From positions 284,901 through 329,121 of the forward strand of contig RQSC01000019.1 in assembly GCA_013416795.1 (NCBI GenBank): 44,221 bases of DNA. The letters are read 5' to 3'. The stretch comes from Prasinococcaceae sp. CCMP 1430. Lineage: Eukaryota; Prasinodermophyta; Palmophyllophyceae; Prasinococcales; Prasinococcaceae. The notes beneath the pieces were generated by a model. The model did no database searches. It worked only from the letters and a program-made list of their open reading frames with translations, and was not told the DNA's origin. This document shows, piece by piece, positions 1 through 44,221 of this stretch. Position numbers and translations under genes: made by a program. The number at the start of each line of letters is the position of its first letter. Position 1 is the first letter of the stretch.

Positions 1-394
1 CGCGGCCGCGGCCGGCGGCGCGCGGCCGCGAATCCGACGCCCGGAAGATCAAAATCAAATCGTCGGCGGGGGCGCGCGCGCGGCCGCGGCCCGCAGCAGC
101 GGCAATTCCGCCACACCAAAACCGGGAATGGCAGGAAAGAGAAAGAGGGGAAGGCCACCCACGGGAGCCCAGCCAGTCGTACTGCACTTTCCCCCCGCGA
201 ACGATCCCGCTGCGCGCCGCGCCCGCCGCGGCCGCGTCGGCGACGCGCCAGCCTTCCTCTTTCGCCTTTCGCCATTTTCTGTCTGTCGCCTCGCTCCTTC
301 TTCCCTTGCTGGCTGGTTTGCTTGGTGGTGTCCTCGGCCGAAGCGCGCGGCCGCCGCACGTTCCTGGCCATTCAATCAAAATCAATCCAACGGC

Positions 395-427
<33 letters not shown>

Positions 428-454
428 GGCCACCGGCCGCGGCTAGAGCTCGAG
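1..454. other. Left-edge non-coding region
   Basis: No gene can be supported here. The stretch is GC-rich with pyrimidine-rich patches around 240-320, two short AAAATC-containing patches (about 50-57 and 376-384), and a GCCA tetranucleotide repeat at its right end. It is probably distal upstream sequence of the alanine aminotransferase gene, or of a gene outside the window. Open frames in this stretch have compositions that look like GC-rich noise. Confidence 0.5.
397..424. repeat. (GCCA)7 tetranucleotide microsatellite
   Basis: Seven uninterrupted copies of GCCA, flanked on both sides by GGCCGG. A simple-sequence tract upstream of the GTAC cluster, with no coding role visible. Confidence 0.85.
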
Positions 455-460
455 CCATCC

Positions 461-531
461 ACTGTACGGTGTACCATCCGGATGGTACTGTACAGTCTGA
501 GCACCAGGCAAAGACGGTACAGTGTACGTAC
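461..531. promoter_or_regulatory. GTAC-motif cluster with hairpin, upstream of alanine aminotransferase
   Basis: Seven GTAC tetramers lie in 68 bp (starting at 464, 471, 485, 490, 517, 524 and 528). Positions 471-488 are the perfect palindrome GTACCATCCGGATGGTAC. It is flanked by arms ACTGTAC (461-467) and GTACAGT (490-496), so the whole block can form a 36-nt hairpin. GTAC is the core bound by SBP-domain factors such as Chlamydomonas CRR1, which controls copper and hypoxia responses. That this cluster is such a site is inference. It lies about 370 bp upstream of the chosen alanine aminotransferase ATG. Confidence 0.4.
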
Positions 532-903
532 GTTGGGGTTTGAAGCCGAAAGTTGAATCCGAATTAGCCGCTGTTCGCGTTGCAATGGGGGGTGCGCGAG
601 GTGCACCTCGATCAAATGCGAGGGAGGGGTCTTCGTGGAGGCGGGAGGAAGGGAAAAGATCGGCGGCGCGGCGGTGCGCTGCGCACCGGCGGGGGCTTCA
701 GGGGCGGAGGCGGCGGTTGTCGCTTCTGCGTTGGTACGATGGCTGCCCGCGTCAGTGAAGCGGTTCGCAGCGAGCCAGTCCAAGGCGTTGACCGTGTCAT
801 CCGTGACGTCCCCCCACTCCGAGCGCTCCGAGACCCCCCTCGAGGCGCGAGAGGCAGGAGGCGCCCGTGCGTGCCGCACCGGGCGGGTCGCGCTGAGCGC
901 GCC

Positions 904-2624
904 ATGGGCGCAGACGAGGCCACGCCCCACGCCGTGCGCGCGGGGGAGGTCGCCAACGGTTCCAACGGTGACGCGGGCGACGCCCACGCCGCCAAGCGCC
1001 AAAAAGTGAGCGGCTGCGAGGCCGAGGAGAAGGTGCTGTGCCCGTCCAAGGTCAATGCGAACCTGCGCACGATGCAATACGCCATGCGCGGAGAGCTCTA
1101 CCTCAAGGCGCAGGCGATGGAGGAGGCCAACCGCGAGGTGATGTACCTCAACCTTGGCAACCCGCAGGCGCTGGGCCAGAAGCCCTTCACCTTCAACCGG
1201 CAGGTGCTCTCGCTCGCGCTGGGCGGCGATGCCGTGCTCGGCCACGAGCGCGTGGGCGAGCTGTTTCCGCCCGACGTCATCGCACGCGCGAAGGAGCTGC
1301 TTAAGGAGACCGCCGGCGGCAGCGTGGGGTCGTACACGGACAGCCGCGGCATCGGGCTGGTGCGGCGGGACGTCGCCGACTACATCGACGCGCGCGATGG
1401 CACGGCCACGTCGCATCCCGCGTGCACCGAGCAGATCTTCCTCACCGACGGCGCGAGCACGGGCGTCGGGATGATGCTCACGGCCGCCATCCGTGGGCGC
1501 GGCGATGGCATACTGGTGCCCGTGCCGCAGTACCCCCTGTACAGCGCGCTGGTGGAGCTGCACGGTGGCACCTTTCTCGGCTACGAGCTTGACGAGGACG
1601 CAGGGTGGGGCTTCAACCTCGAGTTGCTCGAGGGCGTTGTCGCGAAGGCGCGCGAGAGGGGAGTCACGCCGCGTGCGATGGTTTTCATTAACCCGGGCAA
1701 CCCCACGGGGCAGTGCCTCTCCCATGAAATGCTAGAGCAGCTCATCAGGTTCGCCAAGCGTGAGCATCTCGTGCTCATGGCCGACGAGGTGTACCAGAGC
1801 AACGTGTGGGTCGACACCAAGAAGTTCATATCGACGCGCAAGGTGCTGCTCGGGATGGAGGAGGGCATCAGAGATAGTGCGTGGCGCTCGTTCGCGCGCG
1901 CGCAATGCGCGCGCGCGAGGCGTGCGAGGGCCGCGTGCACGCTCGGTGTGTGTGCTGACGCGTCGCGCGCGTGCCCGCCGCACCGCGCCGCGCTCGCACG
2001 CAACCGCGCGCCCCTGTGACGCGCGCCGCCGCTCTGAAAGGCGTCGAAGTGATCTCGTTTCATACCGTGTCCAAGGGACTGCAGGGGGAGTGCGGCTTGC
2101 GTGGCGGCTACCTGGAGCTGCTCAACTTTCACCCCGACACGATGGCCATGGTGTACAAGATGGCGAGCGTCACGCTGTGCGCCAACGTGCCTGGGCAGCT
2201 TGCGGTCTCGCTCATGGTCAAACCCCCGCAACCGGGCGACGCCTCTTACGAGCTGTACGAGCGCGAATCGACGGAGCTGCGCGAGTCGCTGCGGCGACGC
2301 GCGATGCGCCTCGCTGGCGCCTTCAGGGGGCTCGAGGGTATGACCTGCAACGACGCCGAGGGTGCGCTGTACATCTTCCCGCAGCTCCACCTGCCCCCGA
2401 GGGCTATTGCTGCCGCCAACGGTGCCGGCAGGCAGCCAGACCTGTTCTACTGCCTCGAGCTGCTCGAGGAGACAGGCATGTGTGTTGTTCCCGGCAGCGG
2501 CTTCGGCCAGAAGAACAACACCTACCACATGCGCGCGACGATCCTGCCGCCAGAGGACAGGTTGCAGGAGGTCATCGACAAGTTTGTCAACTTTCATGTC
2601 AAATTCATGGAGCGTTACAGTTGA
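904..2624 (+). CDS. Alanine aminotransferase (PLP-dependent, class I/II)
   Basis: Two exons, 904-1876 and 2041-2624, giving about 518 residues, close to the family's usual length. The intron (1877-2040, 164 bp, phase 1) starts GTGCGT and ends AAAG. Splicing restores the conserved run VISFHTVSKG, whose lysine is the expected PLP Schiff base, followed by GECGLRGGY. Exon 1 carries NPGNPTGQ and MADEVYQSN, the cofactor-binding asparagine, aspartate and tyrosine regions. The enzyme interconverts alanine/2-oxoglutarate and pyruvate/glutamate. The start at 904 was chosen for its GCGCCATGG context and because it sits about 40 residues before the conserved domain. The frame is also open upstream to 580, so an organellar targeting extension cannot be excluded. 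The GTAC cluster upstream may regulate it. No gene is seen in the short convergent spacer after the stop. Confidence 0.9.
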
Positions 2625-2834
2625 CTCGAGGAAGGTAGCCCCGCCGCGCCGTGACCAGGTCGGCCAACCATCGCCAACGACGGCGCGCGCGCGCGACATA
2701 CTTCGTCCGCACACACCAACGCTCAGCCACACTGCCCGCCACGGCAAGTGCCATTGATAATTGCTTTTCTTAATGCTCGCGGGGCGCTTGCACCTGTAGC
2801 ACAATGGGCCCACGTGGGGAGCCCCACGAGCGAG

Positions 2835-3839
2835 CTAATACCTCCAATCTGGTTGGCGCAAGGTAGGCGCATGAACGGATGTGCGTGGGCGGCGACGGCG
2901 CCGCCGCCTCGGTGGCGTCACGGTGTCCTCGTACGACATCCTCATACTATCCTTGCTGTGCGGCGCAAGCCTCTGGACGCGCTCCTCGACCTCCGCCAAC
3001 ACCTGCATCTGCTTGAGCACCGAAGCATCCTTGCGCGACTGCGGGCGCACAATGTCAGACCCGCGGCCCAACGCGCCCACAAGTTCCGACTGTATGCGCG
3101 TGCCAGCAAGGGGCCGCGCACCGCCGCCCGGACGCAGGCTCACCTTCTTCTTCGCGCTGCCCCTCTCCCGTCCGCGCCCGCGCGCGCGCTCGATACTGTC
3201 GACGCCGGTGGGCGACTCGCGCGGGTGCGCGTACGCACCCTGGGCGAGCACGAGCCCCGCCTCGTCGCGCACCTCATTGACCAGCTTGGCAAGCCCCGCA
3301 CGCGCGGCAACAGCGGCGCTGCGCCGCACTTCCTGCACGCGCAAGAGGCCAGACACATCCTCCTCCAGCGGCGGGTCGCAGAACTTGTGCGAGACGCGCG
3401 ACACAGGCGAGCGCGAGCCCACGTGCGCGCCCGTGTACCGGGGTGCCGAGCTGGGTCTCTTTCGCGCACGCGGCGAGCTCCTGGGTGCACTGTGGAACGA
3501 GCCAGGGTCCTCCATGTAAGCCACCACGCCCGCCTTTGGGCGCACCATGTGGTCGCGCAGGCGCCCGCCCCCGAGTGTGCGCGCGTGGTGGACCTGCTCT
3601 GCGGGCGGGCCGGCGATGCCCTCGCCTGAGACGCCCTCCGCAAACAAGGTGCGGCGCAGCTCTTCTGTGGACGACGAGCGCCGCATCGGCGTGTGAGGCA
3701 ACTCGGACACCGGCGAGCCTGGACGCATTGGTGAGCCACCCGCGTGCTGCGGCGATTCCGGCCGCCCCGGTGCACCGTGGCCGTAATCGTTGCCACCCCG
3801 CAGCGGCGGCAAGCTCTGCCGTCGTGCGCCCTCTACGGC

Positions 3840-3879
<40 letters not shown>

Positions 3880-5277
3880 GGCTGCTCCGGCTGCTCCGGC
3901 TGCTCCGGCTGCTCCGGCTGCGTCAGGATGGGCCGCAGCTGTGGTGACTGCGGCGACGGCGGCTCCAGCTGATGCTCAAACAGCAGCCGGCCCGCTGGCA
4001 CCGTCGGCTCAGCGAGCGCGACCTGTGCCTGTGCGTCCTTTCGAGGGCCATCCACTTGTGAATTCGAGCTGGAGCACCTGGCGTGCGCGTCGCGCATCTC
4101 TTTCAGCTCTCCCATGAGCTCGGTGTACATGGCCTCGAGCGACTCGCCAAGCGTTCGATTGCTCTGCTTGAGCTCGCTCAGACACGTACGGAATGGCGAG
4201 GTACCATTGGGGCCGCCAGCCGCGTTGCTGTCGGTGGCAGGACCGGTGCCAGCGAGCACTGGCGAGGTGTTGGCGTCACCCGCGGCTGTGATGACGTTGT
4301 CCGCGCGCACGCGTGCACGCGCGTGCTCCTCCTCCCCCCCCTCGAGCTCAGCCTTGCGCTCACGCGCAAGCTCTCGCTCTCGCTGCCTGGTGAGCCTCTT
4401 GTTGAGACGTTTGTGAAATCGACGCACGCGTTTGGCCTCTGAGCCAGAGGGAATCCCGACACCGCGCCCCTCGTTGGTGTACCAGCGCGCCACGCCAACA
4501 AGCGCCGCCGGTGCCATCGAGTCTGGCGAGTGGGCGGCGGCCCACTGTCGCTGGCGTTCGCGCTGGCGGTGCGCGGTGCTGCCAATGGGCGCGTATGGCG
4601 CCGCGAACTCGACGTCCGGCTCGTCTGACGAGCCATTGTCGGAGGATGCGCTGCCGGAGCCACTAGACGCAGGCGTGTCGTCCAAGTCGGGCTGCGCGCG
4701 CGAGAGGGTGGGGCGGATGCGTGCGGTTGCGGTCCGGGTGGGGGTTGCGGGAGGGAGGCCATCAGTCAGAGGCCGCCGCAGATGGCGCACGACAAGGCAC
4801 ACGTTCCCAATCGCGCCAGCGTGATGCGTGCGTTGCGTAGGGAGGGGCCATGCGCGTCCATGCGTGCCCACGTTTTGGTTTTGCGTGCACACGCAGGGGC
4901 GCGGGCGCGCAGGCGCTGGCACGCACCGGCTCGGGTCCATCGTAGGCGCGCGCTAAGCGACGCGCGACACGTTCGGCGCGCTCGACGACACCGCGCGCCC
5001 CTCCCTTCCGTACGGATGATGTGATCGCTGCCTCGTCGAGCGTCACGTGCCCGCCGATATACCTCTCCGCCTGCTCGACATTCGCGTACATGTCGAGCGC
5101 TGCGTCGAGGGTCGGGTCGATTCGGCGCATGCGCGCACGTGCGCGTGTGTGCAGAGGCGGGCCGGCCGACAGGTACGTCGCCGCTCGCGCGCGTGCGCGC
5201 ATGCGCGCGGCCTCGGCCTTGTGCCCTGCCGAGAAAGATGGCACCGGGTGTGTGCTGCTGCCGCGGCCGCGCGCCAT
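2835..5277 (-). CDS. Unrecognised disordered protein with PEQ/poly-Q tract and coiled coil
   Basis: I do not recognise this protein. A two-exon model joins 5277-4927 to 4691-2835 across a 235-bp intron (GTGCGT...GCAG, phase 0 on both sides, with a pyrimidine-rich stretch before the acceptor). Exon 1 contains a protein-like acidic helical segment (MRRIDPTLDAALDMYANVEQ) and basic stretches. Exon 2 has a charged helical segment rich in R, E and K, then SELKQSNRTLGESLEAMYTE, which looks like a short coiled coil. Five PEQ repeats, twelve or so glutamines, many SP/TP sites and an arginine run near the C-terminus follow. The composition suggests a disordered scaffold or regulatory protein, possibly phosphorylated at SP/TP sites. 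The start is uncertain: 5277 has a purine at -3, but a methionine about 50 codons downstream is also possible. Confidence 0.55.
3841..3920. repeat. CTG trinucleotide tract and CTGCTCCGG minisatellite
   Basis: About twelve CTG units are followed by five copies of the 9-mer CTGCTCCGG. Read on the minus strand these encode PEQ repeats followed by poly-glutamine in the disordered protein. The repeat unit is a multiple of three, so length changes keep the frame. Confidence 0.85.
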
Positions 5278-6129
5278 CGTCCCTCGCCCCGCCCGGCTGG
5301 CCCGCGGCCTTACCCGCGCGGCAGTGCCTGGGCCGCGAGCGCGCGCCCCGCGCTGCAGTGGCGCAGGGGTGGCGCGACCCTCGCTGCGGTCCCCCCCCCA
5401 CCCCCCAGCCCCGGCCTCGGGGAACGCACACAGTTGGCAACTGTTGGGCGCGCAATCGCGCCCGGGCACTTTTGCGCGCTCATCTCCACGATTCCGTGCC
5501 GGGACGCAGCCGCTCTCTCCTTCGCCCCCGCGCGCCTCCGCCGCTTCCGCGGCTGGCGCTCCGCGATTTCGAAACGTCCATCAGATGGCTCTCTCCGCCC
5601 GCCGCTGCGCGCAGCGGCGTCGGCGTGTTCACAACGGCAACGGAACGGAACGGAAGCGGCGTGCGGCGAAAAAAAAAAAAAAAAGGGCGCGGTGGCCGTT
5701 CGATCGAGGGTCCGCGGCTGGGCTCGCGCGCGCCCCGCCCGCCGCGCCGTCGCTGGCCGGCGGGCAGGCCGCGACTGAGCGAAACATTGGCCCGCCGCCG
5801 TCGCGCGCGCTCGCGCCCCCCTGCCCGCCCCAACCAACCATCAGACAGAAAAACAGCGCTCTGCTTGTTTGGTTGGTGGCCTGCTGTTTGTTGGTGCGCG
5901 CGCCGCCGCCGCGCGCGCTCCGCCTCGCGGTGCGGAGATCTCGGTGCGCGCGGATCTGGATCTGTCCCCCCACCGTCCCCGCGGCGAGGGGACGGAGCGA
6001 TGCTGCGGGCCGCGGCGCCATGCGCGGGACCGCGACCGCGGAAACATGCGCAATGTCATGGGCGAAATGGTGCATCTGACGCACGTTGTATCAATGAATA
6101 ACATGTATTTCTCCAAAACACACGGTATT
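5278..6129. other. Divergent intergenic region with A16 tract
   Basis: Region between the disordered protein's 5' end and the GluRS gene. It is GC-rich, with a 16-base A run at 5669-5684, C-rich runs near 5392-5405, and an AT-richer patch at about 6055-6130. No conserved protein segment was seen. It probably holds the promoters of both flanking genes and possibly an unrecognised 5' exon of GluRS. Confidence 0.4.
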
Positions 6130-7821
6130 ATGCCCAATCACCGTCACGTGCGCGTCGCCTGCCGAAATGCGTCCGCGGGAAGTTGCGAGGCGAGGAGGCC
6201 GGGAAAAAGCGGCGAGGGTCTGCGCGCGATCCGCTCGGCGGCCGCAGCAGCGGTCGGCAGCTTCGCCGCCGACGTTGCCGGCGGCGACGCCGTGCGCGTG
6301 CGCTTCGCGCCCTCGCCGACCGGCAACCTGCACGTCGGCGGCGCGCGCACGGCGCTCTTCAACTGGCTGCTCGCCCGCCAGCTCGGCGGCAAGTTCGTGC
6401 TGCGCGTCGAGGACACCGACCAGGCGCGCTCGACCAAGGAGTCGGAGGAGGCCGTGCTGCGCGACCTCAAGTGGCTGGGGCTCGACTGGGACGAGGGGCC
6501 GGACGTGGGCGGCGACTACGGCCCGTACCGCCAGACCGAGCGCGCAGACATCTACAAGGAGTACGTCGACCGCCTCGTGTCCGAGGGCAAGGCCTACCCG
6601 TGCTTCTGCACCGACGAGGAGCTCGAGAAGATGCGCGCCGAGGCCGAGGCCAACAAGCTGCCGCCCATCTACCGTGGGCCGTGGGCGACCGCGTCCAAGG
6701 AGGAGGTGGACGCCAAGCTCGCCGAGGGCGCGCCGTGCACCTACCGCTTCCGCGTCCCCAAGGACGAGACCGTCACTATCAGTGACCTCGTGCGCGGCGA
6801 CGTCAGCTGGTCGACCAACACGCTGGGCGACTTCATCATCCTGCGCTCCAACGGCCTGCCGGTGTACAACTTCTGCGTGGCGGTGGACGACGCCACGATG
6901 GGCATCACGCACGTGCTGCGCGCGGAGGAGCACCTCCCCAACACGCTGCGCCAGGCGCTCATCTACGACGCGCTCGGATTCGCGCAGCCCGTCTTCGGCC
7001 ACGTCAGCCTCATCCTCGCGCCCGACCGCTCAAAGCTCTCGAAGCGCCACGGCGCGACGTCCGTCGGCCAGTTCGCCGAGATGGGCTACCTGCCCGAGGC
7101 CATGGTGAACTTCCTCGCCGCGCTGGGCTGGAACGACGGCACGGAGAAAGAGGTGTACACCGTGCAGGAGCTCATCGAGGGCTTCGGCGTCGACCGCGTC
7201 ACCAAGAGTGCCGCCGTCTTCGACAACGCCAAGCTCAACTGGATGAACGGTGAGCACCTCAAGCTCAAGCCCGACGCGGAGAGGCTCGCCCTCATGGGCG
7301 AGCGCTGGGCGGAGGCGGGGCTGCTCACGGCCGACGCGGCGACGGGACCAGTCGGCGAGGCCTGCGTGCCGCTCGTCGAGAGCGGCATGGAGCTCGTCGC
7401 CGACTGCGTGCCCGAGCTCGCCTCCATCCTCGCGTACCCGCTGGAGGAGACGTGCGCGAGCGACAAGGCCAAGGCCTTCGTGGAGGACGGGCTGGGCGAC
7501 GTCGCGCGGTACGTGGTGGCCGCGCACGAGTCGGGTGAGCTGGGCAAGGCCATCGAGGAGTCCACTATGAAGGCGTGGATCAAGGCCGCGGGCAAGGAGA
7601 TGGACCGCAAGGGAAAGCGGCTCTTCATGCCCCTGCGCATCGTGCTCACCGGCTCGATGCAAGGGCCGGACGTGGCGCAGCAGGTGGCGATGATCGCGCT
7701 GGCAGAGAAGGAGGGTGCGGTTGCGGAGGGCGCGGACTTCAAGGGCGTCGGAGCGCGCATGGAGGCCCTCAAGGCCTGGGCGGAGACCCAGCCTGTCCAC
7801 GAGGCCGTCGCCGCCGCGTGA
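6130..7821 (+). CDS. gltX: Glutamyl-tRNA synthetase, bacterial/organellar type
   Basis: Class I aminoacyl-tRNA synthetase charging tRNA-Glu, likely in plastid and/or mitochondrion. The conserved body starts at about 6295 with VRFAPSPTGNLHVGG (HIGH-class motif) and reads through RVEDTDQARS, the GPYRQTER region and SKLSKRHG (KMSKS-class loop), then the helical anticodon-binding region to the stop. The single exon from 6130 gives 563 residues, near organellar GluRS length. About 55 residues precede the catalytic core and are basic and Ala/Ser-rich, like a transit peptide. An in-frame ATG at 6046 would give a longer presequence. CCAAT (6134-6138) and CACGTG (6145-6150) lie inside the proposed presequence, so the true start may instead be in an unseen upstream exon. 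TGTAA follows the stop at 7869. Confidence 0.9.
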   Translation: MPNHRHVRVACRNASAGSCEARRPGKSGEGLRAIRSAAAAAVGSFAADVAGGDAVRVRFAPSPTGNLHVGGARTALFNWLLARQLGGKFVLRVEDTDQARSTKESEEAVLRDLKWLGLDWDEGPDVGGDYGPYRQTERADIYKEYVDRLVSEGKAYPCFCTDEELEKMRAEAEANKLPPIYRGPWATASKEEVDAKLAEGAPCTYRFRVPKDETVTISDLVRGDVSWSTNTLGDFIILRSNGLPVYNFCVAVDDATMGITHVLRAEEHLPNTLRQALIYDALGFAQPVFGHVSLILAPDRSKLSKRHGATSVGQFAEMGYLPEAMVNFLAALGWNDGTEKEVYTVQELIEGFGVDRVTKSAAVFDNAKLNWMNGEHLKLKPDAERLALMGERWAEAGLLTADAATGPVGEACVPLVESGMELVADCVPELASILAYPLEETCASDKAKAFVEDGLGDVARYVVAAHESGELGKAIEESTMKAWIKAAGKEMDRKGKRLFMPLRIVLTGSMQGPDVAQQVAMIALAEKEGAVAEGADFKGVGARMEALKAWAETQPVHEAVAAA

Positions 7822-7868
7822 GTTTTTTCCCCTCCCCAACCTGCCTGGCGCTTCAGGATACACCCCAT

Positions 7869-7873
7869 TGTAA
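7869..7873 (+). terminator. TGTAA polyadenylation-type signal after GluRS
   Basis: TGTAA lies 48 bases downstream of the GluRS stop. This is the pentamer used as the polyadenylation signal in many green algae. One short motif alone is weak evidence, but two other plus-strand genes here show the same arrangement. Confidence 0.4.
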
Positions 7874-7923
7874 TTACGCTGGCGGCAGATTGATTACGAA
7901 GTACTGCCGCGTCGCGCCCGTCC

Positions 7924-8502
7924 TCAGTCCAGCTCGGGCCCTGCAGGCATGGGCACCTCCTGCGGCTGTGGCTGCGGCTGCGGGGCGGCCTCGCCCGCGC
8001 CCGCGTCAGCACCCGCGTCGGTGACCCCCTCGCCGCGCGCCTCCATCTTGGCGCGCTTGGCGTTGGCGCGCGCCCTCTCCTTGGACATTTTCTGTCTCTG
8101 CCGTTTCTTCTGGTTCTTCTTGAGCCGTGCCTCGTCCTGCTCCTCGCGCTTCGCCTGCGCGGCTGCAAAGTCCGCCCTCGCGACGGCATCGGCCGCCTCT
8201 TGCTCCATCGCCTTGACCCGTGCTTCCTCGAGCCGCCGGTGCTTGTTGTACAGCGCGTGCGCGCCCGAGCCCTGGCCAGCCGTGGAGCCCGTATTGGAGG
8301 CGAAGCGCGTCGCCACCGTGTCGTTGATGTGCTTGAGCTTACGTTCGAGCTCCTCCGGCGTCAGCTGCGTCTTCGCCGCGCCGGGCACCGCCCCCGCGCC
8401 GCCGCTCGCTGCGAGCACCAGCTGCCGGTCGGCGATGCCCGCGCCCGGCGTCGAGCCATGCAGCACGAGCGCGTGCGTCGCGTCATCGCTTCCGCTCGTC
8501 AT
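7924..8502 (-). CDS. PRKRIP1: PRKRIP1-like spliceosome-associated protein (DUF1168)
   Basis: Single exon, 192 residues, matching the family's length of about 180-190. The diagnostic segment is GSTAGQGSGAHALYNKHRRL, corresponding to the G-S-GAGSG-xF-xxYRxxRRRE region of PRKRIP1. It is followed by a long charged helix with lysine- and arginine-rich ends (KKNQKKRQRQKMSKERARAN). In animals PRKRIP1 is a component of catalytic spliceosomes, where a long helix bridges core proteins. A nuclear splicing role is inferred from that family. The start at 8502 was chosen because it gives the expected length and the frame upstream is low-complexity. The C-terminal tail is Ala/Gly- and PQ-rich. It is convergent with GluRS, with 102 bp between stops. 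Confidence 0.75.
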   Translation of the reverse strand: MTSGSDDATHALVLHGSTPGAGIADRQLVLAASGGAGAVPGAAKTQLTPEELERKLKHINDTVATRFASNTGSTAGQGSGAHALYNKHRRLEEARVKAMEQEAADAVARADFAAAQAKREEQDEARLKKNQKKRQRQKMSKERARANAKRAKMEARGEGVTDAGADAGAGEAAPQPQPQPQEVPMPAGPELD

Positions 8503-8960
8503 CGCGGCGCACGCGCGCGCACGCGCCCCGCCCGCCCCGCCGCCTGCTTTTTGATGGCGATTCGCGCCGCGCGAAACAGTTATTACGCCGCCTCGCCCCG
8601 CGCGCCGCGGCGGTGAACAGCCCTCGCCGCCGCCGCCGCACCCGTCGCCCCTCGCTGCGCCGCCTCGCGGGCGCCGTCTGGCACGCGGGTGAGGGCGCGC
8701 GCGCGCACGCGCCCTGCCGCCACTCATACACATACCATTTCTAAATCGCGACAAGATCTTTCGCCGGGAGTCAGAGCGGAAATTCGGACGCATTGGCGGC
8801 CGCGCGCGGCGCAGCGCGGCGCGGCGGAGCAGGCGGAGCGACCCGCGGGTCCACCCCGCCCACACGGCACGACGCGAGCTACCCGGGCACGCGACCCCGC
8901 GGCGTGGCCGCGGGGCTCCAATCTGCCGCCTGCACTTTGCCTCACGCGTCGCGCGCGAAG
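8503..8960. other. Divergent promoter region
   Basis: Non-coding stretch between two divergent starts. It is very GC-rich with one AT-richer patch at about 8723-8765 that may hold core promoter sequence. No TATA box or other motif could be assigned with confidence. Confidence 0.4.
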
Positions 8961-9938
8961 ATGGCCAACATATTTCGAGGACGGCTGCAGCGCACCGAGG
9001 GCGCATACTTCGCCAAAAAGGAGCGCACTGCCGTCGGCGAGGCTGCCGAGAAGCTACGCGAGGCGGCGGGTGCTAATGCTGCGCGCGTGGCGGCTGCCAA
9101 CGCCGCGCGCACGGCCAAGGCACCCACCGTGGACATTCTCCCCGAGGTGATGGGGCATAGCCGCGTCTTCCGCGTGCCGGAAACAGATGCGCCCGACATC
9201 AGGAAGATGCTGGGCCTAGACGCGGGGCCGGGCGACGCGGCTGGCGAAGCAGCACGACACGACAGGCTCAAGGAGGCCGCACGTAAGGGCAAGGAGGAGG
9301 GCCTGGCGTACTACGCGCGCAAGCGCGAGCTCAGCGCCGAACAGCGTGCACTTGCCGAGTACCGAGCAACCGCGCCGCTGCGCGTCGCCGCCAGGGCGTT
9401 TTTCTGGGGCACCGCGCTCGCTATCGGCTCCTTCAGCTGCGCCATCGGCGCGTTCTGCTCGTACTACGGCATCGGCTCCATCGAGCAGATGCAAGCCTGG
9501 ACAGACAACGAATTGAGACCTTGGGCAAGAGCCACCATCAGCGTCCCGCTCGGCGTCGCGCACGTCGTTGACGAGGAAGACGAAGCTTGGGTGGCGGGGC
9601 TGGAGATGGAAGAGGAGGAGAGGGCACGGGCACGGGCGCAGGCGCAGCAGCAGCAACAGCAGCAAGCGCAACAGCAGCAGCAGCATGGGGCGGTTCACAA
9701 CGAGGCGGTTCCGACGCCTCCTGCATGGAGGCCTCACGGCAGCACGGGGGAGAGAGTACAGAGAGTACAGATGCGCAAGTCTGAGACGCTGAACGCCAAG
9801 GCGGCCGAGATCAAGAGCTTCTTCCGCAGTGCGCTCGGGGTCAAGGCGCCCGCGGATGCCGAGCCATCCGAGGACGGTAAGGGCGATGCCGCTGGCAAGC
9901 CTCAGTATAGTGGGAGGATGTTCAGCGCGCGCGAGTGA
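8961..9938 (+). CDS. Small membrane protein, weakly TMEM242-like
   Basis: Single exon, 325 residues. The start at 8961 follows CGCGAAG and begins MANIFRGRLQR; upstream in-frame sequence is low-complexity. The N-terminal third is Ala-rich and helical. Around residues 135-170 there are one or two membrane helices (ARAFFWGTALAIGSFSCAIG, then AFCSYYGIGS). A segment IEQMQAWTDNELRPWARATI follows. The pattern R-A-x-x-W-G-[ST], hydrophobic stretch, then G-[IV]-x-S-[IM] resembles the C-terminal half of TMEM242, a mitochondrial inner-membrane assembly factor, but the match is short. The C-terminal third is glutamine-rich and disordered, longer than in animal TMEM242. The alternative is an unrelated single-pass protein. 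TGTAA lies 35 bases after the stop. Confidence 0.55.
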   Translation: MANIFRGRLQRTEGAYFAKKERTAVGEAAEKLREAAGANAARVAAANAARTAKAPTVDILPEVMGHSRVFRVPETDAPDIRKMLGLDAGPGDAAGEAARHDRLKEAARKGKEEGLAYYARKRELSAEQRALAEYRATAPLRVAARAFFWGTALAIGSFSCAIGAFCSYYGIGSIEQMQAWTDNELRPWARATISVPLGVAHVVDEEDEAWVAGLEMEEEERARARAQAQQQQQQQAQQQQQHGAVHNEAVPTPPAWRPHGSTGERVQRVQMRKSETLNAKAAEIKSFFRSALGVKAPADAEPSEDGKGDAAGKPQYSGRMFSARE

Positions 9939-9972
9939 TTCGGGCCATGTGGTCAACAGGAGCGGTGTTGTC

Positions 9973-9977
9973 TGTAA
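9973..9977 (+). terminator. TGTAA polyadenylation-type signal
   Basis: TGTAA lies 35 bases downstream of the small membrane protein's stop, inside the 46-bp convergent gap with ADAT1. The two transcripts' 3' ends therefore probably overlap. Confidence 0.35.
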
Positions 9978-9984
9978 TGTCTGA

Positions 9985-11343
9985 TTAGAAGCTAGGGCTC
10001 CACCTGAGGCCTGGGGACGCGAGCAATGCCTCGCGCGCAGCGAGGTATGTTCGTGCGCGGGGGTGCTCCCGCGCAGCGCGGCGCGTCAGCTCGCCACCGC
10101 CGTAAAGCGCACGCCTGCTCACGGCCGCGGGCTTGCCGCTCGCCGAGAGCGACAGGCCGCTCCTACCGTCGATGTGCTCAGCGCACGAGTCGCCCTCCGC
10201 CCACGCGAGGGCTCCGACGCTATCGAAGCAAGCGCCTTCGTCGGGCAGGTCACCGGCGTCCTGCACGACAGAGGTGCACATCAGCGCTGGGCATCCCGGG
10301 GGCTCAAACTTGGCGACGGCGTCGGCGCCCACCCCCCTGTATCGCCGTGCGAAACCCTTGCTGCGGCAGCACAGCGCACGCCGCAGGGCGGCCGCATGGA
10401 ATTTGCGCCCGACGGTCACGCTCGCGGGCCGCACGGGCTCGAGCTCAGCGCTCAGCGCCGCCCCCTGCAGCCCGAGCGCACACCATATCATCAGCTTGTC
10501 ACTGCACGTCAGCGTGGAGCCTAGCCCCACCCCGAGCGGCGCGCATCCCGGTGGTACCGCCGGGCCGAAGTCCTGTTGAGATGCTACCGCCGCGGCCGAC
10601 GCGCAAGCTTCATGGTTGCCATCGGCAGGCGCTCCTGCATTCGGAGCGGTCGTTGCCGCCAGCGCTGCGGCCGCTGTGCCGTCACGTTTCGCGAGCATCG
10701 CGACCTGGCCGTCCTTCGCGGCCGAAAGGAAGAGCTTCGGATGCGCCTCCACGGGCCAGCCGAACGCTCCGAGGTCCTCTCGAAAGGTCTCCTTGGCGCC
10801 CTTGGCCCACTGCCGCACGCACGCATTGCCGCACGGCGCTGCGCTGATGTACATGTGCAAGTGCGCGCCCGCGCGCAGCTGGTACAGAGGCGGCGAAGCG
10901 TCGCCGTCGTCGCTCACGCACTGCTCGAGAGCGCACGCCGTATCGCCTGCCCTCACTAGCACCAGCTGCGCCCTGAGCCAGCGCAACAGCGCGCGGCGTG
11001 CGAGCACCTCTGCGTGGCAGTCTCGGACGGCCTCCCCAGCCGCCGTGGCGGCGCGCTTGGCGGCGTCGGAGAGGAACTTGGTGCCCTCGCCGATGGCGAC
11101 CGCGCGGAGTACCCCGTCCGCTTGCAGAACAAATCCCGCAACCACAGTCTGCCCTCTCGGCGCCACGTCCTCGGCGCGCTCGCCCGCCGACAGGCCTCTC
11201 AGCGCCTCCCAGCGTGCGAGCGCGCAGCGCGCGACCGCGTCCGCGAGCGCACAGCTCGAGCGGCGTCGCGACGCCTGCTCTGCGTAGCGCCGGGGCGGTG
11301 GCCGTGGCGGTGGCGCAGCATTAAAGGCCGCGCCCCCCTCCAT
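9985..11343 (-). CDS. ADAT1: tRNA-specific adenosine deaminase 1 (ADAT1/Tad1-like)
   Basis: Single exon, 452 residues, near the size of animal ADAT1 (about 500). It contains the adenosine-deaminase (ADAR-type) zinc site: DCHAEVLARR (His110 ligand and Glu112 proton shuttle), SAAPCGNA (Cys171) and LTCSDKLMIWCALGLQG (third ligand Cys in T-C-S-D-K). An N-terminal FVL...VAIGEGTKFL segment matches the family's substrate-facing strand. No double-stranded-RNA-binding domain is seen, which argues for ADAT1 rather than ADAR. The family converts A37 to inosine in tRNA-Ala. The start at 11343 was chosen as the Met giving a typical length; upstream frame is Arg/Ala-rich noise. It is divergent from the ankyrin gene (259 bp) and convergent with the membrane-protein gene (46 bp). 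Confidence 0.88.
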   Translation of the reverse strand: MEGGAAFNAAPPPRPPPRRYAEQASRRRSSCALADAVARCALARWEALRGLSAGERAEDVAPRGQTVVAGFVLQADGVLRAVAIGEGTKFLSDAAKRAATAAGEAVRDCHAEVLARRALLRWLRAQLVLVRAGDTACALEQCVSDDGDASPPLYQLRAGAHLHMYISAAPCGNACVRQWAKGAKETFREDLGAFGWPVEAHPKLFLSAAKDGQVAMLAKRDGTAAAALAATTAPNAGAPADGNHEACASAAAVASQQDFGPAVPPGCAPLGVGLGSTLTCSDKLMIWCALGLQGAALSAELEPVRPASVTVGRKFHAAALRRALCCRSKGFARRYRGVGADAVAKFEPPGCPALMCTSVVQDAGDLPDEGACFDSVGALAWAEGDSCAEHIDGRSGLSLSASGKPAAVSRRALYGGGELTRRAAREHPRARTYLAAREALLASPGLRWSPSF

Positions 11344-11602
11344 CCGGCCGGCGGGGCCCGTTACCGCGGCCTGCGCTCCCCCTCTTGCATCGCCCCACGG
11401 GCGCCGCCGCGCCCGCGCCCTGTGCCGACCTCGCTCCCCGTCCAACGCACGGCGTCTGCGGGGTTGTGCCACACAGCTGCCCACGCACTCGCGCACACAT
11501 TTCAAGCCCCAGCACAAAGGCAGCGGCGATGCAAATGGAGCGCTAGCGCTGCTCGGAGAGAGGGCACGGGCGGGCGGGGAGGGTCGGGCGCTCAGACGGC
11601 AG

Positions 11603-13171
11603 GTGCCGGCGGCTGGGATGGCGCCCACGCCGGCGGGCGACGTCGTCGGACCCGCCAACACAAACCGAGACGCAAGCGGCGAAGCCGGCACTGTCGGTTA
11701 CAGCGGCGCCGAGCTCGAGGCGGCAGCTGAGGCGTCCACGCGCACAGCACTCGAGGACGCGCTGGAATGTGCGCTGGCGGATGTGTGCGGGGAGGCGTGC
11801 AGCGGGAGCGCCGCGCGTGCGCTCGCGCGCCGCGCGCTGCGCCGGGCTCCCAAGCCGCAAGGCTGGGACTACGAGTTTCCGGCGGTGCGCGGACTCTTCA
11901 TGAAGCTGCGCGCCGCGTCCGCGGCAGCTGCGTCGACAGATACAAACACGGCGGACACTGCCGCCAGGTCCACGGCGGTCGCCAGCATCACCGTGCGGCA
12001 CGCCGAGAGCGAGTTCGGCCCGTCGAAGGAGGTGACGTACGCGACGGCGCATGCGCTCGCGAGCGACGTTGCCGGCGCACTTGAGGGTGTGTCCGCCGTC
12101 CTCGCGCGGGTCGCAGTGGACGAGCGCTGCGTGCTGCTGCTTACGACGACGCTGCAGCAAGAGCGCCAGCGTGCGATGGGGCGGTTGCCGTGTGCGGCGT
12201 GCGGACGCTTCTTCAACGGGTACCGCGGTCTTCGCTGGCACCAGCAAATCTCGCATGGCGAGAACTACGCCGAAGCTGTGGCCGTCGCCGCCAACGCCAG
12301 CAACATGCAACTCGCTTGCGCGCCGCATCACGAGCGCTCCGCGACCGCAAATGCGCTCCGCGCGCGCTGGGAGGGCACGGAGCGCGAGAGAAGGGCGCGG
12401 CGCCTGGCGCTGCCTGCTGGGGCGGCCGCCGCGCGCGCAGGGGACTGCGACGCGCTGCGTGGACTCGCGATGGCCTCCGGTGGCGGCGCGGACGGCTGGG
12501 CTTTCGCCGCCGAGCAGGACTGCGTCCACTGGGCTGCAGGCGAGGGGCACGTCCACGCGCTGCGGGTGCTCATAGAGGAGGGTGGCTGCGCGCCTGATGG
12601 TGTGCAGCGCGCGGCGGGCAGCGTCGGCCGCACGCCGCTGCACTGGGCCGCACGAAATGGACACGTAGGGGCGCTTCGCTACCTCTGCGGGGACGCACTC
12701 GACGCCGCAGACGCGTCAGTAGGACGACCGAAGTGCAATCCGAACGCCGCCACACCCGATGGGACCACGCCGCTGATGCTGGCAGTGTGGAAGGGACATC
12801 GCCGCGCTGCAGACTATCTCATCAGCGCCGGCGCCGACCTGCACGCGCTCAATCGCTTCGGATGCAATGCAGCGCAATGGGCGGCGCAGGCCGGCGACGT
12901 GGGCATGTGTGCGTGGCTCCGCAAGCGAGGCCTGGACATGCGCGTCATCAACCACAACGGCCACTCGGCGTTGCACAAGGCTGCGCAGAAGCAGCAGCGC
13001 GAGGTGTGCGAGTGGCTGGTGACCAAGTGCGGCCTCGGCCTCGAGCACATGCGCCCCGACTCGCACGACAGCAGCACGCCGGGCGACCTTGCGAGAGCCG
13101 AGGGCGCCACAGCGCTCGCAGACTGGCTCGACGAGCAGAGGCGCACTCTCGCCGGCGGAGGCACCCCCTGA
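11603..13171 (+). CDS. C2H2 zinc-finger plus ankyrin-repeat protein
   Basis: Single exon, 522 residues. An N-terminal helical region contains WDYEFPAVRGLFMKLR. A C2H2 finger follows at about residues 196-218 (CAAC...HQQISH, spacing C-x2-C-x12-H-x4-H). After it come roughly six ankyrin-type repeats (for example CVHWAAGEGHVHALRVLIEE, TPLHWAARNGHVGALRYL, TPLMLAVWKGHRRAADYLI, SALHKAAQKQQREVCEWL). Similar zinc-finger/ankyrin architectures occur in algae, but I cannot assign a pathway. Binding to a protein partner through ankyrins and possibly nucleic acid through the finger is inference. A start at 11618 is also possible. TGTAA lies 20 bases after the stop, and the TDP1 stop is only 48 bp away on the other strand. 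Confidence 0.8.
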   Translation: MPAAGMAPTPAGDVVGPANTNRDASGEAGTVGYSGAELEAAAEASTRTALEDALECALADVCGEACSGSAARALARRALRRAPKPQGWDYEFPAVRGLFMKLRAASAAAASTDTNTADTAARSTAVASITVRHAESEFGPSKEVTYATAHALASDVAGALEGVSAVLARVAVDERCVLLLTTTLQQERQRAMGRLPCAACGRFFNGYRGLRWHQQISHGENYAEAVAVAANASNMQLACAPHHERSATANALRARWEGTERERRARRLALPAGAAAARAGDCDALRGLAMASGGGADGWAFAAEQDCVHWAAGEGHVHALRVLIEEGGCAPDGVQRAAGSVGRTPLHWAARNGHVGALRYLCGDALDAADASVGRPKCNPNAATPDGTTPLMLAVWKGHRRAADYLISAGADLHALNRFGCNAAQWAAQAGDVGMCAWLRKRGLDMRVINHNGHSALHKAAQKQQREVCEWLVTKCGLGLEHMRPDSHDSSTPGDLARAEGATALADWLDEQRRTLAGGGTP

Positions 13172-13190
13172 AATGTACACAAACTACATA

Positions 13191-13195
13191 TGTAA
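13191..13195 (+). terminator. TGTAA polyadenylation-type signal after ankyrin gene
   Basis: TGTAA lies 19 bases downstream of the stop at 13171, within the 48-bp convergent spacer with TDP1. Confidence 0.4.
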
Positions 13196-13219
13196 CAACA
13201 TGTACGCGCTTGCACCCGC

Positions 13220-14896
13220 TCAGGCGTTCCCAAACCTCCCGTACCGGTCGGGTGGCCCTGAGAAAATACCTTGATCCCACACCCAGGGCACGTCTTTGGT
13301 GGTGTAGGGCTCGAGAGGCAACTCGTACGGCACAGGCAGCCGAGCAATGGCAAACTCGCCCGCGGGTGCGGCGCCACCTCTGAGCGGAAGCATCACCACT
13401 CTCGTAGGAGTGTCCGACCCTCCTGATGGCGATCCCTCGAGGGAGCAGCGCCACGCTTTCGGTGTGCAGCTGAACTCCGCGGCCGCAGACGCATTCGACA
13501 ATGTGGTCGGCGTCACCAGCACGCCCGCCTCGTACGACAGCACCTGAAGCTGCGTCCCCTTCAGTTGGAGCTGCCCCCACGCGGCCTTCGACAGATTTGA
13601 ACTCGTGAGCAAGTAGAACCTGATCAGCGGCGCCACGGAATTAGCCGCCCTCGATTGCATGCGCACGAACGTCTTAATGTGCGGGGTCAGCAGGCGCTTG
13701 CCCGCATCGTCGCCATCGCGCGTGAGCCTGTGGTATCGCGCCCTCAGATGAGGCTTGAGGACGTTCTTGCTGGGGCCAGGAACGGAATTGCCGGAGCTGT
13801 ACCCCGCGTACGATGTACGTATCTCCTCGACCGTCGGCCAGACGAGCCTCACATCACGGACGGGAGCGCCGCCGCCGCACAGGCTCGTCGCTAGCTCATC
13901 TGCCAGCCACTGCGAGTCGCCCGTCTTCTTGTCCGGAGCCATGGAACCGCACGACGAGTACTGCAAGGCCAGGAGGTCGTCTTTGTCTCCGCCGCCGCCG
14001 CCGTCGCGTCGGAGCGCCTCCCGCACCGCGAGGTGCCCCCACTTCTTCAGGCTCGCGCCCGTGTGGCGCCCCGGGACGCTCGCGACGAACATGGCCGTTG
14101 CGTTTACGAAGGAGAATCTTCGGAGGACGCCCACGCTCGCTCGGTCACCATTGACAGTGGTGCCCGGCCACTTGGTCGCCTCGAAGTAAGCCACGAGGGC
14201 GTCCTCAAACGGCGAGGTCTCGCCAAGCTGATCGAGCGTCTTGAGTGGGAAGTCCTGCGTCCACAACCCCTGCGCCATGTCGCGCACATCACTGTAGATG
14301 AGATTCGAGGTATGCACCACCACGCGCACGCCCTTATCGAAGACTAATACGAACAGCTTGGAATGATGGGTGCCGTACTGCAGCGGCAACGGCGGGTAGT
14401 ACAGCTCGAATGCCGGTGCGCACGCCAGCGCCGGGCCGAGCGTGCTCCTCGGGCTGTTGCGGCTGTCTGTAAACACGCAGACGCGCCCGCAGCGACCGAG
14501 CGCCGGCAGCTCGCGCAGCAAAAACGCAGGGTCAATGAGGTAGTCGCAGACGATCGCCCACTCGAAGTCTCCTTCCACGACGTCGGCGAGGCCGACGCGC
14601 TCGTCCGGCGCGGCGCAGCGCACGTGCGATGACGTCAGCATCCTCACGGGCTGCGCGCGCACAGCCGAGCGCGGGATGCCGTCGCCTGCCGCCGCCGCCG
14701 CCGGCCTCCCAGCGCTGCCTCCTGCGCCTCCGCCATCTCCCGTCCGCGCGCGCTTCGCTGCTGGTGCCGCTGGCACCACCACGCAGTCGCCGTCGCTGCT
14801 GTCCGAGTCTATGAGGTCGACGACCTCCACGCCCCCCATTGCGGGGGCCACGGCACGGCCTTCCGCGGCGCGGCCCCGCGCAGGGGCCGCCGCCAC
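13220..14896 (-). CDS. TDP1: Tyrosyl-DNA phosphodiesterase 1
   Basis: Single exon, 558 residues (human about 608). Both HKD half-sites are visible: THHSKLFVLVF with His178/Lys180 and downstream Asn198 (HTSNLIYSD), and PHIKTFVRM with His406/Lys408 and Asn434 (LTSSNLSKAAWGQLQ). The C-terminus has the family's PYELPLEPYTTKDVPWVWD. The enzyme hydrolyses 3'-phosphotyrosyl bonds of stalled topoisomerase I, in nuclear DNA repair. Residues 24-31 (EVVDLIDSD) form a consensus SUMO-interacting motif, a hydrophobic VVDLI core followed by acidic and serine residues. Upstream at 14973-14994 are two AAACCCTAA telo-boxes, which in plants mark replication/repair and ribosome-biogenesis promoters. The start is the first Met after GC-rich noise. 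Confidence 0.93.
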   Translation of the reverse strand: MAAAPARGRAAEGRAVAPAMGGVEVVDLIDSDSSDGDCVVVPAAPAAKRARTGDGGGAGGSAGRPAAAAAGDGIPRSAVRAQPVRMLTSSHVRCAAPDERVGLADVVEGDFEWAIVCDYLIDPAFLLRELPALGRCGRVCVFTDSRNSPRSTLGPALACAPAFELYYPPLPLQYGTHHSKLFVLVFDKGVRVVVHTSNLIYSDVRDMAQGLWTQDFPLKTLDQLGETSPFEDALVAYFEATKWPGTTVNGDRASVGVLRRFSFVNATAMFVASVPGRHTGASLKKWGHLAVREALRRDGGGGGDKDDLLALQYSSCGSMAPDKKTGDSQWLADELATSLCGGGAPVRDVRLVWPTVEEIRTSYAGYSSGNSVPGPSKNVLKPHLRARYHRLTRDGDDAGKRLLTPHIKTFVRMQSRAANSVAPLIRFYLLTSSNLSKAAWGQLQLKGTQLQVLSYEAGVLVTPTTLSNASAAAEFSCTPKAWRCSLEGSPSGGSDTPTRVVMLPLRGGAAPAGEFAIARLPVPYELPLEPYTTKDVPWVWDQGIFSGPPDRYGRFGNA

Positions 14897-14972
14897 GCCG
14901 CGTCGCTGCGGCTCTCGCGCGTTGTGTGGTGGGTCGGGGGGTGGCGAGGCGCGCGCCGGGCCGGGCCCACAT

Positions 14973-14994
14973 AAACCCTAATCCTAAACCCTAA
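14973..14994 (-). promoter_or_regulatory. Two telo-boxes (AAACCCTAA) in TDP1 promoter
   Basis: AAACCCTAA occurs at 14973-14981 and again at 14986-14994, 77-98 bp upstream of the TDP1 ATG. On the gene's strand they read TTAGGGTTT. In plants this element occurs in promoters of translation and DNA-replication genes. It could also be a trace of interstitial plant-type (TTTAGGG) telomere repeat, but only two degenerate units are present. Confidence 0.5.
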
Positions 14995-15491
14995 TATGGG
15001 GGCTGTTGACGCATCAGTCAGCAGGCAAGACGAGTTTTTGACGCTGGCGTCGTGCCGAACGGAAACTTTGGATTTGGAGCACACTGGGAACGACGTCGTC
15101 CGTCCGGAACTGAACCGAAACGAGCGCGCCGGAAGGGGGGAAAGGAATTGACGGATTCCATCCATCCAGCCATTGCAATTGTACCATCTCATCGCATGCC
15201 CGCGCTCCCTCTCGCGCGCCCCAGCCAGCGCCGATCGTCTGCTCAGCGGCATTTCGCGCGCGCGGTGGTGCGCGCGCAGAGGTGTGAAGACACGCAGAAA
15301 CGACGCCCCCAGCGCATTTCGCGCGCGTGCGGCCGCGGCGGCGCGGCGGTGACTGCGGGTGGTGGGAGCGGCGCGGCGCCACGCGGAGCGCGGCGAGCGG
15401 GCGCGCCTCCGCACCGTCCCTCCCTCACTCCCTCCGCCCCTGCCTCCCCTGCTCTTCTGTCTCCCTCCCTTGCGCGCCGCGCCTTTTTTTA

Positions 15492-15565
15492 GATTTTGAT
15501 TTTGATTTTGATTTTGATTTTGATTTTGATTTAGATTTTTGATGGTTTTGATTTTGATTTTGATT
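15492..15565. repeat. (GATTTT)n hexanucleotide tract
   Basis: About seven tandem GATTTT units, then a degenerate continuation with three more after GATGG. It is strongly AT-rich in an otherwise GC-rich region, directly upstream of the ACT-kinase start. Shorter copies of the same motif occur near 50, 376 and 35546. Confidence 0.85.
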
Positions 15566-15613
15566 CTCAAGCGAGGGTTTGAATGCGCTTGCGTTTTGCC
15601 ATACCCTCCATGC

Positions 15614-17854
15614 ATGCACTCCTACCCCCCCCCCCGCGAGGCGGGCCGAGCCGAGCGCGACGGCGCGAGCGCGGGCCCACGAAACGATCCGGGGACGGAC
15701 GAGCCCGGAGCGCGGCCGGCCCCTTCCCCTGTCAGGACGCGTCTGCGGTCCAGTCCAGGCCGGTGCGGTGCGGTGCGGGGGCGGTGGCGGGGCGGGGCAG
15801 CCGGCCGGTACGAGCGGACGCTGAACGCCCACCTGACGCCGGTGCTGGAGAAGGTGGTGTCGAGCACGCACGATATGACGGGAGAGAGCCGCGACGACCT
15901 GCGCGCGCGCTACACCGACCTGCTGCGCGCGATGGGGCAGCGCTTCCTGCGCGAGGTGCTCGACGACCCCGCCGAGTCCATCCTCGCGGCGGTCGAGCTC
16001 ATGCAGCGGGCGCGCGCGGGCGGGCCGACCGCGCCGCCCGCCGTGACCATGCGCGTCGTCACGGAGGAGACCGACTACATGAGCCTGCGATCGTCGTCCT
16101 TCGACAGCCTGGCGTCCTCCATGGCGGAGAGCCTGAAGATGGACGACGCGTTCGACGACGAGGGGCCGCTGTCCCCCCGCAGCGACATCTGCGCGGTGCG
16201 CAAGCACTCGGAGGACAACAGCTCGGTTCGCATGGGCCACGAGGTGTACAAGCGCCACGAGGTCGTGTTCGCGTCGTACGACTTCCCGGGCACGTTCTCC
16301 AAGCTCACCCAGGCGACGTCCGAGGCGGGCATGGAGGTCAAGGAGGCGCACTCGTACGTGACGATGGACCGCATGCTGCTGACAACCTTCGTCGTTGACG
16401 GCGTGGACCTGGACGCCCAGGCGCCGGAGGCAATCGAGGAGAGCCTCGGGGCCGTGCTCGCGCGCGCGCGGTGGGGGCCGCCCGGCGCCGAGGGCAGCGG
16501 GGGGAACGGCGTCGGCGGCGTGGATGGCCAGCGCATGCGCATGCCCATGCCCTCGTCGCAGTTCGGTGCGCCGCTCGCGGGCGCGGGCGGCGTCGCGCTG
16601 CCCTCGAGCCCGCCGCAGCAGATCATCAGGGGCGGGCCACAGAACTTCCAAGCGCAGTCGCTAATGCCCGGCCCGGTCTCGCACGGGGCGGAGGCGGCGA
16701 TGGACAGAGCGGAGCGTCTGCGCGAGGAGCAGGAGGCCGCGCGGCTTCGCGAGGAGCTCCTGCGGCATCCGAGCCGCGAGGGGGACATGACGGCCCTGGC
16801 GAAGCAGCAGCAGGCCCGCAACGGAGGCATGCGCGCGGCTCTCATCCACCAGCACCTGCAGGCGCAGGCGCACGGGCAGGAGCGCAAGGGCGGCATCTCG
16901 CAGCAGCAGGGCGGGCACGCGCCCGGCGCGCACGAGCTCGACGGGCACATGTACCCCAACGGCGGCGCGTTCGCCGCCGCGCCGCACTACTCGGCGGACA
17001 GCAGCCTGGAGTGGCGCGAAATCGTGGCCGAGCGCTGCATGGCGACGGGCAACAAGTCGCAGCTGTGGTGCGGCATGTTCAGGGGCCAGCGAGTGGCGAT
17101 CAAGGTGCTGGAGGGGGTGCCGTCCCTCGAGGCCGAACGCGCGGGGGACTTCGTGCACGAGGTGGATATGCTACGGCGCCTGAAGCACCCCAACGTCCTC
17201 GGCTTCGTAGGCGCCTGCATGCGGCCTGGCGAGCGCTTCGCCATCCTCACCGAATTCATGGATGGCGGCTCGGTGCAGAGCCTGCGCGCGACGTACCCGA
17301 CGCTCGCGGCCGAGCCGGGCGGCTTCCCCGAGCACATGCTGGTGTGCATCGCGCTCGACGTCGCTCGCGGGCTCAAGTACCTGCACGACAACTCCATAGT
17401 GCACCGTGACATCAAGTCCGCGAACCTGCTGTGCGACGCGGCAGGCGTGGTGAAGGTGGCAGACTTCGGGGTCGCCCGCGAGGTGCGCGCAGGCGAAGAA
17501 ATGACCGCCGAGACGGGCACCTACCGTTGGATGGCGCCCGAAGTCATCGCGCACAAACCCTACGACTGGCGTGCAGACGTGTACTCGTTCGGCGTGCTCA
17601 TCTGGGAGCTCTTCACGGGCGAGGTGCCGTACAAAGACATGACGCCCATGAACGCGGCCGTCGGCGTCGTGCAGCGCGGCCTGCGGCCGGTCATTCCGTA
17701 CAACTGCCCGCCGTACCTGAATGAGCTGCTGCGCGGGTGCTGGAAAACGGACGTGAAGGCCAGGCCCACCATGGACTCGGTTGTGGCTCTCTTCGAGGAG
17801 AGGATGGCGGCCCTTGGTGGGCGACAGGCGTGCAGGATAAGAGCTAGATACTAG
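15614..17854 (+). CDS. ACT-domain Raf-like (MAPKKK-type) protein kinase
   Basis: About 746 residues from 15614. N-terminal helical region, then an ACT domain near residues 210-290 (HEVVFASYDFPGTFSKLTQA, a ligand-binding fold). A Gln/Gly-rich linker follows, then a kinase domain near 467-730. Kinase motifs: glycine-rich loop region GNKSQLWCG, VAIKVL lysine, HRDIKSANLL, DFG, and GTYRWMAPEV. The ACT-plus-Raf-like order matches plant STY8/STY17/STY46 kinases, which phosphorylate chloroplast transit peptides; the same role here is inference. The start is weak: the first ~75 residues are Arg/Pro-rich and include an 11-C run at 15625-15635, so an upstream exon or a downstream Met (15875) is possible. 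It is convergent with SHMT. Confidence 0.88.
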   Translation: MHSYPPPREAGRAERDGASAGPRNDPGTDEPGARPAPSPVRTRLRSSPGRCGAVRGRWRGGAAGRYERTLNAHLTPVLEKVVSSTHDMTGESRDDLRARYTDLLRAMGQRFLREVLDDPAESILAAVELMQRARAGGPTAPPAVTMRVVTEETDYMSLRSSSFDSLASSMAESLKMDDAFDDEGPLSPRSDICAVRKHSEDNSSVRMGHEVYKRHEVVFASYDFPGTFSKLTQATSEAGMEVKEAHSYVTMDRMLLTTFVVDGVDLDAQAPEAIEESLGAVLARARWGPPGAEGSGGNGVGGVDGQRMRMPMPSSQFGAPLAGAGGVALPSSPPQQIIRGGPQNFQAQSLMPGPVSHGAEAAMDRAERLREEQEAARLREELLRHPSREGDMTALAKQQQARNGGMRAALIHQHLQAQAHGQERKGGISQQQGGHAPGAHELDGHMYPNGGAFAAAPHYSADSSLEWREIVAERCMATGNKSQLWCGMFRGQRVAIKVLEGVPSLEAERAGDFVHEVDMLRRLKHPNVLGFVGACMRPGERFAILTEFMDGGSVQSLRATYPTLAAEPGGFPEHMLVCIALDVARGLKYLHDNSIVHRDIKSANLLCDAAGVVKVADFGVAREVRAGEEMTAETGTYRWMAPEVIAHKPYDWRADVYSFGVLIWELFTGEVPYKDMTPMNAAVGVVQRGLRPVIPYNCPPYLNELLRGCWKTDVKARPTMDSVVALFEERMAALGGRQACRIRARY

Positions 17855-18334
17855 TGGCACATGTGTACTTGCAAACGGCACCGAACTTGGTTAATAGCGC
17901 CGTTTTTTTGTGACATGCTGCTGGCAGCACGCGGACGCTCGCGGCTGGCGCGCGGCTGGGCCGGCGCCGACGAGCCAGCGAGTATAGATGATAGCGAAAC
18001 ATTACACATCGACGGACGTCGACAGGACGACCGTCTCCAACGCTGCTATGAAAGAATGAGCGCGGCGGCCCCGCCGCCGCGCCAGGGCGAGGGGTGCTCC
18101 CTCGCCCCGGCTCGGGCGAGCGGGGTGCTTGCGCGCCACACGAGAGGCCCGCCGCGTGGCAGCCCCGCCCTCGCGTGGGTGTCGCATCCGCGTGCAAATG
18201 ACAGAGGACGAGCGAAGGCTGAAGGGGATCGGGGTTTGGGGTGCCGGGTGGGTCGGGGGCATGCTGCCAGCCATGAAGCCTGGGCGGCGTGTGGTTTTGT
18301 GTTTCGGGTCACGGCGCCAGCCGCCGAGCGTCGC
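17855..18334. other. Convergent 3' spacer between ACT kinase and SHMT
   Basis: 480 bp between two stop codons. No conserved protein segment or RNA gene was recognised. It presumably holds the two 3' UTRs. A TTACA (TGTAA on the minus strand) lies at 18002-18006, rather far from the SHMT stop to be its signal. Confidence 0.4.
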
Positions 18335-20144
18335 TTACGCGAGGCCGGTGGTGTCGAAGCCGGGCATGGCGAACTTGACGGCGAAGGCCTCCACGTCGGC
18401 GCGCAGCGCAGCGATGTCCTTGTTGTCCACCAGGCCCTTGTTGAAGTCCCTCATCATCTTTCCGTGCTCGCCCATGATCTTCAGGCAGATGTCGGCCGCG
18501 CGGCCGAGGAACTCGCCGATCTTGACGAAGTCCGCCTCCACGAGGCCACGGCTGGTCATGGCGGGGGCGCCGATGCGGACGCCGCCGGGGCTCATCGCGG
18601 AGGCGTCGCCGAAGACGGCGTTCTTGTTGAGCGTGATGTGGCACAGGTCGCACACCTTCTCCATCTTGTTGCCGGTGAGGCCCAGGCTGCGCAGGTCCCA
18701 AAGCAGCAGGTGGTTCTCCGTGCCATCAGTGACCAGCTTGTAGCCCTTCGACATGAGCATGTCAGCGAGCGCCTTGGCGTTGGCCTTGACCTGCTGGATG
18801 TACACCTTGAAGGCCGGGTCCTGCACCTGCTTGAGCGCGACGGCCAGGCCGCCGATCTGGTGGTTGTGCGGGCCGCCCTGCAGCGCGGGGAACACCGCGA
18901 AGTTGATCTTGTCCTCGAAGTCGTACTGCACGTCATCGGGCTCGCCCTTCTTCGGCGTGCGCGGCCCCTTGCGGTAGAAGATCATGCCCGAGCGCGGGCC
19001 GCGGAGCGACTTGTGCGTCGTGGTCGTCACGATGTCGACGTAGTCGAACGGCGAGATGTGCTCCTCGGCGGCAACCAGGCCGGAGATGTGCGCCATGTCC
19101 ATCATGAGGAGCGCGCCCACCTTGTCCGCGATCGCACGGAAGCGCGCGTAGTCCCAGTCACGCGGGTATGCCGAGCCGCCCATCACGATGAGCTTCGGGC
19201 GGAAGTCCAGCGCCTTCTCCTCGAGCTTGTCGTAGTCGAGGTAGCCGGTCTCGGGGTGGAGCTTGTAAGGGAGCGACTCGAAGTAGATGGAGGTCGCCGA
19301 AATCTGCGCGGATGAGCGCGTGCGGGGTGAGGGCAGGCCGGGGCGGGATGAAATGGGGGTGGCGGAGGACGGGTGCAGGCGTCGGTAGCCGCTGCCGTGT
19401 CAGCCGCCTGGCCTCGCGTGCGGCAGCAGCACATCGAGCGCGGGGGCTGCCGCCGCGGGCGCACGGCGGAGGGCGGCGAGGCGCATCCATCGGGGGAGAG
19501 CGCGAGGGACCATCCATCCTCCCACCCATCTGCGCGGCGCGTGCGCGGCCGCGCGGCCGCGACAGCGCGCGCGACACGCCGCTGCGCACGCACGCGCATC
19601 CGTGCGCGCGGCTTCCGAGACGCCGCGCGCACGCCGCGGAGAGAGGTAGCGCGAGCGCACACGCGCGGCGGCCTCGAGCGGCGGACGGCGCCTTCGGCGA
19701 GCGCACCTTCTTGCCGTTGGCGGTGTAGTAGCCGTGGGTGAGATGGCCGCCCGAGGGCAGGTCGAGGCCCATGATGCGGTCATGCGGGTTGAGCAGCGCC
19801 GTGTACGCCGCAAAGTTCGCCGGCGAGCCCGAGTAGGGCTGCACGTTGACGCCCCACTTCTCGGGGTCGAGGTGGAACGCACTGAGCGCGCGCTCGCGGC
19901 AGATGTTCTCGATGACGTCGATGTTCTCGTTGCCGCCGTAGTAGCGCGCGCCGGGCAGGCCCTCGGAGTACTTGTTGGTCAGGCACGAGCCGAGGCACTC
20001 GATGACGGCCTGCGAGGTGAAGTTCTCCGACGCGATGAGCTCGATGCCCTTGAACTGGCGCACCTTCTCCTTCTCGATCAGGCCGTGGATCTCCGGGTCC
20101 ACCTCCTTCAGGGGGGTCAGGCCCCACTCCGCCACCGACTGCAT
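18335..20144 (-). CDS. SHMT: Serine hydroxymethyltransferase
   Basis: Two coding exons, 20144-19707 and 19303-18335, total 468 residues, the usual SHMT size. The intron (403 bp, phase 0) starts GTGCGC and ends GCAG after a pyrimidine-rich stretch. Splicing joins ...[10 protein letters not shown] to [15 protein letters not shown] as in the family. The PLP lysine is in [17 protein letters not shown]. The enzyme interconverts serine plus tetrahydrofolate with glycine plus methylene-tetrahydrofolate. ATG 20144 follows a textbook pyrimidine tract and CAG (about 20152-20185), so a 5' exon probably exists upstream, either untranslated or encoding an organelle presequence. A TATA box at about 20384-20394 supports a leader of roughly 60 nt plus an intron. 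Without a visible presequence the cytosolic form is the default. Confidence 0.93.
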
Positions 20145-20382
20145 CGCGACGGGCTGAAGGGGGAGGGGGAAGGGGGGAAGGGAGGCGCACGCGAGGTGCG
20201 CGGTGTGGCCGGGCTGCGTCGCGGCCTGCACCCGCGGCCCGCCCCCTGCGCGCGCGCGTCGCGTTTCGGCGCGCGCGAAACCGCCGATCGGCGCGCACCG
20301 CGAACTTGCGGCGGTCGGCGCGCCTCGCCCGAAACGGCGGGACCGCCCCCGCGCAACCGCGCTTTCGCCGCCCCCAATCCGT

Positions 20383-20394
20383 TTTTATATATCA
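20383..20394 (-). promoter_or_regulatory. TATA box for SHMT
   Basis: On the minus strand the sequence reads GATATATAAAAAC, a strong TATA element and one of very few in this GC-rich window. It lies about 240 bp upstream of the SHMT ATG. The pyrimidine-rich CAG just before that ATG suggests a 5' leader exon and intron between the two. Confidence 0.55.
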
Positions 20395-20500
20395 TTTCTG
20401 CAAAGGAAAATTCGCGGCGGCGAAATGAACCCCCGTTCCGCGGCCGCAGCTGCCACCTGCAGCATCCACTCGCGCCCGCCCGCGCGCGAGGTGAAAAAGT

Positions 20501-20650
20501 GGTGACGTGCAACGCTGCGGGGCGCGAAGGGTTCCGCGAGGGAAGCGACGTTTAATGTGACGTTTCATTTACCCACGGGAGATCATTTTTATCACGCCGT
20601 CCCGCCAGGTGCGACGCAACGCTTTGGCGCCCGAAAGGGTTCCGGAGGGG
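20501..20650. repeat. Imperfect direct repeat and TGACGT sites in SHMT/UGM intergenic region
   Basis: Blocks 20501-20542 and 20609-20650 align as about 42-bp imperfect direct repeats sharing GCAACGCT, GGCGC, GAA, GGGTTCCG and GAGGG. Between and within them, TGACGT occurs at 20503-20508 and 20558-20563; this is the core of plant/algal bZIP (as-1/CRE-like) sites. The arrangement suggests a duplicated upstream module shared by the divergent SHMT and mutase genes; function is inference. Confidence 0.45.
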
Positions 20651-20692
20651 TTCCTTTTAAGCTTTTCTGTATACCCTAAAGTCCTTTGTAAA

Positions 20693-20717
20693 AACCGTAA
20701 GTGATGAAACCGTAAGG
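20693..20717. repeat. AAACCGTAAG direct repeat
   Basis: Two exact copies of AAACCGTAAG (20693-20702, 20708-20717) separated by five bases, about 45 bp before the proposed mutase ATG. A candidate core-promoter or leader element. Confidence 0.5.
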
Positions 20718-20758
20718 GGGTGCAGCGCCGGTGCCGCGGCTCGTGCGCTTCCGAGGCG

Positions 20759-20790
20759 ATGGTATCGTGCGCGGCTGTGCCAGAGGGGCG

Positions 20791-20829
<39 letters not shown>

Positions 20830-22182
20830 TGGGGCGCGGGCGCCGACGCGATCGCGGCGGCGGGGGAGGCGTCCGAGGCGCCGCTGCGGCTCGGCGGCGA
20901 CGTCACGTCGGGCGACCTCGCCACGGCGCCGCAGGACGTCGACCTGCTCATCGTGGGCGCAGGCCTGTCGGGCGCCGTGCTGGCCGAGCGCTGCTCGAAG
21001 GAGCTAGGGATGACGAGCGTGGTGATCGACAAGCGCGATCACATCGGCGGGAACTGCTACGACTACGTGGACGCGCACGGCATCCGCGCGTCAAAGTACG
21101 GCGCGCATCTCTTCCACACCAAGTTCGAGCGCGTGTGGGAGTACGTGCAGCGCTTCTCGGAGTGGATTCCCTTCGACCACCGAGTGAAGGGCATGGTCGC
21201 AGACGTCGACGGCGAGAAGAAGCTCGTGCCCATCCCCCCCACGCAGGAGACTGTGAACACGCTGCGCCTCGACGCGGGCGAGGGCGGCGTGCACTCCGAG
21301 GAGGCCATGCAGGCGTGGTACGACCGCCAGCGAGTGGTGCCACCCGGCGGCGAGCCCGCGAACGGCGAGGAGGCCGCGCTGTCGCGCGTCGGGCCGCTCC
21401 TGTACGAGCGGGTCTTCAAACACTACACGAAGAAACAGTGGGACAAGTACCCGGCGGAGCTCGATGCGAGCGTGCTCATGCGCCTGCCCTGTCGCACCTC
21501 GACCGACGACAGGTACTTCTCTGACGAGTGGCAGGCGCTGCCGAAGCGAGGGTACACGCGCATCTTCGAGAACATGCTGCTCAACGACCCCAACATCACC
21601 ATACGGCTCAACTGCGACTTCTTCGCAGCGCGCGAGGCCAACGCGCTGCCCAGGCACAAGCTGCTCGTGTACACGGGCCAGATCGACACCTACTACGCCG
21701 GCCTGGGCATGCCGCAGCTGGAGTACAGGTCGCTCAGGTTCGAGGAGGAGTACGTCGAGGAGCCCGAAGGGGGATTCTTCCAGGAGGCGATGGTGGTGAA
21801 CCATCCAGGTCCCGACGTTCCCTTCACGCGCATCGTCGAGTACAAGCATGTGCCAAACCAGCCTACGGAGGTCAAGGAGGGAAAGGTCAAGGGCACGCTC
21901 ATCGCTCGCGAGTACAGCAAGGCCGGAGGGGAACCGTACTACCCCGTTCCCAATCCCGCCAACCGTGAGCTCTACGAGAAGTACGCCGAGATGGCCGCCA
22001 AGGAGGAAGGCGTGTGCTTCGTTGGGCGCCTCGCGAGCTACAAGTACTTCAACATGGACCAGGCCATCCTGAACGCCTTGGAGATGTACGACAACTTGCG
22101 CGAGACGGGCAGGCTCGAGCCAAAGCGCGCGCCGCACGAGTTCGGGCCCGGCGACAACGAGGCCAACGGCGGGCTGAAGTGA
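20759..22182 (+). CDS. glf: UDP-galactopyranose mutase, bacterial Glf type (5' end unresolved)
   Basis: FAD enzyme that converts UDP-galactopyranose to UDP-galactofuranose. From 20938 the frame encodes VDLLIVGAGLSGAVLAE (FAD-binding GxGxxG), RDHIGGNCYDY, KYGAHLFHT, GYTRIFENML, YTGQIDTYY, EYRSLRFEEEY and the C-terminal VGRLASYKYFNMDQAI, i.e. the full Glf fold in about 414 residues. Length and motifs match bacterial Glf; green algae such as Chlamydomonas are known to carry this type. The frame has no ATG before the domain. The only good candidate (20759, MVSCAAVPEG) is in another frame and separated by a C34 run (20796-20829). Either the run's length is wrong in the assembly, or the true start is in an upstream exon. 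The coordinates therefore include an apparent frameshift. Confidence 0.85.
20796..20829. repeat. C34 homopolymer
   Basis: Thirty-four consecutive C in the 5' part of the UDP-galactopyranose mutase gene. Read in frame it would encode poly-proline. Runs this long are prone to miscounting, which would explain the missing in-frame start. Confidence 0.9.
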
Positions 22183-22337
22183 GCAGGCTGCGACCCGGCG
22201 CCCCCCGCGCGCGCCGCGCGGCCGCTCAGACGACGCCCGCCGACGGCGCGGCGGCACTCCCATTGGTTTTTGCGATTGTTTTGGTTATGATTCCCCCCTA
22301 GCAACGGCAACCTCGCCCGGCGTCGCACCGCGCGCGT

Positions 22338-25205
22338 TCACGCGGCGCGGAACTCCTGCGCCAGCATGGACTCCATCATGTCGGCGCACGCGCTGTCGAT
22401 CTCCTTCTCCGCGACATCGGCGAGGATCTCCTCGAGCAGGGCTTCGCTTGCTGCTTCCACCGTCGCCACCAGGTTGAAGCCCTCGTCACCGGCGAGCGCC
22501 AGATCGCCCTGCTCCAGCCACGACAGGAACGCATCGCGAGCGCGCGTGATGCGCTCAGCCTCGATGCGCGACAGCGCCGGCGCAGCTGAAGGCATAGCCG
22601 CCCCCACAAAGTCGACCGTGGGCGTGCCACCCGCATCAGCCACCAATGGCCCCAACTGAGACCCCTGCCTGCTCGAGCCGCCCGCGCCTGGCTCGTGCAG
22701 CCACTTCCTCCTGACCTCCGCCTCGAAGCTGTCCACAGCGTCCAACTTCTCCAGCAGCTCGGCCATAAGCACGCGCTGCTGCTCGGGCGCCATGCTGTCC
22801 ACTGTGAGCGCCATGTCCACCAGCACGCTCTCGAGGCCCTCGTCTGGTGTTGCGACCTGCATTTGCGTTGCTGTGGCCGGGGCCGCAACAGCAGCAGCCT
22901 TGGGGGGGCTCGTTGCCGCCACCACACTTGGGCCTGGCGGCAGCGTGATCGGAACACCTGCAGCTGCAAGCGTGCGCGCAACATCGCTGGCCGACGCTAT
23001 GTCATCCATGGGCGCCTCACCGACGCCTTGCTCTTGCCCGTCTTGCGCCACACTGAAGCCGAATGGATCGAAAGCCTCTCGCTCGAGCGGTGCTCGCGAT
23101 GACGTCGCGCCAGCGTGTAGCGGCGTCGACGTGATCTCTAGCGGCACCCCGCTGCGCGCGGGATGCGCGCGAGAGGGGGTGCGCGCCGCCGCCCCTGCTG
23201 CGCCAGCCCCTGGCACGCCTAGTTTGGGCGGAGGATTGGATCCCTCAAACACACTGAAGAAGTCGCCATCCGGGCCCTTCGGGCCTCTCGACTTCCCCCC
23301 CGAGCGCTCGGGCGCCTGTCCCTCCGCTGCTGCCATCGCTACTGCGCGCTGCTTGTATTGCTCCACGGCTGTCGGTGTCGCGGCCGCGGCTGCCAGCTCC
23401 GCCGCAATTGCCGCTGGATCCGCATCAGCGTTGAGATCGCCCGCGCCGGCACCTTCCATTTCCAAGCCCAAGCGAGGTGTACCCGGCAGCGACGCCCCCC
23501 CCTCGTTTCGCGGCTGCTGTTGCAGCGAAAGCTGCGGAGCGGCTGCCACGGCGAGCGCCGAACCCCCATCGGAGCCTGGGCCTCCCTTGGACGCCGACAC
23601 ATCCGGTACGATCAGCAGCGACCTCGCCGACTCGCCTGCCCCTGCGCCCGATCCTTGCGCTAGGTCGGCTGGCCGCAGCACCATCGCCGCGCCCGAGCCC
23701 GAGCCCGCCGCGAAGAACTCCCGCTCGAGCAGACCGCGGGCGGTGTCAAGGACCGCCAGCCACTGACCCTCGCCCGCCGCTATGTAGCCCTCGCGTGCGG
23801 GCAGACCGCGACGGGGCTTGGAATAGCGCAGGCCACCGCTCGGGCTCGCTTTGGCCCTCGGCGAGCGCTCCTCCCTAGTCTTTGCTTGGCGGTCGACCAT
23901 GGTGTCGGCGTCCCACCCATGCCGCTTGGTGCGCCCGCGCAGCTTTCGAGGGCGCTCTTCGGCGGCCTCGGCCAGTGACGAGGACGCCTCCGCGCGCGCG
24001 GGCTGCCCGACCGCGCCCCTGCCGCTGCCGATACCGGCCCCACGCACGTGCGCCTTGGCGAGGACATTGGCTACCTCCTCGAGGACCTCTTGGGTGGGCG
24101 GCGCGCCCGCCGCGCGGATGCGCCGCAGGAGCGCGACAGCCTCCTTAGCCAACCGCGCCGTGTCGGCCTGGCCCGCCGCCTTGGCGGTCATCGCCGCCGC
24201 TCGTTTCGCTGCATGCACCGCCGAGCTTTGCGAGCTTTGCGCGCCTGGCCGCTTGGGCAGCGCCCTCGGCGCGGCCTTGCGCTTGCCTCCCGCGGGACCC
24301 CACACGCTCTTGCGCTCCACGGGCAGCGCCGGCAGGTCCTTCGCGTCGACAGATTTGGGGGCGGCCGCGGCCACGGCCGCCGCCGCCGCAAAGGCGGCCG
24401 CGCCACGCGGCGGCCACGCCGACGCCCCGGCGCCGGCTGACGCACGGTTGTCCGTGGTGGACCCCGCACCGGAAGCCGCGTCGGAGCCCGCCGCTTGCAG
24501 GATGGCGCCCTGCTTCTTCACGAGCGCGTCAATAGCCTCCCGCTGGCGATTGAGCTGGCGGCCCTGCTCCTGCAGCGCGCTGCTGAGACTCGCGTTCTCG
24601 CGCCGCAGGTGCGCCTGGTGCACGCCGAGCGCGGCCTTTGAAGAGGACGCGCCGCCCGCACGTGTGTGCGTGCGTGCGGCCACGCCGAAGGTCGCCGCGG
24701 TGCGCGTAAGCTCCGCGCGCGCGGCGGCAGCCGCCGCGCGTAGTTCCGACGTGCGCCCCGAGCGCACGCGCGTGTCGCCGTCCCATTCGCCACTGCCGCC
24801 CGCATGAGCCGACGTGGTGCCCTCGGCCGCCTCGGCAGCGCGGAGCGCAGCCTCGCGCGCCATTCGGTGCGCCACATGGTGGCTCGCCGCGCCGCCGACG
24901 TACGCCGACGGTGTTGCCACCGCCGCCGCGCGCGCGCCCAAGCGCGCGGCGAACTGAACGAGCACATCGTCGAGGGAGGTGCCGGGCGACCGCGTGGGCG
25001 CTGGGGTGGCCGCCGCGGGCAGTGGCACATTGATGAACACGCCGCCGCCGCCCGCGCGCGGCGGCGTCGCCGGGCCGCGCACCCCGCCCGGTGTGTACAC
25101 CGACGGCGTGTACCCTGCGAGGATCCCTGAGGCACCGCTGCTAGCGCAAACGAGGCCCACCACCCCTCCGTCGCACACCACACCACACCGCTCCACCCCG
25201 CACAC
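22338..25205 (-). CDS. Unrecognised 955-residue Ala/Gly-rich protein with coiled coil
   Basis: I do not recognise this protein. The open frame of 955 codons is far longer than its neighbours' noise frames and has protein-like segments. Residues about 30-60 are TP/SP-rich (GYTPSVYTPGG). A charged coiled coil at about 195-235 includes HLRRENASLSSALQEQGRQL. Basic, Lys/Arg-rich blocks with SP sites occur in the middle, then a long disordered Ala/Gly/Pro region. The C-terminal ~75 residues are helical and acidic (LLEEILADVAEKEIDSACAD), the most conserved-looking part. This layout suits a cytoskeletal, centrosomal or nuclear scaffold, but that is speculation. The start at 25205 is uncertain; several CAG sites just downstream could be splice acceptors. 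It is convergent with the mutase (155 bp). Confidence 0.55.
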   Translation of the reverse strand: MCGVERCGVVCDGGVVGLVCASSGASGILAGYTPSVYTPGGVRGPATPPRAGGGGVFINVPLPAAATPAPTRSPGTSLDDVLVQFAARLGARAAAVATPSAYVGGAASHHVAHRMAREAALRAAEAAEGTTSAHAGGSGEWDGDTRVRSGRTSELRAAAAAARAELTRTAATFGVAARTHTRAGGASSSKAALGVHQAHLRRENASLSSALQEQGRQLNRQREAIDALVKKQGAILQAAGSDAASGAGSTTDNRASAGAGASAWPPRGAAAFAAAAAVAAAAPKSVDAKDLPALPVERKSVWGPAGGKRKAAPRALPKRPGAQSSQSSAVHAAKRAAAMTAKAAGQADTARLAKEAVALLRRIRAAGAPPTQEVLEEVANVLAKAHVRGAGIGSGRGAVGQPARAEASSSLAEAAEERPRKLRGRTKRHGWDADTMVDRQAKTREERSPRAKASPSGGLRYSKPRRGLPAREGYIAAGEGQWLAVLDTARGLLEREFFAAGSGSGAAMVLRPADLAQGSGAGAGESARSLLIVPDVSASKGGPGSDGGSALAVAAAPQLSLQQQPRNEGGASLPGTPRLGLEMEGAGAGDLNADADPAAIAAELAAAAATPTAVEQYKQRAVAMAAAEGQAPERSGGKSRGPKGPDGDFFSVFEGSNPPPKLGVPGAGAAGAAARTPSRAHPARSGVPLEITSTPLHAGATSSRAPLEREAFDPFGFSVAQDGQEQGVGEAPMDDIASASDVARTLAAAGVPITLPPGPSVVAATSPPKAAAVAAPATATQMQVATPDEGLESVLVDMALTVDSMAPEQQRVLMAELLEKLDAVDSFEAEVRRKWLHEPGAGGSSRQGSQLGPLVADAGGTPTVDFVGAAMPSAAPALSRIEAERITRARDAFLSWLEQGDLALAGDEGFNLVATVEAASEALLEEILADVAEKEIDSACADMMESMLAQEFRAA

Positions 25206-25613
25206 ACACGCGGCGCAGCAGAGCGCGCGCGCGGTTCGAATTCGCGCGGGCCGCCCGCATTTCGGAACGCCCTCTGCGCTTTGCGAAGCTCAGAAGGCAT
25301 TCCGCGAGAACACGCGGAAATGGATTCGGAAGTGTTTGGACGACGGCGCGTCGCAGGCATTTAGATGTGCGCGGCCTCGCCGGCGCCGCAAAAAAAATGG
25401 CAAAAAAAAAACGGCGGCGCGGAAAGCGCCACGCAGAGCAGCGGGGCGGCAAAGGGGGGAGGGGGGTGAGGGAGAGGGAGGGTGAGGGGGAGGGGCGGCT
25501 CGCCGCCGGGCGCCGCCGAGGCATGCATTGTACAGGTGCGTCTTACGCGTGGATACAGACAAATGTGCGGCGCGCCCGGCGGGCGCGCCGCCCAGGCTCC
25601 GGCGCGGGCTGGG
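25206..25613. other. Spacer between TPRA1-like 3' end and 955-aa protein 5' end
   Basis: Non-coding. It has A8/A10 tracts at about 25390-25410 and a purine-rich G/A block at about 25455-25495. Near-palindromic TTCCGCG/CGCGGAA elements at about 25296-25320 (half-sites around a short loop) may be promoter elements of the minus-strand 955-residue gene. Confidence 0.4.
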
Positions 25614-26356
25614 CTAGAGCTCCAGCGCGGACAGCAGGTCCGAGCTGTGGAGCTCCTGGTAGAGGTCGAGCGAGTCCTCCGCGTCGTCCAGTTGCACGAA
25701 AGTGAAGTACACCAGTGGCGGGAAGCCCCACGCGTACGCCGTCGACGCGATGCCGAACGGGCAGTAGCCGAAGCGCATGCCCGCCAAGAGCATGATGCAG
25801 CCGAGTACGTAGGTGGAGTACAGCGCACCGAGCAGCTCTGCGTAGCGCGCGTACGTCGGGCGCGCCGGCAGCAGTGCGCGCGCTCGCTCGCTCACGCGGG
25901 GGGCAAACGCGTACACCGCGTACACCATCCCCACCAGCAACGAGCGCACGGCCCAGAATGCCCACACGCCAGGGCTCCCCACGCCATGCGCTGGCGGCAC
26001 GAACAGCGCCAGCCCGCCGCCGTACACGGCGACAGCCTTGGCGAGCGCATCCATGGCCGCGAGCGCGCCCGCCGAGAGCGCCACCCGCGCAGCCGTCTCG
26101 TTGGTCGGCGCCGCGTAACCAACGAGGAGATACGCCAGCACGAGGGCTTCAGCGGCGGTGTCAAACAGGTCCTGCACGAGCCACAGCGTGTCCCAGGTGT
26201 TCTCGCGCTCCGCTGCGCGCTCCCCGCGCGCGGCCTGCGCGGCGGCGAGAACACAGCGCAGCAGGTTCAACCCCACCACCGCCCACGTGACCGCAAGCGC
26301 TGCGCGCGACGCCGGCGGCAGCGCCAGCCCGCCGCCGGCCGCGCGCCGCCTGCGTA
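25614..26356 (-). CDS. TPRA1: TPRA1/TPRA40-like seven-transmembrane protein (5' end lost in assembly gap)
   Basis: The open frame runs from the gap edge to the stop at 25614, about 247 visible residues. It covers roughly five membrane helices. Matches to TPRA1 (candidate GPCR family in plants and animals) include a TW-x-VQDLFDTAAEALVLAYLL helix and FWAVRSLLVGMVYAVY. A loop with LPARPTYARYAELLGALYS corresponds to the family's LPSRRSFYVYAGIL region. The last helix FGIASTAYAWGFPPLVYFTF precedes a short acidic tail. The family is a conserved 7TM protein of unclear signalling role. The N-terminus and first helices lie in or beyond the N gap. It ends head-to-head with glycerol-3-phosphate dehydrogenase, so both promoters are missing. 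Confidence 0.7.
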
Positions 26357-26554
26357 NNNNNNNNNNNNNNNNNNNNNNNNNNNNNNNNNNNNNNNNNNNN
26401 NNNNNNNNNNNNNNNNNNNNNNNNNNNNNNNNNNNNNNNNNNNNNNNNNNNNNNNNNNNNNNNNNNNNNNNNNNNNNNNNNNNNNNNNNNNNNNNNNNNN
26501 NNNNNNNNNNNNNNNNNNNNNNNNNNNNNNNNNNNNNNNNNNNNNNNNNNNNNN
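26357..26554. other. 198-base assembly gap (N)
   Basis: A run of N between two divergent genes, both of which are open right up to the gap. The missing sequence must contain both start codons and the shared promoter, so the true length is probably larger than 198 bases. Confidence 0.98.
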
Positions 26555-27628
26555 GCCGCGGGCGCGGGTGAGGCCGCGCGCGTCGCGGTCGTGGGCTCGG
26601 GCAACTGGGGCTCGGTGGCCGCGCGCATGGTGGCGGCCAACGCCGAGCGCCTCGCGGGCGTCGAATCGGAGGTGCGCATGTGGGTCCACGAGGAGGCGCT
26701 CCCGTCCGGCGAGAAGCTCACCGAGTACATCAATCGCACCGGCCGCAACGACAAGTACCTGGAGGGCGTGCAGCTGGGCGCCAACGTGCGCGCGGTGCCA
26801 GACGTGCGCGAGGCGGTACGCGGCGCCACGCACGTCGTTTTCGTGGCACCGCACCAGTTCCTCGGCGGCATCTGTGACACGCTTGTCGGCGACGGCAGCG
26901 ATGCACTGCTTGCGCCGGGCGCCAAGGCCGTGTCGCTGATCAAGGGCATGGACGTCGCACCCAGCGGACCGCGCCTGCTGAGCACGCTCATCGAGGACGC
27001 GCTCAGCGTCGAGTGCGGCGTGCTCATGGGCGCCAACATCGCCTCTGAGGTGGCCGCTGAGCAATTCTCCGAGGCCACGCTGGGTGTTGCTGGCGGCGCC
27101 GGCAGCAAGGCGGCAGGCGAGTGGATCGCGCTCTTCGAGCGCCCGTACTTCTCTGTGCGCGCCACGGGCGATGTCTCGACAGTGGAGATGTGCGGCACCC
27201 TCAAAAACGTGGTGGCCATCGCCGCGGGGCTCGTCGACGGGCTCGGGTACGGATCGAACAGCAAGAGCGCAATCATGCGCCTCGGACTCCTCGAGATGTA
27301 CCGCTTCGCCCAGCTGGTCTCGCCTGAAACGGCTGACAAGGGCACCATGTTTGAGTCGTGCGGCGTTGCAGATCTGATCGCCAGCTGCCTGGGCGGGCGC
27401 AACCGCAAGGTCGCCGACGCGTTCGCGCGCGCGGGCGGCAAGCGCTCTTTCGAGGAGCTGGAGGCCGAGCTGCTGAGCGGGCAGAAGCTGCAGGGCGTGC
27501 TCACCGCGCACGAGGTCGCCGAGGCGCTCGATGCCCAGGGCCGGCGCAGCGAGTTCCCGCTGTTCAGCATGGTCGACCGCATCGCAAAGGGGGAAGAGCC
27601 ACCCGAGTCAATCGTATCGCTCTCGTAG
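26555..27628 (+). CDS. GPD1: NAD-dependent glycerol-3-phosphate dehydrogenase (5' end in gap)
   Basis: About 357 codons visible from the gap edge, nearly the whole enzyme (family about 350 residues). The Rossmann motif AVVGSGNWGS starts 13 residues in. It is followed by EVRMWVHEE, NDKYLEGVQLGANV, VSLIKGMDV and MGANIASEVA. The substrate-binding lysine lies in GTLKNVVAIAAG, and NSKSAIMRLGLLEM and ESCGVADLIASCLGGRN follow. It reduces dihydroxyacetone phosphate to glycerol-3-phosphate with NADH, supplying glycerolipid and osmotic glycerol synthesis. The sequence is of the eukaryotic cytosolic GPD1 type. Any targeting peptide would be in the gap. A G12 run follows directly after the stop. Confidence 0.93.
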   Translation, partial: AAGAGEAARVAVVGSGNWGSVAARMVAANAERLAGVESEVRMWVHEEALPSGEKLTEYINRTGRNDKYLEGVQLGANVRAVPDVREAVRGATHVVFVAPHQFLGGICDTLVGDGSDALLAPGAKAVSLIKGMDVAPSGPRLLSTLIEDALSVECGVLMGANIASEVAAEQFSEATLGVAGGAGSKAAGEWIALFERPYFSVRATGDVSTVEMCGTLKNVVAIAAGLVDGLGYGSNSKSAIMRLGLLEMYRFAQLVSPETADKGTMFESCGVADLIASCLGGRNRKVADAFARAGGKRSFEELEAELLSGQKLQGVLTAHEVAEALDAQGRRSEFPLFSMVDRIAKGEEPPESIVSLS

Positions 27629-27766
27629 TGGGGGGGGGGGGTGCTTTGCACGCATATTGGGAGGCGCATTCTCACCCAGCAGGTCATCGTCGCCGCGGAT
27701 AACACCTACGCACATAGTGGTACACACGTGAAGGGGCATCCACCCTCGAGATTTTTACGGCCGGCT

Positions 27767-29666
27767 TCAGTACGCCTATTTCAGGCCGCGCCGAGAGCGT
27801 GGCAGCGCGGCCAGTTCTGTCAGCGTTGGACTTGCACCTTGGTGCGACACAGCTAGGGGGGCGCTCGCGCGAAGCGCACAAGAGGCAGCGCATGCAAGCG
27901 TCGAGCTGAAAGAGTCGTGCTTTCAGCGGTCCGGGGCCGCTGACACAACGTACCTTGGCGAAGATGGCCGTCTCGGCGCCGGCTGCGCCCGTCACGATGC
28001 ACGCACCGCGCTCATCCGCTGGCGGTTGCTCCAGCGGGAAGCAGCGGAGCGTCGCTCCAGTCTCCTCCTTCAGGCGCTTCTCGTCTTCGTCGGACCCATC
28101 CCACGCGCAGCGCACCCACTTCCCCTCCGCGATGGCCGCCTTGAACTCCTCTTCGCTGGTGACGTCCTCGATGTTGGAGTCGCGGAATGCTGTGGCGTCC
28201 GTCAACATCTGCGCCTGGATGTCTGCCATGAGCTCTTCGACGTGCGCCACCAGCGCACCCGCCTCCCACGAGACCCCGAAGGTCTTGCCCTCCTTGCCTG
28301 GCCTGTCGCGGCGCGCCACCACCACCGCCTCCTTCTCCACGTCCTTGGGCCCCACTTCGATGCGCACAGGCACGCCGCGCATCTCGTACTGGTTGAATTT
28401 CCAACCGGGGCGCTCCTTCTCCGAGGCGTCCATGTCCACGCGCACGCCCGCGGCCTTCAGCTTGTCGGTGACGTCCGTGGCGGCCGCCACGACTGCCTCG
28501 CGCTGCTTCTCCTTCTGCCAGATGGGCACGACCACCACCTGCGTGGGCGCGATGGAGGGCGGCAGGCGCAGCCCCGTGTCGTCGCCGTGGGTCATGATGA
28601 GCCCGCCAACCATGCGCGTGGAGACGCCCCACGAGGTCTGGTACACGTGGCGCTGCTCGCCCTCCTCGTCCAGGAACTGCGTGCCGAAAGCCTTGGCGAA
28701 GTTCTGGCCGAGGTTGTGCGAGGTGCCCGCCTGCAGCGCCTTGCGGTCGCCCATCATGGCCTCGATGGTGTACGTGTGCTCGGCGCCAGCGAACTTCTCG
28801 ATTCGGCTCTTGCGGCCGCAGATGACGGGCATGGCCAGCACTCCCTCGGCGAGCTCGCGGTAGACCTCGAGCATCTGCAGCGTCTCGGCCTCGGCCTCCT
28901 CGGCCGTGGCGTGCGCGGTGTGGCCCTCCTGCCAGAGGAACTCGAGCGTGCGCACGAAGGGCCGCGTGCGCATCTCCCAGCGCACCACATTGGCCCACTG
29001 GTTGACCAGGAGCGGCAGGTCGCGGTACGAGCTCACCCACTGCGAGAACATGTGGTTCACGATGGTCTCGGAGGTGGGGCGCACCACCAGGGGCTCCTCG
29101 AGCTCCTTGCCGCCTCCCTGCGTCACCAGCGCGAGCTCCGGCGCGAAGCCCTCCACGTGGTCGGCCTCCTTGGCGATGAACGAGTACGGGATGAAGCTGG
29201 GGAAATACGCGTTCTTGTGACCGGTCTCCTTGAACCTCGCGTCAAGGAACGACTGGATGCCCTCCCACAGCGCGTACCCGTAGGGCCGGATGACCATCGT
29301 CCCGCGCACGGGGCCGTAGTCGGCGAGCTCGGCGGTCTTGATGAGGTCGAGGTACCACGCCGAGAAGTCCTCCGAGCGCGGCGTGATGCCACCCTCGCCC
29401 TTTCCCAGCTTCTTCTCGCCCTTCCCCTTGGCCTTGCCCGCGGCGGCATCGCCTCCCTTGCCGCCCGCGCCGGCCGCCTCGGTGGCGACCGCCGCGGCCG
29501 CGNACGAGATGGCAGCACCCGCGACGAGGGTGGATGCAGTGGAGGCCGCCGCGGCGCGCGTGCAGTACGCGCTATGCACGCGCTCGGTGTGGCATCGATG
29601 CCCCAACACCAACTTTCGAGTTCTCATAGTCCGACAGTTCCTCCGGTGAGTGAGAGGAGATATCAT
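27767..29666 (-). CDS. Prolyl-tRNA synthetase, archaeal/eukaryotic type, with tiny terminal exon
   Basis: Exons 29666-27954 and 27775-27767, about 573 residues. Class II motifs: SQWVSSYRDLPLLVNQWANV, VRWEMRTRPFVRTLEFLWQE, and THGDDTGLRLPPSIAPTQVV. The anticodon-binding and C-terminal zinc-type domains follow (KWVRCAWDG, GATLRCFP). Exon 1 ends AIFAK at a GTACGT donor (27953, phase 0). After a 178-bp intron ending ATAG, exon 2 is only GCG TAC TGA, restoring the family's C-terminal aromatic ending (FAKAY, compare ...SY in other eukaryotic ProRS). The N-terminus is basic and Ser/Ala-rich, like an organellar presequence. Starts at 29666 or 29627 are possible; the frame is open further upstream but without ATG. 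One ambiguous base (29503) lies in the Ala-rich linker. Confidence 0.9.
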
Positions 29667-30005
29667 GGATGGAATCCGAATCCTGGTCAAAGTGAGACAG
29701 AAAAAACGCGCGAGCAAGCGAAGCGCTTACTATCCCGTTGGCTTGATCGCTTGCAAACGCCAGTGCTTGCTCGGGCGCGAACGGTCGCGACAACCCTACA
29801 AACGGCAACTCCGATCTCAAATTTTAGTGTTCACCATGCGCACGCGCACAACACCATGCATGTTGATTGCGGCGCGTCTCGCCGGCGGCCATGATCAGGT
29901 GGTGCATGGTGGACCAGAGCGTTCCCGGTCTTTCGCGAATGCCTTTGACGTTTGAAATGCTTCGTGAGCGGCCGGCACCGAGCAGGACCGAAGGCGAAGA
30001 CCATC
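29667..30005. other. Divergent promoter of ProRS and VPS28
   Basis: About 340 bp, noticeably less GC-rich than the surroundings (for example AAATTTTAGTG at about 29818). No TATA box is clear. It contains a CATGCATG-type (RY-like) element at about 29854-29862. Confidence 0.4.
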
Positions 30006-30962
30006 ATGTCATGTGCGCGCAGGATGTCCGGCGCGGGCCACGCGGCCGCGCCGCCCGTGAGGCTATGGTCGTCGAAGGTGCGCCGCCGCGGGGCGTGTGT
30101 ACGTGGCTGGGCGGTGCGGCCGCGCGAGGCTCAGCTGCCGCCGCGCGCGGGGCTGACGCGCCCGCACGCTCACGCGTGTGCGCTCCACCTCCCTGCTCTC
30201 CCTCGCACACACACTGCGCCTCCGTGCGTGTGTAGGCCGAGCGCGAGCACTACGAGAACTCCGCCGACCTGTTCGCCATCATCAAGTCTGCAGAGAAGCT
30301 CGAGAAGGCGTTTCAGCGCGATGCAGTGACCACCGCCGAGTACGAGGCTGCGTGCTCGAAGCTCATCGCGCAGTTCAAGACAGTCCGGTCCGCGCTTGGC
30401 AAGTCCGTTGCGGTGAGTGCCCTTCGGGCGGCGGCGCGGCGGGCTCGCGCGGGCATTGGGCGTCTCCCGGTGCGCAGGCAGCTGACGCCTCAGCGATGTG
30501 ACCCGCCCACCCCACCCCACCTTCGCGCGCGCACGCCAGGACGTGGAGAGCTTCATGGCGACGTACAATATGCACTGCCCGTACGCGCGCCAGCGCCTGC
30601 TCGTCTCGGGCATGCCCGCCACCATCGAGCACTCGGTGCGCGCGGCGTCCCAGGCCGACAATGCGCAAGCAGCAAAAGCCGCGGCAGAGTGCACGCAGTT
30701 CTTCATCACCGCCATGGATGCGCTCAAGATGAACATGGTTGCGGTGGACACCGTGCATCCGCTGCTCACGGATGTGGTGGGTAGCCTCAACAGACTGCGC
30801 CTGAAGGGGAGCTTCGAAGGGCTCGAGAAGATAAAGCAGTGGGCGGCGACCCTCAACCGACGGTCCGCGGCCGACGAGCTCAGCGAGGAGGAGGTGCGCC
30901 AGCTGCTGTTCGAGCTCGAGACGGCGTACAACGCATTCCACACCATGCTTGGGGCCGGCTGA
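30006..30962 (+). CDS. VPS28: VPS28, ESCRT-I subunit
   Basis: Three exons: 30006-30077, 30236-30412 and 30540-30962, total 223 residues (family about 210-220). Introns are 158 bp (GTGCGC...GTAG) and 127 bp (GTGAGT...CCAG), both phase 0. Joined, the protein reads VRLWSSK|AEREHYENSADLFAIIK, then GKSVA|DVESFMATYNMHCPYAR, ending ELSEEEVRQLLFELETAYNAF. This matches VPS28's N-terminal ESCRT-I core and C-terminal four-helix domain; the sequence is closest in pattern to plant VPS28 (KLWND, MDCPAA, LPATVEH). VPS28 works with VPS23 and VPS37 in sorting ubiquitinated cargo at endosomes. The ATG at 30024 is an alternative start, six codons downstream. Confidence 0.93.
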
Positions 30963-31184
30963 GGCTGAGCTCGCTCGCGCGTGCGGCCGAAGCGGCGACA
31001 GCGCGCGCCAACTTTGTCCAACGCGCGTGTGCGTGGGATTCGCTCGAGGCATCTCGTCGCGATGTACACTATGTCACTCTGTCAAGTCCCAGACGCACAC
31101 GTGCGCCCGCATAGCGCCCGCGGCGTGTTGCGAGCTCGAGCGCTCGGGGCGATGCGACGCGGTGAAATTCGAGTCAGACAACTA

Positions 31185-31868
31185 TTAGATCAGGGGCCTG
31201 AGCGCACTCAGGTCCTGCTTCCTGCCGAAGTTCATCCTTTGCATGTCGGCCATGTTGCGCGCTCGCGCATCCTCAAACGACACCGAGCCGTCCGTGGCGC
31301 GCACGCCCTGCGTTTCACCCGTCCCGCGCACGAGGCGGCCGTCGCGCATCACGTAGGTGCCGCCCACCTCGTCGCGTGCGCGACGCGAGCGCGCAGGCGT
31401 AACCATGCGAAGGAAGCCGCTGCGCGCCGCCAGTCGCCGCAACTCGTCCAGTGCTCGGTCCTGCGCGCGAGAGCGCGCACCCAAGCGAATTGAGAGCGCG
31501 GCGCGACAAGAGGCCCCCCTGTCAGCGCCCTGCGCGCGCTCAGGACCACCGTGTGCTGCGCACGCCTTGGCCTTCGGTGTGCGTGCGCGTGTGCGTGTGT
31601 TTGGCACACAAGACAGGGACGAGTGCGAGCGCGGCGGCCGCGCCGAGGGAACAGAGCGGGAGGGCGCCATCCACACACACACACACCACGCGGCGGCCCA
31701 TCTCACCTCCTCCTTCAGCCCCGCGTGTGCGCGCATCTCCGCACGCAGTCCCGCGAGCGCCGTCTCGCGCTCGGCGGCGGCCGGCAACGCCGCGCTGAGG
31801 CGCAGCGCGGTGCGGTATTCGGCCAGCACGCGCGCCCGCCACGCGGCCGACCCCAGCGCCGCCGCCAT
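31185..31868 (-). CDS. LYR-like (complex1_LYR) small protein
   Basis: Two exons, 31868-31707 and 31460-31185, 145 residues. The intron (246 bp, GTGAGA...GCAG, phase 0) joins HAGLKEE to DRALDELRRLAARSGFLRMV. The N-terminal ~75 residues form the three-helix pattern of LYR proteins. A variant motif (L-A-E-Y-R in VLAEYRTALRLS) is followed by a basic/acidic helix (LAGLRAEMRAH) and a third helix ending GFLRMVTP. LYR proteins are mitochondrial assembly factors for respiratory complexes and Fe-S proteins that bind acyl-ACP. The C-terminal extension (YVMRDGRLVRGTGETQG..., then MNFGRKQDL) is not one I can assign to a known subfamily. The canonical Leu of LYR is Glu here, so the assignment is moderate. 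Convergent with VPS28. Confidence 0.6.
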   Translation of the reverse strand: MAAALGSAAWRARVLAEYRTALRLSAALPAAAERETALAGLRAEMRAHAGLKEEVRWAAAWCVCVWMAPSRSVPSARPPRSHSSLSCVPNTRTRARTPKAKACAAHGGPERAQGADRGASCRAALSIRLGARSRAQDRALDELRRLAARSGFLRMVTPARSRRARDEVGGTYVMRDGRLVRGTGETQGVRATDGSVSFEDARARNMADMQRMNFGRKQDLSALRPLI

Positions 31869-32090
31869 GCGGCGCGGCCTGCGCCGTGCGCGGGCCCGCC
31901 AAAAGAGCGGCACGGAGGACCCAGCCCCCTCCGCCCTTCCCTCTCCTGCGCCCTCAACCAGTGGCGTCCGTGGGTGCTGCGCGTCGGGGGCGTCTCCAGT
32001 GCGTGTGCGCGCGCGTGTGGGTGGTGGTGGTTGGGTGTGTGTGTGTGTACTGATTGTCGGCGTCGAGATTGACGAGCGCGCGGCGAGGGC

Positions 32091-33781
32091 ATGCGCGGCG
32101 GCGGCGGCGGCGGCGGCGCGGCGGCGGGGGGCAGGTGCGTCGGCGCGCGTAAGCGCGTGCGCGCATCCGCCCGCGGGCATGCGGAGGGGACGCACGCTCA
32201 GGCCGTGGTCATCACACCCGTGCGCGCGACCCTCCAGCGTGAGAGGGGGTGAGTGTGGTCTCAATACGTCGTGGGCGCCCGCGCTGACTGCTCGCGGACA
32301 ACTGACCTTTGCTCACTCGCGCACGCTCCCGCGGCCTTGATAAACGTGCGCACGCACCTGTACCCCCGCGCACGCACGCACGCACGAATGCGCGCCCGCG
32401 CGCGCGCACAACAGCGGCGGGCAACGACAGCATTCTCAACAGCCGCAGGGCCGCACGCATCAGATCCAGCAGCAACAAGAGCAGCAGCAGCGCCGCCCGC
32501 CCATCCGCGAATCGGCGCGCAAGCGCCGACGCGCAGCCTTCGACCTCAAGACCGACTTCGAGCTGCAGGGAAAGGTCGGCGAGGGCACTTTCGGTGTTGT
32601 GTACGTCGCGAGACCCAACCCCGCGGCGGCAGTTGGCGCGGCCAAGAAGGGCAAGGCGTCGACGGGAAAGGGCGCGCACCACCCACCGCCGTCGTCGTCG
32701 CACTCGCACTCGCTCGTCGCACTCAAGGAGTTCAAGAAGGCCACCAAGGAGGGCGATGGCGTGAGCCCGACCGCCGTGCGTGAGATCATGCTGCTGCGCG
32801 AGCTGCGCCACGAGAACATCATCCGCCTCTGCGGCGTGCACCTGTCACACCGCGACTCGACGCTCTTCCTGAGCTTTGAGTACGCCGAGCACGACCTCTT
32901 CGAAATGATCCGCTTTCATCGCGAGTCCATGCAGCCCATGGCGCTGTACACGGTCAAGAGCGTGCTCTGGCAGCTCCTGGCGGGCATGGATTACCTGCAC
33001 TCCAATTGGATCATGCACAGGGACTTGAAGCCCGCCAACATCATGGTTATGGGCGCGGGTCCGCACGCGGGCGAGGTCAAAGTGGCCGACTTTGGGCTGG
33101 CGAGGATCTTTCAGTCGCCACTGAAGCCGCTGAGCGAGAACGGCGTAGTCGTGACCATCTGGTACCGCGCGCCCGAGCTGCTGTTGGGCGCACGCCACTA
33201 CACTCGCGCGGTGGACATATGGGCGCTGGGGTGCATCTTCGGCGAGATGCTCGCACTGCACCCCATCTTTCAGGCGCACGAGGACAAGGGCCCCAACGCG
33301 CCCTTCCAGGTGGAACAGCTCATGAAGATCTGCCAAGTGCTCGGGCCGCTCTCCACGGAGCGGTGGCCAGCGCTCAGCCACATGCCCAGCTGGATCAACG
33401 ATGAGAAGGGCGTGCGGCGTCGGATGGCAGGGCTCACGCCGCTCGGCCTCGAGACCACCATCGCAAACGTGAGTGCGCGCGAGCGAGCAGGCCCTCGCAA
33501 GTGGCGTGGTTTGCGGAGCGATGTGTCGCGCGTGCGAGCGGCGCGCTGACAGACAACGCACGCGCTCGCGCACGCGCCGGCTCCGGCAGCTGAGCGCCGT
33601 CGGCACGCAGCTCAAGTCTGCAGAGGCCAAGGACCTCATGATGCGCATGCTCGAGTACGATCCCACCAAGCGCATCACCGCTAAGGAGGCGCTCGCACAC
33701 CCCTTCTTCGGAGAGGATCCGCTGCCTGGAAAGAACTGCATGCAGATGAAGTACCCGCCCCGAACGCGGAGGGAGGTGTGA
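32091..33781 (+). CDS. CDK8: CDK8-like Mediator kinase
   Basis: Exons 32415-33468 and 33590-33781 are firm. A short first exon at 32091-32134 is predicted. The first intron (280 bp, GTGCGT...ACAG, phase 2) is needed because exon 2 has no in-frame ATG, and the phases agree. Intron 2 is 121 bp (GTGAGT...GCAG, phase 0). The protein has about 429 residues: Gly- and Gln-rich N-terminus, [37 protein letters not shown], a CDK8-specific [52 protein letters not shown], and C-terminal [10 protein letters not shown]. Animal CDK8 has DMG where this has DFG. An insertion of Lys/Ser/His follows the glycine loop. CDK8 pairs with cyclin C in the Mediator kinase module. Confidence 0.9.
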
Positions 33782-34058
33782 GCCGGGCCCAGCACGCGCT
33801 CCAAACGCACCCCTGTAGCATTGTACCATATGGCATACGCTCCCAGCTCTTCCACTCTGCGTGCAGCTAGCGGGACGACGCTGCGCGTGGCCCCGTGCGT
33901 GGCCCCGCGCGCGGCAGGGCGCCGAGTGCGCTGCCAATAGAATGTGAAAGGGCGATCTCTACAAGTCGCGGGCTGCCGAGGGTGGCATCCCGACGTGCGC
34001 GCGCGGGAAATCGCAGCGCAGCTGAGGCGATCGCGGTATTATGAGCAGTGCGCTCACA

Positions 34059-34853
<795 letters not shown>

Positions 34854-35119
34854 CTATCATCGCATCCTCGCGCGCGGCTGGCCATGCAAGTGCTCTCGCG
34901 CGGCGGGTGCAACACCACGCAAGCGCAAAGCTAGGGTTGGACCAGGCGAGCGGCCACAAAGAGAGCGCACGGGCGCGCGGTTGCGTCGGCAGCTGGTCGC
35001 GCGCGCGGGCGAGGTGCGGCGGGGAGCACCGGCGGCTGCGGAGCTGGCTCGCTCGCGGGCGTACGGTCCGCCTCAATTCCGCCCTCGCCTCGCTGGCGCG
35101 CCCGGTGGCCGCGTCGCGA

Positions 35120-35239
35120 CGGCAGCCGCTGCGCTCCATTGACGACTTCGAACGAGTCGCCAAGATCGGAGAGGGGACGTATTCAATCGTGTACAAGGGC
35201 GTGGACCGAGCCTCAGGCGAAGTGGTCGCTCTGAAGAGG
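35120..35239 (+). pseudogene. Orphan N-terminal exon of a CDK10/CDK11-like kinase
   Basis: The frame encodes RSIDDFERVAKIGEGTYSIV, then YKGVDRASGEVVALKR. That is the glycine-rich loop and VALK lysine of a CDK10/CDK11-type kinase, ending at a GTGNCG donor (35240; the ambiguous base 35243 is inside it). If that N is spurious, the donor reads GTGCGC, this genome's common form. No other kinase exon (catalytic loop, DFG, APE) is found downstream before the next gene, and no convincing start is seen upstream. It may be a partial duplicate, the broken end of a gene lost in the assembly, or one half of a misjoined contig. Confidence 0.55.
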
Positions 35240-35243
35240 GTGN

Positions 35244-35878
35244 CGCGCGCCAACCCAAACCGCCGTCGGGCGCAGCGGCGCCGCCGCGCGGCCAGAAACG
35301 TTCACAATGACGTGACACACAAACGATTCTAAACCCTTCGTGCGATCCAACCTCAACACCCCCGCGCGTGGCCGGCGCGCGCGCACCCGCCCGCGCGCAC
35401 CCCACCGCGGCGCAATTCAGGTCAGAGTAATCAGGGTCCATTACATTCGTCAGAAGACGTGCGTCATTGCACGCATTTGACGCGATGAGGTTTGGGGATG
35501 CCCCGCGGCCGGCTTCATCGAAAGCGCGCCCGGAGCGCGCGGGCGTTCGATTTTGATTTTGATTTTTTTTACTTTCCCTTTTCATTTTTTTTGCTTTTTT
35601 TCTTGCCGACGGAGCCAGGCGAGGGGGAGGTCGAGGGCGGTCGAGCGCCCGCAGCGCTTTTTTTTTTTTTTTTAACGATCAAAGGGCGTCGATTGGACCT
35701 CGCGCATGCACCAACGAGAGCGTTCGAATGCATATGAGTCGCCCGTGGGTACATATGACTTCCATGGAGAGGTGAGATCCGATCGGCGCGGCACCGGCGC
35801 CGGCGCTGGCACCGGAAGGGTTTATTTTGATCCTTTGTCCCCCATATATTCAAATCTGAATCGAGTGCGGTCTATCCT
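35244..35878. other. AT-richer intergenic region with T16 tract and GATTTT motif
   Basis: No kinase continuation or other gene was found. It contains GATTTTGATTTTGATTTT at about 35549-35566, a pyrimidine-rich stretch to 35620, and a T16 run at 35658-35673. A CATATATT element at 35843-35850 may be a TATA box for the transporter gene. If so, transcription would start almost at the proposed ATG, which makes that start doubtful. Confidence 0.4.
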
Positions 35879-37388
35879 ATGCCCGCGCTTGACCCTTACT
35901 GTAAGCATGTGTTTGGGTTTGGGGTTTGGCTTTCGCGCGCGCCACCTCAGCGCGCGGATTTATTGGGGCGCACTTTTTCGGCGCGGGGGCGCTGGCAGCG
36001 TGTGCGGGGTGGGCGCGGGCCCGCCACACCGATCGCGCCGCGCGCGCCAGCGCGACCCGGGTCCGAGCCGCGCCGAGCGCAGGGCGAGGCTCCCTCGCGG
36101 CCGCGACAGAGGCGGTCGGCCCATCCGATCGCGACGTCGGCGGCGCGCGGCCCCCACGGCGGCACGCGCGGGCGCGCCGCCTCCGTCGCCGCCAGGGCCG
36201 CAAACCACAACGTCCTCTCCGTCGAGGTCAAGGACGGGGCTGGCGGCGACGACAGCGATGCCATCCAGGGAGTCGAGCGCCCCGTCATCCTCGGCGTGAC
36301 GCTACCCGAGGACCGCCAGACGCAGTTCCTCATAATGGCGGCCGGCGCGCTGACGTGCTCGCTGGGCTTCGCCGCCCTGCAGGAGTCGGTGTTTCGCATC
36401 CCCGGATTTACGTACCCGGGCTTCATGACGCTGGTCACGTCGGCGTGCTATGCCGCGTGCGGATTCATCGAGATGGGGATCAGCACGAAGGGAAAGTTCA
36501 CTCGCAACGGCACGTGGAAGAACTACTGGATATTGTCCACGATGACGTTCGGAGGCATGTTCCTGACCAACTTCGCGCTCAAGTTCCTCAACTACGCCAC
36601 GCGCATCGTGTTCAAGTCGGCGAAGGTGATCCCGGTGATGCTGTTCGCCACGATCGTCAACAAGAAGACCTACAGCCCGCTGGAGTACTTTTCGGCATTC
36701 ACGCTGGTGACCGGCGTGGCGCTCTTCACGCTGGGCGACGCGGCGGGCGGCTCGGTCAACTTCAACCCCATCGGCGTGGTGCTCATCACGCTCGCACTTT
36801 GCGTTGACGCGCTCACGTCCAACTTCGAGGAAAAGGTCTTCTTCCGCGTGGGTAAGCCCTCTTCGCAGGCAGAGGTGCTCGGGTACGCATCCCTGCTGGG
36901 CTGCTTCTGGTCTCTCATCCAGAACATTTCCCAGGGCGAGCTCGGGCCCGCGCTGGCCCACGCCTCAGAGCACTCCCGCGTCATTCCTTCGATCTGTGCC
37001 TTCTCTGTGCTTGGGTATGTGAGCGTTGGCTTCGTGCTCTCTCTCATCAAATACTTTGGCGCGACAGGTACGCACGAACGCGCCGCCGCGTCAGCGCGGA
37101 CCGCATGTTAAATGCGCCGCCCGTGCTTTGGTTGCGTGCGGCGGGTCGCGCCCGCCGGCAGTGGCTACAGTTCTGACACGCGCTCGCGGTCGGGCGCACA
37201 TTGCAGAGGCGGAGATCGTCAAGACCCTGCGCAAGGTGCTTTCGATCATCATCTCCTTCGCGCTCTTTCCGAAGCCGCTGAACTGGCAGTACGTCGTCGG
37301 CTTCGCCGTGGTATGCGCGTCCATCTATCTCACAACCAAGGCGAAGAAGATCAAGCGCGAGCAGAAGGCCCTCGCCGGCGGCGCGTGA
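35879..37388 (+). CDS. UAA-family nucleotide-sugar/PAPS transporter (SLC35B-like)
   Basis: Exons 35879-37067 and 37207-37388, about 456 residues. The intron (139 bp, GTACGC...GCAG, phase 1) joins LIKYFGAT to EAEIVKTLRKVLSIIISF, a family-conserved helix junction. The body from about 36270 has around ten membrane helices. They include TNFALKFLNYATRIVFKSAK, VIPVMLFATIVNKKTYSPLE, DAAGGSVNFNPIGVVLITLA and FPKPLNWQYVVGF, closely resembling SLC35B2/B3 (PAPS transporters 1 and 2). It ends KKIKREQKAL, a dilysine-type basic tail. It likely moves PAPS or a nucleotide sugar into the Golgi/ER; the substrate cannot be told from sequence. The N-terminal ~130 residues are Arg/Pro/Ala-rich and may be partly artefactual (UTR or unspliced). 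Confidence 0.85.
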
Positions 37389-37863
37389 TCTCCCAACTCG
37401 TCCGACGATTGTTCAAACCCTGCCATCGCTGGCAGGGCGGCAGACACGGCAACGCTTCCTCGAGCGTGGAGTCATCATGGTGCCCTCATACACCTACACT
37501 ACATACGCCTTCGTTACAGATATCAACGCACCCTGCGTGTCGAAAGAGTCTCCCTAAAATGGGCAGCAGCAGGTCGCTCTAGAGCACAATACGAACGGTG
37601 CCCACTAACGCCATCCATCCCCAGGGGTAGAGGCAACCGCGGGATTGCGGTCCAGTACAGCAGCGAGAGCCTCGAACCGCACGACTATCATACGTGCCGA
37701 ACGAGATGCCCGTCATCGATGCCACGCCTGCCCTCGCGCGCGCGCGCGCGATTGACGAGTCCTGCGGTGGCCTCGTGCACAGGCATGTTAGCTAGGCGGT
37801 AACTATCTATGAGTGCTACTGTTTTATACTGGGGGGATGGCAGTGCTGTGCGCATGCCCCGAC
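37389..37863. other. Convergent spacer downstream of the transporter gene
   Basis: 475 bp with no supported gene. A GGTTCGAGGC-like segment on the minus strand near 37665 was examined as a possible tRNA T-arm and rejected. Presumably 3' UTRs of the transporter and of the Lys-rich exon. Confidence 0.4.
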
Positions 37864-38100
37864 CTATTTCGGAGCGCAACCCCCCTTTTTCCTGAACTTG
37901 CAGTTCGTCTTAGCGTCGCCTTTCCTGCACTTCTTCTTCGACTTGGCCTTCTTGCAAAGCTTCTTGACCTGCTTGGCGGAGAGCCTGGCCTTCTTGCGCT
38001 TCCTGGCCTTCTTCTTGGCCTCCTTCTTGGCCTCCTTCTTGGCCTTCTTCTTGGCCTTTTGGGACTCTTTCGACTCCTTGCTCTTCTCGCTCGTGGCCAC
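37864..38100 (-). CDS. Lys-rich, Cys-containing terminal exon (candidate alternative 3' exon of the macroglobulin gene)
   Basis: Open from an excellent acceptor (TCTTTCCTGCCCCATCCGAAG, ending at 38101) to a stop at 37864, 78 codons, with no in-frame ATG of its own. It encodes a Lys/Ala/Glu-rich helix (ESQKAKKKAKKEAKKEAKKK) followed by a basic segment with four cysteines (LCKKAKSKKKCRKG, NCKFRKKGGC). It is in phase 0 with a GTGCGT donor at 38376 inside the macroglobulin gene. Splicing there would remove 276 bp and replace the GPI-anchor-like C-terminus with this tail. The alternative is a separate small gene whose first exon I do not see. Cloned transcripts would decide. Confidence 0.5.
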   Translation of the reverse strand: MATSEKSKESKESQKAKKKAKKEAKKEAKKKARKRKKARLSAKQVKKLCKKAKSKKKCRKGDAKTNCKFRKKGGCAPK

Positions 38101-38229
38101 CTTCGGATGGGGCAGGAAAGACAGGGACCACGGGCGCGCATGCAGCGTCAGCACGCGGTGGTACGCCCCCCACACGTACAGTATGACTGTGTGCTGCCGC
38201 GGCGCGCGCGCTCACCTCACGCCCGGCGT

Positions 38230-41200
38230 CTACGGGCGAAGGAGCTGCGGCACGGCGAGCGCGAGTGTCGTGCCCGCGAGCAACGCCAGGGGCGGGGCGA
38301 CCGCCGCGGCGGCAGCGGGGCTGTCCGAGGCCTCTTCATCGTCCTCAACGACGACGACCTTGCCATCCACACGCACCGGATTATCGATGATCACCTCACC
38401 GTGGGCGCTCTCCACGCTGTCCGCCCCCACGCTCCCCGCGCCCGCCAGCTCGGGCACGTAGTACGCGAACATGTCTGATGTGGCCGGAGCGAGGTCATGC
38501 ACCGCCGCCGAACGCTCCGCGCGAAAGCTCAGACACGTTTCTTCCTGGCCCACACCGGCGAGGTAGATCTCGGCGCCACCCTCGGCCGCAGGATCGGCGC
38601 GCTTCACCACCGAGGGGGCGCTCGACGCCAGCGACGCCAGCGAGGCGGGGTCGGCAGCGTAGCCCGAAAAGACGCCCGCGCGCAGCAGCACCATGCCCGA
38701 ATGCTCGGCCTGCGCCGCGTTTGGCGAGCTACCGTCAACGCTCGCACAGGCCGTCACCGAGAGCGCACCGCCAGCAGGCCTGGACGTGTCGTTGACGTAT
38801 CTCATGCGCAGAGTGTACGTGGGTGCGATGGGCGGCGCTATGGTGTTGTAGCGCAGCGAGAGCTGCACCAGCGCAATGCCGTCGCCTGACCCAGACAGCG
38901 AGACCGAGCCGCCGGGGGAGACGCTCGCACGCTGCAGCACGAGCGCGTTTTCGCGGTTCACCTCGAAAGTGGCTGTTGCGGCAGTGCCGCCGTCGCTGGC
39001 GGTGATCCGCACTGTGCCCTGCGTAGCAGCCAGGGCAGCGGCGTACTCCGAAAGCGCCTCGAGTGCCACCACAGTGTCCTGCGTTGAAGAGAAGCCACCC
39101 TGTGAGTTGCGCTGTGCGAGCAGCCACCGCGCGGCGGGCGCCGCATCCGCGGCGCGCCCCGCCGCCAGCAATGCCTGCAGCGCGTAACCCGTTGCTTCGA
39201 CCTCCGACGAGCTCGAGTGCGGGGCATAGGGCAGGGCGTCTGCCGCGAAGAGATCAAATGTCGGGGCACTGCCGGTGGGCCAGTACGCCGTGCCGCTGTC
39301 GCCGGCGACAGAAGCGGCCAGGAGCGTGTTCACGGCGTCGTCGACGATGCCCGATGGGCACGACTCAACGGCCGTGTCCGCGTTCGCACACGCCTTGACG
39401 AGCGCGGCGCAGGCAATGGTGAGCGGGTAGCCCGTGAGCCGGTTCAAAGCGTCGGCCAGCACATCGACTGCGGCCTCAGCGGCAGCCCCTGCCGCGTTGC
39501 GCAGCGAGGGGATGCGGCGCGCCTCAGCAAGGGCTGTCAGAACGAAAGCGGTGAGCGCATCGCCTGGGTTCGCCGCCCCGCCCTGCATCTCAGTGTGGAT
39601 CACGTCGCCCACCTCGTCAAAGTGGCCGTCGCGCTCCTGGGTGTTTGCGAGGAAGGCCGAGGCCTGCGAGAGCACGCCGGTGTCCACCGCGATGAACTCG
39701 TATGGCTCGGCGGCCGCCTGCGCGAAGACCTTGAGCACGAACGCCGTCAGCCATGTCGACGCAGACTGGTCCTGCGTGCCGAAAGCAGAGAAGCCGCCAT
39801 CGGGGTGGCGGTAGTTGAGCTCGCGCTGGTATCCCACCATCATGTTGCTCACTGCGCGCGTCTCGGTGTCCGAGTCAAGCTTGTTGACCGCGCTGAGGTA
39901 GCTGGCGACGTACACGTTGGGCGCTAGCCCGATCATGTTCTGCTCGCCGCAGCCGGATGGCATGCGCAGCAGTGACTCGAGGCCCTGCAAAGTGGGGCCC
40001 ATCACGTCGCCTACCACGCTCAGGTAGGCGCGCGCAGAGCCTTCAACGACGTCGCCTGGCAAAGACGCATCGAACGTGTACTCTGTAGAGGCGTCTGCGT
40101 TGGCCTCATCGCGCAAGTCTATGAGCACGTTCTGCACGGTCTCGCGTTCGAAGCCCTCCGCGCGCACGACAACTGCGCGCGTGACTGCGTCGGAGAGTCC
40201 CACAGCCGCCGGCGTCGTTGCCTGTAGCGAGAGGCCCACCGCCCCAAGCTCGGTGAAGCGCACGAGCAGCTCGATGGCTGCCGAGCCACCGGCAGGCAGT
40301 TCGAGCGCCCCGCCATCGGGAAACCCTGCGACAACCTCCACGCCAGGCGAGTCGCGCAGCGCCAGCGTGACGGCGATGTCCTCGGCTCCGTAATTGTACA
40401 CGCCGACGGGGACGGTGAGCGCCTCGCCCCGCACAACGCTGTACGGCAGTCGCGGCGAGAGGAACAACTCTTTCTTGACCACCAGCTCAGCCGAGGCTAC
40501 GCCAGCGGTCGCAGCGACGCCCAGCCCGACATCAGGGGCCGACGCGAAGGCGCTCAGCTCCCACGTCGTGATGGAGTCCGGGGCGGACTGCGCCAGCGAC
40601 AGAGCGCCATCGGTTCCCACGTCTGCGCTCATCCACACCCATGACTCCGGAAAGAACTTGCGCACGCGCTTGACCGAAGTCTGCGCGGCACCTGTACTCT
40701 TGCCGGCACTTTCCTCGGCCCCAGCGGTTGTAGCCTGGGGTGCACCTTCGTCGAAGGCGACGTCCGCGGCGCCGTCGGCGAAGGCGGCGCGCTCAATGGC
40801 AGCGACGGGCATAGCCTCAGCCACTTCAGCGTCGTCAAAGAGGTATCCGAAATACCCGCCCCCGCTGTACGAATTCAGCTGGCACTCGGTAACGACTGTG
40901 GTCTCTGGAGCCGCCAGCGAAACGCCTGCCTGTGCGAGCACCGACGTCGCCCAACGCCGCGCGCAGCTGGGGCGGCTGGGCAGCTCCGCCGCGCCAGTCT
41001 GCGCCTCAAGCACGCGCTCGGCGGTGAGCGCCGAGCTTCCACCAAGCAGGCTCACTGCGCGGTCTACGGCCAGTACAAAGGCACGCGCGCCCGGCGCCGC
41101 CTCAACATTGATCGCTATGCGCTCCCCGGGGCGCGCCACGCTCGTGTTGAATGAGGCCGCAGCGCTGTGGGCCCCATCGACCGCAGCGGCAGTCACGTCG

Positions 41201-43192
41201 AACGCCATTTCGTCAGCAACGAGCTCGCCGTCGGGTCCTGCGTACACCGCCAGCAACGAGCTGGAGGGCGCCATGGCATCAGTGGCGACGAAGCTGATCA
41301 TGGTGGCGGTGGCACTGGCGGCGGTGGCAGCACCGGCGGCGACCACGCCTCCCTTGGCTGCCACGACAAAGTACGACACGTCAGCAGTTCCAGCGGCCGT
41401 GGAATAGAGCGCGGAGACACTGAACGTCTCACCCGAGGGCACTGTCGCACCGCCAGCGATGTCGTGCGACGTCGCCGCTAGCAGCAGACCGCTGCCCGAC
41501 ACCGACAGCGCGCGGGAGGAACTAGTGCTGGCGTACACACCGCTGACGGAGCTTTCCAAGTAAAATCTCGCGCGCGTGTAGCAGCACCCACGAGCGACAG
41601 GCTCGGTGCCGCTGCCACTGCCGTATGGCCACGCGGCCCCCTCTTCAACCCCCTCCCCGGCCGTCGTGTCGTAAACACAAGTCGCCGAGTCGTCAGGCGC
41701 CTCAAAAGTCAGCGTCGCGCTTCCGTCGGCGGCCGTTCGCACTGTCCCGGAGACCTCCACGCTTTGCGTGCGCTGGCACGTACGCCAGTCGTAGTCCTGC
41801 GAGAACGCGCCGCGAATGGTCAACCGTTCGCCGACGTGACCACCACCGCCCGCGGCCGTGGCCAAAACAGACACGCTCACTGGCACCCCCGGCGAAAAGT
41901 GGCGGTCGGCGGAGAGCTCCACACTGTAGGCGTTGCGCTTGGCGTCCACGTTGGCGCTCGCCTGTGCCACGGCACCAGTTGCAGCCTCAGTGACCTGAGC
42001 CTCGACGATGAGCGGGTTGCCGCTGTCAAATATGCTGTCGTACGCCTCGGCACCCGCGGCGGTGAGCGCGAGCTCGAGCTGCGCACTGCCGTCAATGGCG
42101 CCCTCGAACGTCGCGATGAGCGTACCAACGGCGCCATTTGACCTTGTCGACGTGCCGCCGACGTCGCTCCCGACGCCTTTCTCTGCGAATTCCGGGAAGC
42201 CGCCCCAGTAGTGGTAGTAGCTCTCGTCGGCGTACACGCTCACAGACACCGTGCCCTCGACGGGCTCGCCGTAGGTGTACGTGGCGCTAACAGTACCGTC
42301 AAGCGTCTGATCGCCCTTCACAACGGCAGCAGCGAGGTCGAGGTCGACCTCAAATTTGGGCAGCACGTACTCGTCCACAGAGAATTTGGCTGACGCCGAC
42401 GAACCGGACTCTGGAGCCTATGTGCGCACGCGTGATGGCGGGCGCAACTCGCGCTTGCAGCGTCAGACTCGCGCACGCACATCCATAACCCAGCCTGCGC
42501 GCACGCCCTCAGTCCACACGCACCTCAACGTCGACGGTGTAGATGCCGAGCGCGGGCTCGGCAGCCGTGGGCAACACGATCTCAACGGCGCCTACCAGGT
42601 CGGCATTGCGTACCCAGCGAGCAATGATGACGCCGTCTGGGTTCGAGACGGTCACGTGAATCTCCTCACCGGCACCAACCGGCACGAGCGCGGCATCCAT
42701 AGCGAGCGCGCGAATGCGCACGCTTTGACCGGGCTTGTACACGGGCTTGTCTATCTCGATGAGCACGATGGGCGACGCCGGCTCGAGCACAGTGATGGTC
42801 GCGTGCACGTCATCAGCACCGGGTGCGGTGGCGATGAGCTCAAAGTTGCCCGCGGGGAGGTTCGCTGGGAATTCCAGACTACGGAGATCAGGCGCGATCC
42901 CGCCACCCCACGTGACCTCCCACGTCGCGCTTGGCGTCGGTGCGTCGTCGCCTTCCCCGTCGTCGGTGTCTGTGTACAGCCTGAGCAAGATCCGGGTCTC
43001 GACGGCTTCCACCGCCCCGAGGGTGCCGAGCGCGGGCGCGACGGCGATGCCCGCGCGTTCGCCAGCGCGCACGTGTGAGGGTGCGACCACCATAAATCGC
43101 GCGGGAGCGGCCTCGGCGGCGAGCGCCGCCAGCGCCGCCGCGTTGACCGCGAGCGACGCCGCCGCGATGGCGATCCACGCATCCGCGGCCAT
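38230..43192 (-). CDS. Alpha-2-macroglobulin-like thioester protein, secreted, GPI-anchor-like C-terminus
   Basis: Exons 43192-42524 and 42417-38230, 1618 residues. The intron (106 bp, GTGCGT...ATAG, phase 0) joins YTVDVE to APESGSSASAKFSVDEYVLPK, restoring the family's VLPKFEV strand. ATG 43192 has context GCCGCCATGG and starts a hydrophobic signal peptide ending near EAAPA. Macroglobulin motifs: IDKPVYKPGQSVRIRALAMD, bait region ending KRVRKFFPESWVW (about residues 720-810), thioester PSGCGEQNM (Gly1045-Gln1049), GGFSAFGTQDQSASTWLTAF, VIHTEMQGG, and a C-terminal receptor-binding-like domain (SGMVLLRAGVFSGY). The tail is Ala-rich then hydrophobic (PPLALLAGTTLALAVPQLL), like the GPI signal of CD109-type members. 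Such proteins trap proteases or tag surfaces covalently. A TATA-like element lies at about 43331-43340. Confidence 0.92.
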
Positions 43193-43330
43193 GGCGGCGG
43201 CCCGCGCCGCTCTGGCGCCGCGCCCCTTCCCCCGGCGACGCGCGCGCACTACGTACTGTTAAGCGTGGGTCGGAGAATATGCTCGATAATCTTTCCGAAA
43301 TCCTTCCAAAATACGATTTATGGCGCTGGT

Positions 43331-43340
43331 AAATATATAA
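43331..43340 (-). promoter_or_regulatory. TATA-like element upstream of the macroglobulin gene
   Basis: The minus strand reads TTATATATTT within an AT-rich island (about 43270-43375), about 140 bp upstream of the ATG at 43192. The island also covers the 3' spacer of the tandem MPDU1-like gene. Confidence 0.45.
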
Positions 43341-43430
43341 GATAAGACTTATACCCACAAAACGACGGAGTTTTAATGCGCCGCCCGGCCTGCACTTCCT
43401 TCCATCAAGTGCGCTCCGCCCCTGCCTACT

Positions 43431-44178
43431 CTACTCTGCCTTCTTCTTCTTCTTCGCGGGCGCGACGTGCGCGTACCACACGATCTGCAGCGCCATGGCG
43501 GCGTTGGTCGCGGTGCCCAGGCCGTACGCCATGAGCATCGACGAGCTGCCGCCCTCCTGCATCTGCGGGCGACCCCGCCAGCGCGCGCGTGGCGGAACGG
43601 CGAGTGTCGGTGGACGTGTTGGGTGCCGGGGGGGGGGAGACGCGCGTCGGGGGTTGCGTCAGCCAGCGGCGCTCGCTGGCATGCACTGCCCGGCTAGAGA
43701 GGAGCGCGTCCGCGCCCTCAGCACCTACCGTGGTGAAGATGCGCACGAGGCCGCCCGCCACCATGAGCGCAGTGGTCACTAGGCTCAGCTGGCCCGTCGA
43801 GCCGTTCGCAAAGTTTGCGTACACTTGCGGCAGGCGCGCTGCCAGCAGGAGCGCGTTCTGCGAGCTGAAGAGCGTCTCGAGGAGGCCGTCGGTGACGAGC
43901 TCTGGCTTCAGCGCCGCATATGCGGTCGCCGGCAGGCCGACCGCCATGACCATCGCGCGCAGGCTGGATCCCTTCGCGCCCGCGTACATGTGCAGCAGCA
44001 TCACGATGATGTAGCTCTGCACGGCGATGAAGGCCGTCTCTCCCCACGCGTTGAAGGGCAGCCCCGAGCGGAACGCGTAGCCCAAGCTGAAGGAGTAGCA
44101 CAGCGTCTCGATCTCGAACATCGACAGCGAGAGGCCCTCGCCCGAGCGCGCGGACACGATGGCGAATATTTGGGGGAG
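43431..44178 (-). CDS. MPDU1: MPDU1-like PQ-loop protein (5' part outside window)
   Basis: Two exons visible: 44178-43729 and 43562-43431, separated by a 166-bp intron (GTAGGT...GCAG, phase 0). The first begins after a CAG acceptor, with LPQIFAIVSARSGEGLSLSM, the PQ-loop, then PFNAWGETAFIAVQSYIIVM. The second PQ-like region is ARLPQVYANFANGSTGQLSL. Splicing joins GGLVRIFTT to MQEGGSSSMLMAYGLG, and the end APAKKKKKAE matches the family's lysine-rich C-terminus. MPDU1 is needed for use of dolichol-phosphate sugars in N-glycosylation and GPI synthesis at the ER. At least one 5' exon lies beyond the right edge. Confidence 0.88.
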
Positions 44179-44221
44179 CTGCCCGCGCGCGCGCGCACGC
44201 ACGCGCGCCGCGCGCGGCCGC

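Follow-up and report, generated by a model that had tools for sequence, protein, structure and literature searches.

The window, a 44,221-nucleotide stretch of DNA from Prasinococcaceae sp. CCMP 1430, forms the terminal 44 kb of a 329-kb contig in an assembly of 24.5 Mb and 145 contigs, and has a GC content of 68.1%. Its minus strand, on which all features described below lie, encodes a thioester protein of 1618 amino acids in an intact gene (43192-38230) with one 106-bp intron. Exon 1 (42524..43192) opens at position 43192 with the first ATG of the open frame, and exon 2 (38230..42417) includes the stop codon at 38230-38232. The predicted intron (42418..42523, GTGCGT..ACATAG) obtained the top score among 70 in-frame GT/GC-AG candidates when the products were aligned to the relatives P0003, P0012 and P0007. 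An initial annotation had called a complete, intron-bearing macroglobulin in a photosynthetic genome at this locus, and its coordinates and strand were right. A single copy of the gene was found in the 24.5-Mb genome. Two neighbouring genes were recognised, one for a PAPS-like transporter of the UAA family and one for a PQ-loop protein; their proximity to the thioester-protein (TEP) gene may be due to chance.

Domain architecture

Six A2M-family domains were identified in the protein by Pfam, all above the curated cut-offs, and the family match is therefore far beyond chance. These are MG2 (PF01835, 1.3e-14; residues 147-237, 42376..42754, with the intron inside), MG3 (PF17791, 1.7e-13; residues 239-286, 42229..42372), A2M_BRD (PF07703, 2e-17; residues 549-681, 41044..41442), A2M (PF00207, 9.3e-21; residues 815-909, 40360..40644), the thioester domain TED_complement (PF07678, 2.2e-77; residues 1023-1348, 39043..40020) and the receptor-binding domain A2M_recep, or MG8 (PF07677, 1.6e-10; residues 1462-1546, 38449..38703), the last of which bears out the receptor-binding-like domain annotated earlier. 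The same six domains are present in P0003, P0007, P0012 and P0014. The Pfam search of the protein gave no separate match to MG1 or MG4, and none at E 0.001 to the anaphylatoxin or C345C (NTR) domains.

The thioester domain of the predicted structure matches C4d/C3d fragments with an rmsd of 2.0-2.4 over 277-289 residues, with one row at 4.6. For a model of residues 430-1618, CD109 was the best Foldseek match (4.4e-64); in a second structural aligner, CD109 was not the top row.

Thioester, catalytic histidine, plug and bait

The thioester motif GCGEQ (39940..39954), checked letter by letter within RMPSGCGEQNM, contains Cys1046 and Gln1049, so the thioester motif reported earlier is intact; both residues are kept in 196 of the 196 aligned rows. 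The candidate catalytic residue, His1164 (VIHTEMQGG, 39595..39597), aligns to the histidine of VIHSELQGG in human CD109. A histidine occupies this position in 41/41 algal rows, a name that rests on the window protein and five named rows (two from Pyramimonas and one each from Cymbomonas, Polarella and Symbiodinium), versus 56/67 animal rows; the prokaryotic count is 27/29. The presence of His1164 predicts a CD109-like thioester chemistry, in which bonds would be formed to hydroxyls as well as amines.

The plug motif R809-K-F-F812 (40651..40662) has its R and F conserved in 33 of 34 algal rows (the other has a gap), 30/30 animal and 29/29 prokaryotic rows; such an R..F plug has been tied to the protease-triggered conformational change in the passages available from PMC9156758. 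The bait-like stretch (residues 736-806, 40669..40881) is the least conserved internal part of the protein relative to P0003, with 27% identity and 26 gaps in 77 columns, versus 58-71% identity in the domains after it, in agreement with the bait-like region that had been proposed. The confidence of the structure model is low at residues 725-799.

Cysteine insertion and termini

An alga-specific insertion ahead of A2M_BRD (41581..41778) contains Cys437, Cys470, Cys501 and Cys502. Its C..CC pattern was found in 34 of the 36 algal rows covering the region, but in 0/61 animal and 0/84 prokaryotic rows. We propose this pattern as the mark of an algal TEP subfamily, and the window protein carries it as Cys470 and Cys501-502. 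The fourth cysteine, Cys437, is found, within a set of 34 algal rows, only in the window protein, P0002 and P0003. Model confidence is low across the insertion. Two further cysteines, 1447 (just upstream of the receptor-binding domain) and 1518, are common to animals and missing in all 88 prokaryotic rows, of which 7 are named as prokaryotes and the remainder were assigned by tree.

Both ends of the protein are hydrophobic. The N-terminus (residues 1-30, 43103..43192; mean hydropathy 2.1 at residues 7-25) is a likely signal peptide, and the C-terminus (residues 1586-1618, 38233..38331; mean hydropathy 1.8 at residues 1594-1612) resembles a GPI signal or a tail anchor. The signal peptide and GPI-like tail of the initial annotation are thus present as hydrophobic ends, and their roles as signals remain putative. 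By a rule with thresholds set by the analyst, a hydrophobic C-terminal end occurs in 29/34 algal, 16/30 animal and 0/29 prokaryotic rows.

Host genome

Matches to the chlorophyll-binding family number 22 in the genome, although some represent only pieces of exons. Together with the predicted GPI-transamidase genes these matches indicate that the genome is algal, as had been surmised from the window. PIG-T is a putative assignment from a PIG-T-family Pfam match in the genome, and the weaker Peptidase_C13 matches on C107 and C73 are PIG-K-like, their nearest relative being GPI-anchor transamidase (2.6e-51 and 4.7e-25, respectively). On C24, the Peptidase_C13 hit that scored highest proved to be a legumain/vacuolar-processing enzyme and was rejected as PIG-K. 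Light-harvesting polyproteins, suggested by matches in very long open frames, were also rejected: the two frames checked were N runs, with X at 1532 of 1782 residues in one and at 1235 of 1700 in the other.

Phylogeny

Homologues were taken from the best 120 of 2529 and the best 120 of 2314 matches, and the lack of fungi, amoebae and choanoflagellates is therefore no evidence of their absence. The named carriers among the best 120 matches listed are Pyramimonas, Cymbomonas, Polarella and Symbiodinium. Trees were built from 86 and 60 rows chosen from 93 aligned rows, with near-identical and short rows left out; the 93 rows were drawn from the 196-row set plus nine loci. In the unrooted tree the algal rows form a clan of their own (100/97), separate from the animals (100/98) and the prokaryotes (100/100), and in the gene tree the window protein lies beside Cymbomonas and Pyramimonas (98/94). 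Approximately unbiased (AU) tests rejected placement of the algae within bilaterian CD109/TEP (p 0.0025), with protostomes (p 1.2e-5) and with vertebrate CD109 (p 0.0044), and did not reject algae as sister to non-sponge animals (p 0.055); the groups were named after inspection of the tree, and these p-values are therefore somewhat optimistic. The protein had been described as animal/bacterial-type, with a phylogeny suggested as a check. The family assignment holds; the type holds only in part, given the clan outside both animals and prokaryotes and the cysteine insertion. On its sequence, the protein belongs to a separate algal branch of the complement/macroglobulin family and does not look like a recent loan from animals.

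Rooting with E. coli K-12 YfhM was rejected, as its branch has 10 changes per column and attaches to an algal row. In the YfhM-rooted set only 11% of 200 bootstrap trees had a branch that set the algal rows apart from all others. This tree, the sole one against a clean algal clan, was treated as long-branch noise, and the family tree is therefore given unrooted. A viral origin was rejected after two IMG/VR scans without any relative.

Comparison with known thioester proteins

Human CD109 is the best sequence relative of solved structure (E 1.1e-119). The algal protein and CD109, which in animals is GPI-anchored, share the order of the six Pfam domains without anaphylatoxin or C345C matches, the GCGEQ motif, the histidine in V-I-H-x-E, the hydrophobic C-terminal tail and the cysteine pair of the receptor-binding domain. 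However, identity to bird CD109 is 33% over 761 aligned columns, and the algal protein lies outside the animal clan and bears the algal cysteine insertion. The best reading of these sequence comparisons is that it may work like CD109 but is not a CD109 orthologue. Insect and mollusc TEPs such as TEP1 differ in belonging to the animal clan. The prokaryotic CD109-like proteins (Chloroflexota, Actinomycetota, Methanolobus and kin) share the GCGEQ thioester domain, mostly the histidine, and the plug, but form a separate clan and lack both the receptor-binding cysteine pair and the hydrophobic end.

E. coli K-12 ECAM/YfhM is a distant relative in the thioester domain; its best BLASTP stretch spans 96 columns (2e-8), and it has GCLEQ where the algal protein has GCGEQ. 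Proteins of the ECAM/YfhM type are described as having extra N-terminal domains in the available parts of PMC9156758. Complement C3, C4 and C5 differ in their anaphylatoxin and C345C (NTR) domains, which had no match in the algal protein. Tetrameric alpha-2-macroglobulin has an asparagine at the catalytic position, with which P0011 in the alignment is consistent, whereas the algal protein has His1164.

Discussion

With moderate confidence, we propose that the gene encodes a membrane-tethered TEP of the A2M/complement superfamily, belonging to a subfamily so far found in algae and plankton, that most likely traps or tags attacking proteases and their bearers at the algal surface. This role is proposed because the chemistry appears intact, comprising the thioester, catalytic histidine, plug, divergent bait and a likely tether. 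After secretion the protein would stay attached to the cell surface, probably via a GPI anchor, where the fast-diverging bait would be cut by a protease. By homology, the R..F plug would then be pulled out and the thioester domain would swing open. The conserved residues suggest that the exposed thioester would be attacked by His1164 to give an acyl-imidazole, which would form bonds with hydroxyl or amine groups on the protease or its carrier surface. The proteases and bearers caught in this way would be those of bacteria, grazers or lysed neighbours. Since it was found once in a small genome, the gene offers a way to study how proteases, bacteria or grazers might be dealt with at the surface of unicellular algae.

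The same chemistry might instead serve feeding, with bacteria or other prey covalently tagged for capture and engulfment by a phagomixotrophic alga, a reading that we regard as unlikely. The carriers include Pyramimonas and Cymbomonas, the latter termed phagomixotrophic in the title of PMC4911474. Dinoflagellates are also carriers, and the His-type chemistry seen in every algal row would suit surface hydroxyls. However, phagotrophy is doubtful in the small prasinophytes Micromonas and Bathycoccus. Both are also listed as carriers in the available text of PMC9156758. In addition, LDL-receptor class A, the only uptake-receptor family sought, gave one match in the genome. There is little probability, in our estimate, that the thioester cross-links the alga's own scale or glycocalyx glycans during wall or scale assembly, triggered by an endogenous protease. 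A likely surface tether and a predicted hydroxyl-reactive chemistry would fit such a role, as would the organic scales on many prasinophytes, but many dinoflagellate carriers are without such scales, and the gene neighbours, the transporter and PQ-loop protein, provide no link to scale genes.

The remaining alternatives to a surface trap or tag in an algal lineage concern the source of the gene. We consider contamination or a misjoined contig, animal or bacterial, extremely improbable: the gene starts ~1 kb from the contig end, but it has an intron, ENA record P0002 holds a 99%-identical copy, the next recognised downstream gene has green-algal relatives (Prasinococcus, the nearest named row, and Bathycoccus), and the protein was placed with neither animals nor prokaryotes. 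Composition, which the initial annotation had named as a check, agrees: codon usage matches that of five neighbouring frames (RSCU r 0.95), mostly stop-to-stop open frames, parts of which may be non-coding. Acquisition by the green algae through horizontal transfer from animals, suggested for Micromonas, Bathycoccus and Pycnococcus in the passages available from PMC9156758, is unlikely for this gene. The same passages report no authentic land-plant copy and no wider presence in Mamiellales, which would fit such a transfer, as would human CD109 being the closest solved structure by sequence and an unrooted tree in which algae with non-sponge animals are not rejected. Against it stand the separate algal and animal branches, the three AU rejections and the clan-specific C..CC insertion.

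Among titles and abstract openings retrieved for macroglobulin in Bathycoccus, CD109 in phytoplankton and TEPs in microalgae, only PMC9156758 concerned algal copies. In the parts available, it records A2MFs in Micromonas commoda, Bathycoccus prasinos and Pycnococcus provasolii, infers probable animal-to-alga transfers, and has the A2M family arise within animals, later than the divergence of sponges. These green-algal proteins probably belong to the same subfamily as the window protein. Since green-algal copies are already published, what we describe is a new subfamily and not a new kind of system. The algal clan, the C..CC insertion and the CD109-like catalytic histidine go beyond the initial annotation; the passages on green-algal A2MFs in PMC9156758 mention no algal clan, insertion, histidine or anchor.

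The animal-origin view, as given in those passages of PMC9156758, is probably too narrow. We tentatively suggest that a CD109-like, His-type, membrane-tethered TEP may be old in early eukaryotes, or may have spread early among phototrophic eukaryotes, and that marine algae may still carry it, with a disulfide-bearing insertion of its own, as a widespread means of defence or of capturing prey, in which case complement-style surface thioester chemistry would be no animal invention. The view of animal origin and transfer in PMC9156758, as far as its available text sets it out, is made testable by the cysteine-marked clan, which includes both green algae and dinoflagellates, and by the CD109-like copies that are prokaryotic or carry a sponge name.

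Gene structure and genomic setting

The thioester protein is encoded by a single gene on the minus strand, running from 43192 down to 38230, whose two predicted exons (43192..42524 and 42417..38230) give 1618 residues with no internal stops. The intron (42523..42418, GTGCGT..ACATAG) was the top-aligning of 70 in-frame choices against the related proteins P0003, P0012 and P0007, the last from Pyramimonas. Six A2M-superfamily Pfam families exceeded their cut-offs (MG2, MG3, A2M_BRD, A2M, TED_complement and A2M_recep); the identical set was found in 4/4 further algal-clan proteins scanned. The complete, intron-bearing gene of the initial annotation is upheld. Across the 24.5-Mb genome, TED_complement and MG2 gave one match each.

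The genome carrying this gene is algal, as had been presumed: it holds 22 matches to the chlorophyll-binding family, exon pieces among them, and the nearest solved structures to the one match checked are LHCI, Lhcb and chlorophyll a-b binding proteins. The next recognised downstream gene encodes a UAA-type (PAPS-like) transporter, for which Prasinococcus is the top-scoring named relative among the matches listed (these also include Bathycoccus, Cymbomonas and Bryopsis) and the nearest named row by path in the transporter tree. Transporter and thioester gene each have a 99% twin in an ENA record, P0002 for the latter; the thioester gene also has a 66% relative, P0003, among the matches listed. 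Its codon usage matches that of five neighbouring frames (r 0.95), and its GC3 is 0.79 (neighbouring frames, 0.79-0.90). Only ~1 kb of contig remains upstream of the gene's start codon, which calls for caution about the origin of the locus.

Place in the family

Trees were built with FastTree on 196 rows, a quick mixture model on 86 and a careful one on 60. All three, which are unrooted, contain separate algal, animal and prokaryotic clans, supported at 100/97, 100/98 and 100/100 in the 60-row tree; the name "algal" covers a clan of 41 rows, of which six are either the window protein itself or bear an organism's name. The description of the protein as animal/bacterial-type is only partly right, since the protein belongs to neither the animal nor the prokaryotic clan. 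Within the algal clan, a group supported at 98/94 in the 60-row tree unites the protein and P0003 with Cymbomonas, Pyramimonas and P0123. Seven further algal-clan proteins (P0019, P0027, P0029, P0031, P0033, P0035 and P0059) form a tight group of unusual letter make-up in the 196-row tree; one sits on a 180-kb contig, and no relative was found in the viral contigs scanned with P0059.

A C..CC insertion ahead of the A2M_BRD domain occurs in 34/36 covering algal rows (31 in a fuller CC..CC form), 0/61 animal rows and 0/84 prokaryotic rows, and supports the clan from outside the tree columns. The two exceptions are P0007 and P0122, the latter beginning within the insertion and retaining the second CC. 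In the window's group the first pair is reduced to Cys470, and the upstream Cys437 is confined to the window protein, P0002 and P0003 among 34 algal rows checked; with the second pair, four cysteines are retained. These would fit two disulfides without proving them, and the structure model is of low confidence here. The receptor-binding-domain cysteine pair is present in 32/41 and 30/41 algal and 63/67 and 63/67 animal rows, and missing from 88/88 prokaryotic rows.

In a published paper (PMC9156758), A2M-family genes are reported from Micromonas commoda, Bathycoccus prasinos and Pycnococcus provasolii and judged most likely authentic, with a transfer of metazoan origin proposed; the family is said to originate in animals after the sponge split, and sponges to lack it. 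Our data disagree with the view given there, since the algal clan is not nested in Bilateria and includes dinoflagellates, and the animal clan takes in the sponge-named Oscarella and Corticium rows, whose contigs measure 3.5 and 9 Mb. Forcing algae together with bilaterian CD109/TEP (p 0.0025), protostomes (p 1.2e-5) or vertebrate CD109 (p 0.0044) was rejected; algae with non-sponge animals survived the test (p 0.055). The algal gene may stem from a single early transfer out of stem animals, or the root may lie inside animals. With E. coli YfhM as outgroup, the branch was saturated and the algal clan broken, which counts against any claim on the root.

Prokaryotes also carry CD109-like genes: the 80 loci retained out of 180 relatives show them in Chloroflexota, in some Actinomycetota and in archaea of Methanosarcinales type. 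These loci, which differ from the ECAM type, include many Dehalococcoidia among the Chloroflexota, as well as Methanolobus, ANME-2 and Altiarchaeales; 9/9 of those translated carry GCGEQ.

Thioester chemistry and proposed function

The thioester motif is intact, as first described: Cys1046 and Gln1049 are present and kept in 196/196 compared rows. The residue deciding its chemistry is His1164, within VIHTEMQGG, which aligns to the His of human CD109 and is kept in 41/41 algal, 56/67 animal and 87/88 prokaryotic rows (27/29 in a second prokaryotic set with extra loci). In the sponge-named P0047 (Oscarella lobularis) and P0135 (Corticium candelabrum), this position is Asp. According to PMC9156758, a nearby His forms an acyl-imidazole, making A2ML1, like C3 and C4B, hydroxyl- as well as amine-reactive, and the plug Arg and Phe are strictly conserved among human family members. 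The corresponding R809 and F812 are both kept in 33/34 algal rows, the remaining row being a gap.

The proposed bait region (736-806) is the worst-matching internal stretch against P0003 (27% identity, 26 gaps in 77 columns), compared with 48-56% upstream (MG2 to residue 700) and 58-71% in the domains downstream. It is supported but not proven, because MG1 (33%) and the tail (19%) are about as divergent.

A hydrophobic C-terminal end is found in 29/34 algal, 16/30 animal and 0/29 prokaryotic rows. Together with a PIG-T-family match and PIG-K-like matches (contigs C107 and C73) in the genome, this makes a GPI anchor plausible. The strongest Peptidase_C13 gene was rejected as PIG-K, being a legumain.

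With the intact gene, its domains, residues and genomic setting established, the most likely outcome, judged from sequence, would be that the protein covalently traps or tags proteases, and whatever bears them, at the surface of the alga. The protein would be secreted and tethered; cutting of the bait by a foreign or own protease would release the plug and let the domain swing, allowing His-assisted bonding to hydroxyls and amines. This resembles the action of CD109 and A2ML1, although the protein is not a CD109 orthologue. Bonding of this kind might instead serve feeding-related tagging or self cross-linking, both weaker readings than the protease trap.

Other features

Just past the 3′ end of the gene lies a 115-aa lysine-rich open frame (37864-38211, minus strand). 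The window also contains an A_deamin (adenosine deaminase, editase) domain (9985-11697, minus strand, 8.8e-36), probably of a tRNA adenosine deaminase, an assembly gap (N run, 26357-26554) and single Ns at 29503 and 35243. Elsewhere in the genome, the one LDL-receptor class A match (G000:C95:25834-25947, 3.2e-6) marks a possible surface receptor.
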